Assembly (NCBI GenBank): GCA_036399055.1
Contig: DASWNX010000018.1
Location: 84,912 to 148,911 of the forward strand
Direction of reading: 5' to 3'
Source of the DNA: Jatrophihabitans sp.
GTDB taxonomy: Bacteria > Actinomycetota > Actinomycetes > Mycobacteriales > Jatrophihabitantaceae
Length of the DNA stretch: 64,000 nt
Shown here: in pieces, positions 1 through 64,000 of the stretch
Numbering within the stretch: the first letter of the stretch is position 1
Layout of the letters: each line of letters starts with the position of its first letter
Program-made: the position numbers and the translations under genes
The notes under the pieces: generated by a model
Database searches by the model: none
What the model was told of the DNA's origin: nothing
Seen by the model: only the letters and a program-made list of their open reading frames with translations

Positions 1-39
1 CTCGCCCTATGACGGCATGCTCGACGCCCCCAAGCTCAC
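1..39. repeat. Imperfect direct repeat, copy A (thiG tail)
   Basis: This segment matches 840-878 at 34 of 39 positions, with an uninterrupted 17-bp core (tatgacggcatgctcga) at 8-24 and 847-863. The two copies enclose about 800 bp of lower-GC DNA. Both copies keep the same reading frame and end in a stop codon soon after. That is the pattern left when an element integrates in a gene's 3' end and brings a replacement tail. Confidence 0.7.
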
Positions 40-43
40 GTAG
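1..43 (+). CDS. 3' end of a thiG-like gene (partial)
   Basis: The window opens inside a reading frame of 13 codons plus TAG, ending SPYDGMLDAPKLT. The same tail recurs at 840-888, where it is preceded by AEASSP, the usual ending of thiazole synthase ThiG. With thiS, thiO and thiE next door, a ThiG C-terminus is the best reading. ThiG condenses deoxyxylulose phosphate, dehydroglycine and ThiS-thiocarboxylate into the thiazole ring. Only the tail is visible, so the identity is an inference. The body of the gene lies before the window. Confidence 0.45.
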   Translation, partial: SPYDGMLDAPKLT

Positions 44-839
44 ATCGACCTCTGGTTACCTGAGACGGCGTATCCCAGCTAATGGTCCCGTCCCTTTACC
101 CCGGACTCGACGTCTGTGAGGTCAGTCCACCGCGCGGCTCCGTAACAACCGCGCTTGGCTCACAGGCGGGCGTCTGCCGATGTGTTCAGCGTTCACATAT
201 CGGAGTGTCCGGTCTGGCGCTCGTCAAGGTCTTACAGAGGTACCTCATGTTCTCTCATCACACCCGCTGGAGCGTCGGGTTAGGTCGTGGTACATTTATC
301 GGGCGGACCTGCCCCACACACGTGGATCGGCAGGTCTAGCTTTTTGTCCGGCTCAGTCACATCGGTTGTGGCCCGCCGTTGACGTCGCTTCCGGTCAAAT
401 AAGTGTGATACCAATTCCAGGCCCATCGTTTGCCTGGGTGCCGCAGCAAGCTTTGGTAGGCGGTCCAGGCTGCGAAGTCAGCCATCTGCATCCACTGTGA
501 TGCGGTCGAGGACTGAAACATCGGATCTTCAATGATCGCTCGAGTATCCAATTTCAGAGCGCGGTGCGCGCTGTTGTAGCCACGGTCGGTGCCGTTCCCG
601 TCCAGGTGTCATGAAACAACCATGTGATCTCCCCTGCGATATCCATATGAGATGACCGTGCGACGACCAAAGCCGGCTGTCGAGCGGGCCTGGCGTACGT
701 ACTCAGCGCCACCGACCAGACGTCCTGGCGCAGCCCTAATCCCCAGCAATTCACTGGTGAGCCAGCGTAGCGATCTTGGACCTCACGACCACCGTGCATG
801 CGGCGCCTCGTCGCAGTCGCCAACCAAAGCTGAGGCGTC
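44..839. other. Lower-GC region without an intact gene
   Basis: About 800 bp with no intact coding sequence and visibly more A/T than the rest of the window. Its recognisable content is the DUF3800 remnant on the minus strand. I see no integrase, transposase, tRNA or terminal inverted repeats. It lies exactly between the two thiG-tail repeats, so it may be the remains of an integrated element. Confidence 0.5.
357..760 (-). pseudogene. Frameshifted remnant of a DUF3800 protein
   Basis: Reading leftward, one frame gives LVVARSSHMDIAGEITWLFHD (about 690-612). Near 612 the homology appears to jump to a second frame reading LDGNGTDRGYNSAHRALKLD and then SQWMQMADFAAWTAYQSLLR, ending at 357. The D-G-N-G-x-D segment followed by Q-M-A-D-F-x-A resembles the C-terminal part of DUF3800 proteins, a family of putative metal-dependent hydrolases often found on mobile elements. 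A TGA lies just upstream in the second frame, so the protein cannot be read continuously. The N-terminal half is not recognisable. The upstream boundary is approximate. Confidence 0.5.
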
Positions 840-888
840 CTCGCCGTATGACGGCATGCTCGAGGTGCCCAGGCTCACCGAGGGCTGA
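820..888 (+). pseudogene. Detached thiG-like C-terminal tail
   Basis: The frame reads TKAEASSPYDGMLEVPRLTEG then TGA at 886-888. AEASSP followed by a short variable tail is typical of ThiG C-termini. No ThiG body precedes it, so this is an orphan tail homologous to positions 1-43. It stops 5 bp before the convergent thiS stop codon. Before the lower-GC segment arrived, thiG probably converged directly on thiS here. Confidence 0.4.
840..878. repeat. Imperfect direct repeat, copy B (thiG tail)
   Basis: Partner of the repeat at 1-39, with 34 of 39 identical bases. The divergence of the two copies (five differences) suggests that one tail arrived from another strain with the element, rather than a recent local duplication. 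Confidence 0.7.
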
Positions 889-893
889 GGGTC

Positions 894-1094
894 TCAGCCG
901 CCCTGCACCGCTGTCACCACGTCTATCCGGTCGCCTGGCCGGACGGCGGTCGCGGGCCAGCTGCCGCGCGGCACCACCTCGCTGTTGAGCGCGACGGCGA
1001 TGCCGGTGTCGCGGTCGCTGATCTGGCCCACCAGCTCGGCCAGGCTCAGCTCGTCGGCTGCTTCGCGCTGCTGGCCGTTCACCGTGATCTGCAT
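894..1094 (-). CDS. thiS: Sulfur carrier protein ThiS
   Basis: A 66-residue ubiquitin-fold sulfur carrier for thiazole formation in thiamine biosynthesis. It starts MQITVNGQ, the usual first beta strand (x-I-x-V-N-G), and ends VVTAVQGG. The terminal Gly-Gly is adenylated by ThiF and thiocarboxylated before sulfur is passed to ThiG. Length matches the family (about 65). Its ATG lies inside the 3' end of thiO, so translation is probably coupled. It is the last gene of a leftward eamA-thiO-thiS unit. A neighbouring intact thiG on the same strand is missing. Confidence 0.93.
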   Translation of the reverse strand: MQITVNGQQREAADELSLAELVGQISDRDTGIAVALNSEVVPRGSWPATAVRPGDRIDVVTAVQGG

Positions 1095-2320
1095 GCGGGC
1101 TCCCAGTTCGTCAGGCCGGCCGGGACCGGGTCAGCCGTGGCGGGCTCGGTAGCCGGTTCGGTGGCTGTGGGCCGCTGCGGGGGCCGGTAGCCGGCGAACC
1201 GGTCGGGGGGAAACGGGCGCCACACCGGTGCGACCGGCTCGCCGTCGACCAGAGCGGCCACCGCCTCGGCCGTCAGCGCCGACAGCAGGATGCCGTTGCG
1301 GTAGTGCCCGGTCGCCAGCACCAGTCCGTCACAGACCTGGCCGAGGATCGGGCCGTTGTCCGGGGTGCCCGGACGCGATCCCGCCCGGGCCTCGACGAAG
1401 CCGAACTCCGAGCTGATCGGCAGCAGCTCGTAGGCGTTGCGCAGCAGCTCGTAGACGCCTCCCGCGGTCACGCCGGTGTCGTGGCCCTGCTGCTCGGAGG
1501 TGGCGCCGACCACCACCTCTCCGTCGGAGCGGGGGACCAGGTAGATCTCGCTGCCGCGCACGATCCCGCGCACGGTGCGGGTCAGCACCGGTCCGGCCGA
1601 GCGCAGCCGCTCGGGCACCGCCAGCCGCAGGATCTGGCCCTTCACCGGCTGCACCGGCACCTGCAGCAGCGAGCCGGTCGCGGCCCCGCCGCAGAGCACC
1701 ACGACGCCAGCGCGCAGCTCGGCGCCGGCGGACGTCCGGACTCCGTTGACCCGGTCGCCGGCGGAGCCCCACAGCAGGCCGCTGACCTCGGCGGTGACGA
1801 AGCGGACCCCGGCGGCCTCGGCGGCGCTGCGCAGCACCGTCAGGTAGCGGCGGTTGTCGACCGAGAGGTCATCGGCGGTCAGCACGCCGCCCCGGACGCC
1901 GGTGGCCAGGTAGGGCTCCAGCGCGCGGGCCGCGGCGCCGCTCAGCCGCTCGGCGCCCAGGCCCAGCCCGCGCCGGAACTCGGTCAACCGGTCCAACGCC
2001 GCCCGGTCATCGGCGTTGAAAGCCACCGCCAGGGTGCCCTCGGTCCGCAACCCCACGGGCTGCCCGGTGCGCTCCTGCAGCTCGGTGGCCAGTCGGCCGA
2101 ACGCCGGCACCGCGGCCAGGTTGAGCCGCGTCAGCTCGTCCTCGCCGAAGGCCGCCTCGCTGACCGGCGCCAGCATGCCGGCGGCTGCCCAACTGGCGTT
2201 GCGGCCGCTGCTGGCATCGACCACCCGCACCGTGACACCGCGCTCAGCCAATCGATAAGCCGCGGCCAGTCCGATCGCGCCGCCGCCGACCAGGAGTGCA
2301 TCGCCACGGTGCGCCGCCAT
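1079..2320 (-). CDS. thiO: Glycine oxidase ThiO
   Basis: FAD-dependent amine oxidase of the DAO family that converts glycine to dehydroglycine (iminoacetate) for ThiG. The protein of 413 residues begins MAAHRGDALLVGGGAIGLAA. This is the dinucleotide-binding GxGxxG region near the N-terminus, which is why I place the start at 2320 rather than at an upstream ATG at 2371. The C-terminal part has ARAGSRPGTPDNGPILG and the ATGHYRNGI signature typical of ThiO. The tail after residue 380 is Pro/Thr/Ala-rich and probably disordered. It overlaps thiS by 16 bp and follows the EamA gene by 10 bp. Confidence 0.93.
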   Translation of the reverse strand: MAAHRGDALLVGGGAIGLAAAYRLAERGVTVRVVDASSGRNASWAAAGMLAPVSEAAFGEDELTRLNLAAVPAFGRLATELQERTGQPVGLRTEGTLAVAFNADDRAALDRLTEFRRGLGLGAERLSGAAARALEPYLATGVRGGVLTADDLSVDNRRYLTVLRSAAEAAGVRFVTAEVSGLLWGSAGDRVNGVRTSAGAELRAGVVVLCGGAATGSLLQVPVQPVKGQILRLAVPERLRSAGPVLTRTVRGIVRGSEIYLVPRSDGEVVVGATSEQQGHDTGVTAGGVYELLRNAYELLPISSEFGFVEARAGSRPGTPDNGPILGQVCDGLVLATGHYRNGILLSALTAEAVAALVDGEPVAPVWRPFPPDRFAGYRPPQRPTATEPATEPATADPVPAGLTNWEPACRSR

Positions 2321-2330
2321 GCGGTCCAGG

Positions 2331-3359
2331 CTAGCCGAGCGGGGGCGGCTGGCTGGTCGGAGCAGGCCCACTCAAGGCCGGCCCGCCGGAGGCCTCGCCG
2401 GGCGGTCCGTCGAGGGGAGCCGCGCCGGCGTCGGGCTCACTGTCGCCAGCTTCGCCGGTCGCCTCGGGCCCGCGCGACCGGCCGGCTCTGCCGGTGGCCG
2501 AGCGGTTAGCCTCCAGGGTGGTGCCCGCGCTGGCCACCACCACCATGACGATCGCGGCAACGGTTCGAAGCTGCGGCCGCTGGCTGAGCACCAGCATGCC
2601 GGCCAGCGCGGCGAAAGCCGGCTCCAGGCTCATCAGCAGTCCGAAGCCGGCCGCTGACAACCGGCGCAGGGCTATCAGCTCCAGTGAGTACGGGATCAGA
2701 GAGGACAGCACCGCCACCCCTAGGCCCCCCAGCAGCACGTCCGGGCGCAGCAGCGCCGAGCCGCCGTCGGCGACTCCGGCCGGGAGCATCACCAGCGTCG
2801 CCAGGGTCAGGGCGATCGCCAGGCCGTCCAGCCCGGCGAAGCCTGAGCCGACCCGTTGGGACAGCAGGATGTAGGCAGCCCAGAAGGCGCCGGCCAGGGC
2901 GGCCAGCAGCAGCCCGACGAGGTCCAGGCTCTGGTGCGAGCCGCCGAAGGCCAGCAGCGCCACACCGCCGCCGGCCAGCGCCACCCAGAGCAGGTCGAGC
3001 ATTTTGCGGGAACCGGCGATGGCCACCCCGAGCGGCCCGATGAACTCGACCGTCGCCGCCGGTCCGAGCGGCAGCCGGTCCAGCGACTCGTAGAAGCTCC
3101 AGTTCATGCAGGCCAGCACCAGCCCGAAGCCCACTGCCGCCAGCAGGTCGCGGCGGGTCCGGCCACGCAGCCGGGGCCGGGTCAACGCCAGCAGGACCGC
3201 CGAGGCGAACGCCAGCCGCATCAGCACCACGCCGGCCGGACCGGCCTTGGCGAACAGGGTGTCGGCGAAGGCGGCGCCGAACTGCACCGAGGCGATGCCG
3301 ATCAGGATCAGGGCCTGCGGCGGAATGGCGTCGGTCCGCCCCGGTGGTCGCACGCTCAC
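2331..3359 (-). CDS. EamA/DMT-family transporter, RhtA-like
   Basis: Inner-membrane exporter or importer of the drug/metabolite transporter superfamily, about 342 residues with ten predicted membrane helices in two EamA repeats. Visible landmarks include the [21 protein letters not shown] segment typical of RhtA-like threonine/homoserine exporters and a second repeat ending [12 protein letters not shown]. The C-terminal 60 residues are Gly/Pro/Ala-rich and cytoplasmic. I chose GTG at 3359; the in-frame extension to 5267 runs antisense through thiE and gpgS and is spurious. The operon with thiO/thiS hints at an amino-acid or thiamine-precursor substrate, but the substrate cannot be told from sequence. 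Confidence 0.85.
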
Positions 3360-3458
3360 ATGCTCGCACCCCCGGCGACGCGCCGGTTCCAGACACCGCA
3401 GGTCAGCTCGGGGCCGGCGTCCGGCGGTCCTCGGACGCGGCGGTGGTTGGATGAGGCG

Positions 3459-4109
3459 ATGACCAAGCCCTCGCTGGCCGCTATGGCAACAGCCCGGTTG
3501 TACCTGTGCACCGACTCCCGGCGCGAACGCGGCGACCTGGCCGACTTCCTCGACGCGGTGCTGGCGAACGGGGTCGACATCGTCCAGCTGCGCGAGAAGA
3601 ACCTCGAAGCGGCCGACGAGCTCGCGGCGCTGGAGGTGATGGCCGACGCGTGCCGCAGGCATGCCAGGCTGCTGGCGGTCAACGACCGCGCCGACCTGGC
3701 GGTCGCGGCCGGCGCGGACGTGTTGCACCTGGGTCAGCGCGACCTGGCGCCGGCCACCGCCCGCCGGATCGTGGGCCCGGACGTGCTGATCGGCCTGAGC
3801 AGCCACAGCGTCGAGCAGGCCAGGGCCGCGGCGGCGGTGTCGGAGGTGGACTACTTCTGCCTGGGACCCATCTGGGCGACCCCGACCAAGCCGGGACGCC
3901 CGCACACCGGCCTGGCGCCGGTGGCCACGCTGGCGGCTGAGGAGGTGGCCCGACCCTGGTTCGGCATCGGCGGCATCGACGAGTCCAACCTCGACCTGGT
4001 GCTCGAGGCCGGCGCCCGCCGGGTCGTGGTGGTTCGGGTGCTGACCGAGGCCGCCGACCCGGCAGCGGTGGCAGCCCGGCTGGCCGGGCGGCTCACGGCG
4101 GCAGGCTGA
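3459..4109 (+). CDS. thiE: Thiamine phosphate synthase ThiE
   Basis: Joins hydroxymethylpyrimidine diphosphate and thiazole phosphate to give thiamine phosphate. The protein has 216 residues, the family norm, with a TIM-barrel pattern: LYLCTDSR (strand 1), DIVQLREKN (pyrimidine-diphosphate binding), [33 protein letters not shown] and WFGIGGI. ATG 3459 has GAGG just upstream; ATG 3483 is an alternative start. It is divergent from the eamA-thiO-thiS unit. I could not recognise a TPP riboswitch in the 100 bp between them. Confidence 0.93.
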
Positions 4110-4190
4110 ACCGAGGCGCTTGCTTGAGTGAGGGGCCGCGACGCCTAGCGCGGTAGCGTCGAGCAGGTCAGACAGCGGAGGGGTGCCGGT

Positions 4191-5297
4191 ATGGATGTCG
4201 CCGCACGGCGATGGTTCGACTCGCACACCTTCGACGCGGCACGGTTCGGGCTCGCCGACCTGCTCAGGGCCAAGCGGCAGTCGGCTGACACCGTCAGCGT
4301 GGTGATCCCGGCGCGCGACGAGGCCGGGACCGTCGCGGCCGTGGTCAGCCAGATTCGCCAGGCGCTGATGGTCACCGGCCTGGTGGACGAGTTGATCGTC
4401 CTGGACTCCGACTCCACCGACGACACCGCGGCGGTGGCCCGGGCCGCGGGCGCGACCGTGTTCGCCGCCCGCGACATCGACACCGGCACACCGGTGAGCC
4501 CCGGCAAGGGCGAGGCGTTGTGGAAGTCGCTGTTCGTCACCAACGGTGATCTGCTGGTCTTCATCGACGCCGACCTGACCGAGTGGGGTCCGCACTTCGT
4601 GACCGGCCTGCTCGGGCCGTTGCTGACCGACCCGGACACCCTGCTGGTCAAAGGCTTCTACGACCGGCTGGCCGACGACCTGCCCGCGGAGCCGGCTGCC
4701 TCGCCGCCGAACGCCGCGCCGCAGGGCGGCCGGGTCACCGAGCTGGTCGCCCGGCCGTTGCTGAACCTCTACTGGCCCGAGCTGGCCGCTGTCGTGCAGC
4801 CGTTGGCCGGCGAGTGGGCCGTGCGACGCTCGCTGATCGAGTCGCTGCCCATCCCGGTCGGCTACGGCGTCGAGTTCGCCAGCCTGACCGACACCTGGCG
4901 CCTGCACGGCCTGCCGGCGATCGCCCAGGTCGACCTGGGCAGACGTGGGCATCGGCACCAGAACGTGCATGATCTGGGAGTGATGGCCGCCGAGATCCTG
5001 GCGACGGCGATGCGCCGGCTGCCGCTGGGTCGGTCCGGCGGGTCCGCGCAGGCGCCGCCGGGGCTGGCGCCGCCGGTCCAGGCGCGAGACCTGCAGCAGT
5101 ACGACCGCGGCACCCCGCAGGGCTGGCGCAGCCGCTCGGTGCCGGTGATCGAGCGCCCGGCCGCCCGGGGCAACGCGCGCTACCGGGCCCATGAGCAGCG
5201 GGCCCATGAGCAGCGGGCGCATGAGCAGCGGGCGCATGAGCAGCGGGCCCATGAGCAGCGGGCCCATGAGCAGACAGTGACCCGATGCTCGAGCTAG
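4191..5297 (+). CDS. gpgS: Glucosyl-3-phosphoglycerate synthase GpgS
   Basis: GT-A glycosyltransferase (family GT81) that makes glucosyl-3-phosphoglycerate, first step of methylglucose lipopolysaccharide or glucosylglycerate synthesis. It begins DVAARRWFDSHTF, then VVIPARDEAGTV, LDSDSTDDT, FIDADLTEW (D126-A-D128, metal/nucleotide site) and GYGVEFASL, all characteristic of GpgS. The catalytic part ends near residue 290. The remaining 78 residues are poorly conserved and finish in six tandem copies of a five-residue repeat, AHEQR. GGAGGGG precedes ATG 4191. The 3' end overlaps folP2 by 13 bp, as in the adjacent gpgS-folP2 pair of mycobacteria. Confidence 0.93.
   Translation: MDVAARRWFDSHTFDAARFGLADLLRAKRQSADTVSVVIPARDEAGTVAAVVSQIRQALMVTGLVDELIVLDSDSTDDTAAVARAAGATVFAARDIDTGTPVSPGKGEALWKSLFVTNGDLLVFIDADLTEWGPHFVTGLLGPLLTDPDTLLVKGFYDRLADDLPAEPAASPPNAAPQGGRVTELVARPLLNLYWPELAAVVQPLAGEWAVRRSLIESLPIPVGYGVEFASLTDTWRLHGLPAIAQVDLGRRGHRHQNVHDLGVMAAEILATAMRRLPLGRSGGSAQAPPGLAPPVQARDLQQYDRGTPQGWRSRSVPVIERPAARGNARYRAHEQRAHEQRAHEQRAHEQRAHEQRAHEQTVTRCSS
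5184..5275 (+). repeat. 15-bp tandem repeat, six copies, in gpgS
   Basis: The unit gggcccatgagcagc recurs with exact 15-bp spacing; ATGAGCAG begins at 5191, 5206, 5221, 5236, 5251 and 5266. Only one position varies (c/g before CATGAG). Because 15 is a multiple of three, copy-number change would lengthen or shorten the AHEQR tail of GpgS without a frameshift. Each copy also carries an ATG with a purine-rich stretch, just ahead of the folP2 start. Confidence 0.95.
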
Positions 5298-6145
5298 CCG
5301 GCCGCGGCTTCGAGCCGAGCGACCTGCTGATCATGGCGATCGTGAACCGGACGCCGGACTCCTTCTATGACCGCGGCGCCACCTACGCCTTCGACAAGGC
5401 CCTGGAGCGAGTGGCCGAGGTGGTCGCCGCCGGCGCTGAGATCGTCGACATCGGCGGTGTGAAGGCCGCGCCCGGCGACGAGGTCGACACCGAAGAGGAG
5501 ATCCGGCGCACGGTCGATTTCGTGGCCAGGGTGCGCGCGGACTTTCCCGACCTGATCATCTCGGTGGACACCTGGCGCCACGAGGTGGCCCGGGCCGTCT
5601 GCCAGGCCGGAGCGGATGTGCTCAACGACGCCTGGGGCGGCTATGACCCGCGGTTGGCCGAGGTGGCTGCCGAGTTCGACGCCGCGCTGGTCTGCACGCA
5701 CGCCGGTGGGGTGCAGCCGCGGACCAGGCCGCACCGGATCTTCTACGACGACGTGCTGGCCGACGTGCTGGATCGCACGGTCGCTCTCGCCGAGCGTGCG
5801 GTCGGCCTGGGGGTCTCGCGTCAGCGGATCATGATCGACCCGGGGCATGACTTCGGCAAGAACACCTGGCATTCACTGGAGGTGACCCGCCGGTTGAGCG
5901 AGATGGTGGCGACTGGCTGGCCGGTTCTGGTGTCGCTGTCGAACAAGGACTTCGTCGGCGAGGCGCTGGACCTGCCGTTGGACCAGCGGTTGCTGGGCAC
6001 CCTGGCGACCACCGCCATCTGCGCCTGGCAGGGGGCCATGGTGTTTCGCGCCCACAATGTGGCCGAGACCCGGCAGGTGCTCGACATGGTCGCCGCCATC
6101 CGAGGCAGCCAGCCGCCCCGGCGGGCCGTGCGGGGCCTGGCGTGA
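5285..6145 (+). CDS. folP2: Dihydropteroate synthase-like protein FolP2
   Basis: A 286-residue TIM-barrel protein of the pterin-binding family. It carries NRTPDSFYDRGATY near the N-terminus, DIGGVKAAPG in place of the usual DIGGES-TRPG signature, SVDTWRHEVA, NDAWGG and IDPGHDFGKN. The altered second signature and the position beside gpgS match mycobacterial FolP2, a paralogue for which dihydropteroate synthase activity has not been shown; the true FolP lies elsewhere. Its ATG lies 13 bp inside gpgS and its stop overlaps the next gene by GTGA, so the three genes form one coupled unit. The real substrate is unknown. Confidence 0.85.
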   Translation: MLELAGRGFEPSDLLIMAIVNRTPDSFYDRGATYAFDKALERVAEVVAAGAEIVDIGGVKAAPGDEVDTEEEIRRTVDFVARVRADFPDLIISVDTWRHEVARAVCQAGADVLNDAWGGYDPRLAEVAAEFDAALVCTHAGGVQPRTRPHRIFYDDVLADVLDRTVALAERAVGLGVSRQRIMIDPGHDFGKNTWHSLEVTRRLSEMVATGWPVLVSLSNKDFVGEALDLPLDQRLLGTLATTAICAWQGAMVFRAHNVAETRQVLDMVAAIRGSQPPRRAVRGLA

Positions 6146-6775
6146 TCGTCGGGGTCGCCGGCTGCCCGAACCCGCCGCTGTTGCTGCACGGTGTCACCGG
6201 CCGGCCGGTGGCCGAGGTGGAGCAGCTGCGGACCGCCTGCCTGGCCGCGATCGGCGAGCTGCTGGCAGCCGGGCCGAGCCGGCTGGTGGTGGTCGGCGGC
6301 GCGGCCAGGGGTGAGGACGACAAGGCGCTGAGCATCGTGGTCGGCCGGTTGCTGCTGAGCCAGGCCGGCTGCCGGCTGCCGATCGAGCACCTGGTGATCG
6401 CGGCTGACAGCCCCCCGGCGGACTGCCTGCGGGCCGGCCGGGCGCTGGCGGCCGGGGAGGAGGCGACCGGGCTGCTGGTGATGGCCGACGGCTCGGCTCG
6501 GCGCTCGCTGAAGGCGCCCGGCTACCTCGACGCCCGGGCCGCGCCGTTCGACGAGGGCGTCCGGGCATGCCTGAGCTCGGGCCGGCTGGCGGGCCTGGCC
6601 GATCTCGACCCGGTGCTGGCGGCCGAGCTGCTGGTCGCGGGCCGGGCGGCCTGGCAGGTGCTGGCCGGCGCCGTGGGTGAGGCGCCGGGCCGAGGCCATC
6701 TGCGCTACAGCGACGATCCATTCGGTGTGTGGTATCCGGTGTTCACCTGGGCACCCGCAAGTATGCTGAGCAAAA

Positions 6776-6795
<20 letters not shown>
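6142..6795 (+). CDS. Class III extradiol dioxygenase-like (LigB-like) protein
   Basis: The 217-residue product begins MIVGVAGCPNPPLLLHGVTG, matching the N-terminus of the actinobacterial LigB-like family (M-I-V-x-A-x-C-P-x-P-P-L-L), and ends near DPFGVWYPVFTW, also a family hallmark. True class III dioxygenases bind Fe(II) with two His and a Glu. The usual HP pair is CPNP here, so catalysis is uncertain. It overlaps folP2 by GTGA. The role in the gpgS-folP2 unit is unknown. In other actinobacteria relatives sit in tRNA-modification or housekeeping neighbourhoods, so the family probably has a non-aromatic substrate. Confidence 0.7.
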
Positions 6796-8133
<1,338 letters not shown>

Positions 8134-8136
8134 CCC

Positions 8137-8164
8137 GGCAGAGTCACTCGGGCAGAGTCACTCG
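8137..8164. repeat. 14-bp tandem duplication
   Basis: The sequence ggcagagtcactcg occurs twice in direct succession (8137-8150 and 8151-8164) in the spacer between hppD and the Lrp-type gene. I see no function. Confidence 0.9.
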
Positions 8165-8191
8165 AGCGGCGCGGTGAACAGAGGGGTGGCG

Positions 8192-8692
8192 GTGAGCAGG
8201 CGCGAGATCGATTCACTGGACGTGGCGATCGTGGCCGCCCTGCGAGACACCCCGCGAGCCGGCTACCTGGAGCTGTCCCGGCTGCTGCAGGTCTCCCGGG
8301 CCACCATCCAGGCGCGGCTGGACCGCTTGGAGCGCGACGGGGTGGTCTGCGGGTACGGCCCGGACATCGACCTGGCCGTCGCCGGCTACCCGGTGCTCGC
8401 GTTCGCCACGCTGGAGATAGCCCAGGGCCGGCTGGAGGAGGTGACCGCCGCGATCGCCGCCATCCCCTCTGTGGTCGAGGCCTTCGCCACCACCGGGCCT
8501 GGCGACGTGCACTGCCGGCTGGCCGCCAGCTCGCACGAGGACCTGCAGCGGGTGCTGCTCGAGGTCTCCCAGGTTCCGGGGGTGGCCCGCTCGACGTCGG
8601 TGATCGCGCTGAGCAGGCTGGTGCGGCATCGGCCGGTCGAGCTGCTCGAAGCCGGTGAGGTGCCGCACGCCAGCCGGACGGGCGCCCGCTAA
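8192..8692 (+). CDS. Lrp/AsnC-family transcriptional regulator
   Basis: About 166 residues: an N-terminal winged helix (IDSLDVAIVAALRDTPRAGYLELSRLLQVSRATIQARLDRLERDGVV) and a C-terminal RAM ligand-binding domain (PVLAFATLEIAQ through RSTSVIALS). This architecture senses amino acids or related metabolites. Starts are possible at GTG 8174, 8186 or 8192; the last has GAGGGG at a suitable distance. It follows hppD on the same strand, so it may control tyrosine catabolism, with tyrosine or an intermediate as ligand. This link is inferred from position only. Confidence 0.88.
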   Translation: MSRREIDSLDVAIVAALRDTPRAGYLELSRLLQVSRATIQARLDRLERDGVVCGYGPDIDLAVAGYPVLAFATLEIAQGRLEEVTAAIAAIPSVVEAFATTGPGDVHCRLAASSHEDLQRVLLEVSQVPGVARSTSVIALSRLVRHRPVELLEAGEVPHASRTGAR

Positions 8693-8729
8693 GTGCTCGG
8701 GAAACCCGTCCGGCCGGCCCACGGGTGGG

Positions 8730-9524
8730 TCAGCCTGCCGCGGTAGTGAACACCGGCAGGTAACCGCTGGACTGGCCGGTCCCGGTCGGGTGGTAGGACT
8801 TAGTGAGTTCGGAGTAGTTCAGCGAGTGCAGCCACTTGTCGCCGGAGCAGAGCTGGTGGCCGACGAACTTGCTGCGCACATCCGCGAAGACGAAGCCGTG
8901 CCCAATGGCGGAGTTCTTAATGATGTTGTCGACCAGATTGATGCCTTCATCGATCTTGGCCCGGGAGGTTTCGCTCAGCCCGACGCAGTACCAGACTCCC
9001 AGTTGGTAGAAGACCGGGTAGGACAGCACGACCACCCGGGCGTACGGGGCGCGGCTGCGAATGCCGTTGTAGGTGACGTTCAGCAAATTGGCCAGGTTGG
9101 CGTTGGCATAGGCCTCGGCCCTGTTCACCGCGGCGACGCATGCGGACTCGCTGTAGAGCACGCACGTGGTCATGATGTCGGAGAAGCCGACGTCGTTGCC
9201 GCCGACGGTGATGCTGACCAGGCCGGTCGACGAGCTGAGCGCCGACAGCTGGTTGGCGTTGACGTCGGTGGTCTTGGCTCCAGAGCAGGCCACCATCCGG
9301 TAGGAGCTCGGATGGTGGGCGGCGTTCCACAACCCCGGGTACGCGGTCGGGCTCTGCAGACAGCCGCCGGACTCGCTGCCGCTGCCCACGCCGGAGGAGT
9401 ACGAGTCGCCCAGAGCGACATAGCCACCAGTTATGGCGTTGGCTGGCGCTGCGGTGAGCAGCACCGTCATCACGATCGCCATCGCCGAACTGAAGGCGAC
9501 GACCAGTGGGCGCATTTTGAGCAT
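8730..9524 (-). CDS. Secreted SGNH/GDSL-family esterase or lipase
   Basis: A 264-residue exported hydrolase. The signal peptide MLKMRPLVVAFSSAMAIVMTV ends at a likely ANA cleavage site. The mature protein starts with GGYVALGDSYSSGVG (block I, nucleophile Ser), followed by ITVGGNDVGFSD (block III with Gly-Asn) and a C-terminal DxxH-type region (SLNYSELTKSYHPTGTGQ, catalytic His). The best relatives are the Streptomyces SGNH lipase/phospholipase A1 group with disulfide-forming Cys pairs, which are present here. The start at 9524 has CGGAGG upstream; the longer ATG at 9590 would put 22 residues before the signal peptide. Confidence 0.9.
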   Translation of the reverse strand: MLKMRPLVVAFSSAMAIVMTVLLTAAPANAITGGYVALGDSYSSGVGSGSESGGCLQSPTAYPGLWNAAHHPSSYRMVACSGAKTTDVNANQLSALSSSTGLVSITVGGNDVGFSDIMTTCVLYSESACVAAVNRAEAYANANLANLLNVTYNGIRSRAPYARVVVLSYPVFYQLGVWYCVGLSETSRAKIDEGINLVDNIIKNSAIGHGFVFADVRSKFVGHQLCSGDKWLHSLNYSELTKSYHPTGTGQSSGYLPVFTTAAG

Positions 9525-9652
9525 GTAGGACCTCCGGGTAGTGGGAATGGATCCCCGTGGCACATAAGTACCAGTACTGCCCGGTTTCACCTAGTATTAA
9601 TATTTATTAAGGGAGGGTCACGCCGATTTCTGCCGGGTGCCGTCGGCGCTGA

Positions 9653-9997
9653 TTAGCTTGTGCGCCGGTCGAGCTCGGCCCGGGCGCGGACCAGCTCGTC
9701 GCGCAGCTGGCCGGCGCGTTCGAAGTCCAGGTCATCGGACGCGCGCGCCATCTCCGTCGTGATGTCGGCCAGCAGCTGGTCGAGTTCCCAGCGGGTCCGA
9801 GCGCTGAGTTGCACCGCCGCCGTCCGGGTCGAGGTCTCGTCCCCGCCGTCCCGCAGCACCGGCATGACGGCCGGCGCCGCTCCCAGGTGGTGCACCCGGC
9901 CGGTGGCGGGCGCCTTGCGCTGGCGCCGCCGGCCGACCATGTCGCGGGCCCGGCCGGTTCCGGCCGGCAGGCCGTCGGCATCGCTCATGGCAACCAT
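9653..9997 (-). CDS. Small UVR-domain protein
   Basis: A 114-residue protein. Its C-terminal third (ASDDLDFERAGQLRDELVRARAEL, about residues 85-108) matches the UVR motif, the helical hairpin by which UvrB binds UvrC; the same fold occurs in McsA-type and ClpC-adaptor proteins. The N-terminal part is basic and unrecognised (RARDMVGRRRQRKAPATGR). It has no helicase or nuclease domain. Two starts (9997 and 9988) are possible. It may be an adaptor in nucleotide-excision repair, but nothing near it supports this. Confidence 0.6.
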   Translation of the reverse strand: MVAMSDADGLPAGTGRARDMVGRRRQRKAPATGRVHHLGAAPAVMPVLRDGGDETSTRTAAVQLSARTRWELDQLLADITTEMARASDDLDFERAGQLRDELVRARAELDRRTS

Positions 9998-10063
9998 GTT
10001 ATGGCGGGCTGGCCGGTTGCGCCGAGCAGTCCCAGACCATGCTTAGACTTACATGCAGCGGGC

Positions 10064-10081
10064 TCGTGAAAGTTTTCACGA
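10064..10081. promoter_or_regulatory. Candidate Rex operator upstream of the MenJ-nuo block
   Basis: TCGTGAAAGTTTTCACGA is an 18-bp palindrome (8-bp arms, 2-bp centre). Its core GTGAA-AGTT-TTCAC matches the Rex operator pattern TGTGAA-N4-TTCACA except at the outer base of each arm. Rex is the NADH/NAD+-sensing repressor that controls nuo, cyd and related operons in Streptomyces and other Gram-positives. It lies about 100 bp before the MenJ-like gene, which leads the respiratory block. TAGACT at 10044 could be a -10 element just upstream. Confidence 0.55.
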
Positions 10082-10180
10082 ACCGTCGCACCTGAGGGGT
10101 AGCGGGTTCGCGCTGGCGCGCCATCGGCCGGCGGACGCGAGACGCCGGGTGTGCGTGGCGCGCCGAATTGAGGGAGCAGG

Positions 10181-11521
10181 ATGACCGTGATCGCCGAGGG
10201 TCCGCGCGGCCTGTCCTTGCCTGCCGAGCAAGGCGAAGACAGCCATTACGACGCCGACGTGATCGTGGTCGGCGCCGGGCCGTCCGGCTCGGCCGCCGCG
10301 TATTGGATGGCCACCGCCGGGCTCGATGTCCTGCTGCTGGAGAAGACGTCCTTCCCGCGCGAGAAGGTCTGCGGTGACGGCCTCACCCCGCGAGGCACCC
10401 GGGCGCTGATCGACATGGGCATCGACGTCAGCGAAGAGGCCGGCTGGCTGCACAACAAGGGTCTGCGGGTGATCGGCGGTGGCATGCGCCTGGAGCTGGA
10501 CTGGCCCGAACTGACCTCGTTCCCCGCTTACGGCCTGGTCCGCCCCCGGGCAGACCTGGACCACCTGCTGGTGCGGCAAGCCGTCAAGGCCGGCGCCCGG
10601 CTGCACGAGCAGACCTCGGTCACCGCGCCGATCCTGGACAAGCAGGGCCGGGTGAGGGGTGTGCGAGCGAAGTCGGCAGCGAGCGGGGACCCGGCCGAGA
10701 TCAGTTACCGGGCCCCGGTCGTGCTGGCCTGCGACGGGGTGTCGGGTCGGTTCGCCCTGGCGCTGGGCATGCAGCGCAATGACAAGCGGCCGATGGGCGT
10801 GGCGGTGCGCCGTTACTACACCAGCCCACGGACCGACGATGACTACCTGGAGTCCTGGCTTGAGTTGTGGGACGGCCCGCCCGGCGCCGACGACGCCAAG
10901 CTGCTGCCCGGCTACGGCTGGATCTTCGGAATGGGCGACGGGTCGGTGAACGTCGGCTTGGGCGTGCTGAACTCCTCTGCCGGTTTCCAGAAGACCAACT
11001 ACCGCTCGCTGCTGACCACCTGGTTGGACAACACCCCGCCCGAGTGGGGCCTGCGCGAGCAGAACGCGCTGTGCCCGACCCAGGGCGCCGGCCTGCCGAT
11101 GGGCTTCAACCGGACACCGCACTACCGCGACGGCGTGCTCCTGGTCGGTGACTCCGGGGGCTCGGTGAACCCGTTCAACGGCGAAGGCATCCCGTACGCG
11201 ATGGAGTCGGGCAAGTTCGCCGCCGAGGCCGTCGTGCAAGCTCTGGCCCGTCCGCAGGGTCCGGCGCGGGAGAAGGCGCTGGCGGCCTACCCGGCGGCGA
11301 TGGCAGCCGAGTGGGGCGCCTACTACCGCCTCGGCGGCGTCTTCGTGAAGTTGATCGGCAATCCGGCGGTGATGCGAGCCTGCACCCGGCACGGCTTGCC
11401 GCATCCCCGGCTGATGCAGTTCGTCCTGAAGTTGCTCGCAAACCTGACAGACCCCCACGACGGCGATGCCAGCGACCGGATCATCACGGCGTTGACCCGC
11501 CTCACGCCGCCGCTGCGATAG
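10181..11521 (+). CDS. Geranylgeranyl reductase-family flavoprotein, MenJ-like
   Basis: A 446-residue FAD-dependent reductase. Residues 24-55 form the Rossmann motif (DADVIVVGAGPSGSAAAYWMATAGLDVLLLEK). Then come FPREKVCGDGLTPRG, the family signature, and the second FAD motif GVLLVGDSGGSVNPFNGEGIPYAMESG. In mycobacteria the orthologous position is held by MenJ, which saturates one isoprene unit of menaquinone; other relatives reduce archaeal-type lipids. Its place directly before nuoA and upstream of a polyprenyl synthase supports a menaquinone role. The iron-box-like site lies between it and nuoA. Confidence 0.88.
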   Translation: MTVIAEGPRGLSLPAEQGEDSHYDADVIVVGAGPSGSAAAYWMATAGLDVLLLEKTSFPREKVCGDGLTPRGTRALIDMGIDVSEEAGWLHNKGLRVIGGGMRLELDWPELTSFPAYGLVRPRADLDHLLVRQAVKAGARLHEQTSVTAPILDKQGRVRGVRAKSAASGDPAEISYRAPVVLACDGVSGRFALALGMQRNDKRPMGVAVRRYYTSPRTDDDYLESWLELWDGPPGADDAKLLPGYGWIFGMGDGSVNVGLGVLNSSAGFQKTNYRSLLTTWLDNTPPEWGLREQNALCPTQGAGLPMGFNRTPHYRDGVLLVGDSGGSVNPFNGEGIPYAMESGKFAAEAVVQALARPQGPAREKALAAYPAAMAAEWGAYYRLGGVFVKLIGNPAVMRACTRHGLPHPRLMQFVLKLLANLTDPHDGDASDRIITALTRLTPPLR

Positions 11522-11537
11522 GCCTGCGATGGATAAC

Positions 11538-11556
11538 TTAGGCAAGCCTAACCAGC
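11538..11556. promoter_or_regulatory. Candidate IdeR/DtxR iron box before nuoA
   Basis: The 19 bases ttaggcaagcctaaccagc match the iron-box consensus TWAGGTWAGSCTWACCTWA at 15 positions; mismatches are position 6 and the last three bases. The core TTAGGCAAGCCTAA is itself a perfect 14-bp inverted repeat. It lies 17 bp after the MenJ-like gene and about 100 bp before nuoA, where an internal promoter would sit. Iron-dependent control of an enzyme with eight or nine Fe-S clusters is plausible. Confidence 0.45.
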
Positions 11557-11652
11557 GGCCGGAACGTCGAGCAGACTACCGTGGCAGTGTTTGTCAAGAG
11601 TGCCGTGAGCCCAACGACGAGTGGACTCGAGTGAGAAGGGGGGCAGGTCACG

Positions 11653-12015
11653 ATGTTAGGGCCTTACCTGCCGATCGTGGTTCTTTTCGCGCTGGCTTTC
11701 GGGTTCGCGGTCTTCTCGGTGATCATCGCGACAGTGACCGGGCCCAAGCGCTACAACAAGGCCAAGCTGTCCTTCTACGAGTGCGGGATCGAGCCCGCGC
11801 CGACGTCCTCGGGACCCAACAGATTCCCGGTGAAGTACTTCCTCACCGCAATGCTGTTCATCGTCTTCGACATCGAGATCATCTTCTTGTATCCCTACGC
11901 CGTCGCCAGCCGGGAGCTGGGCCTGCTGGGCCTGGTCGAGATCTTCCTGTTCCTGGCGACCGTGTTCGTCGCCTACGTCTATGTCTGGCGTCGCGGCGGT
12001 CTGGACTGGGACTGA
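11653..12015 (+). CDS. nuoA: NADH-quinone oxidoreductase subunit A
   Basis: Small membrane subunit of complex I at the junction between peripheral arm and quinone site. It has 120 residues and three membrane helices (about 4-30, 62-84, 90-112). The conserved loop YECGIEPAPTSSGPNRFPVKYF between helices 1 and 2 carries the Cys-Gly-x-Glu characteristic of NuoA, followed by FDIEIIFLYP. A strong purine-rich ribosome site (GAGAAGGGGGG) precedes the ATG. First gene of the 14-gene nuo operon. Confidence 0.97.
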   Translation: MLGPYLPIVVLFALAFGFAVFSVIIATVTGPKRYNKAKLSFYECGIEPAPTSSGPNRFPVKYFLTAMLFIVFDIEIIFLYPYAVASRELGLLGLVEIFLFLATVFVAYVYVWRRGGLDWD

Positions 12016-12018
12016 CTG

Positions 12019-12060
12019 ATGTGCCGACTACCCATTTCCACCACAAGATTGGCCCGCTGA
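12019..12060 (+). other. 13-codon bridging mini-ORF between nuoA and nuoB
   Basis: An ATG three bases after the nuoA stop opens [13 protein letters not shown] and ends at TGA 12058-12060, one base before the nuoB ATG. It fills the whole spacer. No protein family can be assigned. A likely role, if any, is to carry terminating ribosomes to the nuoB start by reinitiation. Compare 13311-13379, 22290-22407 and 57405-57491. Confidence 0.3.
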
Positions 12061-12061
12061 C

Positions 12062-12597
<536 letters not shown>

Positions 12598-12601
<4 letters not shown>

Positions 12602-13314
12602 CCACCGGCCCTGACTTCGACCCTGAGGCGCCGCTCGGGCAGGCGTCGGGAAGCCTGCCGGCCGGTCGGCAGACACCCGGGATGTTCGGGGTCACCGGTT
12701 CCGGTGACACCTCCGGCTTCTCCGGCCTGCAGCGCGAGCCATGGATCGAGTTGCCCGCCGAGCCCCCGTACGGCGGGTACTTCGACGAGGTGATGGAGGC
12801 CTTCGCCGAGGCCTATCCCGAGCACGGGGCCGCGGTCGAGAAGGTCGTGCTGCACCGCGGCGAGCTGACCTTGCACCTGCGGCGCGAGCACATCGCACGG
12901 GTCTGCCAGGTGTTTCGCGACGACCCGGCGCTGCGCTTTGAATTGCTGTCCAGCGTCTCGGGCGTGGACTACCTGGCCCGCGAGGGGGTCGAGGGAAAAC
13001 GGCTGCACGCGGTCTACCAGCTGACCTCGATGACCTTCCGGCGGCGGATCAGGCTCGAGGTCGCGGTCAGCACCGCAGACCCGCGCATCCCCTCGGTCAC
13101 CGGCGTCTACCCGACGGCCGACTGGCAGGAGCGCGAGACCTGGGACCTGCTCGGGATCGTCTTCGACGGCCACCCGGCGCTGACCCGGATCATGATGCCC
13201 GACGACTGGGACGGCCACCCCCAGCGCAAGGACTACCCGCTCGGTGGCGTGGTGACCGAGTACAAGGGCGGCGCGAGCATCCCACCGCCGGACGAGCGGC
13301 GGGCCTACCGATGA
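12598..13314 (+). CDS. nuoC: NADH-quinone oxidoreductase subunit C
   Basis: 30-kDa-type subunit of the peripheral arm, 238 residues. The conserved block is [48 protein letters not shown], including the E-R-E-x-x-D-L-x-G-I motif and the HPxRKDYPL signature. The N-terminal 60 residues are a Gly/Ser-rich extension common in actinobacteria. GTG start overlapping the nuoB stop. Confidence 0.97.
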
Positions 13315-13379
13315 GCAGCGCTCGCACCGGCTCGTCAGCGATGAGCGCTTCGGCCAGAAGTGAGGGGCATAACCGATGA
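13311..13379 (+). other. 22-codon bridging mini-ORF between nuoC and nuoD
   Basis: ATG 13311 overlaps the nuoC stop as ATGA, and the TGA at 13377-13379 overlaps the nuoD ATG as ATGA. The frame [14 protein letters not shown]... is Ser/Ala-rich with no recognisable domain. The 61-bp spacer is therefore completely translated in theory, keeping nuoC and nuoD coupled. Confidence 0.35.
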
Positions 13380-14701
13380 CGACTTCTGATATCTACAGCC
13401 CGTCCCGCGAGACCACCGAGGGACGGATCTTCAACGTCTCCGGCGGTGACTGGGACTCGGTGCTGGGCGCCGAGCCGCTGCACGACGAGCGGCTGGTCAT
13501 CAACATGGGCCCGCAGCACCCCTCGACCCACGGCGTGCTGCGGCTGGTGCTCGAGCTCGAAGGCGAGACGGTCACCGACGCCCGGGTGGTGGTGGGCTAC
13601 CTGCACACCGGCATCGAGAAGAACGCCGAGTTCCGCAACTGGACCCAGGGCAGCGCCTTCGTGACCCGGTGCGACTACCTGGCGAACCTGTTCAACGAGT
13701 CGGTCTACTCGATGGCCGTGGAGAAGCTGCTCGGCACGGTGGTGCCCGAACGCGCCAACCTGATCCGGCTGATGATGATGGAGATCAACCGGATCTCCTC
13801 GCACTGGGTGTGGCTGGCCACCGGCGGCATGGAGCTGGGCGCGCTGACCGCGATGACCAACGGCTTCCGCGCCCGTGAGCGCTGCATGGACATCTTCGAG
13901 CTGATCACCGGCCTGCGGATGAACCACGCCTACATCAGGCCGGGCGGCCTGGCCCAGGACCTTCCCGAGGACGCCCTGCCCAAGATCCGGGACTGGATCA
14001 AGGAGATGGACAAGGAGATCCGGGACGTCGACCGGCTGCTGCGCGGCCAGCCGATCTGGATCAACCGGCTCAAGGGCGTCGGCTGGATCGGCGTCGAGGG
14101 CTGCCTGTCCCTGGGCGTGACCGGCCCGCTGTTGCGGGCCGCCGGCCTGCCCTGGGATCTGCGCAAGACCGACCCGTACCTGGGCTATGAGACCTATGAC
14201 TTCGACGTCCCCACCGACGACGGCGGCGACTGCTGGAGCCGGTTCGTGGTTCGGGTCGCCGAGATGCGCGAGAGCCTTCGGATCATCTCCCAGGTCATCG
14301 AGCGGATCGAGCAGACTCCGGGGCGGGTGATGGTCGACGATCCCAAGATCGCCTGGCCGGCCCAGCTGTCCATCGGCTCCGACGGCATGGGCAACTCGCC
14401 CGCGCACGTCAACAAGATCATGAACGGCTCGATGGAGTCGTTGATCCACCACTTCAAGCTGGTCACCGAGGGCTTCCGGGTGCCGGCCGGGCAGGTCTAC
14501 GTGCCGATCGAGGGCCCCCGCGGCGAGCTCGGCGCGCACGTGGTCTCCGACGGCGGCACCAGGCCCTACCGGGTGCATCTGCGCGAGCCCTCGTTCATCA
14601 ACCTCCAAGCGACCGCGGCGATGTCGATCGGCGGCCAGATCGCCGACGTGATCGCCTCAATCGCCTCGATCGACCCGGTGATAGGTGGCTGTGACCGCTG
14701 A
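13376..14701 (+). CDS. nuoD: NADH-quinone oxidoreductase subunit D
   Basis: 49-kDa-type subunit lining the quinone pocket, 441 residues. Landmarks are [15 protein letters not shown] (quinone-pocket His), [22 protein letters not shown] and the C-terminal [16 protein letters not shown] and IGGCDR ending. The R at the last position matches the usual C-terminus. Stop overlaps the nuoE start (TGATG). The first 30 residues are a variable leader. Confidence 0.98.
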
Positions 14702-15609
14702 TGGCCAACACTCGGCTAAGCCTCATCGACATCGGACGGCCCGGTGACCCGGCCGTCTTCGACGCGGACGTGCGCGCCGCGGCGCTGGAGATAGTCGCCC
14801 GTTACCCGCAGGGCCAGTCCCGCTCGGCGTTGCTGCCCATGCTGCACCTGGTGCAGTCCGAGCAGGGCTACGTCTCAGCCGACGGAATCGCCTTCTGCGC
14901 CCAGGTGCTGGACCTGACCAAGGCCCAGGTGGCCGCGGTGGCCACCTTCTACACGATGTACAAGCGGTCCCCGGCCGGTGAGTACCTCGTCAGCGTCTGC
15001 ACCAACACCCTGTGCGGGATGCTCGGCGGCGATGACATCTACCAGGCGCTGTCGGAGCTGCTCGGCGTCGGGATGAACGAGACCGCCGGCGCCGCGGGCG
15101 AGCCCGGCTCGATCACGCTGGAGCGCGCCGAATGCCTGGCCGCCTGTGATTACGCCCCGATCGTGACCGTCAACTACGAGTTCTTCGACAACCAGAGCGT
15201 GGACTCGGCAGTGGGCCTGGTGACCGAGCTGCGGGCGGGCAACCGGCCGCAGCCGACCCGGGGCGCGCCGTTGTGCAGCTTCAAGGAGATCTCGCGCCAG
15301 ATCGCCGGCTTCGTCGACCAGCGGCCGGCCTCGATCCGGGCGCAGGCCACCGGGCCGCAGACCGAGGCCGGGGTCCGGCTGGCCCAGCGGCTCAACCAGC
15401 AGGCGCCGGGTTACCCGCCCGGTGACGAGGCCGAGGCCAGCTCCGTCGACGCCGAGCAGACGGCAGCCGACAACTCCGGCAAGCCCGACTACACCAGCTC
15501 CAACGACGCGCCGCTGAACACCTTCAAAAGCGATCCGGCCGCGGACTCACCCACCGGCGGCCAGAGCGAACGAACCAACACAGCTGACGAAGCTGACAAG
15601 GGAAAGTGA
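14701..15609 (+). CDS. nuoE: NADH-quinone oxidoreductase subunit E
   Basis: 24-kDa-type subunit with the [2Fe-2S] cluster N1a. Ligands are visible in VCTNTLCGMLGG (C-x4-C) and ECLAACDYAP (C-x3-C). The conserved core ends near residue 190. The remaining 110 residues are Ala/Gly/Asp-rich and acidic, giving 302 residues in all, longer than the roughly 160 of E. coli but not unusual for actinobacteria. One base separates its stop from the nuoF ATG. Confidence 0.97.
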   Translation: MANTRLSLIDIGRPGDPAVFDADVRAAALEIVARYPQGQSRSALLPMLHLVQSEQGYVSADGIAFCAQVLDLTKAQVAAVATFYTMYKRSPAGEYLVSVCTNTLCGMLGGDDIYQALSELLGVGMNETAGAAGEPGSITLERAECLAACDYAPIVTVNYEFFDNQSVDSAVGLVTELRAGNRPQPTRGAPLCSFKEISRQIAGFVDQRPASIRAQATGPQTEAGVRLAQRLNQQAPGYPPGDEAEASSVDAEQTAADNSGKPDYTSSNDAPLNTFKSDPAADSPTGGQSERTNTADEADKGK

Positions 15610-15610
15610 C

Positions 15611-16921
15611 ATGCCGCTTACTCCGGTCCTGACCAAGCGGTTCGGCGCCAACGCGCCGTGGCTGCTGGACAACTACGTCAAGCTCGACGGCTACGCCGGC
15701 CTGCGCAAGGCCCTGACGATGCAGCCGGACGAGCTGATCACGCTGGTCAAGGAGTCCAATCTGCGAGGCCGCGGCGGCGCCGGTTTCCCGACCGGCATGA
15801 AGTGGCAGTTCATTCCGCAGGCCAAGCCGGGCCAGGCCGCCAAGCCGCATTACGTGGTGGTCAACGCCGACGAGGGCGAGCCGGGCACCTGCCGGGACCT
15901 GCCGCTGATGATGAACGACCCGCACTCGATGATCGAGGGGATCATCATCGCCTGCTACGCCGTGCGGGCCCAGCACGCCTTCGTCTACATCCGCGGCGAG
16001 GCGGTGCACGCGATCCGCCGGGTCAGCCAGGCGGTGAATGAGGCCTACGCCAAGGGCTACCTCGGCGATAACGTGCTCGGCAGCGGCCTGCGCTTCGACA
16101 TGACCGTGCACGCCGGCGCCGGGGCCTACATCTGCGGCGAGGAGACCGCGCTGCTGGACTCGCTGGAAGGCAAGCGCGGCCAGCCGCGGCTCAAGCCCCC
16201 GTTCCCGGCGACCAACGGCCTCTACGACGCTCCGACGGTGGTCAACAACGTCGGCACCCTGGCCAGCGTGCCCTACATCGTCCTGGGCGGCGCCGCCTGG
16301 CACAAGCAGATGGGCCCGGACGGCTCGCCCGGGACCTCGATCTACTCGCTGTCCGGACGGGTGGCCAACCCGGGCCAGTACGAGGCGCCGATGGGCACCA
16401 CCCTGCGGGAGCTGCTGGAGCTGGCCGGGGGCATGAGCCGTGGCAAGCCGCTGAAGTTCTGGACGCCCGGCGGGTCCTCGACGCCGCTGTTCACCGCCGA
16501 GCACCTGGACGTGCCGCTGGACTTCGACGCGGTGGCCAAGAACGGCTCGATGAACGGCACCTCGGCGGTGATGGTGTTCGACTCCGACGACAGCGTGGTG
16601 CAGGCCGTGCTGAAGTGGACGCAGTTCTACGAGCACGAGTCGTGCGGCAAGTGCACCCCCTGTCGCGAGGGCAATTACTGGACCGCCCAGATCCTGGAGC
16701 GGATCTGGCACGGGCAGGGCACGCTGGCCGACCTCGACGTCCTGCTCGACGTCAGCGACAACATCCTGGGCCGCTCGTTCTGCGCGCTGGGTGACGGCGC
16801 GACCAGCTGCATCACCTCCTCCATCCAGTACTTCAAGGACGAGTACCTCGCCCTGATCGCGAAGAACCCGAACAGCGGCGCCGAGTCGCACGCCCCAGCC
16901 CTGACCGGAGCCCACGCATGA
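15611..16921 (+). CDS. nuoF: NADH-quinone oxidoreductase subunit F
   Basis: NADH dehydrogenase subunit with FMN, NADH site and [4Fe-4S] N3, 436 residues. [15 protein letters not shown] is the NADH/FMN glycine-rich loop, [12 protein letters not shown] the FMN loop, and [12 protein letters not shown] the first three cluster Cys; the fourth is in [13 protein letters not shown] overlap with nuoG. The first residues ([12 protein letters not shown]) fit the usual start. Confidence 0.98.
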
Positions 16922-19386
16922 CTGTCGCACCCGAGAAGCCCGCAGCCGGGCAGCGTCCGGCCGAGGACCTGGTGACCGTCACCATCGACGGCATCGAGAT
17001 CTCGGTTCCCAAGGGCACCCTGCTGATCCGGGTCGCCGAACAGCTGGGCATCCACATTCCGCGCTTCTGCGATCACCCGTTGCTGGAGCCCGCCGGCGCC
17101 TGCCGGCAGTGCCTGGTCGAGGTGACCGACATGGGCAACGGCCGCGGCATGCCCAAGCCGGCCGCCTCCTGCACCACCACGGTCATGCCGGGCATGGTCG
17201 TCAAGACCCAGCTGACCTCGGCGGTGGCGGACAAGGCCCAGCAGGGTGTTATGGAGCTGCTGCTGATCAACCACCCGCTGGACTGCCCGGTCTGCGACAA
17301 GGGCGGCGAGTGCCCCTTGCAGAACCAGGCGATGAGCAATGGCCGCGCCGACTCCCGGTTCTCTGAGATCAAGCGCACCTTCGCCAAGCCCGTCGCGGTG
17401 TCCAGCCAGGTCCTGCTGGACCGGGAACGCTGCGTGCTCTGCCAGCGCTGCACCCGGTTCTCAGAGCAGATCGCCGGCGACCCCTTCATCGACCTGCTCG
17501 AGCGAGGCGCCCAGCAGCAGATCGGCACCTCCACCGACACCCCGTTCCAGTCCTACTTCTCCGGCAACACCGTGCAGATCTGCCCGGTCGGCGCGCTGAC
17601 CGGCGCCTCCTACCGCTTTCGGGCCAGGCCCTTCGACCTGATGTCGACGCCGAGCGTCTGCGAGCACTGCTCGTCGGGCTGCGCGCTGCGCACCGACTGG
17701 CGGCGTGGCAAGATCACTCGCCGGCTCGCTGGTGAGGACGCCGCCGTCAACGAGGAATGGAACTGCGACAAGGGCCGGTGGGCCTTCCAGTACGTCAACC
17801 AGCCCGACCGGCTGCTGGCCCCGCTGATCCGCGACCACTCCGGCCAGCTGGTCGAGACGTCCTGGCCGCAGGCCCTGGAAGCGGCCGCGGCCGGGCTGGC
17901 CCGGGCTCGGGACAACGGCGGGGTCGGCGTGCTGCCCGGTGGCCGGCTGACCGAAGAGGACGCCTACGCCTACGCCAAGTTCGCCCGGATGGCCCTGGGC
18001 ACCAACGATGTCGACTACCGGGCCAGGCCGGGTTCGGATGAGGAGCTGGCGTTCCTCGGCGCGGCGGTGGCCGGCGCCACGCCCGAGACCGGGGCCCTCA
18101 CCTACGCCGACCTGGAGCAGGCCGGCACGGTCCTGCTGGTCGGCTTCGAGCCGGAGGAAGAGTCGCCGATCACCTTCCTGCGGCTGCACAAGGGCGTCCG
18201 CAACGGCCGGTGCGAGGTGCACTCGATCGCCGCGCTAGCCAGTCGCGGTCTGGACAAGCTCGCCGGCCGGCTGCTGCCGACGGCGCCAGGCGCCGAGGCA
18301 GAGGCGATCGCCGCCGTGGACGGCCCGCTGCGAGCGGCGCTGGCGACCGGGGTCATCCTGGTGGGCGAGCGGATGGCCGTGGTGCCCGGAGCGTTGAGCG
18401 CGGTGCTCGAGCTGGCCGCCAGCACCGGCGCCCGGCTGGCCTGGGTGCCTCGACGGGCGGGTGAGCGCGGGGCGGTGGACGCCGGCGCGCTGCCGAACCT
18501 GCTGCCCGGTGGCCGCCCGGTCGCCGACGACGCCGCCCGCGCCGAGGTGGAGCGGGTCTGGAACGCGACCGTGCCGAGCACGCCCGGCCGGGACGTGTCC
18601 GGCATGCTGGCCGCCGTGCTGGCCGAGGAGGCCCCACTCGGTGGCCTGCTGGTCGGCGGCGTGGAGCTGGCCGACCTGCCGGATCCGGCGCTGGCCGAAG
18701 CGGCGCTGGCCGCGGCCGGCTTCGTGGTGAGCCTGGAGATTCGGCACTCAGCGGTCACCGCTCATGCCGACGTGGTGCTGCCGGTGGCAGTGGCGGCCGA
18801 GAAGGCGGGCCGGTTCGTCACGTGGGAGGGCCGGCGCCGGCCGTTCGACCTGACTCTGACCAACACCGGCCAGATGGCTGACGGCCGGGTGCTCAACGCC
18901 CTGGCCGACGAGCTCGACATCGACCTGGGGCTTCCGGGCCCAGCCAGCGCGCGCGACGAGCTGGCAGTGCTGGGGGTCAGCGCCGGCCGCGGACCTCGGC
19001 CCGAGCCGGCCCGTCCGCGTCCGGCCCCCACCGGGTCCGGCCTGGCGCTGGCGACCTGGCACGAGCTGATCGACGGCGGCCGGCTCACCGACGGCGAGCT
19101 GAACCTGGCCGGCACCAGCAAGCCGCTGCGGGTGATGCTGGCCGCGTCCACTGCCGCGGAGCTGGGTGTCAGCGCCGGTGACCTGGTCACGCTCAGCACC
19201 GCGCACGGCTCGCTGACCGCGCCCGTCGAACTGGCCGAACGGGCGGTGGCCGGCGTCGTGTGGCTGCCGACCAACCACCGCGAGGGGTCGGTGCGTAAGG
19301 TGCTGCGGGCAGTCCATGGTGATCAGGTTGCGGTGACTCGCGTCGAACCGGGTTCGGCGCGTGACGGTTCCAGTGAGTGGAGGTAG
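16918..19386 (+). CDS. nuoG: NADH-quinone oxidoreductase subunit G
   Basis: Largest peripheral subunit, 822 residues. The N-terminal ferredoxin-like domain has [23 protein letters not shown] ([2Fe-2S] N1b), then a His-ligated [4Fe-4S] segment, [13 protein letters not shown] and [37 protein letters not shown] at about residue 245 is the extra N7-type cluster of the molybdopterin-like domain, which has lost its cofactor. The C-terminal 130 residues resemble a molydopterin-dinucleotide-binding barrel ([14 protein letters not shown]). Six bases separate it from nuoH. Confidence 0.97.
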
Positions 19387-19389
19387 GCG

Positions 19390-20748
19390 ATGATCAACAC
19401 GGGGCCCACCCTTCTTCTGGCCGAGACCGATCCCAACGCGACGCTGGCCGGCTTCGGGCACGACCCGTTCTGGCTGATCCTGCTCAAGGTGGTCGCGGTC
19501 TTCGCGTTCCTGGTCGTGATGACGCTGTTCTCGATCGTGTTCGAGCGCAAGGTCGTCGGCCGGATGCAGAACCGGATCGGCCCCAACCGGGTCGGGCCGT
19601 GGGGCACCCTGCAGTCCTTGGCCGACGGCGTGAAGCTGGCCTTCAAGGAGGAGATCATCCCGACGCTGGCTGACAAGCCGGTGTACTGGATCGCCCCGGT
19701 CGTCTCCACCGTGCCGGCCTTCCTGGCGTTCTCGGTGATCCCGTTCGGCCCGGAGGTCTCGATCTTCGGCGAGCGCACCATGCTGCAACTGACCGACCTG
19801 CCGGTCGGCGTGCTGGTGATCTTCGCCTGCTCCTCCCTCGGGGTGTACGGCATCGTGCTGTCGGGCTGGGCCTCCGGCTCGACCTACCCGCTGCTCGGCG
19901 GCCTGCGCTCGGCGGCCCAGATGATCTCCTACGAGGTCGCCATGGGCCTGTCGATGGTGATGGTCTTCCTCTACGCCGGCACGATGTCGACGTCGGGGAT
20001 CGTGGACTACCAGCGTGAGCACCTGTGGAACGCGATCCCGCTGTTCGTGTCCTTCGGCATCTACCTGATCGCCATGGTCGGCGAGACCAACCGGGCGCCG
20101 TTCGACCTGCCCGAGGCCGAGTCCGAGCTGGTCGGCGGCTTCCACACCGAGTACTCCTCGATGAAGTTCGCCCTGTTCTTCCTTGCCGAGTACATCAACA
20201 TGGTCACCGTCTCGGCGCTGGCGCCCACGCTGTTCCTCGGCGGCTGGCGGGCGCCGTTCCCGCTGTCGTTGTGGGAGGGCGCCAACTCAGGCTGGTGGCC
20301 CATCCTGTGGTTCACCGCCAAGGTGATCCTGTTCATCTTCGGCTTCGTCTGGCTGCGCGGCACGCTGCCCCGGATGCGCTACGACCAGTTCATGCACTTC
20401 GGCTGGAAGGTGCTCATCCCGCTGAACCTGGTCTGGATCCTGGCCGTCACCACCATGCGGGTGCTGCGGGACCGGGGCTGGAGCGCCGTCACCGTGATGC
20501 TGCTGGTGGGCCTGCCGATCATCGCGCTGATCATCTTGTGGGCAGCGCTGGACGCCCGTCGCTCGAAGCGGATCGAGGCTGAGTCGGCCGCCGAGGAAGC
20601 CGAGGAGGCCGCCCGCCCGGCGTCCTTCCCGATCCCGCCGATGGACCTGGTGGTGCCGCCCTCACCCAGGCTGGTCAGCGCCGGCGTGAGCTCGCCGGCT
20701 TTGCCCGCTCCTGAACGTCCTCTCCCCGAAGGGCCCTCACATGGCTGA
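19390..20748 (+). CDS. nuoH: NADH-quinone oxidoreductase subunit H
   Basis: Membrane subunit forming part of the quinone chamber and the first proton path, 452 residues with eight or nine helices. Signatures are [34 protein letters not shown] and [28 protein letters not shown], the charged loop 5 that contacts the quinone. The C-terminal 70 residues after RRSKRIEAE are Pro/Ala-rich, a common actinobacterial extension. It overlaps nuoI by 8 bp. Confidence 0.98.
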
Positions 20749-21511
20749 CAAACCAGCTCCGCAGCCGTCAGCGGACGACGCCGCAGAGCCGACCGGGGCC
20801 GCCGCGCCGCGGAGCCGGCAGGCAGAGGTCTCCGGGACCGAGGTGAGGCCGGCGGTCCAGACCGGGCTGCCGGCGCCGGTGGACGTCTCGGCGGTCGCGC
20901 TCAACGAGGACGCGTTCAACCACCCGAACGCGACCCTGGGCAGCTTCGCCGCCGGCTTCGGCCTGACCTTCTCGACCATGTTCAAGAAGGTCTACACCCA
21001 GCAGTACCCGTTCGAGGTCTTCCCGACGGCGCCGCGTTACCACGGCCGGCACGTGCTGAACCGGCATCCGGACGGCCTGGAGAAGTGCATCGGCTGCGAG
21101 CTGTGCGCCTGGGCCTGCCCGGCGGACGCGATCTATGTCGAGGGCGGCGACAACACCGAGGACGCCAGGTTCTCTCCAGGTGAGCGCTACGGCAAGGTCT
21201 ATCAGATCAATTACCTGCGCTGCATCTTCTGCGGCCTGTGCGTCGAGGCCTGCCCGACCCGTTCGCTGACCATGAGCAACGAGTACGAGCTGGCCCTGGA
21301 CAACCGGCAGGACCTGATCTACACCAAGGAGCAGTTGATGGCCCCACTGCTGCCCGGCATGGAGGCGCCGCCGCATCCGATGCGCCTGGGCGACACCGAG
21401 AAGGCGTACTACACCCCTCGCAAGGATGTGGGAGCGCCGCAGAGCGCCGCCAACGTCGCCGGCCGACCCATCACCGGACCCGCTATCGAGGTCGGCGGGC
21501 ACCACGCATGA
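20741..21511 (+). CDS. nuoI: NADH-quinone oxidoreductase subunit I
   Basis: Carries two [4Fe-4S] clusters (N6a, N6b) leading to NuoB. Both ligand sets are intact: [17 protein letters not shown] and [15 protein letters not shown]. The 256-residue protein has an Ala/Pro-rich N-terminal extension of about 65 residues before the conserved core ([18 protein letters not shown]). Stop overlaps the nuoJ start as ATGA. Confidence 0.98.
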
Positions 21512-22284
21512 GTGGGGCTCAGGCGGTGCTGGCAGCCAGCCAGGTGAGCACCGGTGAGGCGGTGGCGTTCTGGATCCTCGGCCCCGTGGCGCTGCTCGGC
21601 GCGATCGGCATGGTGCTGCTGCGCAACGCGGTGCACTCGGCGCTGTCGCTGGTCGCGACGATGATGTGCCTGGGGCTGTTCTATCTGATCCAGCAGGGGC
21701 CGTTCCTGGGGTTGGTGCAGATCATCGTCTACACCGGCGCGATCATGATCCTGTTCCTGTTCGTGCTGATGCTGGTCGGGCGGGACTCGGCGGACTCGCT
21801 GGTCGAGACGCTGCGGGGCCAGCGGGCAGCGGCCCTGGTGGCCGGGGTCGCGTTCGCCCTGCTGGTGGCGCTGGGGATCGGACGCGCGTTCACCGGCCAG
21901 GACGTGAAGAACCTGGACGCGGCCAACACCCAGTACGGCAACAACGTCAACGGGATCGCGCACCTGCTGTTCACCAAGTACCTATTCGCCTTCGAGCTGA
22001 CCTCGGCGCTGCTGATCGTGGCCGCCGTCGGGGCGATGGTGCTGGCCCACATCGAGCGGGAGGGTCCTCGGGCGAGCCAGAAGTCCCTGGCCAGAGAGCG
22101 GATCCGCTCCGGCCGGCCACAGCCGCTGCCCGGCCCCGGTGTGCTGTCCTCAGGCAACGCGGTGGGCACCCCGGCGCTGCTGCCGGACGGCTCCGTCGCC
22201 GCCGAGTCGCTGCTGGGCAGCGGGGCAGAGATCAGCGTCGGCGCGCCGCACGCGCTGCCCGGACCCGAAAGCGGGCGGCTGTGA
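21508..22284 (+). CDS. nuoJ: NADH-quinone oxidoreductase subunit J
   Basis: Membrane subunit with five helices, 258 residues. ATG 21508 overlaps the nuoI stop; the frame is open further upstream only by chance. [20 protein letters not shown] is the helix-3 signature, containing the pi-bulge region involved in water gating. The C-terminal 70 residues after [12 protein letters not shown] are an unconserved Gly/Pro-rich tail. It is followed by the triplicated 41-bp unit. Confidence 0.96.
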
Positions 22285-22289
22285 GGCCA

Positions 22290-22407
22290 GTGTCCGGCGA
22301 CCGGAAAGGCGTGGTCGCCTCATGACCGAGTGTCCCGGCGACCAGAAAGGCGTGGTCGCCTCATGACCGAGTGTCCCGGCGACCGGAAAGGCGTGGTCGC
22401 CTCATGA
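22290..22407 (+). repeat. 41-bp tandem triplication with three coupled mini-ORFs, nuoJ-nuoK
   Basis: Three near-identical units, each ending GGCGTGGTCGCCTCATGACC, place ATGACC at 22322, 22363 and 22404; the last is the nuoK start. Because 41 is not divisible by three, each start lies in a new frame. Each frame runs to a TGA that overlaps the next ATG as ATGA: GTG 22290 to TGA 22325 (11 codons), ATG 22322 to TGA 22366 (14 codons, [14 protein letters not shown]) and ATG 22363 to TGA 22407 (14 codons, one residue different). The nuoK start region has thus been copied twice, giving a relay of mini-ORFs from nuoJ to nuoK. Confidence 0.9.
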
Positions 22408-22703
22408 CCCCTACCTACTATCTGGTGCTGTCCGCCGCGCTCTTCTCCATCGGCGCGGTCGGAGTGCTGGTCCGGCGCAACGCCATCGTGGTCTTCATGT
22501 GCGTCGAGCTGATGCTCAACGCGGTGAACCTGAGCCTGGTGACCTTCTCCCGCATCAACGGCACCCTGGACGGCCAAATCATGGCCTTCTTCGTGATGGT
22601 GGTGGCCGCGGCTGAAGTCGTGGTGGGCCTGGCCATCATCATGTCCATCTTCCGGACGCGGCGGTCGGCCTCGGTCGACGACGCGAACCTCCTGAAGTAC
22701 TAA
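22404..22703 (+). CDS. nuoK: NADH-quinone oxidoreductase subunit K
   Basis: Antiporter-related (MrpC-like) membrane subunit, 99 residues with three helices. It starts [17 protein letters not shown] and contains the conserved membrane glutamates in [11 protein letters not shown] and in [12 protein letters not shown]. The start at 22404 fits the family N-terminus; an ATG at 22371 would add 11 residues encoded by the repeat. It is followed by AAGGAGAGA for nuoL. Confidence 0.97.
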
Positions 22704-22719
22704 GGAGAGATTCGAAACA

Positions 22720-24624
22720 GTGAACGCCGCTCACGGTATTCAGTCCGCAGCCTGGCTGCTGGTGGCACTGCCGGCGCTGTCCAGCGCTGCCCTGCTGTTG
22801 CTGGGCAAGCGTGCCGACCGGTGGGGTCACCTGCTGGGCGCGCTCGTTCCGGTGCTGCTCTTCTGCTACGCCGTGCTGCTGTTCTTCTCGATCAAGGGTG
22901 AGGCCAGCGAGGAGCGCGAGCGCAACCTGCACCTGTTCAGCTGGGTGCCGGTGGGCGGTTTCAACGTCGACGTCGGGTTCCTGCTCGACCCGCTGTCGCT
23001 GACCTTCGTCCTGCTGATCACCGGAGTCGGCTCGCTGATCCACATCTACGCGGTCGGCTACATGAGCCATGACCCAGGTCGGCGGAGATTCTTCGGCTAC
23101 TTCCACCTGTTCATCGCCGCGATGCTGCTGCTGGTCCTGGCCAACGGCTACCTGGTGCTCTACGTCGGCTGGGAAGGCGTCGGGCTGGCCTCGTACCTGC
23201 TGATCGGCTATTACTACACCCGCGAGTCAGCCGGAACCGCCGCCAAGAAGGCCTTCATCGCCAACCGGGTCGGTGACGTCGGGCTGTCCATCGCGATCAT
23301 GCTGATGTTCGCCTATGTCGGGTCCACCGACTTCGAGGGCGTCTTCGCCGGGGTCGACGGCCTGTCCAACGGCGTGGTCACCGCGATCGCCCTGATGCTG
23401 CTGCTCGGCGCCTGTGGCAAGTCCGGGCAGTTCCCGCTGCAGACCTGGTTGCCCGACGCGATGGAGGGCCCCACCCCGGTCTCGGCCCTGATCCACGCGG
23501 CCACCATGGTCACCGCCGGGGTGTACCTGATCGCCCGGTCGGCGCCGATCTTCAACCTCACCGAGACCGGCCGGACGGTGGTGGTCATCGTCGGAGCGAT
23601 CACGCTGCTCTACGGCTGCGTCTGCGCCTTCGGCCAGGACGACCTCAAGCGGGTGCTGGCCTACTCCACGGTCAGCCAGATCGGTTACATGTTCCTGGCC
23701 GTCGGGCTCGGCGAGGGCGTGTACGCGATCGGCATCATGCATCTGATCGGGCACGGATTCTTCAAGGCGGCGCTGTTCCTGTCGGCCGGTTCGGTGATGC
23801 ACGCGATGAACGACCGGATCGACATGCGCCGGTTCGGTGGTTTGGCCAGGGTCTTGCCGGTCACCTACGGGGTGTTCGTCTGCGGCTACCTGGCCATCAT
23901 CGGGTTCCCGTTCGCCACCGGGTTCTTCACCAAGGACAAGATCATCGAGGCGGCCTTCAACAAGGGCGGCGTCAGCGGCTGGGTGCTGGGCGGGGTGGCG
24001 CTGCTGGGCGCCGGCCTGACCGCCTTCTACATGACCCGGGCGCTGGTCATGACCTTCCACGGCCGTCGCCGGTGGGAGGACGACGTGCACCCGCATGAGG
24101 CTCCGATGGTCATGAAGGCGCCACTGGTGATCCTGGGCTTGCTGTCGCTGGTCGGCGGCGGGCTGCTGGTGTTCGGCGGCGGGTTCCAGCACTGGCTCGA
24201 GCCCTCGGTCGGGGAGTCGGTGGAGGAGGGCCTGCACACCATCTCGCCGGCCGTGCTGACGCTGATCACGCTGCTGGTGGTCGCCTTCGGCGTGGCCGGT
24301 GGCATCGTGGCGTTCGCGGTGCGGCCGGTGCCGGTCGTGCAGCCGGTCGGCTCGCCGGTCACGGTCGCCGCCCGGCGCAATCTCTACGCCGACGCCTTCA
24401 ACGAAACGGTGCTCATGCGGCCAGGACAGTGGCTGGTACGCGGCCTGGTGTTCTTCGACAACCGGGGCATTGACGGCGCGGTGAACACCCTGGCCGCCGG
24501 CCTCGGTGGCGGCTCGGGCCGTCTTCGTCGGCTGCAGACCGGCTTCGTCCGGTCCTACGCCCTGTCCATGTTGGCCGGCACCGCGGTGGTACTCGCGGCG
24601 CTGCTCGCGGTGAGGTTCTCCTGA
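22720..24624 (+). CDS. nuoL: NADH-quinone oxidoreductase subunit L
   Basis: Antiporter-like proton-pumping subunit at the distal end of the membrane arm, 634 residues and about 16 helices, including the long lateral helix near the C-terminus. Signatures are YVGWEGVGLASYLLIGYYY (helix-5 Glu), KSGQFPLQTWLPDAMEGPTPVSALIHAATMVTAGVYL and DDLKRVLAYSTVSQIGYMF with the channel lysines. GTG start with AAGGAGAGA upstream. Last base of the stop codon is shared with the nuoM ATG. Confidence 0.98.
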   Translation: MNAAHGIQSAAWLLVALPALSSAALLLLGKRADRWGHLLGALVPVLLFCYAVLLFFSIKGEASEERERNLHLFSWVPVGGFNVDVGFLLDPLSLTFVLLITGVGSLIHIYAVGYMSHDPGRRRFFGYFHLFIAAMLLLVLANGYLVLYVGWEGVGLASYLLIGYYYTRESAGTAAKKAFIANRVGDVGLSIAIMLMFAYVGSTDFEGVFAGVDGLSNGVVTAIALMLLLGACGKSGQFPLQTWLPDAMEGPTPVSALIHAATMVTAGVYLIARSAPIFNLTETGRTVVVIVGAITLLYGCVCAFGQDDLKRVLAYSTVSQIGYMFLAVGLGEGVYAIGIMHLIGHGFFKAALFLSAGSVMHAMNDRIDMRRFGGLARVLPVTYGVFVCGYLAIIGFPFATGFFTKDKIIEAAFNKGGVSGWVLGGVALLGAGLTAFYMTRALVMTFHGRRRWEDDVHPHEAPMVMKAPLVILGLLSLVGGGLLVFGGGFQHWLEPSVGESVEEGLHTISPAVLTLITLLVVAFGVAGGIVAFAVRPVPVVQPVGSPVTVAARRNLYADAFNETVLMRPGQWLVRGLVFFDNRGIDGAVNTLAAGLGGGSGRLRRLQTGFVRSYALSMLAGTAVVLAALLAVRFS

Positions 24625-26180
24625 TGCACAACGCCAGCCTGCTCGGGCTGCTCGCGATTCCGCTGCTCGGTAGCCTGCTGATCTTCGCCTTGCCGGCCGG
24701 ACGTGATCTGTTGGCCAAGCAAATCGCGCTAACCGCCTCGGTGCTCACCTTCGGCTACGCCGTCGTGCTGGGCGTGGCGTTCAAGACGACCGAGAACGCC
24801 AGCCGCTTCCAGTTCAGCTGCTCCTGGGTGTGGATCGAGAACCTGGGGGTGCACTTCGCCTTCGGACTGGACGGCATCGCCCTGGTGCTGATCGCGATGG
24901 CCACCCTGCTGGTGCCCTGCGTGGTGCTCTCGTCCTGGCACAGCTTCGACAGCGTCGAGAGCGCTGAGGAACTGCGAACCTCCACCACCCGGTCGCCAAA
25001 GACCTTCTTCGGGTTGGTGATGCTGCTCGAGGTCTTCATGATCGGGGTGTTCGCGGCCACCGACGTCTTCCTGTTCTACGTGTTCTTCGAGGCCATGCTG
25101 GTGCCGATGTACTTCATCATCGGCAGCTTCGGCGGCCCCCGCCGGCAGTACGCGGCGATGAAATTCTTCCTGTACTCCCTGGTCGGCGGCCTGCTCATGC
25201 TGGCGTCGGTGATCGGCGTCTACGTCAGCTCGGGCACCTCGAGCTTCGCCTTCACCGACCTGGTAGGCAACGTGCCCACCGGCGCGACCCAGAAGTGGCT
25301 CTTCCTCGGATTCTTCATCGCCTTCGCGATCAAGGCGCCGCTGTTCCCGTTCCACACCTGGCTGCCCGACGCCGGCGCCGAGGCGCCGGCCGGCGGGGCG
25401 GCGCTGCTGGTGGGCGTGCTGGACAAGGTCGGCACCTTCGGCTTCCTGCGCTACTGCCTGCCGCTGTTCCCCGAGGCCTCGCGCGACTTCGCCAAGCCGA
25501 TCCTGATCCTGTCGGTGATCGGGGTGCTGTACGCGGCCTTCCTGGCGATGGGCCAGCGCGACATGAAGCGGCTGGTCGCCTACACCTCGGTGGCCCACTT
25601 CGGTTTCATCGGCCTGGGGATCTTCGCCTTCACCACCCAGGGCGGCACCGGAGCCGTGCTCTACATGGTCAACCACGGCCTGGCGACCGGGCTGCTGTTC
25701 ATCGTGGTCGGCTACGTGGTGGCCCGCGGCAAGAGCCGGCTGATCGCCGACTACGGCGGTGCCGCCAAGGTGGCTCCCCGACTGGGCGGAGTCTTCCTGA
25801 TCGCGGGCCTGGCGGCGCTGGCGTTGCCCGGGATGAGCACCTTCATCAGCGAGTTCCTCACGCTGCTGGGCGCCTTCACCCGGCACAAGACGCTGGCGAT
25901 CCTGGCCACCACCGGCATCATCCTGGCCGCGATCTACGTCCTGTTGCTCTACCAACGCACCATGCAGGGCCCGCTGAAAGAGAAGGTCAGCGGTTTCCGC
26001 GACCTCAACCTGCGCGAGGTCCTGGCCGTCTCGCCGCTGATCGTGCTGATCCTGGCTTTGGGGATCTATCCCAAGCCGGTCATCGACATCATCAACCCGG
26101 CTGTGGAGTTCACCATGAACGACATCGGCCAGACCGATCCACAGCCTCAGCAGGCGGCCCAGCCCGGAGGAAAAAAGTGA
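24624..26180 (+). CDS. nuoM: NADH-quinone oxidoreductase subunit M
   Basis: Second antiporter-like subunit, 518 residues and 14 helices. The conserved FFEAMLVPMYFIIG (helix-5 Glu), KAPLFPFHTWLPDAGAEAPAGGAALLVGVLDKVGTFGFLRY and DMKRLVAYTSVAHFGFIGLG are intact. The usual H-V-E-A-P-T in the helix 7-8 loop reads GAEAPAGG here, within normal actinobacterial variation. It overlaps nuoN by GTGA. Confidence 0.98.
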   Translation: MHNASLLGLLAIPLLGSLLIFALPAGRDLLAKQIALTASVLTFGYAVVLGVAFKTTENASRFQFSCSWVWIENLGVHFAFGLDGIALVLIAMATLLVPCVVLSSWHSFDSVESAEELRTSTTRSPKTFFGLVMLLEVFMIGVFAATDVFLFYVFFEAMLVPMYFIIGSFGGPRRQYAAMKFFLYSLVGGLLMLASVIGVYVSSGTSSFAFTDLVGNVPTGATQKWLFLGFFIAFAIKAPLFPFHTWLPDAGAEAPAGGAALLVGVLDKVGTFGFLRYCLPLFPEASRDFAKPILILSVIGVLYAAFLAMGQRDMKRLVAYTSVAHFGFIGLGIFAFTTQGGTGAVLYMVNHGLATGLLFIVVGYVVARGKSRLIADYGGAAKVAPRLGGVFLIAGLAALALPGMSTFISEFLTLLGAFTRHKTLAILATTGIILAAIYVLLLYQRTMQGPLKEKVSGFRDLNLREVLAVSPLIVLILALGIYPKPVIDIINPAVEFTMNDIGQTDPQPQQAAQPGGKK

Positions 26181-27739
26181 GCCCGCTGAACGTCGTGCTG
26201 GCAGCTGACACCAGTCCGGTGCAAGCCCCCTCGATCAGTTACTCGGCGCTGGCGCCGATCCTGATCGTGCTGGGCGCGGCCTGCCTGGGCATCGTGGTCG
26301 AGGCGCTGGCGCCGCGCCAGCGCCGGTTCCACCTCCAGCTGGGGCTGGCGCTGCTGGCGCTGCTGGCGGCCCTGGTCGCTGTGATCATGTTGCGCGGGCG
26401 GTCCACCCTGACCGCCTCGAGCGCGCTGTCCATCGACGGCGTCACCCTGTTCCTGCAGGGGGCCATCCTGGTGCTGGGCGCGTTGTCGCTGCTGATGATG
26501 GCCGAGCGCGCGGTCGAACCCGGCGGCGCCATCGTCGCCTCGGCGGCGGTGATCGTGGGCTCACCGGCGGACCGCAGGCTGGCCAGCAGCGAGCGCGTCC
26601 AGACCGAGATCTTCCCCCTGAGCATGTTCGCCATCAGCGGCATGCTGATCTTTCCGGCGGCCAACAACCTGCTGCTGATGTTCGTGGCGCTGGAGGTGCT
26701 GTCGCTGCCGCTGTACCTGATCGCCGGGCTGTCGCGCCGACGTCGGCTGCTGAGCCAGGAAGCGGCCATCAAGTACTTCTTGCTGGGCGCGTTCGCTTCG
26801 GCGTTCTTCCTCTACGGCGTGGCCCTGCTCTACGGCTACGCCGGTTCGGTCGACCTGTTCGACATCCTGCAGGCCCAGAACAGCTCCACCCAGTCCGACA
26901 CCCTGCTGTACCTCGGCTTCGGGCTGCTCATCGTGGGCCTGCTGTTCAAGGCCGGAATCGCGCCGTTCCACTCCTGGACACCCGACGTCTACCAGGGCTC
27001 GCCGACGCCGGTCACCGCCTTCATGGCCTCGTGCACCAAGATCGCGGCGTTCGGCGCCATCATCCGGGTGCTCTACGTCGGCTTCTCGGTCAGCGCCTGG
27101 AACTGGCGTCCGATCATCTGGGCAGTGGCCATCGCGTCAATGGTGGTGGGCTCGATCGTGGGCCTGACCCAGACCGACCTCAAGCGGATCCTGGCCTACT
27201 CCTCCATCGCCCATGCCGGCTTCATCATGGTGGGGCTGGTGTCCCTGGACGCGGCCGGGCTGTCCAGCGTGCTGTTCTACCTGGCCGCTTACGGCTTCAC
27301 CACGATCGCCGCCTTCGGCCTGCTGACGCTGGTTCGCGACGGCAACGGCGAGGCCAATCACCTGTCGCAGTGGTCGGGCCTGGCGCGCAGGTCACCGCTG
27401 TTCGCGATCACCTTCACCTTCTTGCTGCTGGCCCTGGCCGGCATCCCGCTGACCAGCGGCTTCACCGGCAAGTTCGTGGTGTTCCGGGCCGCGTACGACA
27501 TCGCCGGGCCGCTGGTGGTGATCGCGTTGATCGCCTCGGCCGTCGCGGCGTTCTTCTACCTGCGCATCGTGGTGATGATGTTCTTCGCCGAGCCGGCCGA
27601 GGACGGGCCGACGGTGGCCATCCCGTCGGCGATGTCCACCATCGCGATCACCGTGGGCACCGCCGCCACCCTGGTGCTGGGCGTCTTCCCGCAGCCCCTG
27701 CTGGATCTCGCCGACAAGGCAGCGAAGTTACGCGGGTGA
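26177..27739 (+). CDS. nuoN: NADH-quinone oxidoreductase subunit N
   Basis: Third antiporter-like subunit, 520 residues. GTG 26177 with GGAGG seven bases upstream is the start; the same frame is open much further upstream only because of GC bias. Signatures include MFVALEVLSLPLYLIAGL, KAGIAPFHSWTPDVYQGSPTPVTAFMASCTKIAAF and DLKRILAYSSIAHAGFIM. Residues 115-130 form an Asp/Arg-rich loop (GSPADRRLASSERVQTE). GTGA overlap with the polyprenyl synthase gene. Confidence 0.98.
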   Translation: MSPLNVVLAADTSPVQAPSISYSALAPILIVLGAACLGIVVEALAPRQRRFHLQLGLALLALLAALVAVIMLRGRSTLTASSALSIDGVTLFLQGAILVLGALSLLMMAERAVEPGGAIVASAAVIVGSPADRRLASSERVQTEIFPLSMFAISGMLIFPAANNLLLMFVALEVLSLPLYLIAGLSRRRRLLSQEAAIKYFLLGAFASAFFLYGVALLYGYAGSVDLFDILQAQNSSTQSDTLLYLGFGLLIVGLLFKAGIAPFHSWTPDVYQGSPTPVTAFMASCTKIAAFGAIIRVLYVGFSVSAWNWRPIIWAVAIASMVVGSIVGLTQTDLKRILAYSSIAHAGFIMVGLVSLDAAGLSSVLFYLAAYGFTTIAAFGLLTLVRDGNGEANHLSQWSGLARRSPLFAITFTFLLLALAGIPLTSGFTGKFVVFRAAYDIAGPLVVIALIASAVAAFFYLRIVVMMFFAEPAEDGPTVAIPSAMSTIAITVGTAATLVLGVFPQPLLDLADKAAKLRG

Positions 27740-28749
27740 GTTACCAGTCCTCTCTCCTGGCTGTCGGAATCGAGTTTGACGACCCGGCCCTGGAAGCGAC
27801 GATCCGAGAAGGCCTGCAGGCCGTCGAGTCGGCCCTGCAGGCAGCGGTTCGCTCTGAGGACGAATTCGTAGCCGGCGTCGCGAAGTACCTGGTCAACGCC
27901 GGCGGCAAGAGGTTCCGGCCGTTGCTGGCGTTGCTGGCCGCGCAGTTCGGGGATGCCACCGCCGACAGCGATGGGGTGGTGATGTCGGCGGTGGTCTGTG
28001 AGCTGACCCACCTGGCCACCCTGTACCACGATGACGTGATGGACGAGGCGACCGTCCGGCGCGGGGCCACTGCGGCCAACACCCGCTGGACGAACACCAT
28101 CGCCATTCTCACCGGCGACTTCCTGTTCGCCCGGGCCTCGGACATCCTGGCTGATCTCGGCCCAGAGGCGGTCCGGATCCAGGCTCGATGCTTCGAGCGG
28201 CTGGTGACCGGCCAGATTCGCGAGACGGTCGGTCCCAAGCCGGGGGTAGACCCGGTGGATCACTACCTGTCGGTGCTGGCGGACAAGACCGGCTCGCTGA
28301 TCGCCACCTCGGCCGAGCTCGGCGCTCGCTTCGCCGGAGTCGACGAGCAGACAGTCGACTGCCTGCGGGCCTTCGGCGAGCAGTTCGGCATGGCCTTCCA
28401 GATCTCAGACGACATCCTCGACATCGCCTCGGAGTTCGTCCAATCAGGTAAGACGCCGGGCACTGACCTGCGCGAGGGCGTTCAGACGCTGCCCGTGCTC
28501 TACGCGCTGCAGGACACCGCCGCGGCCGGCGCACGGCTGCGTGAACTCATCAGCAGGCCCATCGAGGACGACGCCGAGCACGCCGAGGCGCTGGCGCTGC
28601 TGCGGTCCTCCGAGGCGATCCAGCAGGCCAAGCACACCATGCTGGAGTACGCCGAGTCGGCTCGGGCGACCATCGCCGGGCTGCCGGAGTTGCCGGCCAA
28701 GGCGGCCCTGCACGCGCTGGCCGACCTGGTAGTGGTCCGCAGCGGCTGA
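27736..28749 (+). CDS. Trans-polyprenyl diphosphate synthase (menaquinone side chain)
   Basis: All-trans chain elongation of isopentenyl diphosphate, 337 residues. GGKRFRPLL binds isopentenyl diphosphate, LYHDDVMDEATVRRG is the first Asp-rich motif and FQISDDILDIASE the second. The residues before DDVMD (THLATLYH) are small, consistent with a long-chain product such as hepta- to nonaprenyl diphosphate. GTG start overlapping nuoN couples it to the nuo operon, as grcC-like genes are in many actinobacteria, so complex I and its quinone would be co-expressed. Exact chain length cannot be read from sequence. Confidence 0.93.
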   Translation: MSYQSSLLAVGIEFDDPALEATIREGLQAVESALQAAVRSEDEFVAGVAKYLVNAGGKRFRPLLALLAAQFGDATADSDGVVMSAVVCELTHLATLYHDDVMDEATVRRGATAANTRWTNTIAILTGDFLFARASDILADLGPEAVRIQARCFERLVTGQIRETVGPKPGVDPVDHYLSVLADKTGSLIATSAELGARFAGVDEQTVDCLRAFGEQFGMAFQISDDILDIASEFVQSGKTPGTDLREGVQTLPVLYALQDTAAAGARLRELISRPIEDDAEHAEALALLRSSEAIQQAKHTMLEYAESARATIAGLPELPAKAALHALADLVVVRSG

Positions 28750-28782
28750 CTGGCCGGCCAGAGCAGTCCTGAAAAAGGCGTA

Positions 28783-28800
28783 ACCTACGTAAGCGTAGGT
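28783..28800. promoter_or_regulatory. 18-bp inverted repeat upstream of the desaturase
   Basis: ACCTACGTAAGCGTAGGT consists of perfect 7-bp arms around a 4-bp centre, 30 bp before the desaturase start. Size and TACG...CGTA core suit a TetR-family operator. Fatty-acid desaturase genes in actinobacteria are commonly under such repressors. No regulator gene is adjacent. Confidence 0.5.
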
Positions 28801-28830
28801 ATGTTTGCCACCGACGCCGGGGAGCTCCAG

Positions 28831-29793
28831 ATGACCATGACCACGACCAAGATCCCGTCGGGCGCCGAGGGCTTTCAGGCCCGCCTGCTGCACGAGCTGG
28901 AACCAGTCGTCGAGGACAACCTCGAACGCCACCTGTCAGTGGCCCGGCCGTGGATGCCGCATGACTACGTGCCGTGGAGCCGGGGCCGTGACTTCGCCTT
29001 CCTAGGGGGCGAGGACTGGAAGCCCGAGGACTCGCCGCTGGACCCGGTCGCCCGGACCGCGATGATCGTGAACCTCCTGACCGAGGACAACCTGCCCTCC
29101 TACCACCGTGAGATCGCGACCCAGTTCGGACGCGACGGCGCCTGGGGACAGTGGGTCGGCCAGTGGACCGCTGAAGAGGGCCGCCACGGCATCGCGTTAC
29201 GCGACTACCTGGTAGTCACCCGCGGGGTGGACCCGGTCAAGCTCGAGGGCCTGCGGATGGAGCACATGGTCGCCGGGTATGACTCAGGCGACAAGACAGC
29301 CCTGGAAGCCGTGGCCTACGTGTCCTTTCAGGAACTCGCGACCCGGGTCTCGCACCGCAACACGGGCAAGGCCACCGGCTGCCCGCTGGCCGAGCAGCTA
29401 CTGGCTCGCATCGCGCAGGACGAGAACCTGCACATGGTCTTCTACCGGAACCTGATCGCCGCCGCCTTCGAGATAGCGCCTGATGAGACCATGGCCGCGG
29501 TCCGCGACGAGGTGATCGGCTTCAAGATGCCCGGCGCCAACATGCCGGACTTCATGCGCAACTCGGTGACCATCGCCAAGGCGGGCATCTATGACTTGCG
29601 GTTGCACCATGACGCGGTGATCACTCCCGTGCTGAAGTTCTGGAACGTCTTCGGCCGCGATGACCTGGGCCCGGCCGGCGAGCAAGCCCGCGAGGAGCTG
29701 GCGCGGTTTGTCAGCCAGCTGGACGCGCAGGCGAACCGCTTCGTCGAGCAGCGTGAGCGCGCCCGGGCCAAGGCAGCTGCCCGGACCGCCTGA
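28831..29793 (+). CDS. Acyl-ACP (stearoyl-type) desaturase
   Basis: Soluble di-iron desaturase of the plant-type/DesA family, about 320 residues. The iron ligands are visible as TEDNLPSYH, TAEEGRHG (E-E-x-x-H) and AQDENLHM (D-E-N-x-H). It introduces a double bond into acyl-ACP with ferredoxin. ATG 28831 follows GGGGAG; the in-frame ATG 28801 overlaps the palindrome and is less likely. It stands alone, transcribed from its own promoter with an operator-like palindrome. The C-terminal 40 residues are helical and charged. Confidence 0.92.
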   Translation: MTMTTTKIPSGAEGFQARLLHELEPVVEDNLERHLSVARPWMPHDYVPWSRGRDFAFLGGEDWKPEDSPLDPVARTAMIVNLLTEDNLPSYHREIATQFGRDGAWGQWVGQWTAEEGRHGIALRDYLVVTRGVDPVKLEGLRMEHMVAGYDSGDKTALEAVAYVSFQELATRVSHRNTGKATGCPLAEQLLARIAQDENLHMVFYRNLIAAAFEIAPDETMAAVRDEVIGFKMPGANMPDFMRNSVTIAKAGIYDLRLHHDAVITPVLKFWNVFGRDDLGPAGEQAREELARFVSQLDAQANRFVEQRERARAKAAARTA

Positions 29794-30120
29794 GCAGAGC
29801 GCACCTGAGGAGCCCCGGAGGGCCTGCCCGTAGCCGTCCTTGCTCAGGACCTGAGTGCGGACTGCCCGACTCGACCTCCGCATGAGGCGCCTGCCCAGGC
29901 GAAGCGAACGGGGGGCTGTCACTGGCTGTCGCGTGTCTGCAGATCGGTGACTCTGTGTGATCGAAATATGGTCTGCCTAGCTTTGGGGGGTGAATTGCCC
30001 AACTTTTACTTCGCGCGTATTGCTTCTGTGTGGTTCTATTACCAGACGGTGTTCACTCCGTGTAAGCACGGCTTCACTCCGCGCAAGATAAAATGATATG
30101 GGCGTTATGACTTCTCACCG
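29794..30120. other. Intergenic region with paired direct repeats
   Basis: No gene is visible. The right half (29940-30110) is distinctly A/T-richer than the surroundings. Two copies of TTCACTCCGYGYAAG (30052-30066 and 30073-30087) start 21 bp apart, two helical turns, followed by GATAAAATGATAT, which could hold a -10 element for the next gene. This looks like a promoter with paired activator or repressor sites. Confidence 0.45.
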
Positions 30121-31338
30121 GTGGCACTCGTGACCTTCCTCGGCAGGCGAGTCAGAGGCGTGCGCGGCCTCAGGGCAGCGGCGATGCTCTGCGTCCTGGC
30201 CTTGACGAGCACGGTGTTGCTGCCGGGGCCGGCCGAGGCCGCAGGGTTGCGCCAATTCGCGCTGACAGCCGGTAACTCAGCCGCTCACTCCGCGGGGTTG
30301 GCCCCAGCCAAGCCTCGCGCGGTCACGGCAAGGGAACGAGCCGCCAAGTCCAAGCAACGGGCAGCTCGAGCGCGCGCTCAGCAGGCGGCACGCCAAGCGG
30401 TCGCGCGCAAGGCCGCACTGGCCAGGGCCGCGCACGCCAAGACCACCAGAGACCGTGCGGCCAACGTCGAGGCGTTGAGGCAAGCCAAGGCGTTGAAGCA
30501 GGCCAAGCAAGCCCAGGCGTTGAAGCAAGCCAAGGCGTTGAAGCAAGCCAAGGCCGCCAAGGCGTTGAAGCAAGCCAAGGCCGCCCAGGCGTTGAAGCAA
30601 GCCAAGGCCGCTGCCCAACGGCGGCTGGCGCCCAGCCAGCGCGACAGCGACAAGCGATCTGAAAGCGATCGGTCCTACGTTGAGCCGAGGCTTCCCGGCG
30701 CGGTCGGATTCGGTGGATTTCCCGGGGGTGGGGATGACCAGCCCGCCTCGCCGTCCACGGGCAAGCTGGCTGATCGCTTAGGGGCGGCGCAAGCCGCGGC
30801 CAAGCTACGCGAGGAGGCCGAGAGGGCCGCTGCGCAAGCGCGGGCGCGGGCCGAGGCGGAGGCGGAGAGAGCGCGGAAGGCAGTCCAACGGCTGCTGCCG
30901 AGCGGCACCGTGCCGCCTAGCATCGTGCCGCCTAGCACCGTGGCGCCGCCAAGCCGTCCCCCGCTGGCGACTGTTGTCCCGGCCCTGCCCGCAGCCAACG
31001 TCCCAGGCGGAACCTCCGGTCCCGGTCAGTCGGTCGGCGCCCAAGGCTCTGGCGCCGGCCAAGGCGGAGGCCCCAGCCAGGCAACTGGGACTACCCCGCC
31101 GCCGGCCCGACCCGCCGCGCCGAGCCCCCGGCCGGCAGCGCCCGTCCAGCAGCGAAAGCCCGCTGCCAGCACGCCGCAGCAACAGGCGGTGTTGACCCTG
31201 CCCAAGCGGATCGCCCAGGCCGGCCTCTCCGTCGGAATCTGGCCACTGGTGCTGCTGATCGTGGTGGGCCTCATCGCACTCTGCCTGGTCGTCCTAGGCA
31301 CCCGCCGACGCACCTTTGACGAGCGCAGACCCCTTTAG
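30121..31338 (+). CDS. Exported Ala/Lys-repeat protein with C-terminal membrane anchor
   Basis: I do not recognise a family. The 405-residue product has an N-terminal signal peptide (about 1-41, ending AEA-AG), a basic coiled-coil-like domain (about 65-170) made of ALKQAKA repeats, a Gly/Pro patch, a second Ala/Glu/Arg-rich helix (about 215-260), a long Pro/Ser/Gly-rich stalk and a single membrane helix (about 370-392) ending in RRRTFDERRPL. The layout is that of a cell-envelope protein anchored at the C-terminus with a positively charged outer head; there is no clear LPxTG. Such heads could bind teichoic acid, DNA or host glycans. GTG start. Confidence 0.6.
   Translation: MALVTFLGRRVRGVRGLRAAAMLCVLALTSTVLLPGPAEAAGLRQFALTAGNSAAHSAGLAPAKPRAVTARERAAKSKQRAARARAQQAARQAVARKAALARAAHAKTTRDRAANVEALRQAKALKQAKQAQALKQAKALKQAKAAKALKQAKAAQALKQAKAAAQRRLAPSQRDSDKRSESDRSYVEPRLPGAVGFGGFPGGGDDQPASPSTGKLADRLGAAQAAAKLREEAERAAAQARARAEAEAERARKAVQRLLPSGTVPPSIVPPSTVAPPSRPPLATVVPALPAANVPGGTSGPGQSVGAQGSGAGQGGGPSQATGTTPPPARPAAPSPRPAAPVQQRKPAASTPQQQAVLTLPKRIAQAGLSVGIWPLVLLIVVGLIALCLVVLGTRRRTFDERRPL
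30475..30612 (+). repeat. Degenerate 18-27 bp tandem repeats (ALKQAKA)
   Basis: The 18-bp unit gcgttgaagcaagccaag appears five times with spacers of 0 or 9 bp and very few base changes. All copies stay in frame and encode ALKQAK(A). The near identity of the DNA indicates recent expansion, so length variation between strains is expected. Confidence 0.85.
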
Positions 31339-31350
31339 GGCCCCACCGGA

Positions 31351-32268
31351 TCAGGCTGCGACGGCGTGAGCAGGGGTAGCCAGGCTGGCTTTGTGGCGCC
31401 GTCGTCTCACAGCGTCCGCCGTCAGCACCACGAGCGCGAGCCACACCAGGGCGAAGCCCAGCAGCCGGACAGGTGGCATCGGCTCGTGCCGGATGCCCAC
31501 CCCCACTCCGAACGACATGATCGGCGCCAGGTACTGCAGCAGGCCGAGGGTGGTCAGCGGAAGGCGCCGGGCCGCTGCCCCGAACAGCAGAAGCGGTATG
31601 GCCGTGACGACGCCGGTGCCGGCCAGCAGCAAGGCATTCGGCACCCCGTGGTGGCCGAAAGCCAGTTCGGACTGGTTGGCCAGCAGCATCAGGGCCACCA
31701 GCGCGGGAACAGCCAGCACCGCGGTCTCGACGGCCAGTGACTCCAGGGCGCTGGCGTTGACCTTCTTCTTGATGAAGCCGTAACAACCGAAGCTGATCGC
31801 CAGCGTCAGGGCGACCCATGGCAACCTGCCGTAGTCCAGGGTCAGCACCACGATGGCCAACGTCGCGATTGCCACGGCGACCCACTGGGTCCGGCTGAGG
31901 CGCTCCTTGAGCACCAGCACGCCAAGCAGGATGGTGAACAGCGGGTTGATGAAGTAACCGAGGCTGGTCTCGATCACATGACCGCTGTTGACGCTCCAGA
32001 TGTAGACACCCCAGTTCACTGACACCAGGACGGCCGCCAGCGCCAGCAGCGCAAGCTTGGAGCGGTCCGCGGCCAGTCGGCGCACCGCGGTGAAGTGGCG
32101 GGTCACCGCGAGCACCGCGGCGATCAGGATCAGCGACCAGACCATCCGCTGGGCCAGGATCTCCACGGCGTTCGCTGGTTTGAGCAACGGCCAGTAGAGC
32201 GGAAAGAGCCCCCAGCACAAGTAAGCGCTTACGCCGTAGGCAAGACCCTTTCGACTACCAGTCAGCAA
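31351..32268 (-). CDS. rarD: EamA-family transporter RarD
   Basis: Membrane permease of 305 residues with ten helices. It begins KGLAYGVSAYLCWGLFPLYWPLLKP, the RarD signature, and carries NWGVYIWSVNSGHVIETSLGYFINPL. RarD proteins were named from chloramphenicol phenotype; substrate is unknown. It lies 5 bp after korB on the same strand and is probably the third gene of korA-korB-rarD. It converges on the Ala/Lys-repeat gene with only 12 bp between stops. Confidence 0.92.
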   Translation of the reverse strand: MLTGSRKGLAYGVSAYLCWGLFPLYWPLLKPANAVEILAQRMVWSLILIAAVLAVTRHFTAVRRLAADRSKLALLALAAVLVSVNWGVYIWSVNSGHVIETSLGYFINPLFTILLGVLVLKERLSRTQWVAVAIATLAIVVLTLDYGRLPWVALTLAISFGCYGFIKKKVNASALESLAVETAVLAVPALVALMLLANQSELAFGHHGVPNALLLAGTGVVTAIPLLLFGAAARRLPLTTLGLLQYLAPIMSFGVGVGIRHEPMPPVRLLGFALVWLALVVLTADAVRRRRHKASLATPAHAVAA

Positions 32269-32273
32269 TAGCC

Positions 32274-33305
32274 TCAGCCGACCGTCCAGGCGTCGTTGCC
32301 GCGCAGCAGGCTGCTCAGCGCGGCGGCGTCACCGGGCGCCTGAGCCTTGGCCACCGAAAGCTGGTCGTTGAGCAGTTGGTCATAGCTTGGACGCGTGACA
32401 TCGCGGAAGACGCCCATCGGCGAGTACCGGGAATCGATCTGGGACAGCCGAGACAACGCGAAAGCGTAGGACGGGTCCTGGGCGTGGGCATCGTGCACCA
32501 CGACCCGCGGGTCGCCCTGGGCGACGTCGTCCTCAACGCTGAGGGCGCCGGTGAGCGGGTCGCGCACCACGGCCTTGGAAGCGGGTGAGTCGACCGAGCC
32601 GAACCGGATCTCCTTGCCGTGCTCCAGCCCGATGATCCAGTCGCCCTTGGTGTCGGAGTCCTTGAGCAGGTCGAAGGCGCCGTCGTTGAAGATGTTGCAG
32701 TTCTGGTAGATCTCGACCAGCGAGGTGCCCTCATGCTCGGTGGCGGCCCGCAGCACCGAGGTGAGGTGCTTGCGGTCGGAGTCCAGCGTGCGGCCGACGA
32801 AGGTGGCCTCGGCGCCCAGCGCCAGCGACACCGGGTTGAACGGGTTGTCCAGCGATCCCATCGGGGTCGACTTGGTGACCTTGCCGCGTTCGCTGGTGGG
32901 GGAGTACTGGCCCTTGGTCAGGCCGTAGATGCGGTTGTTGAACAGCAGGATGGTGAGGTTGACGTTGCGGCGCAGTGAGTGGATCAGGTGGTTGCCACCG
33001 ATCGACAGGGCGTCGCCGTCACCGGTCACCACGAACACCTTGAGGTCCGGACGGCTGGTCGACAGGCCGGTGGCGATCGCCGGCGCCCGGCCGTGGATGG
33101 AGTGCATGCCGTAGGTGTTCATGTAGTACGGGAAGCGGGAGGAGCACCCGATGCCGGAGATGAAGACGATGTCTTCGCGGGGGATGTTGAGCTCCGGCAT
33201 GAAGCCCTGGACCGCGGCCAGCACCGCGTAGTCACCGCAGCCAGGGCACCAGCGAACTTCCTGGTCAGTCTTGAAGTCCTTGGCCTTGAGCCCGAGGTCA
33301 GTCAT
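32274..33305 (-). CDS. korB: 2-Oxoglutarate:ferredoxin oxidoreductase beta subunit
   Basis: Thiamine-diphosphate subunit of a 2-oxoacid:ferredoxin oxidoreductase, 343 residues. Visible are RWCPGCGDYAVL and GIGCSSRFPYY (Cys for the [4Fe-4S] cluster), the ThDP/Mg motif GDGDALSIGGNHLIHSLRRN followed by NN, and LTKGQYSPTS. Together with KorA it oxidises 2-oxoglutarate to succinyl-CoA using ferredoxin, as in mycobacteria. Overlaps korA by 8 bp. The C-terminal 40 residues are variable. Confidence 0.95.
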   Translation of the reverse strand: MTDLGLKAKDFKTDQEVRWCPGCGDYAVLAAVQGFMPELNIPREDIVFISGIGCSSRFPYYMNTYGMHSIHGRAPAIATGLSTSRPDLKVFVVTGDGDALSIGGNHLIHSLRRNVNLTILLFNNRIYGLTKGQYSPTSERGKVTKSTPMGSLDNPFNPVSLALGAEATFVGRTLDSDRKHLTSVLRAATEHEGTSLVEIYQNCNIFNDGAFDLLKDSDTKGDWIIGLEHGKEIRFGSVDSPASKAVVRDPLTGALSVEDDVAQGDPRVVVHDAHAQDPSYAFALSRLSQIDSRYSPMGVFRDVTRPSYDQLLNDQLSVAKAQAPGDAAALSSLLRGNDAWTVG

Positions 33306-35151
33306 TGCTGGTCACAACTCCCTGCAACATGTCGGCGAGGTCGGCCGCTCTGAAGGGCATCCCCCGAACCTGGGTCACCGAGATGACGTCGGTGAGATAG
33401 CGGCCTCGGACCAACAACGCGAGCTGGCCCATGTTCATTTCCGGGATGACGACCCTGTCATAACCGGCCAGCACCTCTCCCAGGTTGGCCGGGAACGGGT
33501 TGAGGTGGCGCAGGTGAGCCTGGGCTATCGAGTGACCGGACCGGCGCACCCGCCGCACCGCAGCTCCGATCGGGCCGTAGGTCGAGCCCCAGCCCAGCAC
33601 CAGCACCTTCGCGTCGCCGGTGGCGTCGTCGACTTCGAGCGCCGGGATGGTCTTGGCGATGCCGTCGACCTTGGCTTGCCTGGTGCGGACCATGAAGTCG
33701 TGGTTGTCCGGGTCGTAGGAGATGTTGCCGGTCTTGTCGGCCTTCTCGATGCCGCCGATCCGGTGCTCCAGCCCGGCGGTGCCCGGAATGGCCCACGGCC
33801 GCGCCAGGGTCTCCGGGTCGCGCAGGTAAGGCAGGAACTCCCCGTCCTCGCCGTTGGGCTTGTCGATGAAGCTGACCGTGAGGTCGGGCAACTCCGCCAG
33901 CTCGGGCAGTCGCCAGGGCTCCGAGCCGTTGGCGATGTAGCCGTCGGAGAGCAGGAACACCGGCGTGCGGTAAGCGGTGGCGATCCGGATCGCCTCGATG
34001 GCGGCGTCGAAGCAGTCCGCCGGCGAGCGGGGCGCCACGATGGGCACCGGCGCCTCGCCGTTACGGCCGTACATCGCCTGCAACAGGTCGCTCTGCTCGG
34101 TCTTGGTAGGCAGGCCGGTGGACGGGCCGCCACGCTGGACGTCGACGATCACCAGGGGGAGCTCCAGGCTGACCGCCAGGCCGATCGTCTCGGCCTTGAG
34201 CGCGATGCCGGGTCCTGAGGATGTGGTGACACCCAGCGCGCCGCCGAATGACGCGCCCAGCGCCGCGCCGATGCCGGCGATCTCGTCCTCGGCCTGGAAG
34301 GTGGTCACGCCGAAGCGCTTGTGCTTGGACAGCTCATGCAGGATGTCGGAGGCCGGCGTGATCGGGTAAGCGCCGAGGAACAGCGGCAGCTTCGTCAGCT
34401 GGGCGCCCGCGATGAGGCCGTAGGCCAGGGCCAGGTTGCCGGCGATGTTGCGGTAGCTGCCGGGGGCCAGCGGAGCCGGCTTGATCTCGTAGGAGACGCC
34501 GAAGGCCTCGGTGGTCTCGCCGTAGTTCCAGCCGGCCCTGAACGCCGCGATGTTGGCCTCGGCGATCTCAGGCTTCTTGGCGAACTTCTCCCGCAGGAAC
34601 TGCAGGGTGCCCTCGATCGGCCGGGAGTACATCCAGGACAGCAGCCCCAGGGCGTACATGTTCTTGGAGCGTCCGGCGTCCTTGCGGGACAGGTCGGTGT
34701 GGGCCAGTGCGTCCAGGGTCAGCTGGGTGAGGTCCAGGGCGTGCACCGTGAACGAGTCCAGGGTGCCGTCGGTCAGGGGGTTGGAGGACCAGCCGATCCG
34801 GGCCAGCGCGCGCTCGGTGAAGTCACGGGTGTCGACGATGATCGTGGCGCCCTTGAGCAGGTCGCCGAGGTTGGCTTTCAGAGCCGCCGGGTTCATCGCC
34901 ACCAGCACATCGGGCCGGTCACCCGGGGTCAGGATGTCGTGGTCGGCGAAGTGCAGCTGGAACGACGAGACCCCGGCCAGCGTCCCGGCAGGCGCCCGGA
35001 TCTCGGCGGGGAAGTTGGGCTGGCTGGACAGGTCGTTACCGAAGTTGGCCGTCTCCTGGGTGAAGCGGTCGCCGGTCAGCTGCATGCCGTCCCCAGAGTC
35101 ACCCGCGATCCTGATGACTACGCGATCAAGTTGCTGGACCTCTGTGGACAT
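33298..35151 (-). CDS. korA: 2-Oxoglutarate:ferredoxin oxidoreductase alpha subunit (gamma-alpha fusion)
   Basis: The 617-residue protein fuses the gamma domain (about 5-190, IRIAGDSGDGMQLTGDRF) to the alpha domain (about 215-610, including GNLALAYGLIAG, FLGAYPITPASDILHELS and TTSSGPGIALKAE). ATG 35151 is chosen because GGAGGCG lies 9 bp upstream; the frame extends 27 codons further without a better start. First gene of the korA-korB-rarD unit, transcribed leftward away from the WXG100-like gene. Confidence 0.95.
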   Translation of the reverse strand: MSTEVQQLDRVVIRIAGDSGDGMQLTGDRFTQETANFGNDLSSQPNFPAEIRAPAGTLAGVSSFQLHFADHDILTPGDRPDVLVAMNPAALKANLGDLLKGATIIVDTRDFTERALARIGWSSNPLTDGTLDSFTVHALDLTQLTLDALAHTDLSRKDAGRSKNMYALGLLSWMYSRPIEGTLQFLREKFAKKPEIAEANIAAFRAGWNYGETTEAFGVSYEIKPAPLAPGSYRNIAGNLALAYGLIAGAQLTKLPLFLGAYPITPASDILHELSKHKRFGVTTFQAEDEIAGIGAALGASFGGALGVTTSSGPGIALKAETIGLAVSLELPLVIVDVQRGGPSTGLPTKTEQSDLLQAMYGRNGEAPVPIVAPRSPADCFDAAIEAIRIATAYRTPVFLLSDGYIANGSEPWRLPELAELPDLTVSFIDKPNGEDGEFLPYLRDPETLARPWAIPGTAGLEHRIGGIEKADKTGNISYDPDNHDFMVRTRQAKVDGIAKTIPALEVDDATGDAKVLVLGWGSTYGPIGAAVRRVRRSGHSIAQAHLRHLNPFPANLGEVLAGYDRVVIPEMNMGQLALLVRGRYLTDVISVTQVRGMPFRAADLADMLQGVVTSND

Positions 35152-35336
35152 GCGGCTGTCCGCCTCCAATACCACTAATGAAAAATAGTCGCCGAACTGG
35201 CACGGCTCACGCCTCAGGCGCTGCCCCTCCATCGTAGAGAGTGGCGGGCGTCAATCCGAGTGGCTTCGCTCACGGCTGTCCGGGCTTGTGGAAAACTTTT
35301 GTATCTGGTGGAAGTGTCTGTCTAGCCTTGTTCGGT

Positions 35337-35642
35337 ATGCGAGCACCGGATGAGGCGCAGGGTCCCGCGACCGGCATCGAAGTCGATTTCACAGACCTAT
35401 CAGAGCTGGTGGGCACGTTGAGAGCTCTGGCTGGTGAGCTGGCGTGGAATGGTGCTTTATGTGGTCATGTGAATGATCCTGACCTTGCGGACGCAATTGG
35501 TCGAGTAGAACGCAACTGGCACAAACACCGAGTCACATTGCAGACATTCCTAGACAGCGCGACTGGCTCGGTCGCGGCCAGTCTAGCTCGATATCGTCGA
35601 ATTGAGACTCGGTTAACGCGGATGGCCGCAGGGGCCCGGTAG
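35337..35642 (+). CDS. WXG100-like small helical protein
   Basis: About 101 residues, mostly helical. Residues near the middle (GRVERNWHKHR) and end (ARYRRIETRL) give a W-x-x-x-R turn and a C-terminal Y-x-x-x-E, which resemble the WXG100 fold and the type VII secretion signal Y-x-x-x-D/E. The length suits that family. There are no ESX core genes in the window, so this is an orphan. ATG 35337 is preferred; GTG 35241 would add 32 residues. GC content is lower than in the neighbours. The assignment rests on motif likeness only. Confidence 0.45.
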   Translation: MRAPDEAQGPATGIEVDFTDLSELVGTLRALAGELAWNGALCGHVNDPDLADAIGRVERNWHKHRVTLQTFLDSATGSVAASLARYRRIETRLTRMAAGAR

Positions 35643-35929
35643 GACTGCCCTGGACGGCATCGGCAGCCCCGCACCGGCGGCGATCCACCCGCCGCGGACA
35701 TGAGGGCCAGCTGGGAAAGCCCTTACCCGGAATAGCCTTCCCGGACTGCTTCTGGTTTGAAGACCGTCCGGATGGTATTTTCTCGCAAGGACAGTGTCCG
35801 AATTGAAGCAGATTGAGCAATGACTTTCCTGAAACATGTCTAGAAGCCCGGCGTCGCGGGTACTACCAACGCGGCTACCGAAACCCGGTGCTGGTGTTCC
35901 GCGTATTTGCACGTGAGCAAGGGGGCGTT

Positions 35930-36334
35930 ATGGACAGCGATCTCCACGCGTTGGAGTTGCCGGCCTTTGAGCTGGACTGTCGCGACTGGCTGGTAGCCAC
36001 GCCGAACGACGGCTCGGTGCCCGAAGAGGTGGCCGGCGCTCCTGTGGTCGCTGTGCTCAGCACGGCTGTCATCCACTCCAATGAGCTGACTCCCGCCAGC
36101 GCCGTGCTCAGCATCGGCCTGCTGGACGAGCCGGTCGAGTCGGTCCGGCTCGACGCCGACAGCCCGGTCGCCGAGCTGATCGACGTGGACGTCGCAGCCG
36201 GGTCAGCGCGCTATGTGGTGCCGGCGCCCGACGGGCAGCTGGCGCTGCTGGCCGAGTTCACCGGCGGCGGCAACTGCGTCGAGCTGCTGCAGAGGTTCGA
36301 GCAGCTCATGGCCTCCTTCCGGTGGGCCAACTAA
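35930..36334 (+). CDS. Hypothetical protein (134 aa)
   Basis: I do not recognise this protein. It starts MDSDLHALELPAFEL, is acidic and rich in beta-strand patterns (WLVATPNDGSVPEEV, PVVAVLSTAVIHSNE, ARYVVPAPDGQLALLAEF) and ends in an amphipathic helix (VELLQRFEQLMASFRW). No signal peptide or membrane helix. AGGGGGCG precedes the ATG. The helix-ended alpha/beta layout and the WXG100-like gene 290 bp upstream would suit a small T7SS-associated or immunity-type protein, but this is speculation from context. Confidence 0.55.
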   Translation: MDSDLHALELPAFELDCRDWLVATPNDGSVPEEVAGAPVVAVLSTAVIHSNELTPASAVLSIGLLDEPVESVRLDADSPVAELIDVDVAAGSARYVVPAPDGQLALLAEFTGGGNCVELLQRFEQLMASFRWAN

Positions 36335-36363
36335 CGCCTTACGTTGTTTGGCATACTGATCCC

Positions 36364-36468
36364 ATGAGCCAGCGTCACCGCCCTCGAGTGGTTACGCTGC
36401 CGCGCGCGTTCTGGCAGGTGTCCTTCTGGACCACCCGGCGCGCGCACTCCTTCGACCAGAGCTGTTAG
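36364..36468 (+). CDS. 34-aa putative leader peptide ending in Cys
   Basis: ATG 36364 opens MSQRHRPRVVTLPRAFWQVS... and stops after ...FDQSC, 59 bp before the cysteine dioxygenase gene. The peptide is basic and has two Trp. CATACTGAT just before the ATG could be a -10 element, so the message may be leaderless. A short basic peptide with its only Cys as last residue, in front of a cysteine-catabolism gene, suggests translation-sensing of cysteine, as known for Cys-containing uORFs in mycobacteria. There is no direct evidence of expression. Confidence 0.35.
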   Translation: MSQRHRPRVVTLPRAFWQVSFWTTRRAHSFDQSC

Positions 36469-36527
36469 CCCAGGTTCGGACCGCTGTCGCGGTCCTGTCC
36501 TGTCCTTGCTAGCTCTGGAGCACCGTT

Positions 36528-37109
36528 ATGAGCGCCAACAGGCGTATGACCGGCGCGCGCCGGCAATTTCTGAACCCGATTGAACTGTTGGAGTACACCA
36601 GATTCGTGGCCGGTGAGGTCTTGACGGGCTGGTACCCCGAGGTGGAGTACGACGAGGACGAACGGTGGCATCAGCGGCTCAGCCGCGACCAGCGGGTGGA
36701 TCTCTGGTTGATCAGCTGGCTTCCCACCCAAGGCACCCAGTTGCATGATCACGGCGGCTCCGCCGGTGCCTTCACAGTGCTCAGCGGTGAACTCGCCGAG
36801 GTGATCCATCAACCTCGCCGGGTGCCCGGCCGTCGGCCAGTGGCACGAGGGCCACGCGATGGACCGGCGCTGGTGGAGCGGCTCCGGGTCACCGGTGCTG
36901 GCGTCGGGTTCGGCCCGCACTACGTCCATGACGTGCGTAACGTCTCCAGCGCCCCGGCGGTCAGCGTGCATGCCTATTCACCGCCGTTGACCGCTATGAA
37001 TTTCTATGACCTCGATCAGGCCGGCGTGCTACAAAAACTCGCGAGTGTAAGAACCGAGGATCCGGAGATGTCAGTGAGTTTCGACGATCAGGGCAATCCG
37101 GCGGCATGA
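36528..37109 (+). CDS. Cysteine dioxygenase-family protein
   Basis: Cupin of 193 residues that oxidises cysteine (or 3-mercaptopropionate) to the sulfinate. The Fe(II)-binding His residues are H73 and H75 (QLHDHGGSAGAFTVLSGEL) and H134 (YVHDVRNVS). The order and spacing match bacterial CDO. GGAG lies 8 bp before ATG 36528. It overlaps the rhodanese gene by ATGA, forming a sulfur-metabolism pair. Substrate choice between cysteine and other thiols cannot be settled by eye. Confidence 0.88.
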   Translation: MSANRRMTGARRQFLNPIELLEYTRFVAGEVLTGWYPEVEYDEDERWHQRLSRDQRVDLWLISWLPTQGTQLHDHGGSAGAFTVLSGELAEVIHQPRRVPGRRPVARGPRDGPALVERLRVTGAGVGFGPHYVHDVRNVSSAPAVSVHAYSPPLTAMNFYDLDQAGVLQKLASVRTEDPEMSVSFDDQGNPAA

Positions 37110-37597
37110 CCGGGCCAGAGGCAAAATTCAGTGAGGTGGATGATTTGTTAGCAGACGCCCGGGCCCGGCTGGACCGGCTGAGCGTCTCCCAGGCAGTCGC
37201 CGCGGTCCACGCCGGGGCCCGACTGGTGGACATCCGACCTGCCTGGCAGCGTGCCCGGGACGGCGAGATCAGCGGTTGCCTGATCGTGGAGCGCAATCAT
37301 CTGGAATGGCGGCTGCACCCGCGCTCGGCTGCCCGGCTGCCCTGGGCTAGGCCGGGGCAACGGTGGATCGTGGTGTGCGCCGCGGGCTACACCTCCTCGC
37401 TGGCGGCCGCGTCGCTGTGCTCGATCGGAGTCGAGGCGACCGACCTGATCGGCGGCATCAAGGCGTGGCGAGAAGCTGGCCTGCCCCTGCTGCCGGGGCC
37501 CAGCCGGGTGGAGCAGGTAGTCGCGACGCCGGGTAACGAGGCTGGCCCAGCGGCTGCCCTGTTACCGCCGGCGCCCCAGCCGGGCAGCCAGCCCTGA
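37106..37597 (+). CDS. Rhodanese-domain sulfurtransferase
   Basis: A 163-residue protein with one rhodanese domain (about 25-130). LVDIRPAWQRARDGEISG is the N-terminal CH2A-type motif and VVCAAGYTSSLAA the active-site loop, with Cys as persulfide-forming residue. IGGIKAWREAGLP is the usual last motif. The C-terminal 30 residues are Pro/Ala-rich. Coupled to cysteine dioxygenase, it probably handles sulfane sulfur or sulfite arising from cysteine breakdown. Confidence 0.9.
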   Translation: MTGPEAKFSEVDDLLADARARLDRLSVSQAVAAVHAGARLVDIRPAWQRARDGEISGCLIVERNHLEWRLHPRSAARLPWARPGQRWIVVCAAGYTSSLAAASLCSIGVEATDLIGGIKAWREAGLPLLPGPSRVEQVVATPGNEAGPAAALLPPAPQPGSQP

Positions 37598-37635
37598 GCC
37601 ACGGCGCTGCTCAACCAGGGCCGATCTCGGGCCAA

Positions 37636-38535
37636 TCAGAGCGAGGCCACCTGGGCTACCCGGGCCAGCTCCCGCTGAGCCACTTCGATGACGTACTGGC
37701 CGTAGCCTGACTTGGCCAGCGCCTGGCCCAGGGCCAGCGCCTGGTCGGCGTCGATATACCCCCGGGCCAGCGCGATCTCTTCCAGGCAGGCGATCCGGAC
37801 CCCTTGGCGATGCTCGAGGACTTGCACGAACTGGCCGGCTTCGAGCAGCGAGTCATGGGTGCCGGTGTCCAGCCATGCGGTGCCTCGGCCCAGGTCTACG
37901 AGCTCGGCCGTGCCCTGGGCCACGTACAGGTTGTTCAGGTCGGTGATCTCAAGCTCGCCGCGGGCGGAGGGCCGAAGCTCAGCCGCGGCGTCCAGAACGG
38001 CGTTGTCGTAGAAATACAGCCCCGTCACCGCCAGGTTCGACTTCGGCACGGCCGGCTTCTCCTCGATCGAGATCAGCCGGCCGTCGGCGTCTGCCTCGGC
38101 GACGCCGTAGCGCTGGGGATCTGAGACCTGGTAGCCGAACAGCCGGCAGCCGACCGTGAGCTGCGCGGCGTCGGTCAGGGTGCGCCCGAGCAGGTGGCCG
38201 TAGAAGATGTTGTCGCCGAGGACCAGCGCCACGCTCTGCGAGCCGACATGCTCGCGGCCGATCAGGAATGCCTGGGCCAGGCCGGCCGGCTCGGGTTGCA
38301 CCGCGTAGCTCAGCTCGATGCCGAAATCCGATCCGTCCCCGAGCAGCCGGATGAACTGGTCCTGGTCGTGCGGGGTGGTTATGATCAGGATCTCGGTGAT
38401 GCCGGCCAGCATCAGCACCGACAACGGGTAGTAGATCATCGGCTTGTCATAGACCGGCAGCAGTTGCTTGCTCACCGCACGGGTGATCGGATGCAGGCGC
38501 GAGCCGGAGCCGCCGGCGAGGATGATGCCCTTCAT
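37636..38535 (-). CDS. rmlA: Glucose-1-phosphate thymidylyltransferase RmlA
   Basis: Makes dTDP-glucose for rhamnose synthesis. The 299-residue protein starts [39 protein letters not shown], the nucleotidyltransferase signature; GDNIFYG (metal-binding Asp) and SIEEKP follow, and the C-terminal domain carries the short-form allosteric region. Length fits the family. The other rml genes are not nearby. The next upstream gene, the YajQ gene, is on the same strand with a 12-bp gap, so they may be co-transcribed. Confidence 0.95.
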
Positions 38536-38547
38536 CGAGGTCGCGGG

Positions 38548-39039
38548 TTACCGGTAGTTGTCAAATTGCAGCGCCACGCCGAAATCGCCGGCCTTGAGCA
38601 GCGCGATGACGGCCTGGAGATCGTCGCGCTTCTTGCCCGAGACCCGTAACTGCTCTCCCTGAATCTGGGCCTGGACGCCCTTAGGGCCCTCGTCGCGGAT
38701 GGCCTTGGCGATCTTCTTCGCCACGTCGGACTCAATGCCCTGCTTGAGCGAGCCGGTGATCACGTACTGCTTGCCAGAGGCCTTGGGCTCGCCGGCGTCC
38801 AGCGCCTTGAGCGAGATCGACCGCTTGATCAGCTTCTCCTTGAACACCTCCAGGGCAGCCACGGCTCGCTCCTCGGTGTCGGCCTTGACAGTGATGCCGA
38901 GCTCGCCTGACCAGTCGATCGAGGCGTTCGTGCCCCGGAAGTCGAAGCGCTGGGTGAGTTCTTTGGCGGCCTGGTTGAGGGCGTTGTCGGCTTCCTGGCG
39001 ATCGATCTTGCTGACGACGTCGAAGGACGGATCGGCCAT
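38548..39039 (-). CDS. YajQ-family nucleotide-binding protein
   Basis: A 163-residue two-domain RNA-recognition-like protein. [27 protein letters not shown] and [14 protein letters not shown] are characteristic, as are [28 protein letters not shown] and the [12 protein letters not shown] ending. Some relatives bind cyclic di-GMP or tRNA/GTP; the general role is unclear. Start at 39039 is certain from the conserved N-terminus. Confidence 0.95.
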
Positions 39040-39308
39040 GGCGTTCGATGCTCCTAGCGAGTGGGTGTTCAACTGGCAGTGATGCTGATGTGCTACCGCG
39101 ACGGTAGCGGAGCGACTCGCCGAGGGAAGTGCCGGCCGGGTTCGCCACGGTGACTCCCCTCCGGGACGCGGGCTGCCGCTGGCGCTCCCAGCCGGGGCTG
39201 AAGCCCGGTGATGACCTCGTGTACGCTCGTTTGCGCCCACACCGGTTGGCGTGCGGCAGCAGGGATGCGCAGGTCCTGGCGCAGTAGTTGATACGGTGTG
39301 TCGTCCAA

Positions 39309-39390
<82 letters not shown>

Positions 39391-39396
39391 CAGAAC

Positions 39397-39430
39397 GGAC
39401 CTCTCGGCTTGATGCCGAGGGGTCCTTTCT
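39397..39430 (+). terminator. Intrinsic terminator after tRNA-Tyr
   Basis: A 12-bp stem (GGACCTCTCGGC / GCCGAGGGGTCC, one G-T pair) with a 5-nt loop is followed by TTTCTCTT. It starts 7 bp after the tRNA end. Confidence 0.85.
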
Positions 39431-39732
39431 CTTGCCCGCTCGTCCGCCTGAGCAGGCGGCAGGAACCCCGGACGCGCGGCGTGATGGACGCTTCGGCTGG
39501 CCCCCCGACCAGATTGTCTACGGATTCGTAGCTAGGGGTTGTCAACTGACTACTTAGGGTTCATACTTATTACGCCCTGGTGGTCGTTCCCCCGTGCGAT
39601 CACCAGGGCTTTTCCATGCCCGCCTGCGGCGGGTCCGCCCAATTTAGAGAACGGCATCGAGGTCGGGTAGAGTTCACCCGGCGTTGAAAGCAGCCTGGTC
39701 AGCACGCGGCCAAGCTGTCTGAACGCCAGCTG
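39431..39732. other. Spacer between tRNA-Tyr and tRNA-Thr
   Basis: No protein gene is visible. The only structured parts are the promoter-hairpin pair described at 39539-39613. From 39614 to 39732 there is A/T-richer sequence (tttagagaacggcatcgaggtcgggtagagttc) that could carry the promoter for tRNA-Thr. Confidence 0.4.
39539..39613 (+). ncRNA. Promoter-like element followed at once by a terminator hairpin
   Basis: TTGTCA (39539-39544), a 17-bp spacer and CATACT (39562-39567) resemble a housekeeping promoter. Seven bases later a 13-bp stem (GCCCTGGTGGTCG / CGATCACCAGGGC, one G-T pair) with a 10-nt loop runs into TTTT (39610-39613). Transcription from this promoter would give a roughly 40-nt RNA made of the hairpin alone. 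It may instead be a second terminator for read-through from tRNA-Tyr. Nothing shows expression. Confidence 0.3.
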
Positions 39733-39805
39733 GCCCCCTTAGCTCAGTCGGCAGAGCGTCTCCATGGTAAGGAGAAGGTCTACGGTTCGATTCCGTAAGG
39801 GGGCT
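39733..39805 (+). tRNA. tRNA-Thr (GGT)
   Basis: 73 nt with acceptor GCCCCCT / AGGGGGC, anticodon stem TCTCC / GGAGA and loop ATGGTAA, giving anticodon GGT. No CCA is encoded. First of the tRNA-Thr, tRNA-Met, rpmG series typical of actinobacteria. Confidence 0.97.
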
Positions 39806-39926
39806 CTGGTTCGCCGGAGCACTCGCTGACGATGGTCCGGCAGTTCCACGCCAGCCGTCGCCGGCGCATCCAACAGGCATATTCTCGTGCCCAGCGCGGT
39901 TGCACCGAGGCGTCTGGGCCGAACAA

Positions 39927-40000
39927 GGCGGGGTAGCTCAGCCTGGTAGAGCAAGCGGCTCATAATCGCTGTGTCGCCGGTTCAAGTCCGGCCCTCGCTA
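39927..40000 (+). tRNA. tRNA-Met (CAT)
   Basis: 74 nt. Acceptor GGCGGGG pairs with CCTCGCT including two G-U pairs, anticodon loop CTCATAA gives CAT, T arm GCCGG-TTCAAGT-CCGGC is perfect. The paired acceptor end (rather than the initiator C-A mismatch) marks it as an elongator. It is 40 bp before rpmG. Confidence 0.95.
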
Positions 40001-40040
40001 CCGAACAGATCGCACGACCTTCTACTGAAAGGCACGAGAA

Positions 40041-40205
40041 GTGGCAGCCACTGACGTCCGACCGAAGATCACCTTGGCGTGCCAGGAGTGCAAGCATCGC
40101 AACTACATCACCAAGAAGAACCGCCGTAACGACCCCGACCGGCTGGATCTGAAGAAGTTCTGCCCGAACTGCGGAAAGCACACCGACCACCGCGAAACCC
40201 GCTAG
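40041..40205 (+). CDS. rpmG: 50S ribosomal protein L33
   Basis: A 54-residue zinc-ribbon ribosomal protein. It reads [21 protein letters not shown] and ends [16 protein letters not shown]; the two CxxC pairs mark the zinc-binding (C+) form. GTG start with GAAAGGCACGAGAA upstream. Actinobacteria often have a second, zinc-free L33 induced by zinc starvation. The position after tRNA-Met and before hadA is conserved in the phylum. Confidence 0.96.
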
Positions 40206-40219
40206 AGACTTGACCGCGT

Positions 40220-40253
40220 GACTGGCGCCGCCCCGACAGGGACGGCGCCAGTC
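40220..40253 (+). terminator. Terminator hairpin after rpmG
   Basis: Perfect 11-bp stem GACTGGCGCCG / CGGCGCCAGTC, extended internally by CCC/GGG pairing, followed by GCCGTTTG. It begins 15 bp after the rpmG stop. Confidence 0.7.
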
Positions 40254-40381
40254 GCCGTTTGTCGCTCCTGGCCTGGCCGCGTGATGGGCCGGCGGTCGCC
40301 GCCCCAGGCCGGCGATCAGGGCCGGCACTCGGGCGAGGCGGCTTTCAGCCCCACGACACCGGGTGAGATAGCGTGCGGGGT

Positions 40382-40837
40382 ATGCCGCTGGATCAGTCAT
40401 TCGAAGGGCGGGTATACCCGCCCACCCGGCCCTATGAGGTCGCCCGCGAGAAGATCCGTGAGTTCGCCGACGCGATCGGGGACGACAACCCGGTCTACCG
40501 CGATCAGGCGGCGGCGAAGGCCTGTGGATACTCCGACGTCATCGCTCCGCCGACCTTTCCCATCCTCATGTCGATGCGGGCGGCCTCGCAGGTGATCGCC
40601 GACCCGGAGTTCGGGCTCGACTACTCCAAAGTGGTGCACGGCGAGCAGCGGTTCAGCTACTCGCGGCCGGTCCAGGCCGGCGATGTGCTGCAGGTGACCG
40701 TCCGGGTGGAGTCGGTCCGGGTGGCGGCCGGCAACGACCTGATCACCACTCGGGGTGACATCACCACGCTGGACGGCGAGCTGGTGGTCACCGCCTACTC
40801 GACTTTGGTGGCCCGCGGCACGGCGGTGCAGGAATGA
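40382..40837 (+). CDS. hadA: (3R)-hydroxyacyl-ACP dehydratase subunit HadA-like
   Basis: Hotdog-fold protein of 151 residues of the FAS1-type dehydratase (UPF0336) family. It has the substrate-binding half of the heterodimer: REFADAIGDDNPVYRD, APPTFPILM and VHGEQRFSYSRPVQAGDVL. The catalytic Asp/His pair lies in HadB. In mycobacteria HadAB dehydrates intermediates of the FAS-II mycolate pathway. Non-mycolate actinobacteria keep the genes in the same place, so a general FAS-II role is likely here. ATG 40382 is chosen over GTG 40373. Overlaps hadB by ATGA. Confidence 0.9.
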   Translation: MPLDQSFEGRVYPPTRPYEVAREKIREFADAIGDDNPVYRDQAAAKACGYSDVIAPPTFPILMSMRAASQVIADPEFGLDYSKVVHGEQRFSYSRPVQAGDVLQVTVRVESVRVAAGNDLITTRGDITTLDGELVVTAYSTLVARGTAVQE

Positions 40838-41259
40838 GCGTCCGCTTCGCCGACGTGACAGTCGGCGCCAGGCTGCCCGAGCAGACCTTCTCCATCGAGC
40901 GGGCGACGCTCATCCGCTACGCGGGCGCCTCCGGGGACTTCAACCCGATCCATTGGAACCAGGAGACCGCGGTCGCGGTGGGACTGCCCGATGTGATCGC
41001 GCACGGCATGCTGACCATGGCGACCGCGATCCGAGTGGTGACCGACTGGCTCGGCGACCCCGGCGCGGTGCTGGACTACAAGGTCCGCTTCAGCCACCCG
41101 GTGGTGGTGGCCGCGGATGCGCCCACGCAGCTGGCGGTCAGCGCCGTGGTTCGCTCGATGGACTCCTCGGACCAGACCGCCGAGATTCAATTGACCGCTT
41201 CGGTGCCTGGTCAGACTGTCCTGACCAAGGCCCGGGTGCGAGTCAGGCTGGAGGCCTGA
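40834..41259 (+). CDS. hadB: (3R)-hydroxyacyl-ACP dehydratase subunit HadB (MaoC-like)
   Basis: A 141-residue MaoC-type hotdog protein and the catalytic partner of HadA. The hydratase motif is intact: YAGASGDFNPIHWNQETAVAVGLPDVIAHGM, with catalytic Asp and His in D-x-N-P-I-H. KVRFSHPVVVA is the second conserved block. Its stop overlaps the next ATG (TGATG). Confidence 0.93.
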   Translation: MSVRFADVTVGARLPEQTFSIERATLIRYAGASGDFNPIHWNQETAVAVGLPDVIAHGMLTMATAIRVVTDWLGDPGAVLDYKVRFSHPVVVAADAPTQLAVSAVVRSMDSSDQTAEIQLTASVPGQTVLTKARVRVRLEA

Positions 41260-41585
41260 TGACAGCACGGGAAGGTGAGGGTGTGACCCCTCACGGCGGT
41301 GACGAGGTCACCGTGAGCAGGAACGACGACGCCCAACGCTATGAGATCCGGCTCGAGGGACGTCGGGTGGGGCTGGCCGACTTCTTCCGCCGCGCCGACG
41401 TGGTGGTCATCCCGCACACCGAGACCTCGCCGGAGTTCGGCGGGCGCGGCCTGGCCAGCAAGCTCGTGCGGTACTGCCTGGACGACATCCGGGCTCAGGG
41501 CCTGCGGGTCGAGCCGGCCTGCCCGTTCGTCGCTGCCTACATCCGCAAGCACCCGGAGTACGCCGACCTGCTCGACCGGTCCTGA
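41259..41585 (+). CDS. GNAT-like N-acetyltransferase (YjdJ type)
   Basis: A short acetyltransferase-like protein of about 108 residues. The motif region HTETSPEFGGRGLASKLVRYCLDDIRAQGLRVEPACPFVAAYIRKHPEYADL is the hallmark of the small GCN5-related family (COG2388), including the acetyl-CoA loop (Q/R-x-x-G-x-G/A as FGGRGLAS). The N-terminal 30 residues are variable. Coupled to hadB by TGATG. The substrate is unknown. Confidence 0.88.
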   Translation: MTAREGEGVTPHGGDEVTVSRNDDAQRYEIRLEGRRVGLADFFRRADVVVIPHTETSPEFGGRGLASKLVRYCLDDIRAQGLRVEPACPFVAAYIRKHPEYADLLDRS

Positions 41586-41646
41586 CCCGGCTGGCAGCCC
41601 GCTCGGCTGTCAGCCACCCAGCCGGCCGAGTTCAGCCACCCGGCCG

Positions 41647-42846
41647 TCAGCTGTCAGCCACCAGCTTCTGGATCCGTCCGATGCCTTCGGCCAGGTCCGC
41701 GTCGCCCAGGGCATAGGACAACCGCAGGTAGCCCGGGGTGCCGAACGCCTCGCCCGGCACCACCGCCACCTCCACCTCGTCGAGGATCAGGTCGGCCAGC
41801 TCGGCCGAGGTGGTCGCCGTCCTGCCCCGCAGCCGGCGGCCTAGCAAGCCTTTGACCTGAGGGTAGGCGTAGAAAGCGCCCCCGGGAGTGGGGCAGATGA
41901 CCCCGTCGATCGAGGAGAGCAGATCGACCATCAATCGCCGGCGCCGGTCGAAGGCGGTTCGCATCTGGGCCACCGCCGACAGGTCACCGCTGACCGCGGC
42001 CAGGGCCGCCACCTGGGCGACGTTGGACACGTTCGAGGTGGCGTGTGACTGCAGGTTCGAGGCGGCCTTGACCACGTCAGGCGCCCCGATCAGCCAGCCG
42101 ACCCGCCAGCCGGTCATCGCGTAAGTCTTGGCCACGCCATTGAGCACCACCACCCGATCGGCCAGGGCGGGAGTGGCCGTGGCGATCGAGACATTGCGGT
42201 GCTCGCCGTAGACCAGGTGCTCATAGATCTCGTCGGTCACCACCCACAGGCCGTGCTCGGCTGCCCAGGCGCCGACCGCCGCGACCTGCTCACCCGGGTA
42301 GACCGCGCCGGAGGGGTTGGAGGGCGAGACGAACAGCAGCACCTTGGTGCGCTCGGTGCGGGCCGCCTCCAGCTGGTCGACGGTCGCCAGGTACCCGGTG
42401 GTCTCGTCGGTCTGGACCTCGACCGGCGTCCCGCCGGCCAGCTTGATGGCTTCGGGATAGGTCGTCCAGTAGGGCGCGATCAGCAGGACCTCGTCACCCG
42501 GGTCCAGCAGCGTGGCAAAGGCGTTGTACACCGCTTGCTTGCCGCCGTTGGTGATCAGGACCTGGGAGGCCTCGACGGCGTAACCGGAGTCGCGCAGGGT
42601 CTTGGCCGCTACCGCCGATCGCAGTTCGGGCAGCCCGGCGACGGGGGTGTACCGGTGGTAACGCGACTCCTTGGCCGCCTCACGGGCTGCCTGCACGATG
42701 TAGTCGGGAGTGGCGAAGTCCGGCTCTCCGGCGCCGAAGCCGATCACCGGATGACCGGCGGCCTTCAGCGCCTTGGCCTTAGCGTCGACGGCCAGGGTGG
42801 CAGACTCGGCGATGGCCGAGATTCGATCTGAGATGCGGATACCCAT
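41647..42846 (-). CDS. aspC: Aspartate-type aminotransferase (class I/II, PLP)
   Basis: A 399-residue PLP enzyme that starts [98 protein letters not shown] and [16 protein letters not shown] (Schiff-base Lys) are visible. It belongs to the Igamma aspartate aminotransferase group; a broad amino-acid range is usual. Frame extends 90 codons upstream without a better start. Convergent with the GNAT gene. The position between hadB and tRNA-Trp/secE is conserved in actinobacteria. Confidence 0.95.
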
Positions 42847-42933
42847 ACTGTCATCGTCGCAGATACCGGCAGCTGCCGGCGTCGGCACGGGTCCTGGCCG
42901 GCCGTCCGTGGCAGCCCGCTCGGGAGGCGGCTT

Positions 42934-42962
42934 TTGGCCGCAGCGTCGGGACCCTTTACACT
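42934..42962 (+). promoter_or_regulatory. Promoter for tRNA-Trp-secE-nusG
   Basis: TTGGCC (42934-42939) and TACACT (42957-42962) are separated by exactly 17 bp, matching a housekeeping promoter. It is about 130 bp before tRNA-Trp and directed away from aspC. Sequence following it has no other gene. Confidence 0.6.
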
Positions 42963-43089
42963 GGCTTTCCGGGTCCATGTCGGACCGTGCGTAAGCGTGC
43001 GCGCATCCTGTCGCTTCGGCGGCGGTCGTGCTGGTTTCCACGGCGTGAGATGGGTTCACTTTGGCAGGGCAGCCTGGCTGGCCGGTCAA

Positions 43090-43162
43090 AGGGGCGTGGC
43101 TCAATTGGTAGAGCACCGGTCTCCAAAACCGGCGGTTGCAGGTTCGAGTCCTGCCGCCCCTG
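43090..43162 (+). tRNA. tRNA-Trp (CCA)
   Basis: 73 nt with acceptor AGGGGCG / CGCCCCT, anticodon stem and loop CCGGT-CTCCAAA-ACCGG giving CCA, and T arm GCAGG-TTCGAGT-CCTGC. No CCA encoded. Lies 65 bp before secE, the conserved actinobacterial order. Confidence 0.97.
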
Positions 43163-43226
43163 CGCGTCAGCGTCGCACCGTATTCACCTCAGGTGAGCAC
43201 GAGGCGGCGCCCGAGAGGAGAAACCG

Positions 43227-43505
43227 GTGACTGAGACACAGGCCGCACCCGCCCCGTCGTCGCGCCCCGATTCGGGCTCAGGCCGGGGGCTAGGCATCCT
43301 GTGGCGGTGGCTTCCGGCGCTGATCCGGGCGTTGCAACGGCGCACCCGCGAGACCGTGTCCGAGATGCGCAAGGTGCTCTGGCCCTCCCGCAAGGAGATG
43401 ATCACCTACACCATCGTGGTGATGATCTTCGTGGTGGTCCTGGTGACCATTGTGGCGCTGCTCGACTTCGGGCTGACCAAGGCAGTGCTGGCGATATTCG
43501 GCTAG
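43227..43505 (+). CDS. secE: Preprotein translocase subunit SecE
   Basis: Essential small subunit of SecYEG, 92 residues with a single membrane helix (about 60-82). RRTRETVSEMRKVLWPSRKEMITYTIVVMIFV is the conserved amphipathic helix and hinge (V-x-W-P-S/T). The N-terminal 30 residues are Pro/Ser-rich. GTG start with GAGAGGAG upstream. First protein gene of secE-nusG-rplK-rplA. Confidence 0.97.
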   Translation: MTETQAAPAPSSRPDSGSGRGLGILWRWLPALIRALQRRTRETVSEMRKVLWPSRKEMITYTIVVMIFVVVLVTIVALLDFGLTKAVLAIFG

Positions 43506-43596
43506 CTGCACCGGGACGCCCGTTGGCCGGCACTCCTGGCCACGGCGGCGCATCTGAACGACAACCCGCACTAAGCGATAGCAAGGAAGAGAGCCT

Positions 43597-44502
43597 GTGA
43601 CCGAGTTCCACAACAACGCCGGGGACGACGCGGCGGCTGACGGCAACACCTCCGAGCAGAACGCCGCTCCGGACGCCGAGGTCGCCCTGCCCGTCCTCGA
43701 CGTCGAGGACCAGGTCTACGGGATCAGCGCCGAGGACAAGTACAACGAGGCGGCCGAAGACCGCGCCGACGAGGCTTGGGCCAAGGCGGCCGCCGAGTTG
43801 GACGCAGGCTCTGAGCCCGACGCGGGCTCTGAGCAGCCCAGCGGCGCCGACGAGGCCGTCGAGGAGGCCGGTGAGCCGGCTGCCCTGGACCCGGTCGAGG
43901 AGTTGCGCGCCCAACTGCGCCGCGCGCCGGGTGACTGGTTCGTCGTGCACTCCTACGCCGGCTATGAGAACAAGGTGAAGACCAACCTGGAAAGCCGGAT
44001 CTCCTCCCTGGACATGGAGGACTACATCTACCAGGTGGAGGTCCCCACCGAGGAAGTCGTCGAGATCAAGAACGGCAAGCGCCAGCAGGTCAACCGCAAG
44101 GTCTTCCCCGGTTACATCCTGGTGCGGATGGACCTCACCGACGACTCGTGGGGCGCGGTGCGCAACACCCCCGGGGTGACCGGCTTCGTCGGCGCCACGT
44201 CCAAGCCGTCGCCGCTGTCGATGGACGAGGTCATCAAGATCCTCGCTCCCACCGTGCAGAAGTCCGGCGCCGCGGGCAAGTCCGGCTCGACCGGCGCCGT
44301 GGACGGCTCCGGCTCGGCTCCGACCGAGGTGGTCGACTTCGAGATCGGCGAGTCGGTGACCGTCATGGACGGGCCTTTCGCCACCCTGCCGGCCACCATC
44401 AACGAGATCGACGCGCTGCACGCCAAGCTCAAGGTGCTGGTCTCGATCTTCGGCCGGGAGACTCCGGTCGAGCTTTCCTTCAGCCAGGTCTCCAAGATCT
44501 AG
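43597..44502 (+). CDS. nusG: Transcription termination/antitermination factor NusG
   Basis: A 301-residue NusG. The first 105 residues are an acidic Ala/Glu-rich extension usual in actinobacteria. The NGN domain follows ([19 protein letters not shown] through [30 protein letters not shown]), then a Ser/Gly linker and the KOW domain ([22 protein letters not shown]). GTG start with AAGGAAGAGAG upstream. It links RNA polymerase with ribosome or Rho. Confidence 0.97.
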
Positions 44503-44550
44503 CCACCGACCGACCCGCACATCCCGCCCCTCAGAAGAAGAGACGACGAA

Positions 44551-44985
44551 ATGCCTCCCAAGAAGAAGAAGCTCACCGCGGTCATCAAGCTGCAGATCAA
44601 GGCCGGCATGGCCAACCCGGCGCCGCCGGTGGGTCCCGCGCTGGGCCAGCACGGTGTGAACATCATGGAGTTCTGCAAGGCCTACAACGCCGCGACCGAA
44701 GCCCAGCGCGGCCAGGTCGTGCCCGTCGAGATCTCGGTCTATGAGGACCGCTCGTTCACCTTCGTCACCAAGACCCCGCCGGCCGCCCGGCTGCTGCTGG
44801 CGGCTGCCGGTGTCGAGAAGGGCTCGGGCGAGCCGCACAAGACCAAGGTCGCCAAGGTCAGCATGGCGCAGGTCCGCGAGATCGCTCAGACCAAGATGGA
44901 AGACCTCAACGCCAACGACCTCGATCAGGCGTCCAAGATCATCGCGGGCACCGCCCGGTCGATGGGCATCACCGTCTCGGACTAG
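44551..44985 (+). CDS. rplK: 50S ribosomal protein L11
   Basis: A 144-residue protein forming the GTPase-associated centre with 23S r[46 protein letters not shown] contains the conserved Pro-rich linker for thiostrepton-type antibiotics. The C-terminal domain ends [10 protein letters not shown]. Followed by an unusual 180-bp spacer before rplA. Confidence 0.98.
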
Positions 44986-44989
44986 CGTC

Positions 44990-45095
44990 GCCGCTGCTTT
45001 CCTGGCGTCACCGCTTTCCTGACGACACCGCTTTCCTAAAACATCGCTTTCCTGGAAACACCCGCTTCACTGGAAGACCCCGTTTCACAGCGACA
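44990..45095 (+). repeat. Degenerate ~18-bp repeats in the rplK-rplA spacer
   Basis: Variants of CCGCTTTCCTGnnnACA follow each other at 44992, 45008, 45028, 45046 and 45064 (spaced 16-20 bp), decaying rightwards. The spacer of 181 bp is unusually long for rplK-rplA. It may fold into small hairpins or be decayed duplication debris. An L1-binding mRNA site for autogenous control would also be expected near here, but I could not identify one. Confidence 0.5.
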
Positions 45096-45166
45096 CCGCC
45101 TCACCAAGTGGGAGGGCGCCGACCGCCGGCGTCCGTCAGACCACGCGAATGCAAGGAGTGACTTCA

Positions 45167-45886
45167 ATGGCAAAGCGCAGCAAGGCATATCAAGAGGCCG
45201 CCAAGCTGGTCGACACCAGCAAGATCTACAGCCCGCTGGAGGCGGCCAAGGTCGCCATCCAGAGTTCGCCGGCCAAGTTCGACGCGACCGTCGAGGTGGC
45301 GATGCGGCTGGGAGTCGACCCTCGCAAGGCCGACCAGATGGTGCGTGGCACCGTGAGCCTGCCGCACGGCACCGGCAAGACCGCCCGGGTCATCGTGTTC
45401 GCCACCGGCGCTCAGGCCGAAGCCGCTCGGGCCGCCGGAGCCGACAAGGTCGGCAGTGAGGACCTGATCCAGGAGATCACCGACGGCTACCTCGACTTCG
45501 ACGCCGCGATCGCCACTCCGGACCAGATGGCCAAGGTCGGCCGGATCGCTCGGATCCTCGGCCCGCGTGGTCTGATGCCCAACCCGAAGACCGGCACGGT
45601 CACCCCCGACGTCGCCAAGGCCGTCGCTGACATCAAGGGCGGCAAGATCACATTCCGGGTGGACAAGCAGTCCAACCTGCACCTGATCATCGGCAAGGCG
45701 TCCTTCTCGGCCGACCAGCTGGTGGAGAACTACGGCGCCGCGCTGGATGAGGTGCTGCGTGCCAAGCCCGCCTCGGCCAAGGGCAAGTACCTGAAGAAGG
45801 TGGTGTTCTCGACCACCATGGGCCCCGGCATCCCCGTGGACACGCTGCGCACGCGCAACCTGCTGGAAGAGACCCAGCAGGCCTGA
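45167..45886 (+). CDS. rplA: 50S ribosomal protein L1
   Basis: A 239-residue L1-stalk protein. It starts [16 protein letters not shown] with AAGGAG upstream; the frame's earlier ATG (45149) is not used. Signatures are [36 protein letters not shown] and [21 protein letters not shown]. It is followed by a strong terminator, so rplJ-rplL are not co-transcribed with rplK-rplA. Confidence 0.98.
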
Positions 45887-45950
45887 TCTGACAGGGCAGT
45901 GCCCTCCGAGCGGTGCGAGACCGCCGCGAACAGCAAGGCTCACGCCTGAG

Positions 45951-45982
45951 AAAAGGGGCGGGCGCGATGCCCGCCCCTTTTG
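45951..45982 (+). terminator. Intrinsic terminator after rplA
   Basis: AAAA, a perfect 9-bp stem GGGGCGGGC / GCCCGCCCC with loop GCGAT, then TTTTG. A very strong bidirectional-looking terminator. It ends the secE-nusG-rplK-rplA unit and isolates the sigma/protease cassette beyond. Confidence 0.92.
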
Positions 45983-46321
45983 CTTGCCCGGGGCGCCCCC
46001 GGTTCGCCGGCCTGGCCGCGCACCAGACCCCCCGCTGCTGGGTCACGACCACGGCCGCTGTGAGGAACTTGCTGGCGCGAGCCGGCTCGAATGGGTGCTC
46101 ATCCGAGCCGGCCGTACCGCGGTGATCCTCACCTAGGCAGAGGCCACAGCACCGCCGTTGATACCTCGTTTCAGACATGGATCGTTTCCAGTCATAGATC
46201 GCCGCGCGGCGATCTATGACTGGCGGTGGTGACACATCATCGCCATGTATCAGCGAGCTGCCGGCTACCTCCTTGTCATGCGGTGAAAAGGTCCTAGGCT
46301 CTGATCTGAGGCGAAACCGCG
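45983..46321. other. Upstream region of the sigma/protease cassette
   Basis: No protein gene is supported. The region is less GC-rich after 46140 and contains the perfect palindrome at 46188-46223. Short ORFs here have no recognisable product. I see no clear -35/-10 pair; the sequence tgaaaaggtcctaggct (46284-46300) may be the promoter of the sigma gene. Confidence 0.4.
46188..46223. repeat. Perfect 36-bp palindrome
   Basis: Arms of 18 bp, CCAGTCATAGATCGCCGC and its exact complement, abut without a spacer (centre 46205/46206). There is no T run, so it is not a standard terminator. It lies about 100 bp before the sigma-factor start. It could be a dimeric-protein operator, a cruciform site, or a recombination or dif-like target. 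Confidence 0.95.
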
Positions 46322-46960
46322 GTGGCAAGCAACGCGACGGCGGGAGTGCGAACGACGGATGTGGCAGCGATGATCAATGCCGAAGCTGAACAGGAAACAC
46401 TGGCCAGTCGCGCGGGGGAGGTGTTCCAGCGCTTCCGCGAAGGTCACTCCGAGGCCATGGGTGAGCTGGTGGCGATGCTCACCCCGATCCTGTGGCACAC
46501 CGTGCGCGCCCAACGCCTGGACAGGGAGTCCACCGAGGACGTGCTGCAGACCACCTGGCTGGCGTTGGTCCGCAGCACCGAGTCGATCTCAGACCCGCGG
46601 GCGGTGTTGCAATGGCTGATCGTCGCGGCCCGCCGGGAGGCCTGGCGGGTGATGAAGGCGCAGGCGCGGCAGTTGCCCTACGAGATCGATGAGGACGCCC
46701 TTCAGACGCCTGACTCCGACCTGCCCGAAAGCGTCGTTCTGCGCGGCGTCTCGCAGAAGGTGCTCTGGTCTCATGTGTCCGCGCTGTCGGAACGATGCCG
46801 GACGCTGCTGCGGGTGATCGCCTTCGCCGACCGCCCTGATTACCCGGAACTGGCCCGTTCGCTGGGCATGCCCATCGGAAGTATCGGCCCGACCCGTGGC
46901 CGATGCCTTGCGAAGCTGCGCGCTTCACTGTCCGCCGACGCTCGTTGGGAGCTGCGATGA
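46322..46960 (+). CDS. Sigma-70/ECF-like sigma factor
   Basis: A 212-residue sigma factor of two-domain type. Region 2 is LTPILWHTVRAQRLDRESTEDVLQTTWLALVRS with RAVLQWLIVAARREAWRVMK. Region 4 is LSERCRTLLRVIAFADRPDYPELARSLGMPIGSIGPTRGRCLAKLRASL, including the S-I-G-P-T-R-x-R helix-turn-helix. A GTG at 46322 with GAGGCG upstream is chosen; ATG 46370 is possible. The stop overlaps the next gene by ATGA. No classical anti-sigma gene adjoins, so control may come from the partner proteins of this cassette. Confidence 0.9.
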   Translation: MASNATAGVRTTDVAAMINAEAEQETLASRAGEVFQRFREGHSEAMGELVAMLTPILWHTVRAQRLDRESTEDVLQTTWLALVRSTESISDPRAVLQWLIVAARREAWRVMKAQARQLPYEIDEDALQTPDSDLPESVVLRGVSQKVLWSHVSALSERCRTLLRVIAFADRPDYPELARSLGMPIGSIGPTRGRCLAKLRASLSADARWELR

Positions 46961-47463
46961 ACACCTCCGAGATTCCTGACGAGCGGCTGGCCGGAGCTCC
47001 GCTCGACGCCTCGGACGCGATCGTCCTGTCCATGATCGCTGAGCTGTACGACCTGGTCGACCCGGTTCCCTCGGACTTGGTGGACCGGCTCCAGTTCAGC
47101 ATCACCTTGGACGCGCTCAACGCCGAGCTTGCCGAGCTGCAGCAGCTGCCCGAGCCTGCGCTGGCCTTCCGCGGCGAGCAGGCCAGTGTCGTCAACACTT
47201 TGACTTTCACCAGCGAGAGCCTGACGACCATGGTCGCGCTCAGCCCGGACGGCCCGGACCGGGTGCGGATCGACGGCTGGATCGCTCCCGGCGCCGAGGC
47301 CGTCGTCGAACTGCACCAGGGCGCGCTGACCCGTCGGGTCTCGGCCGACGCCGACGGCAGGTTCGTCTTCGAGGACGTCGCGCACGGCCTGACCCGGTTC
47401 GTGGTGAGCGCCGCCGACCCGGGCGCCCACCCCCCGGTCATGACGCCCGCCGTCGAGATCTGA
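46957..47463 (+). CDS. 168-aa protein with carboxypeptidase-regulatory-like beta domain
   Basis: Coupled to the sigma gene by ATGA. The N-terminal half (about 1-75) is helical and acidic (DAIVLSMIAELYDLVDPVPSDLVDRLQFSITLDALNAELAEL). The C-terminal half is a beta-sandwich-like segment (VRIDGWIAPGAEAVVELHQ, ADADGRFVFEDVAHGLTRFVVS), similar to carboxypeptidase-regulatory or Ig-like domains. No signal peptide or membrane helix, and no zinc-binding anti-sigma motif. The helical part could bind the sigma factor and the beta part could be a protease substrate or adaptor, but function is unknown. Confidence 0.75.
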   Translation: MNTSEIPDERLAGAPLDASDAIVLSMIAELYDLVDPVPSDLVDRLQFSITLDALNAELAELQQLPEPALAFRGEQASVVNTLTFTSESLTTMVALSPDGPDRVRIDGWIAPGAEAVVELHQGALTRRVSADADGRFVFEDVAHGLTRFVVSAADPGAHPPVMTPAVEI

Positions 47464-47508
47464 CAAGGCAACCAAGGCCTTCGGGCTCAAGCAACCGTCG
47501 AGGATCAC

Positions 47509-49167
47509 ATGAGCTCAACCCAGCCCCCTGACGACCTCGGCGCGGCGCGGCCACCACGGCGGCGGCGTGAACCCAGCCTCAACCCGCCGCCAGAAGTGCT
47601 CAACAAGCATGGCGGCCGGTTGCTCGACCCCTCCAGCGCCGTTCGGCTGCCGGGTCAGCCGGCGATCCGTCCGACCGTCTATGTCGGCTGGCGGCTGCTG
47701 GTCCGTTCGGTCAAGCTCGATGACGAGGTGCTGCCCGCCCTCAACCAGGCCGCCTCCGAGTCGAACCTGCGGTTGGTCTTCGACCAGGCCGACGCCAAGC
47801 TGCTCGGGCTCGCTCGGCAGGCCGGCCTTGAAGACCTGGCGCTGCGGGTGCTGGCCACCCGGGTTCGGCTTGAGCCGGCCAGCGACAAGCCGGCCGCGCC
47901 GCCGGACGCCTGGCAGGTGCTGCAGAGCTTCCGTTCCATCGTCGGGTCGGACAACCCGGCGGCCTCCCAGGTCAGCCTGGATCACCTGCTCACCGCGACC
48001 GACGGGATGCAGCACTCCGCCGGTGTCTCCGGCGCCCCGCACATGGGCGGCGCCCCATACATGGGTGGCGGGGGTGCGGACGGAGTGCCCTACATGGGCG
48101 GCGGCAGCGTCGGCGTCAGCTCGCAGTACGGCATCCCCGGACACGGCGGCCGGGCCCCGGTCACCTGGATGGGAGCGCCGCCCACCCGGGTCTCCCACGA
48201 TGACAAGCCCTGTCGGCGGCCGGTCGTGGCGGTGCTGGACACCGGCGTCGGCAAGCACCCCTGGTTGCCGGCCTCGATCGTCAAACGCCACCCCCACATC
48301 GGAAGCCTGCCGATCGGCCACACCGACCCGGCGACCGACCCAGAGGTCAGCGGGTACTTGGACAACCCGCTGGAGGGCACCCTGGACCCGGACGCCGGCC
48401 ACGGCACCTTCATCGCCGGACTGATACGGCAGATCTGCCCCGATGCCAACATCCTCGCGATCCGGGTGATGTACGGCGACGGCGCGGTGCCCGAAGGCGA
48501 CCTGCTGGAGGCGTTGAACCGGCTGTTGCTGCGTCAGGCGCTGGCCCAGGCGCTGAACAAGCCCAGTTGGCTGGTCGACGTCATCTCGCTGTCTCTGGGC
48601 TATTACCACGAGCTGCCCGCCGACTTCGCCTATGACCAGCTGCTGCTCGAGACGCTTCGCGCGCTCGGCGAGCTCGGCGTCGCGATCGTCGCGGCGGCCG
48701 GTAACGACGCGACCGCCAGGCACTTCTATCCCGCCGGATTCGCGCCGCACGTGGGCGGTCAATGGAACGCCGTCGAGCCCAACGTGCTGCCGGTGATCAG
48801 CGTCGGCGCGCTCAATCCGGACCTGCGATCGGTCGCGCTGTTCAGCAACGCCGGTGACTGGGTGTGCTGTCACCGTCAGGGCGCGGCCCTGGTGAGCACC
48901 ATGCCGACCACCTTCAACGGCTCCCTGCAGCCGGTCGCCGCCGTTCACCCCCACGGCAGCGGACTGCGCTCCACCATCGACCCGGACAACTTCTACGGCG
49001 GCTTCTCCACCTGGAGCGGCACGTCGTTCGCGGCGCCGATCCTGGCCGCAGAGCTGGCCAAGGTCCTGTGGGAGTCCAAGAGCCTGGACACCTCTGACGC
49101 CGCCACGATGCTGGACCGGGGCTGGAGCGCGCTGGAACTGCTGACCGACGTCCGGCGCCCCGCGTGA
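47509..49167 (+). CDS. Cytoplasmic S8 (subtilisin-type) serine peptidase
   Basis: A 552-residue peptidase without signal peptide. The catalytic triad is intact: D244 (VAVLDTGVG), H298 (GHGTFIAGL) and S506 (GTSFAAPILAAE), with oxyanion N399 (AAAGNDA). Residues 1-165 hold a Pro/Arg-rich start and a helical-beta region (YVGWRLLVRS...LRLVFDQ). Residues about 170-215 are Gly/Met-rich with repeats PHMGGAP-YMGGGGADG-VPYMGGG, probably an exposed linker. Third gene of the cassette, 45 bp after the 168-aa gene. In-cell processing of a partner is more likely than secretion. Confidence 0.93.
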   Translation: MSSTQPPDDLGAARPPRRRREPSLNPPPEVLNKHGGRLLDPSSAVRLPGQPAIRPTVYVGWRLLVRSVKLDDEVLPALNQAASESNLRLVFDQADAKLLGLARQAGLEDLALRVLATRVRLEPASDKPAAPPDAWQVLQSFRSIVGSDNPAASQVSLDHLLTATDGMQHSAGVSGAPHMGGAPYMGGGGADGVPYMGGGSVGVSSQYGIPGHGGRAPVTWMGAPPTRVSHDDKPCRRPVVAVLDTGVGKHPWLPASIVKRHPHIGSLPIGHTDPATDPEVSGYLDNPLEGTLDPDAGHGTFIAGLIRQICPDANILAIRVMYGDGAVPEGDLLEALNRLLLRQALAQALNKPSWLVDVISLSLGYYHELPADFAYDQLLLETLRALGELGVAIVAAAGNDATARHFYPAGFAPHVGGQWNAVEPNVLPVISVGALNPDLRSVALFSNAGDWVCCHRQGAALVSTMPTTFNGSLQPVAAVHPHGSGLRSTIDPDNFYGGFSTWSGTSFAAPILAAELAKVLWESKSLDTSDAATMLDRGWSALELLTDVRRPA

Positions 49168-49239
49168 GCCCGCAGAGCCATCCAGCGCCTGCACGCTGAT
49201 TCGCGGCCCAGCCGCGCGCTGAGTGGGTAGGGTCACGGA

Positions 49240-51780
49240 ATGATCCGCATTGACAGCGCGGGTCTGGCCGAAGCTAGACGGCTGCACGCGCTGGGCGTCG
49301 AGCACAACAACGCCGGCCATCCGCTGCGTGCCGCCAAACTGTTCCGGCGGGCCCTGTCGCTGCCGGCCCTGGGCGAGCACGCCAGCGGCCAGGCTCGGCT
49401 GATGGCAGCTCGCATCTGGATCAGCTTGGCCATGAGCGAGTCCGAGCTCAACGGCGCCGAGCGCGGGCTGGCCGCGCTGGCCGAGGCTGAGCGCCTGGTC
49501 GAGCTGAGCGAGCATCCGGAACTGAGCGCCCTGCTGCACCTGCAGAACGGCTACATCCACGTCCGGGCCGGGCATTTCGAGGCCGGTCTGGAGCACCTGA
49601 ACTCCGCGGTCGCCCTGATCGATCACGCCGAGCCGGCGCATGCCAGCAACATCCTGCTCAACCGGGGCAGCCTGCACCTGTATCGCGGTCAGTTGACCGC
49701 GGCCAGGCAGGATCTCAGCCAGTCAGCGGAGCTCGCCGCCGCGCACGGCCTGCGGGTGGAGGAGTTCAAGGCCCGGCACAATCTGGGCTATCTGGAGTTC
49801 CTGGCCGGCAACCTGGCGATGGCCCTGAGATCCATGGACGACGCGCAGGCCATCGACGCCAAGGTGTCCCTCGCGGTCGCGCTGCTGGACCGGGCCCGGG
49901 TGCTGCTGGAGGCCGGCCTGCACCGGGAGTCCGATGACTCGCTGATCGAGGCGGCCGCGCTGTTCCGGGCCGAGCGGCTGCACAAGGAGCTGGCCGAGGT
50001 GGAACTGGCCCGGGCCGAGTGCGCCTTGCTGGACGGTGAGACCGCGGCGGCGCGCAGGCTGGCGGCCACTGCCCGCAACCGGTTCCGCCGACGCTCCAAT
50101 GACCGGTGGCGCCGCGACGCCGAGCTGGTGCTGCTGCACGCCGACCTGGCAGCCGGCCGCCCTGGCAGCCGGTTGGCCGGACCGGCGCTTCGGCTGGCGT
50201 CGGAATTCCGCACGGCGGGCCTGGACACCCAGGCCAGGACCAGCCAGTTGATCGCCGCCGAGGCGCTGCTTCGCGCCGGGCAGACGGAGCAGGCCCGCAC
50301 GGTGGCCGCTGAGGCCGGGCCGATCCGGACCGCTGACCCGGTCTCGGCCCGGCTGCAGACCCGGCTGGTGCGAGCCCGGTTGTCCATCGCAGGCCAGGAC
50401 GTCACCAGCGCCCGACGTGAGATCCGCACCGGTCTGACCGAGCTTGCCAACCACCAAGCCCAGTTCGGCTGCATCGACCTGCAGACTGCCAGCGCTGTGC
50501 ACGGCCGTCAGCTCGCCGAGCTGGGCCTGGCCATGGCGCTGGCCGAGGGTAAGCCGGCCGGCGTGCTGGCCGCGATCGAGCGCGGGCGGGCGACCTCGAG
50601 CAGGCTGCCGGGAGTCAGCGCGCCCACGGACCCGGTGGCGGCCGAACTGCTGGCTGAGCTGCGGCGCGCGGTCGAGGGGCTGCGCTTGATCCAGTCCGAC
50701 GCCGCGGCCGCCGAGAAGGCCACCGCGCAGCGACGCCGGATCGCCGAGCTGCAGCGGGACCTGCGGGCTCGCTCCTGGCAGACAGCGGGCACCGGAAGCG
50801 CTCCAAGGCCGGCCTCCTTGGCTCAGATAGAGGCGGAGCTGAGCCGTGCCGAGACGGCGCTGGTGTGCTACTTCGACGTCGGCGGCCGGTTGCACGCGGT
50901 CGTGCTCGCCCACGGCCGGTCCCGGATCGTGCCCCTCGGCGACAGCGTGACGGTGTCGGAGACGGTCCGCCGGGTTAGGGCCGACCTTGACGTGCTGGCC
51001 CAGTCCAACCTGCCGCAGGCGCTGCTCGCCGCGGTCTGCGCGACCTTGAACCGGTCGCTGTCCAGGCTTGCGGAGCTGTTGCTTGCCCCGCTGGCGCTGC
51101 CTGAGGACCGGGTGGTGATCGTGCCGACCGGGATCCTGGCCGCGTTGCCGTGGACCAACCTGGCGCCGATGAGAGGCCGCCCGGTGGTGGTGGCGCCCTC
51201 GGCGACGGCCTGGTTGGCAGCCAACCGGCCGGCCGGGCGGGGCAACGGGCCGGTGGTGGGGGTGGCCGGGCCGGACCTGACCCACTCCGAGAAGGAGGTC
51301 CTCGCGATCGGCAGGGCCTGGCCGGGGGCGCGGGTGCTGACCGGCGCCCAAGGCGGTCGTGCCGAGCTGGTGTCCGCGCTGGCCTCGGCCACCGTGGTGC
51401 ACGTGGCCGCGCACGGTCAGCACAATGCCGAGAACCCGCTGTTCTCCCTGATCCGGCTGATCGACGGCCCGCTGTTCGCCTACGAGCTCGACCTCACCAG
51501 CCGGGCCGCCGAGCATGTGGTGCTGTCGGCCTGCGAGCTCGGCCAGGCGACCATCCGGACCGGTGACGAGGCCCTCGGGCTCACCAGCGTGCTGCTGCGG
51601 CTGGGCACCCGGTCGGTGATCTCGGGAGTCGCCCGGGTGCCTGACGACGTCGCGGCCGAGGTGATGACCGATTACCACGTGGCGCTGTCCGGCGGCCTGG
51701 ACTCTGCGTCGGCGCTGGCCCAGGCCTGCGCCGCGTCCAGCACGCCCGCGCCGTTCGTCTGCTTCGGCTCGAGCTGGTGA
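49240..51780 (+). CDS. TPR-CHAT protease (caspase/separase-like)
   Basis: An 846-residue protein. About residues 5-430 are tetratricopeptide-like helical repeats (for example ALGVEHNNAGHPLRAAKLFRRALS, LLNRGSLHLYRGQLTAARQDL, HNLGYLEFLAGNLAMALRSM). A coiled segment (about 480-530) follows, then the CHAT domain. Its caspase-type dyad is intact: H725 (VVHVAAHGQHNAENPLFSLI) and C765 (VVLSACELGQ). CHAT proteases act in Csx29 of Craspase, in gasdermin systems and other immunity systems. Last gene of the cassette, 72 bp after the subtilase; its TPR part would sense a partner or ligand. Confidence 0.93.
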   Translation: MIRIDSAGLAEARRLHALGVEHNNAGHPLRAAKLFRRALSLPALGEHASGQARLMAARIWISLAMSESELNGAERGLAALAEAERLVELSEHPELSALLHLQNGYIHVRAGHFEAGLEHLNSAVALIDHAEPAHASNILLNRGSLHLYRGQLTAARQDLSQSAELAAAHGLRVEEFKARHNLGYLEFLAGNLAMALRSMDDAQAIDAKVSLAVALLDRARVLLEAGLHRESDDSLIEAAALFRAERLHKELAEVELARAECALLDGETAAARRLAATARNRFRRRSNDRWRRDAELVLLHADLAAGRPGSRLAGPALRLASEFRTAGLDTQARTSQLIAAEALLRAGQTEQARTVAAEAGPIRTADPVSARLQTRLVRARLSIAGQDVTSARREIRTGLTELANHQAQFGCIDLQTASAVHGRQLAELGLAMALAEGKPAGVLAAIERGRATSSRLPGVSAPTDPVAAELLAELRRAVEGLRLIQSDAAAAEKATAQRRRIAELQRDLRARSWQTAGTGSAPRPASLAQIEAELSRAETALVCYFDVGGRLHAVVLAHGRSRIVPLGDSVTVSETVRRVRADLDVLAQSNLPQALLAAVCATLNRSLSRLAELLLAPLALPEDRVVIVPTGILAALPWTNLAPMRGRPVVVAPSATAWLAANRPAGRGNGPVVGVAGPDLTHSEKEVLAIGRAWPGARVLTGAQGGRAELVSALASATVVHVAAHGQHNAENPLFSLIRLIDGPLFAYELDLTSRAAEHVVLSACELGQATIRTGDEALGLTSVLLRLGTRSVISGVARVPDDVAAEVMTDYHVALSGGLDSASALAQACAASSTPAPFVCFGSSW

Positions 51781-51839
51781 TCGGCTCGGCAACTGGATTT
51801 GGACGGGAGTCCCCAGGCACGTAGCATCGACCTCGAACC

Positions 51840-51970
51840 ACCCGAAGACCGCTGGTTGTCGCGTGCGCACATGCGACCGAACAGCTCCGAAGCGCCGGAG
51901 CGACCCGCGCAGGATGGCCCGGTAGCGAGACTCCTCATTCGCCCCGTGCGCCCTGCGCCGGGGCGTTTCT
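51840..51970 (+). promoter_or_regulatory. rplJ leader: L10 leader region of rplJ-rplL
   Basis: The untranslated region begins CCGAAGACCGCTGG and later reads GCGCAGGATGGCCC and GCGAGACT, the pattern seen in actinobacterial L10 leaders to which L10(L12)4 binds for autogenous control. A 7-bp hairpin CGCCCCG / CGGGGCG (51940-51965) with TTT follows it. No gene overlaps. Confidence 0.55.
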
Positions 51971-52036
51971 GTGTTCCGAGGTTGATCGGCCGCCCACCGC
52001 TGGCGAGCCGGCGCAGACGTGCAAGAGAGGAGGGAC

Positions 52037-52699
52037 ATGCCGAACAAAGAGAAGCTCGGTGCGGTCGCCGAGATCGTCGACCAGTTCAACGCATCCTCGG
52101 CGACGGTGATCACCGAGTACCGCGGGTTGACCGTCAAGCAGGTGACGCAGCTTCGCCAAGCGTTGGGCGGGGACACCACCTACACCGTGGTCAAGAACAC
52201 CCTCACCCGACGGGCCGCCGCCCAAGCCGGCGTCAGCATCGACGACAGCCTGCTGGTGGGGCCGACCGCGATCGCGTTCGTCAAGGGCGACCCGGTCGCG
52301 GCCGCCAAGGGTTTGCGTGATTTCGCCAAGGCCAACCCGCTGCTGGTCATCAAGGGCGGCGTGGTCGAGGGCAAGTCGATCAGCGCCGCCGAGGTCAACC
52401 AGATCGCTGATCTGGAGTCCCGTGAGGTGTTGCTGGCCCAGATCGCCGGTGTCCTCAAGGCACTGCCGAGCCGCGCCGCGGGCCTGTTCCAGGCGCCGCT
52501 GTCGCAGGTCGCCAGGCTGGCCAAGGCACTGGAGGACAAGACTCCGGGTGAGGCCGCCGCACCGGCGTCCGAGACCGCGGTCGAATCCTCCGACGCAGCC
52601 GAGGCGCCCGCCGACGCAGCCGAGGCTTCTGCCGACGCTGCCGAGGCTTCTGCCCCGCAGACAGCAACCGACACTCCCGCCGAGCCGGCGGAGCAGTAA
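52037..52699 (+). CDS. rplJ: 50S ribosomal protein L10
   Basis: Stalk base protein that anchors L7/L12 dimers. [40 protein letters not shown] is typical, as is [12 protein letters not shown]. The 220-residue protein has an Ala/Glu-rich tail of about 45 residues beyond the L12-binding helix ([11 protein letters not shown]), longer than most. ATG 52037 follows GAGGAGGG; the earlier in-frame start (52019) would add six residues. Confidence 0.97.
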
Positions 52700-52744
52700 C
52701 CAACCCATCTGCCGGCTTTCCCGGCGATACAGAAAGGACACATC

Positions 52745-53131
52745 ATGGCCAAGCTCAGCACTGACGAGCTCATCGACGCGTTCAAGGAGCTCACCCTTCT
52801 CGAGCTGTCGGCATTCGTGAAGCAGTTCGAGGAGACCTTCGACGTCACCGCCGCCGCTCCGGTCGCGGTCGCCGCTGCCGGTCCGGCCGGTGGCGCGCCT
52901 GCCGAGGCCGAGGCAGAGCAGGATGAGTTCGACGTCATCCTCGAAGCTGCCGGTGACAAGAAGATCCAGGTCATCAAGGAGGTGCGCACCCTCACCAGCC
53001 TCGGCCTCAAGGAGGCCAAGGACCTGGTGGACGGCGCTCCCAAGGCGGTCCTGGAGAAGGTCAACAAGGAGGCGGCGGAGAAGGCCCGCGCAGCCCTGGA
53101 AGGCGCCGGCGCCTCGGTGACCGTCAAGTAG
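52745..53131 (+). CDS. rplL: 50S ribosomal protein L7/L12
   Basis: A 128-residue stalk protein. The N-terminal dimer domain ([29 protein letters not shown]), Ala-rich hinge and C-terminal domain ([44 protein letters not shown]) are all standard. AGAAAGGA precedes the ATG. Last gene of the rplJL unit before a strong terminator. Confidence 0.98.
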
Positions 53132-53153
53132 TTCCAGCACACCTGAGTTCCGA

Positions 53154-53191
53154 CGGTGGGGGCGGTCCGCGAAAGCGGGCCGCCCCCACCG
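53154..53191 (+). terminator. Terminator hairpin after rplL
   Basis: A 17-bp stem (CGGTGGGGGCGGTCCGC / GCGGGCCGCCCCCACCG, one G-T pair) closed by a GAAA tetraloop. No T run follows, which is common in high-GC species. It separates rplJL from the mce operon. Confidence 0.8.
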
Positions 53192-53426
53192 CCGTTCCGG
53201 CGAGCGGGTGCCCCCCTGCTCACCGCACCGATTCACCAGCTTTTACCGTTTCCCACTCCCTGAACCCCTCACCCATGGCTACTCTTTGCCAGGATTCGCA
53301 CACGCTGGCGTCATAGGCGGTAACCGATGGCCGGCTAGGTCGTTGTTAGGCCCAGATGCTGCTTTGAAGTCTGTGGATCAGCGCGCCTTTTCTCGGATTG
53401 AGTCCGCGGGCGAGAAAGGAGCCGGG

Positions 53427-54467
53427 GTGGGAGTCGAGGTTGCCGTCGAGGGCTTGACCAAGTCCTTCGGCAAGCAGGTCATCTGGGGTGATGTCACGCT
53501 CACCCTGCCCCCGGGCGAGATCAGCGTCATGCTCGGCCCGTCCGGCACCGGCAAGTCGGTCTTTCTCAAGACGCTGGTGGGCCTTCTCAAGCCTGACCGC
53601 GGCTCGATCATGATCAAAGACGTCAACCTGGCCAAGTGCAGCGAGCACCAGCTCTATGAGACCCGCAAGCTGTTCGGCGTGCTGTTTCAGGACGGCGCCC
53701 TGTTCGGCTCGATGAACCTGTACGACAACATCGCCTTCCCGCTGCGCGAGCACACCCGTAAGAGCGAGACCGAGATTCGCAAGATCGTCTCGGAGAAGCT
53801 TGAGATGGTGGGGCTGACCGGCACCGACAAGAAGCTGCCCGGTGAGATCTCCGGCGGCATGCGCAAGCGCGCCGGCCTGGCCAGGGCCCTGGTGCTGGAC
53901 CCCGAGATCATCCTGTTCGACGAGCCCGACTCGGGTCTGGACCCGGTGCGGGTGGCCTACCTGAACCAGCTGATCGTCGACCTGAACGCCCAGACCGACT
54001 CGACCTTCCTCATCGTCACCCACGACATCGGCACCGCTCGGACGGTGCCGGATAACCTGGGCCTGTTGTTCCGCCGAGAGCTGGTCATGTTCGGCCCGCG
54101 AGAGGTGTTGCTGACCTCTGAGGAGGCAGTGGTCGATCAGTTCCTCAACGGCCGCCGGGAGGGCCCGATCGGCATGTCCGAGGAGAAGGACGCCGGGCAG
54201 GTCGCGGCGGAGCTGGCCGCTATGACCGACAACGACCGCGCGCCGCGGGCGCCGGGGACTGGGCCGAAGGGCGCCACTGGAAGCGGTGTGCCGCCACAAC
54301 TGCTGCCCTCGCCCGGGCTGCCCGAACGCAAGGCGGCGGGCCGGCGGCAGGAGCGGGTGATGCAGATGCTGCACACCCTGCCCGAGAAGGCGCAGGAGGC
54401 GGTCAAGCGAGCCCTGGACGACGAGCACCGGTCACGGTTGCCCGCCTATGAGCCGGTGGCCGAATGA
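53427..54467 (+). CDS. Mce-system ATPase (MlaF/Mkl-like)
   Basis: ABC ATPase that powers the Mce lipid importer. The 346-residue protein has Walker A GPSGTGKSVF (about 38-47), SGGMRKRAGLARALVLDPEIILFDEPDSGLDP (signature plus Walker B) and THD (H-loop). The C-terminal 100 residues after GQVAAELAAM are Pro/Gly/Ala-rich and helical, resembling the extension of Mkl proteins. GTG start with AAAGGAG. In mycobacteria mkl lies near rplJL too. ATGA overlap with the first YrbE gene. Confidence 0.95.
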   Translation: MGVEVAVEGLTKSFGKQVIWGDVTLTLPPGEISVMLGPSGTGKSVFLKTLVGLLKPDRGSIMIKDVNLAKCSEHQLYETRKLFGVLFQDGALFGSMNLYDNIAFPLREHTRKSETEIRKIVSEKLEMVGLTGTDKKLPGEISGGMRKRAGLARALVLDPEIILFDEPDSGLDPVRVAYLNQLIVDLNAQTDSTFLIVTHDIGTARTVPDNLGLLFRRELVMFGPREVLLTSEEAVVDQFLNGRREGPIGMSEEKDAGQVAAELAAMTDNDRAPRAPGTGPKGATGSGVPPQLLPSPGLPERKAAGRRQERVMQMLHTLPEKAQEAVKRALDDEHRSRLPAYEPVAE

Positions 54468-55240
54468 CCTCGCTGTCACCGTCGGCCGGCATCGGCCACG
54501 CCGGTCGGCTGTTCGCGCTGTTCCTCGATGTCGTCCGGTTGACCTTCAAGCGCCCGTTCCAGGGTCGGGAGTTCATCCAGCAGGCATGGTTCATCGCCAG
54601 CGTGACGATCCTGCCGACAGCGCTGGTCGCCATTCCGTTCGGCGCCGTCATCGCCCTGCAACTGGGCACCCTGACCCGGCAGCTGGGCGCCCAGTCCTTC
54701 ACCGGCGCAGCCTCGGTGCTGGCCGTCATCCGAGAGGCCAGCCCGATCGTCTGCGCGCTGCTGATCGCCGGCGCCGGCGGCTCGGCGATCTGCGCGGACC
54801 TGGGCAGCCGCAAGATCCGCGACGAGATCGATGCCATGGAGGTGCTCGGCATCTCCCCGGTTCAGCGGCTGGTGGTGCCGCGGGTGCTGGCCTGCATGCT
54901 GGTGGCCGCCGCGCTCAACGGCCTGGTCAGCGTGGTCGGGGTGGCCGGCGGCTATTTCTTCAACGTGGTGCTCCAGGGCGGCACCCCAGGCGCCTATCTG
55001 GCCAGCTTCTCAGCGCTGGCCCAGTTGCCGGACCTGTACGCCGGGGAGTTGAAAGCGATCGTCTTCGGACTGATCGCCGCGGTGGTCGCCTCCTACAAGG
55101 GCCTCAACGCAGGCGGCGGACCCAAGGGCGTGGGCGATGCGGTGAACCAGTCCGTCGTCATCACCTTTCTTCTGCTGTTCTTCGTCAACTTCGTGATGAC
55201 GGCCGTGTACTTCCAGGTCGTTCCGCCGAAGGGGTCCTGA
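54464..55240 (+). CDS. yrbE1A: YrbE/MlaE-type permease, first copy (YrbE1A-like)
   Basis: Permease subunit of the Mce importer, 258 residues, five membrane helices. REASPIVCALLIAGAGGSAICADLGSRKIRDEIDAMEVLGISPVQRLVVPRVLA is the MlaE signature, including the E-I-D-A-(M/L)-x-V-x-G motif that contacts the ATPase. Overlaps the ATPase gene by ATGA and is 4 bp from the second YrbE. Two paralogous YrbE proteins form the permease dimer. Confidence 0.95.
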   Translation: MTSLSPSAGIGHAGRLFALFLDVVRLTFKRPFQGREFIQQAWFIASVTILPTALVAIPFGAVIALQLGTLTRQLGAQSFTGAASVLAVIREASPIVCALLIAGAGGSAICADLGSRKIRDEIDAMEVLGISPVQRLVVPRVLACMLVAAALNGLVSVVGVAGGYFFNVVLQGGTPGAYLASFSALAQLPDLYAGELKAIVFGLIAAVVASYKGLNAGGGPKGVGDAVNQSVVITFLLLFFVNFVMTAVYFQVVPPKGS

Positions 55241-55244
55241 CTCG

Positions 55245-56084
55245 ATGACCTCCTTGATGACCTCGGCCAGGCGAGCCGCGGGCCGGCCGGTCGGCGCCCT
55301 GGACGATCTCGGCGAGCAGTTGCTGTTCTATGTCAAGGCGCTGGCCTGGACGCCGCGGACCCTGCGGCGTTACAAGAAGGAAGTGCTGCGGCTGCTGGCC
55401 GAGGTCACCTTCGGAACGGGGGCGCTGGCGGTCATCGGCGGCACGGTCGGCGTGATCGCCTTCCTGTCCTTCTTCACCGGCACCGAGGTCGGCCTGCAGG
55501 GCTATGCCGCGCTCAACCAGCTCGGCGCCGCTCCCTTCACCGGGTTCATCTCGGCCTACTTCAACACCCGCGAGATCGCCCCGCTGGTCGCGGGCCTGGC
55601 GCTGTCGGCGACCGTGGGCTGCGGGTTCACCGCCCAGCTGGGCGCGATGCGCATCTCGGAGGAGATCGACGCGCTCGAGGTGATGGCGGTCCCGTCGCTG
55701 CCGTTCCTGGTGACCACCCGGCTGATCGCCGGCTTCGTCGCGGTGATCCCGCTGTACGTGATCGGCCTGCTGTGCTCCTACCTGTCGGCTCGGACGATCG
55801 CGACGATGTACTACGGCCAGTCCACCGGCACCTATGACCATTATTTCCGGTTGTTCCTCCCGCCCACCGACGTGCTCTGGTCCTTCTTCAAGGTGCTGGT
55901 GTTCGCGATCGTGATCGTGATGACGCACTGCTACTACGGCTACACCGCCAAGGGCGGCCCGGCCGGAGTCGGAGTCGCGGTCGGGCGGGCGGTCCGCACC
56001 GCCATCGTGTCCATCAACGTCATCGACTTCTTCCTGTCGCTGGCCATCTGGGGCACCACCACCACTGTCCGGATCGCGGGGTGA
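55245..56084 (+). CDS. yrbE1B: YrbE/MlaE-type permease, second copy (YrbE1B-like)
   Basis: A 279-residue partner permease. TREIAPLVAGLALSATVGCGFTAQLGAMRISEEIDALEVMAVPSLPFLVTTRLIAG has the conserved E-E-I-D-A-L-E-V motif. About five helices; an N-terminal segment (about 1-30) is Arg/Ala-rich. ATG 55245 follows the first permease by 4 bp; mceA begins 4 bp after its stop. Confidence 0.95.
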   Translation: MTSLMTSARRAAGRPVGALDDLGEQLLFYVKALAWTPRTLRRYKKEVLRLLAEVTFGTGALAVIGGTVGVIAFLSFFTGTEVGLQGYAALNQLGAAPFTGFISAYFNTREIAPLVAGLALSATVGCGFTAQLGAMRISEEIDALEVMAVPSLPFLVTTRLIAGFVAVIPLYVIGLLCSYLSARTIATMYYGQSTGTYDHYFRLFLPPTDVLWSFFKVLVFAIVIVMTHCYYGYTAKGGPAGVGVAVGRAVRTAIVSINVIDFFLSLAIWGTTTTVRIAG

Positions 56085-56088
56085 TGGG

Positions 56089-57408
56089 GTGAGCGGCGTC
56101 AGCGTGGGCAAGAAGGTGAAGACCAGACTGGCTGGCCTGGTGTTCCTGGCAGTGCTGGCCGGGTTGCTGAGCCTGTCGATCGCGGCCTACCAGCAGGTGT
56201 TCACCAAGGTCACCCTGGTCACCCTCGACACCGACCACACCGGCGCGCAGTTGCAGCTGCAGTCCGATGTGAAGCTGCGGGGCATCCTGGTCGGCACCGT
56301 CCGGAAGATCTCGACCTACAACGTGCCCGCCGCCAACGGCCAGCAGCCCGAGACCCGGGCCCGGATCAAGCTGGCGCTGAACCCGTCGAAGGCCAAGCTG
56401 ATCCCGGTCGGCGCGAGCGCCCTGCTGCTGCCCAAGACCCTGTTCGGCGAGCGGTACGTGGCACTGCAGGTGCCCACCGACCTGCCCGCGGCAAAGGCCC
56501 GTCCGGTCCGCTCCGGCGACACCCTCTCGGGCGGTCGCGACGCCATCGAGGTCGAGAAGGTGCTCACTGACCTCTATCCGGTGTTGCTGGCCCTGCACCC
56601 TGAAGACCTGAAGGCGACGCTGACCGCGCTGGCCACCGCGCTGCAAGGGCGTGGAAAGCAGCTCGGGGACAACCTGGCCTCGTTCAACCGCTACCTGCTG
56701 AAGTTCAACCCGAAGGTGCCGACGCTGGTCGATGACCTGGACAAGCTCGGCCAGGTGGCATCGCTCTACAACGACGCCGCGCCTGACCTGCTGGCCAGCC
56801 TGAGCAATCTGCAGACGACCTCGCGGACGATCAGCAGCCGACCGCAGGCGCTGGACCAACTGCTGACCGCGGCGACCTCGACGTCCAACGAGATCGACGC
56901 CTTCCTCAACGCCGACGGGGACTACCTGATCCAGCTGGCGGCGTCCTCGGCCAAGATCCTGGCAGTGCTGGCCCGCTTCTCACCCGAGTACCCGTGCCTG
57001 GCTCAAGGCCTGGCAGAGCTGGAACCCCGGCTGGAGGACACCTTCGGCGGCAAGCAGCCTGGCCTGCACATCACTTTGGAGTTCGTCAACGCCCGGGGCA
57101 AGTACGTGCCGGGCAACGAGCCCAGGCTGGTCAAGGGCCAGCCGCACTGCTACGGCCTGCCGAACCCGGCCCAGCCGTTCCCCGGCGTGCACTTTCCCGA
57201 CGGCGCTCCGGGGTCGGGCCCCGCAGGGCCGTTGCCCAGCGCTGACCGGGCTGCCTACCACGGCAGCGGCGTCGGCTCGGCGGCGGAGACCAAGTTGATC
57301 TCAGCGCTGATCTCGGGCCACTACGGCGATGACCCGGCGAAGGTGCCGGCGCTGGCCAACCTGCTGGTCGGACCGCTGCTGCGCGGCAGCGAGGTGAAGC
57401 TGTCATGA
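56089..57408 (+). CDS. mceA: Mce family protein MceA
   Basis: A 439-residue substrate-binding protein of the Mce complex. The N-terminal helix (about 11-31) is an uncleaved signal anchor. The Mce/MlaD domain follows (VTLDTDHTGAQLQLQSDVKLRGILVGTVRKI to about 130), then a long helical needle domain (RPQALDQLLTAATS etc.) and a Pro-rich tail. GTG start directly after yrbE1B. It is linked to mceB by a 28-codon bridging ORF. Six such proteins are thought to form the envelope-spanning tube for lipids. Confidence 0.93.
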   Translation: MSGVSVGKKVKTRLAGLVFLAVLAGLLSLSIAAYQQVFTKVTLVTLDTDHTGAQLQLQSDVKLRGILVGTVRKISTYNVPAANGQQPETRARIKLALNPSKAKLIPVGASALLLPKTLFGERYVALQVPTDLPAAKARPVRSGDTLSGGRDAIEVEKVLTDLYPVLLALHPEDLKATLTALATALQGRGKQLGDNLASFNRYLLKFNPKVPTLVDDLDKLGQVASLYNDAAPDLLASLSNLQTTSRTISSRPQALDQLLTAATSTSNEIDAFLNADGDYLIQLAASSAKILAVLARFSPEYPCLAQGLAELEPRLEDTFGGKQPGLHITLEFVNARGKYVPGNEPRLVKGQPHCYGLPNPAQPFPGVHFPDGAPGSGPAGPLPSADRAAYHGSGVGSAAETKLISALISGHYGDDPAKVPALANLLVGPLLRGSEVKLS

Positions 57409-57491
57409 GCGAGCCAGCATCGCAGGCGCCTTGGCGCCGAGGAGCGCAGCGAGCGGCCGATGAGCGCTCGCGCGAAGAGGTGTTGACATGA
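57405..57491 (+). other. 28-codon bridging mini-ORF between mceA and mceB
   Basis: ATG 57405 overlaps the mceA stop as ATGA and the TGA at 57489-57491 overlaps the mceB ATG as ATGA. The frame MSEPASQAPWRRGAQRAADE... is charged and Arg-rich, with the GAGCGCAGCGAGCG-type repeat common in actinomycete spacers. A purine-rich GAAGAGGTG near its end could be the mceB ribosome site. Probably serves translational coupling rather than making a functional peptide. Confidence 0.35.
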
Positions 57492-58552
57492 GGGGCCTGC
57501 TCTCGCCACTGGTCAAGCTGATCGCCTTTCTGATGGTGACGGCGATGGCGACCTATGTGCTGGCGGCGACCATCACCAACGCCGGCTACGGCAAGGCCCA
57601 CAGCTATTACGGCTTGTTCACCGACGCGACCGGCCTGCTGGTCGGCGACGATGTCCGGGTGTCGGGGGTGCGGGTCGGCTCCATCCAGGGCATCAAGCTG
57701 GTCCGCCAGCCGAACGCCGCAGATTCCGCGACTGCTCCGTTCGTGGCCCAGGTCAAGTTCAACGTCTCGGTGGACCGTCCGCTGTCGAGCTGGGTGAGGG
57801 CCAAGCTGCGCTTTCGCAACCTGGTGGGTCAGCGTTACCTGGCCATCGAGCAGGGCAGCCGGATCCCCGGGGTAGCCGAGGCGACGCTCAAGCCGAAGGC
57901 CGTTATCCCGCTCAGCCAGACCCAGAACGCCCTGGACCTGAGCACCCTGTTCGCCGGCTTCAAGCCGCTCTTCAGCGGGCTGAACCCGGAGGAGATCAAC
58001 AGCTTGTCGACGCAGATCATCCAGACGTTGCAGGGCGAGGCCGGCACGGTCGAGAACCTGATGCGCCAGACCGCCGAGCTGACGTCGGCGGTGGCTGACA
58101 AGGACAAGGTCATCGGCGACCTGGTGGACAACCTGTCCTCGGTGCTGGACACGCTCGGCCAGCGCGATCAGAAGCTGTCGGACCTGATCACGCAGTTGCA
58201 GCGGTGGGTCTCGGGCCTGGCTGAGGATCGCGCCGTCATCGGCGCCTCGATCACCGGAATCAACAACCTGACCTCGGCCACCGCAGGCCTGCTGGACAAG
58301 TCCCGGCCGCCGCTCAAGCAGGACATCGAGGACCTGACGGGGCTGGCCAAGACCATCAACGCCGGCGGCAGCACCGTCGACGGCGTGCTGCAACGGTTGC
58401 CCAACAAGGTGGCCACGCTGACCAGGACCGCCACCTACGGATCGTGGTTCAACTTCTACCTGTGTTCGATGGAGGGCACCGTGGTGTTGCCCGGCGGCAT
58501 CGAGCTGACCCCGGGACTGCCCACGCCGTTCCCGCCGGCGAGGTGCTCCTGA
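57488..58552 (+). CDS. mceB: Mce family protein MceB
   Basis: A 354-residue Mce protein. Signal anchor about 8-28 (LVKLIAFLMVTAMATYVLAATI), Mce domain FTDATGLLVGDDVRVSGVRVGSIQGI to QRYLAIEQ, then a helical needle (LSTLFAGFKPLFSGLNPEEIN, KDKVIGDLVDNLSSVLDTLGQRD). C-terminal Cys pair near CSMEGTVV and the last residues (ARCS). Last base of its stop is shared with the mceC ATG. Confidence 0.94.
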   Translation: MRGLLSPLVKLIAFLMVTAMATYVLAATITNAGYGKAHSYYGLFTDATGLLVGDDVRVSGVRVGSIQGIKLVRQPNAADSATAPFVAQVKFNVSVDRPLSSWVRAKLRFRNLVGQRYLAIEQGSRIPGVAEATLKPKAVIPLSQTQNALDLSTLFAGFKPLFSGLNPEEINSLSTQIIQTLQGEAGTVENLMRQTAELTSAVADKDKVIGDLVDNLSSVLDTLGQRDQKLSDLITQLQRWVSGLAEDRAVIGASITGINNLTSATAGLLDKSRPPLKQDIEDLTGLAKTINAGGSTVDGVLQRLPNKVATLTRTATYGSWFNFYLCSMEGTVVLPGGIELTPGLPTPFPPARCS

Positions 58553-59586
58553 TGGCCAGGCTGTTGAAGTCCCAGAAGCTCAAGCGGGCGCCGCGTGGGC
58601 GCTCGTTCGCCTCTCGCAACCCGGTCACCATCGGCGCCATCGGCCTGGTGCTGATCGCGACGCTGCTGTGGGCGTCCTTCAACGCCGCCAAGCTGCCGCT
58701 CATCGGCGGTGGCACCCAGTACTCGGCCATCTTCTCCGAGGCCTCGGGCCTGGTGGCTGAGGACGAGGTCCGGATCGCCGGGGTCAAGGTCGGCACCGTC
58801 ACCGGGGTGTCGCTGAACGGCCCGACGGCGCACAACGTCAAGGTGTCGTTCCGGGTCAAGAAGGCGTTCATCGGCGACCAGACCGAGGCGATCATCAAGA
58901 TCAAGACGGTGCTCGGGCGCAAATACCTCGAACTGGACTCCCAGGGTGCGGGCAAGCAGAACCCGTCCGAGGAGATCCCGCTGGCCAGGACCCTGACGCC
59001 CTACGACATCTATCCGGCCTTCTCCGATCTCACCAAGACCGTCGGCGCGATCGACACCAAGGCTTTGGGCCGCTCGCTGGACACGATCGCCGAGACCTTC
59101 AAGAACACCCCGGCCTCGGTCCGGGCGACCCTGGACGGGCTGTCCCGGCTGTCGAACACCATCGCCTCGCGTGACCAGGCGCTGCGCACCCTGCTGGCCA
59201 GGGCCAACGCGGTGACCGGCGTGCTGGCCGATCGGGACGCCGAGATCGCCAAGCTGTTCACCGATGGAAACCTGCTGCTCACCGAGCTCAACGCCCGGCG
59301 AGAGGCGATCCGGACCCTGTTCCTGAACACCTCGGCGCTGTCGCTGCAGATCTCGGGCCTGGTCAGCGACAACACCAGGGCGCTCAAGCCGGCCCTTGAT
59401 CAGCTGAGAGGGGTGTTGGACATCCTGGAGAAGAATCTCGACAACATCGACCGCAGCCTGGCCCTGCTCGGCCCGTTCTACCGGGTCTTCGCCAACACCT
59501 TGAGCAACGGACGGTGGTTTGACACCTACATCCAGAACCTGTCGGCGGCCGGCCTGCTCGGCACCATGACCGGGGTGGGTCAGTAA
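58552..59586 (+). CDS. mceC: Mce family protein MceC
   Basis: A 344-residue Mce protein. A basic N-terminus (KSQKLKRAPRGRSFASRN) precedes the anchor (about 23-40), then YSAIFSEASGLVAEDEVRIAGVKVGTVTGVSL is the Mce domain start, with the hydrophobic pore-loop segment KTVLGRKYLELDSQG. The needle domain is long and helical (SRLSNTIASRDQALRTLLARANAVTGVLADRD). ATG 58552 is chosen; the frame opens earlier at 58444 inside mceB. Confidence 0.94.
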   Translation: MARLLKSQKLKRAPRGRSFASRNPVTIGAIGLVLIATLLWASFNAAKLPLIGGGTQYSAIFSEASGLVAEDEVRIAGVKVGTVTGVSLNGPTAHNVKVSFRVKKAFIGDQTEAIIKIKTVLGRKYLELDSQGAGKQNPSEEIPLARTLTPYDIYPAFSDLTKTVGAIDTKALGRSLDTIAETFKNTPASVRATLDGLSRLSNTIASRDQALRTLLARANAVTGVLADRDAEIAKLFTDGNLLLTELNARREAIRTLFLNTSALSLQISGLVSDNTRALKPALDQLRGVLDILEKNLDNIDRSLALLGPFYRVFANTLSNGRWFDTYIQNLSAAGLLGTMTGVGQ

Positions 59587-60770
59587 TGCCCGCGCACGCG
59601 ATGCCCAAGCGGGTGTCCCAGCTGGTCACGGCGGTCATCCTGGTCGCCGTGGTCGCCGGGCTGGTGTCAGTGCTGCGGCCAGACTCGACCAAGACGGTTC
59701 AGGTCCGCTTCGAGCGGGCCGTCGGCCTGTACGCCGGATCAGACGTCCGGCTGCACGGCATCAAGATCGGCTCCATCACCAAGGTCACGCCGGACGGCGA
59801 CGGCGTGCTGGTCAAGATGAAGTACGACAAGGACATCAAGCTGCCGGCCTACTCCGACGACGCCAAGGTGGTGCGCGCGGCGATCATCCCGCCGTCGTTG
59901 GTGTCAGACCGCTACGTGCAGTTGGCCGATTTCGACTCGTGCGCCTCCGGCTGCCCGGTGCTGGCCGGTGGCGCCGCCATTCCGATGAGTCAGACCGCGG
60001 CTCCGGTCGAGCTCGATGACATCTACGCGGCCCTGGACAAGCTGAACGTGGCGCTCGGCCCCAAGGGCGCCAACTCGTCCTCGTCCGGCGGCAAGGGCCC
60101 GCTGTCGAACCTGATCGACGTAGGCGCGGCCAACCTGGACGGCAACGGGGCGGCACTGGGCAGCACCGTGCAGGACCTGTCCAAGGCGGTGCGGACGCTG
60201 TCGGAGGGCCGCGAAGACCTGTTCGGGACGGTCAAGAACCTGCAGGTCTTCACTGACGCGCTGGTCGCCAACGACGCGCAGGTGCGCAAGTTCAACACCC
60301 AACTGGACCAGGTGACCTCGTCGTTGGCGCAGGAGCGGGGCTCACTGGCGGCCGCGCTGAAGAACCTCAACGCGGCGCTACGCGACATCGCCGGCTTCCT
60401 CAAGACCCACGGTGACAGCCTCCACGCCGACATCGTCGGGATGAAGAAGGTCGTGGGCGTGCTGAACAAGCAGCGAGCCGCCCTGAACGAGGTGCTGGCC
60501 GTCGCTCCGGTGGCGTTGTCGAACCTCAACCACACCTACAACGCTGCGGCGGGGACGTTGGACACCCGTGACAACCTCGGCGGCACCCAGAACCCGCTCG
60601 ACCCGGCCGTGATCTGCGCAGCGCTCAAGGCCACCAAGAACCTGCCGGCCACCGGGGTCATCGCCGACACGTGCACGGCCATCGCCAAGGTGATCGGCGG
60701 CCTGCCGATCCTCAACGGGACGCCCGGCGTCGGCGGCCTCATCGGCCTACCCCCCTTGGGCGGTTCATGA
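59586..60770 (+). CDS. mceD: Mce family protein MceD
   Basis: A 394-residue Mce protein. Anchor about 10-29, Mce domain VRFERAVGLYAGSDVRLHGIKIGSITKVTPDGDGVLVKMKYD to DRYVQLADFDSCASGCPVL. A Gly/Ser-rich loop (GANSSSSGGKGP) and needle helices follow. It ends in a Gly/Leu/Pro-rich tail. The last base of the mceC stop is its first base; its stop overlaps the mceE start region. Confidence 0.94.
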   Translation: MPAHAMPKRVSQLVTAVILVAVVAGLVSVLRPDSTKTVQVRFERAVGLYAGSDVRLHGIKIGSITKVTPDGDGVLVKMKYDKDIKLPAYSDDAKVVRAAIIPPSLVSDRYVQLADFDSCASGCPVLAGGAAIPMSQTAAPVELDDIYAALDKLNVALGPKGANSSSSGGKGPLSNLIDVGAANLDGNGAALGSTVQDLSKAVRTLSEGREDLFGTVKNLQVFTDALVANDAQVRKFNTQLDQVTSSLAQERGSLAAALKNLNAALRDIAGFLKTHGDSLHADIVGMKKVVGVLNKQRAALNEVLAVAPVALSNLNHTYNAAAGTLDTRDNLGGTQNPLDPAVICAALKATKNLPATGVIADTCTAIAKVIGGLPILNGTPGVGGLIGLPPLGGS

Positions 60771-61942
60771 TGGCGCGGCTGGTGATGACGCGGCTGGTGA
60801 TGGCGCGGCTGAGGGCGGCGGTCATCCGCCGGGTCGGCCAGGCCGGCCGGCTGAGTCGGCCCATGGCAGCGGCGACGGTGGCCGCGCTGGCACTGTCGGG
60901 GTGCGGCTTCCACGGCCTGTACTCGGCCCCGCTGCCCGGCGGCGCCGACCTGGGCAGCCATCCGTACCGGGTCCTGATCGACTTCGACGACGTGCTCGAC
61001 CTGGTTCCGCAGTCCTCGGTCAAGGTCAATGACGTGACTGTCGGCAAGGTCGAGTCGGTCACGCTGGTGGGCTGGCAGGCTCGGGCGCAGGTGGTGGTCA
61101 ACGGCGATGTCACTCTGCCCGCCAACGCCCATGCCCAGGTCCGGCAGACCTCGCTGCTGGGCGAGAAGTTCGTGTCGCTGTCCTACCCGCCGGCCGGTGA
61201 GGTCAGCGACCCGGTGCCGCTGTCGCGCGCCCCGCACGCCGGCTACGCCTATCCGCACATCGGCATCGGCCGCACCGGCTCCACTCCCGAGCTCGAGGCG
61301 GTGCTGGGCGCGCTGTCGCTGCTGCTCAACGGCGGCGGCCTGGAGCAGATCAAGACCATCACCCACGAGCTGAACGAGGTCCTGTCCGGGCATACCGGTG
61401 ACATCCGCAGCCTGCTGTCCCAGGCCAGCATCCTCACCACCGCCCTGAACACCCAGAAGGGGCGGATCCTGCGCGCCATCGACAACCTCGACGCGCTGGC
61501 CCGACGGCTGAACAACCAGAAGCAGGTGCTGGCCGGCGCCCTGGACACCATGCCGCAGGCGGTGAAGATCCTGGCGGATGAGAAGACCCAGTTCGTCACC
61601 CTGCTGCGCAGCCTGGACAAGCTCAGCACGGTCGCCGTCAAGGTGGTCAACGCCTCCCAGGACGACTTCGTCTCGGCGCTGACCAGCCTGAACCCGGTGA
61701 TGACCCAGCTGACTCTGGCCGGGGAGGCGCTGCCGAAGTCCCTGGAACTGCTGGCGACCTACCCCTTCCCGCGGACCGCGGTCAACGGCGTCAAGGGCGA
61801 CTACACCAACCTCTACCTGACCGCCGATTTGAACCTGTCCCACCTGCTGGACAACTTGCTCAAGCCGCCTCCGACGCCTCTGCCGGTGACCCAGCAAGCT
61901 CCGAGTCCGGCCGCCAGCGGGCTGACCGGGTTGGGTGGCTGA
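60767..61942 (+). CDS. mceE: Mce family lipoprotein MceE
   Basis: A 391-residue Mce lipoprotein (LprN-like). The lipobox LALSGC (Cys about residue 45) marks a lipid anchor. Mce domain: RVLIDFDDVLDLVPQSSVKVNDVTVGKVESVTL. The needle domain is followed by PFPRTAVNGVKGDYTNLYLTADLNL, typical of MceE. The start is ambiguous because ATG is triplicated in the 15-bp repeat at 60770; 60767 overlaps the mceD stop and is preferred. Confidence 0.93.
   Translation: MMARLVMTRLVMARLRAAVIRRVGQAGRLSRPMAAATVAALALSGCGFHGLYSAPLPGGADLGSHPYRVLIDFDDVLDLVPQSSVKVNDVTVGKVESVTLVGWQARAQVVVNGDVTLPANAHAQVRQTSLLGEKFVSLSYPPAGEVSDPVPLSRAPHAGYAYPHIGIGRTGSTPELEAVLGALSLLLNGGGLEQIKTITHELNEVLSGHTGDIRSLLSQASILTTALNTQKGRILRAIDNLDALARRLNNQKQVLAGALDTMPQAVKILADEKTQFVTLLRSLDKLSTVAVKVVNASQDDFVSALTSLNPVMTQLTLAGEALPKSLELLATYPFPRTAVNGVKGDYTNLYLTADLNLSHLLDNLLKPPPTPLPVTQQAPSPAASGLTGLGG
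60770..60814 (+). repeat. 15-bp triplication carrying start codons at mceE
   Basis: ATGGCGCGGCTGGTG, ATGACGCGGCTGGTG and ATGGCGCGGCTGAGG follow each other at 60770, 60785 and 60800. All are in the mceE frame, giving (M-A/T-R-L-V)x3 and three possible in-frame starts ahead of the signal peptide. Similar in style to the 15-bp array in gpgS. Confidence 0.9.
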
Positions 61943-61947
61943 GGGCC

Positions 61948-63228
61948 ATGATCAGGCGATCGACCAAGGTCCAGTTGCTGCTGTTCGTCGTGCTCTCGTT
62001 GCTCGGTGTGAGCTACGTCGGGTTCAACTACGTAGGCCTCGGCTCCACGCTGTTCGGCCCGAGCGGTTGCACGGTGAGCGCCGACTTCCCCGACTCCGGC
62101 GGCATCTTCACCGACGCCGAGGTCACCTACCGGGGCGTCACAGTCGGCCAGGTGGGCCAGCTGCACCTGCTGGACTACGCCGGGGCCGACGGACGCCAGA
62201 TCCGTGGCGTGCGGGTGGACCTCAACCTCACCAGTTGCGCCAAGCCGGCGATCCCGGTGGACTCGCAGGCCTACGTCTCCAACCGCTCTGCGGTCGGCGA
62301 GCAGTACGTCAACATCGAACCTGCCGGAGTCGAGGGCCCCTACCTCACTGACGGGGCGGTGCTCAGCAAGGCCGGGCAGGTGCCGATCGCGACCCAGGTG
62401 CTGCTGCAGAACCTCGATGACCTGGTGTCCGACATCGACTCAGCCAAGTTGAACATCCTGATCACCGAGCTCGGCAAGGCCTTCGCAGGCCGCGGACCGG
62501 ACCTGCAGGCGCTGCTGGACGCAGGAGACAAGTTGCTGGCCCGGGCCCAGCAGGCGCTGCCCGAGACGCTCAGGCTCATCGACAACGGGCAGACGACGCT
62601 GAAGACCCAGCTGGACTCCGGATCGGCCATCAAGGGCTGGGCGCACAACCTGAACCTGCTGACCGCGCAGCTCAAGGCCAGCGACGGCGACCTGAAGGCG
62701 CTGCTGACCGACGGGCCCGGCGAGCTGGACACCGTGCGCCAGTTTCTGGCCAGTAACCGTTCGGACCTGGATCTGCTGCTGGCCAACCTGACGTCGGTCA
62801 ACCAGATCATGGTCTCGCACCTGAACGGCATCGAGTCGATCCTGGTGATCTACCCGGCAGCTGTGGCCGGTGGCTTCACCGTCACCCCGGGCGACGGCAC
62901 CGCGCACTTCGGACTCGTGATGAATGTCGATGACCCGCCGTCCTGCCGAGCGGGCTACGAGGGCACCACTATCCGCAGGCCCAGCGAGACCGGGCCGAGC
63001 ACCATCAACACCTCGGCGCGGTGCGCGATGCCGCGCGGCTCGGTGACCAGCGTGCGAGGCGCTCAGAACACGCCGGGCGGCGATCCGGTGACCACCGGTG
63101 GTGGGGGTACCGTCTACCCCCGGGTGTCCAACCAGCCCGCCACCGTCCAGCTCGGCGGCTCGATGGCCGCGGCGGGGCTGCTGGCCGACAATTCGTGGCT
63201 GCCGTTGCTCACCGGCGGCCTGCGCTGA
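61948..63228 (+). CDS. mceF: Mce family protein MceF
   Basis: A 426-residue Mce protein. STKVQLLLFVVLSLLGVSYVGFNYVGLGSTLF is the anchor with the family-typical Y-V-G, and CTVSADFPDSGGIFTDAEVTYRGVTVGQVGQLHLLD the Mce domain. The needle helices contain SDGDLKALLTDGPGELDTVRQFLASNRSDLDLLLANL; a Cys-containing tail follows (DDPPSCRAGYEGTTIR), standard for MceF. Begins 5 bp after mceE. Confidence 0.95.
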   Translation: MIRRSTKVQLLLFVVLSLLGVSYVGFNYVGLGSTLFGPSGCTVSADFPDSGGIFTDAEVTYRGVTVGQVGQLHLLDYAGADGRQIRGVRVDLNLTSCAKPAIPVDSQAYVSNRSAVGEQYVNIEPAGVEGPYLTDGAVLSKAGQVPIATQVLLQNLDDLVSDIDSAKLNILITELGKAFAGRGPDLQALLDAGDKLLARAQQALPETLRLIDNGQTTLKTQLDSGSAIKGWAHNLNLLTAQLKASDGDLKALLTDGPGELDTVRQFLASNRSDLDLLLANLTSVNQIMVSHLNGIESILVIYPAAVAGGFTVTPGDGTAHFGLVMNVDDPPSCRAGYEGTTIRRPSETGPSTINTSARCAMPRGSVTSVRGAQNTPGGDPVTTGGGGTVYPRVSNQPATVQLGGSMAAAGLLADNSWLPLLTGGLR

Positions 63229-63241
63229 GCCGGAGCACTGA

Positions 63242-63778
63242 ATGAGGGAGTCGGCGATGACCCGACCGGCACGTGCTGGGCTGCCACGCGGCGTGCTGCC
63301 CGTCCTGGCTGCGCTGGTCGCCGCCCTGCTGGTGGTCACCGCCGTGCTGATCGGTCTGCGGCTGACGCACCGCAGCAGTGGCGCCAGTGGCCTCAGTCCG
63401 GCCGAGCAAGCAGCCGTCAACGCCGCTAAGCAGCAGACGATCAACCTGCAGACCTATCGCCGCAAGAGCTTCGACGCCGACTTCTCGGTGGCGCTGGCGG
63501 GCCTGACCCCGGCCAAGGCCACCCAGTGGCAGGCGAACAAGGCGACCCTGAAGAGCAGGCTCACCCAGCTCAAGCAGGACGCCGGCGCTTCGGTCTCGGG
63601 GGCCGGCCTGGTCAGCTTCGACGGCAAGTCGGCCGTGATCGTGGTCGCCTCCGACACCCTGCGGGTGGACGCGACCGGCAAGTCCAGCACCGCAGCCCAG
63701 AATCGATCGCAGGTGACCATGAGGCTGATCGAGGGCAAGTGGCTGATGGATGACCTGCAGTCGGTGTCGGTGTCATGA
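63242..63778 (+). CDS. Mce-associated membrane protein
   Basis: A 178-residue protein typical of genes after mceF. One membrane helix (about 18-40), then a helical segment QTINLQTYRRKSFDADFSVALAGLTPAKATQWQANKATLKSRLTQLKQD and a beta-rich end (KSAVIVVASDTLRVDATGKS, VTMRLIEGKWLMDDLQSVSVS), resembling the NTF2-like fold of Mce-associated (Mas) proteins that stabilise the complex. Start at 63242, or 63257. Its stop overlaps the next ATG by ATGA. Confidence 0.88.
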   Translation: MRESAMTRPARAGLPRGVLPVLAALVAALLVVTAVLIGLRLTHRSSGASGLSPAEQAAVNAAKQQTINLQTYRRKSFDADFSVALAGLTPAKATQWQANKATLKSRLTQLKQDAGASVSGAGLVSFDGKSAVIVVASDTLRVDATGKSSTAAQNRSQVTMRLIEGKWLMDDLQSVSVS

Positions 63779-64000
63779 CCCGGCGCTCCCCGCACGACCC
63801 GGCTGCCGAGGATCACCCGGGCGCCGCGGACCCGGCTGCCCACGACCCGGCTGCCGAGGATCACTCGGGCGCTGCCAGCTCCGCCGCCGGCGCGGCCGAG
63901 GGGTCCGCCGAGGGGTCCACCACCGCCCCTCGCCCCAGCCCCGGCCCTGCCGCCGGCGCCGAGCCGTCGAAGCCAGCAGCGCCGGCGTCGGCGCGTCGGA
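63775..64000 (+). CDS. Second Mce-associated protein (N-terminal part, cut by window end)
   Basis: The frame opens MTRRSPHDPAAEDHPGAADP and runs off the window after 75 codons. All visible sequence is disordered Ala/Pro/Gly/Ser-rich, with a 48-bp direct repeat (HDPAAEDH at residues 7 and 23). Coupled by ATGA to the preceding Mas gene. In other mce operons the second Mas protein has such a cytoplasmic tail before its membrane helix. Conserved part is beyond the window, so identity is by context. Confidence 0.6.
   Translation, partial: MTRRSPHDPAAEDHPGAADPAAHDPAAEDHSGAASSAAGAAEGSAEGSTTAPRPSPGPAAGAEPSKPAAPASARR

What the first reader, a model, noticed from the sequence alone, without database searches (positions are those of the whole stretch)
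46188..51780. Sigma factor + 168-aa protein + cytoplasmic subtilase + TPR-CHAT protease cassette: candidate protease-controlled transcription/immune system
Seen: four co-directional genes with ATGA or short spacing. Both proteases keep full catalytic sets (S8 D244/H298/S506; CHAT H725/C765) and neither has a signal peptide, so both act in the cytoplasm with a sigma factor that has no classical anti-sigma gene. Established: in type III-E CRISPR Craspase, the TPR-CHAT protease Csx29 cleaves Csx30, which holds a sigma factor (RpoE/CASP-sigma); CHAT and subtilisin-type proteases also accompany bacterial gasdermins. Inference: the 168-aa protein may be a sigma-binding partner, the CHAT protein a TPR-sensing protease and the subtilase an activator or second step, so that a signal releases the sigma factor. 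No CRISPR or gasdermin gene is in the window. I cannot tell whether the cassette has been reported.
Basis: partly seen in the sequence, partly recalled or inferred. Interest (0 to 1): 0.85.

Follow-up and report, generated by a model that had tools for sequence, protein, structure and literature searches.

The report
Protease-linked sigma factor cassette (ECF54)
Four neighbouring bacterial genes (a transcription switch protein, a small partner, a probably dormant subtilisin and a caspase-like protease) form a conserved chromosomal module of actinobacteria that matches the catalogued ECF54 group; its likely promoter signature and an exchangeable, repeat-bearing protease are described here.

Summary
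In detail: four co-directional genes (ECF sigma factor; 168-aa protein 'BSP'; S8 subtilase; TPR-CHAT protease) lie between rplK-rplA and rplJ-rplL. In 107 non-redundant relatives the sigma gene directly precedes BSP in 105, CHAT follows in 97, S8 lies within 5 kb in 75. The set matches the published ECF54 context (carboxypeptidase, subtilase, CHAT), for which proteolytic control was proposed before (PMC8999054). Craspase is an analogy only: no Csx30 match was found, and the CHAT protein scores 22 of 300 bits for Csx29. The immune reading is unsupported. Not found in my limited library: (1) a promoter-like signature, GTATC-N17/18-CTC, before 85 of 102 cassettes; (2) sigma-BSP-CHAT is the core, and in 18 of 19 Cellulomonas loci a trypsin-like protease stands in for S8; (3) that protease and many S8 proteins carry tandem P-[FY]-[TS]-like arrays; (4) S8 models as an unprocessed pro-subtilisin with the array in its activation linker. 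Best model: BSP holds sigma, CHAT (with the zymogen protease as second step) removes it, and sigma re-fires its operon. BSP-sigma contact and cleavage are inferred, not shown.

The parts
46247..46273 (+). Predicted cassette promoter: GTATCA (46247-46252), 16 nt, CTCCT (46269-46273)
46140..46164 (-). Divergent copy of the promoter signature (GTATCA-N16-CTC on the minus strand); no convincing gene behind it in this genome
46188..46223 (.). 36-bp perfect palindrome between the two signatures, function unknown
46322..46960 (+). ECF sigma factor (ECF54-like by context); likely start ATG 46370
46957..47463 (+). 168-aa protein (BSP): N-terminal helices (18-34, 41-56), low-confidence linker (about 57-78), Ig/FN3-like beta-sandwich (79-168); candidate anti-sigma factor and protease substrate
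47509..49167 (+). S8 subtilase, no signal peptide by eye, modelled as zymogen
47590..47994 (+). S8 residues 28-162: folded N-domain, aligned with subtilisin prodomains from residue 54-60 on
48031..48105 (+). S8 residues 175-199: degenerate tandem array G-x-P-[HY]-M-G-G in the low-confidence linker between N-domain and catalytic domain
49240..51780 (+). TPR-CHAT protease (TPR about residues 81-355, CHAT 605-829, dyad H725/C765)
44551..45886 (+). rplK (44551-44985) and rplA (45149-45886): conserved upstream flank
52019..53131 (+). rplJ (52019-52699) and rplL (52745-53131): conserved downstream flank

Best explanation
An autoregulated, protease-gated sigma module (ECF54 type). The sigma factor transcribes its own operon from GTATC-N17/18-CTCCT. 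The 168-aa protein, made in translational coupling with it, holds the sigma factor inactive through its N-terminal helices; its linker and beta-sandwich offer the protease site. The TPR domain of the TPR-CHAT protein senses a cytoplasmic signal and the CHAT protease acts on the 168-aa protein, directly or through the S8 zymogen, whose prodomain must first be cut away in the linker that in many relatives bears a repeat array; freed sigma then amplifies the operon. Shown by sequence: the gene set, its conservation, the promoter signature, conserved active-site residues, and the arrays. Predicted by model: the zymogen shape of S8. Inferred: that sigma uses this promoter, sigma holding, the order of cuts, the signal.
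Against: No physical contact or cleavage is shown. BSP matches no anti-sigma family. The published wording for ECF54 speaks of control without an anti-sigma factor. At 4 of 107 loci CHAT is absent although sequence continues for over 7 kb (L061, L062, L065, L132). The signature is missing in 17 of 102 upstream regions, among them all five named Actinotalea loci (three of the 17 have a copy at a nearby second S8). Other spacers reach up to 11 of 102 (spacer 20). Genome-wide the motif is hardly above control in the window's own genome (7 against 6; longer form 1 against 3), so no regulon beyond the cassette was shown there.
Confidence: 0.5

Rival explanations
1. The proteases act on the sigma factor itself: CHAT and/or S8 keep it low by degradation, with the 168-aa protein as adaptor. 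A signal stops the degradation.
For: The review section that names ECF54 describes peptidases that keep the system inactive by degrading the sigma factor (PMC8999054 section 3.3, read in full).
Against: Sigma and the 168-aa protein are overlapping genes in 85 of 105 loci, as is usual for a stoichiometric pair; two proteases that look gated (TPR domain, zymogen model) fit an on-switch better.
Confidence: 0.2
2. The 168-aa protein is not an inhibitor but a sigma co-factor or scaffold that brings sigma and protease together; the protease target is another cell protein.
For: No anti-sigma family hit; Ig/FN3-like sandwiches are generic binding domains (fold; the role is general knowledge).
Against: The closest worked example, Csx30, is an inhibitor and a substrate.
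Confidence: 0.13
3. A conflict or phage-defence system in which the protease pair kills or arrests the cell and sigma boosts it.
For: Caspase-, trypsin- and S8-type peptidases recur in predicted conflict systems (PMC7159879, PMC8195603, passages); ECF sigma plus EACC2-caspase neighbourhoods were described there. One relative's S8 (L109) matches a PADLOC model named subtilase at E 4e-5.
Against: Same place between ribosomal genes in 58 of 107 loci, one match each in the plasmid and phage collections, only weak partial PADLOC hits of the window's four proteins.
Confidence: 0.1
4. A peptide-releasing system: the tandem arrays in S8 or in the trypsin-like protein are cut out, perhaps after Ser/Thr modification by the divergent APH-type kinase or HopA1-type lyase, and act as signals.
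For: Homogeneous arrays within each protein; APH and HopA1 genes behind the divergent signature in some loci; an APH and a HopA1 protein together dehydrate Ser/Thr in the class V lanthipeptide cacaoidin (PMC9486802, passages).
Against: No locus of 107 was found with both an APH and a HopA1 gene (7 HopA1, 4 strong and 6 weak APH); the window has neither beside the cassette, its genome has no HopA1 match, and its array holds no Ser/Thr.
Confidence: 0.07

Closest known systems
ECF54 group of sigma factors (reviewed in PMC8999054, which cites Huang 2015 and Casas-Pastor 2021)
   Same: ECF sigma with conserved carboxypeptidase-, subtilase- and CHAT-domain proteins and proposed proteolytic control; the model member is from Geodermatophilus. 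The 168-aa family hits Pfam CarboxypepD_reg weakly in 29 of 36 members, so it is probably the 'carboxypeptidase'.
   Different: The two primary papers were not held, so I cannot say whether promoter, arrays or the trypsin swap were noted there. I argue that the 'carboxypeptidase' is no peptidase but a candidate anti-sigma factor.
Type III-E CRISPR Craspase: Csx29 / Csx30 / CASP-sigma
   Same: TPR-CHAT protease, ECF sigma and a third protein in one locus; same logic (protease cuts the sigma holder).
   Different: Csx29 model 22.2 bits against 300. The CHAT-domain profile meets 8rot_B first (E 2e-10), then 8d9f and 7x8a (about 2e-6; I recall these as Craspase entries), and the entry named Csx29, 7y9x, only at 0.7. 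No Csx30 match; an extra zymogen-like protease.
TRADD-N / EACC2-caspase systems with ECF sigma and DUF1822 TPR protein (PMC8195603)
   Same: Caspase domain, TPR protein and ECF sigma in one neighbourhood, peptidase-triggered signalling proposed (passages).
   Different: Different constant domain (EACC2); no S8 and no 168-aa partner in the passages I saw.
Pro-subtilisins (pro-subtilisin E, pro-Tk-subtilisin)
   Same: Predicted prodomain plus catalytic domain.
   Different: No signal peptide by eye; in many members the activation linker is a lineage-specific tandem array.

Membership tests
ECF54 | ECF-type sigma70 (sigma2-sigma4) | tested here: met
   TIGR02937 44.7 bits, cut-off 42.9, residues 45-201; Pfam Sigma70_r2 below cut-off
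ECF54 | carboxypeptidase-like, subtilase and CHAT proteins in the context | tested here: met
   definition from PMC8999054. The CarboxypepD_reg match is below Pfam's cut-off
ECF54 | score against the ECF54 group model / kinship with SFT86700.1 of Geodermatophilus amargosae | not tested
   model and protein not to hand; primary papers not held
Csx29 / Craspase | Csx29 family model over cut-off | tested here: not met
   22.2 bits, cut-off 300
Csx29 / Craspase | Csx30 homologue beside it | tested here: inconclusive
   no NCBIfam match of the 168-aa protein at E<=1, no Csx30 among profile hits in the PDB; distant homology not excluded
Csx29 / Craspase | Cas7-11 and CRISPR array | not tested
Classical anti-sigma factor families | match to an anti-sigma domain family | tested here: inconclusive
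   none among Pfam hits of 36 members at E<=0.1; the N-terminal helices are barely tested by the fold search
Subtilase zymogen (S8 with prodomain) | catalytic triad | tested here: met
   D244, H298 and S506 invariant in 54 aligned rows
Subtilase zymogen (S8 with prodomain) | N-domain folded as a prodomain on the catalytic domain | tested here: met
   in a predicted model only: pLDDT 87.8, pTM 0.90; aligned with unprocessed pro-subtilisins from model residue 60 on
Subtilase zymogen (S8 with prodomain) | autoprocessing or activation by cleavage | not testable with these tools
   needs protein
Known anti-phage systems (PADLOC) | convincing match of the window's four proteins to a system protein | tested here: not met
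   weak partial hits only, best IetS E 0.001 over 23 residues; a relative's S8 matches a PADLOC subtilase model at E 4e-5

The most novel reading that the evidence does not exclude
ECF54 modules are intracellular protease cascades in which the second protease is exchangeable (subtilisin or trypsin fold) because what matters is a short-peptide array, P-[FY]-[T/S]-type units, that the TPR-CHAT protein reads or cuts, in some lineages under Ser/Thr modification by a divergently transcribed APH-type kinase or HopA1-type lyase; its output reaches the 168-aa sigma holder and fires GTATC-N17/18-CTCCT promoters. Such a tandem-peptide activation array in two unrelated proteases would be a new way to wire proteolysis to transcription.
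Probability: 0.25. Interest if true: 0.85.

Novelty: new member of a known kind. Interest (0 to 1): 0.6.

Why it matters
Proteolytic control of ECF54 is only a proposal: the review I read says that, to its date, only AntA (ECF282) had been shown experimentally to be controlled in this way. A candidate promoter makes a reporter assay possible in a heterologous host; the 168-aa protein is named as the part to test; Cellulomonas loci without S8 reduce the operon to sigma, 168-aa protein and CHAT, with a divergent trypsin-like gene; and the similar peptide arrays of two unrelated proteases are a concrete, odd and testable clue to how a TPR-CHAT protease may talk to a second protease. It would also give a non-CRISPR parallel for the Craspase logic.

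Tried and rejected
Rejected or weak: (1) Csx30 homology, by NCBIfam, PDB profile search and fold search: nothing; most fold-search rows cover residues 75-168 only, so the helices remain untested. (2) A wider regulon: GTATCA-N16-CTC gave 7 matches in the own genome against 6 for the reversed control; in 26 relatives the longer form gave 60 matches, cassette sites included, against 17 control, in 19 of 26 genomes, with no shared kind of gene by eye behind the non-cassette sites among the up to 30 loci fetched; in 12 named genomes 10 matches against 0, in 7 of 12 genomes, five at the cassette and five before unrelated genes. So no regulon is claimed. (3) Mobile defence island: not supported. (4) Proteasome link: prcA is in the locus in 7 cases, all of genus g14, perhaps one event. 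(5) Domain fusions among the four proteins: no stop-to-stop ORF of L031-L148 hit two core profiles. (6) SIG-BSP covariation: not attempted, too few independent pairs. (8) A BLAST clustering joined genes of L084, L124 and L132 to the trypsin-like family; on inspection none of them encodes it.

Two loci without a sigma gene (L058, L065) and four with under 300 nt upstream were left out of the 102 promoter regions. One search found 43 of 63 S8 ORFs with an array above 50 shuffles; 9 of the 63 are duplicate records (35 of 54 without them), and S8 ORFs without the LD[TS]G motif were not scored. In one search spacers other than 17/18 gave up to 11 of 102 in sense and up to 4 in antisense. In the motif check 98 of 109 CHAT ORFs had both catalytic motifs; the other 11 (some truncated or holding N) were not resolved one by one. 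One search kept the best 80 of 110 relatives. L121 has a second, diverged cassette copy, with an S8 hit of 97 bits on the other strand, between the counted cassette and its trypsin-like gene, so it is not a clean case of replacement. Literature listings were capped: 25 of 103, 10 of 26, 10 of 448; PMC5994538, which holds CHAT and peptidase S8 among its words, was not opened. The same-kind judgement on the arrays of S8 and trypsin-like proteins is by eye.
Full report
What is there. Window 46322-51780 encodes four + strand proteins: an ECF sigma factor, a 168-aa protein (here BSP), an S8 subtilase and a TPR-CHAT protease. The given start, 46188, is the edge of a 36-bp palindrome, not of a gene. 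Upstream lie nusG, rplK and rplA, downstream rplJ and rplL and then an ABC-transporter gene (Pfam) at the head of what I read by eye as an mce operon.

Conservation. BSP was found in 35 of 101 genomes of the relatives set and in 46 of 396 genomes drawn across the phylum, some of these with weak E-values near 1e-4. A scan of named genomes gave 110 relatives, 80 kept, mostly Cellulomonas, Cellulosimicrobium, Isoptericola, Promicromonospora and allied genera, with Nocardioides, Microlunatus, Actinopolymorpha, Catellatospora and Jatrophihabitans-type MAGs. BSP alone brought the loci in, so its neighbours are independent evidence. Of 107 non-redundant loci, 105 have the sigma gene directly upstream, 97 CHAT downstream, 75 S8 within 5 kb on the same strand (27 upstream, the others downstream); the BSP start overlaps the sigma stop by 4 nt in 85 of 105 (of several possible starts the one nearest the stop was taken). 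All 35 BSP-positive relatives hold the TPR-CHAT family at E<=1e-60 against 17 of 66 without BSP (Fisher p 1e-14, not corrected for kinship; 17 of the 35 genomes supplied rows of the profile, of the other 18 all 18 match). Two of them (of L061, L062) have no CHAT beside the cassette but one elsewhere. The cassette lies between rplA and rplJ/rplL in 58 of 107 loci, with one of the two flanks in 14 more, beside prcA in 7 and elsewhere or undetermined in 28. Matches in plasmid and phage collections were one each: an 11.85-Mb Nonomuraea record and a 7.5-kb unannotated faecal contig. I read this as chromosomal, mostly vertically kept equipment.

Promoter signature. Aligning upstream DNA of nine close relatives (the window among them) showed invariant TGAT and GTATCA blocks and a CTC.T block 16 nt behind GTATCA. 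Over 102 upstream regions GTATC-N17-CTC occurs in 73 and N18 in 12, together 85; N15 and N16 give 0; other spacers from 10 to 26 up to 11; a scrambled box at most 4. In the 73 aligned sites (A)TGTATCA and CTCCT carry the information and the spacer almost none. A second, divergent copy (N17) lies on the other strand in 34 of 102. In the 64-kb window GTATCA-N16-CTC occurs twice, both before the sigma gene. This is what an autoregulated ECF promoter looks like (general knowledge); that this sigma factor uses it is inference, helped by the near-invariant C-terminal stretch GSIGPTRGRCL of the sigma alignment. No wider regulon could be shown.

What the divergent copy faces. In 17 Cellulomonas loci it faces a trypsin-like/NAL1-like protease gene (for L080 and L088 Pfam Trypsin_2 at 2e-5 and 1e-4, under its cut-off, with NAL1-type domains). 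Such a gene was found in 18 of 107 loci, all named Cellulomonas, none with a same-strand S8 within 5 kb. The exceptions: in L121 a second, diverged cassette with an S8 lies between; and L139, the 19th Cellulomonas locus, has S8 and no such gene. S8 of this family was absent from the whole genome in 5 of 6 of these Cellulomonas genomes tested, with 2 of 2 positive controls. All being one genus, this may be one replacement. In other loci the divergent gene is a HopA1-family protein (7, own profile, five checked by Pfam) or an APH-family kinase (4 strong, three checked by Pfam; 6 weak hits lie behind the trypsin-like gene). An APH and a HopA1 protein together dehydrate Ser/Thr in the class V lanthipeptide cacaoidin (PMC9486802, passages); here no locus was found with both. 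The window keeps the divergent copy but no convincing gene behind it, and its genome has no HopA1 match.

Peptide arrays. Between the N-domain and the catalytic domain of many S8 proteins lies a tandem array whose unit is uniform within a protein and differs between lineages: PFTSH, PYSTPL, PVTSGH, PYTTGH, PYTQPH, GGTGYM, in the window a degenerate G-x-PYMGG. Arrays beat 50 shuffles in 43 of 63 S8 ORFs (35 of 54 without duplicates). The Cellulomonas trypsin-like proteins carry 18 to 39 copies of P[FY]T in PFTE arrays behind the protease domain in the 12 examined. A similar kind of array (by eye) in two unrelated proteases of one module points to a function of the array itself. The Promicromonospora S8 proteins aligned lack arrays, and ten of their loci have two CHAT genes. 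The S8 model has pLDDT 87.8 and pTM 0.90, with the array region under 50, and its top structural matches include unprocessed pro-subtilisins and PCSK9: S8 looks like a zymogen with the array in its activation linker.

What is known. PMC8999054 (section 3.3 read in full, other passages and table rows by search hits) states that proteolytic control was proposed for ECF54 because of conserved carboxypeptidase, subtilase and CHAT proteins. The primary papers were not held. A full-text search for ECF54 returned 3 papers, two of them unrelated by title; in the listed part of searches combining CHAT, sigma factor, TPR, subtilisin, HopA1, Craspase and related terms I saw no study of this cassette. The library lacks most subscription papers, so 'not in print' is not claimed. 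Strecker et al. (PMC10028731, passages) give the analogue: Csx30 inhibits CASP-sigma and Csx29 cuts Csx30. CHAT-domain profile hits in the PDB are 8rot_B (E 2e-10), then chains named CHAT domain protein or TPR-CHAT (E 2e-6 to 2e-4; Craspase entries as I recall), separases (0.1 and above), and the entry named Csx29, 7y9x (0.7): kin at the domain level, not the same family.

Verdict.

Noticed in passing
window 46188-46223: 36-bp perfect palindrome between the divergent promoter signatures; a 14-base part of its arm occurs once more elsewhere in the genome, and it is not seen in the eight aligned relatives.
   Followed up: partly
L046, L047, L048, L050, L053, L057, L063: In genus g14 the cassette lies near prcA (proteasome alpha subunit), with prcB- and Pup-ligase-like genes (read by eye) in several of these loci.
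   Followed up: partly
L116, L119, L122, L127, L131, L135, L141, L142, L145, L147: Promicromonospora loci with two TPR-CHAT genes in a row; their S8 proteins, where scored or aligned, show no peptide array.
   Followed up: no
L121:1-7143: A second, diverged copy of the cassette (BSP, sigma, S8, CHAT hits) lies beside the main one in a Cellulomonas genome, next to the trypsin-like gene.
   Followed up: partly
L096 genome (G488:C1:2884059-2885000): The one of six tested Cellulomonas genomes with a partial S8 match of this family, at another place than the cassette.
   Followed up: no
G000:C29:114496-115185 and G000:C17:66720-67448: Two further CHAT domains in large open frames (1259 and 1061 aa) of the window's genome, not part of the cassette.
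   Followed up: no
window 2331-5267, minus strand: 978-aa ORF whose N-terminus is a run of MGPLL/MRPLL repeats; may be a mis-chosen start.
   Followed up: no
MT838002.1, 1696-2172: A 7.5-kb 'Bacteriophage sp.' faecal contig encodes a BSP relative (45% identity over 96% of the query); possibly bacterial DNA in a viral set.
   Followed up: no
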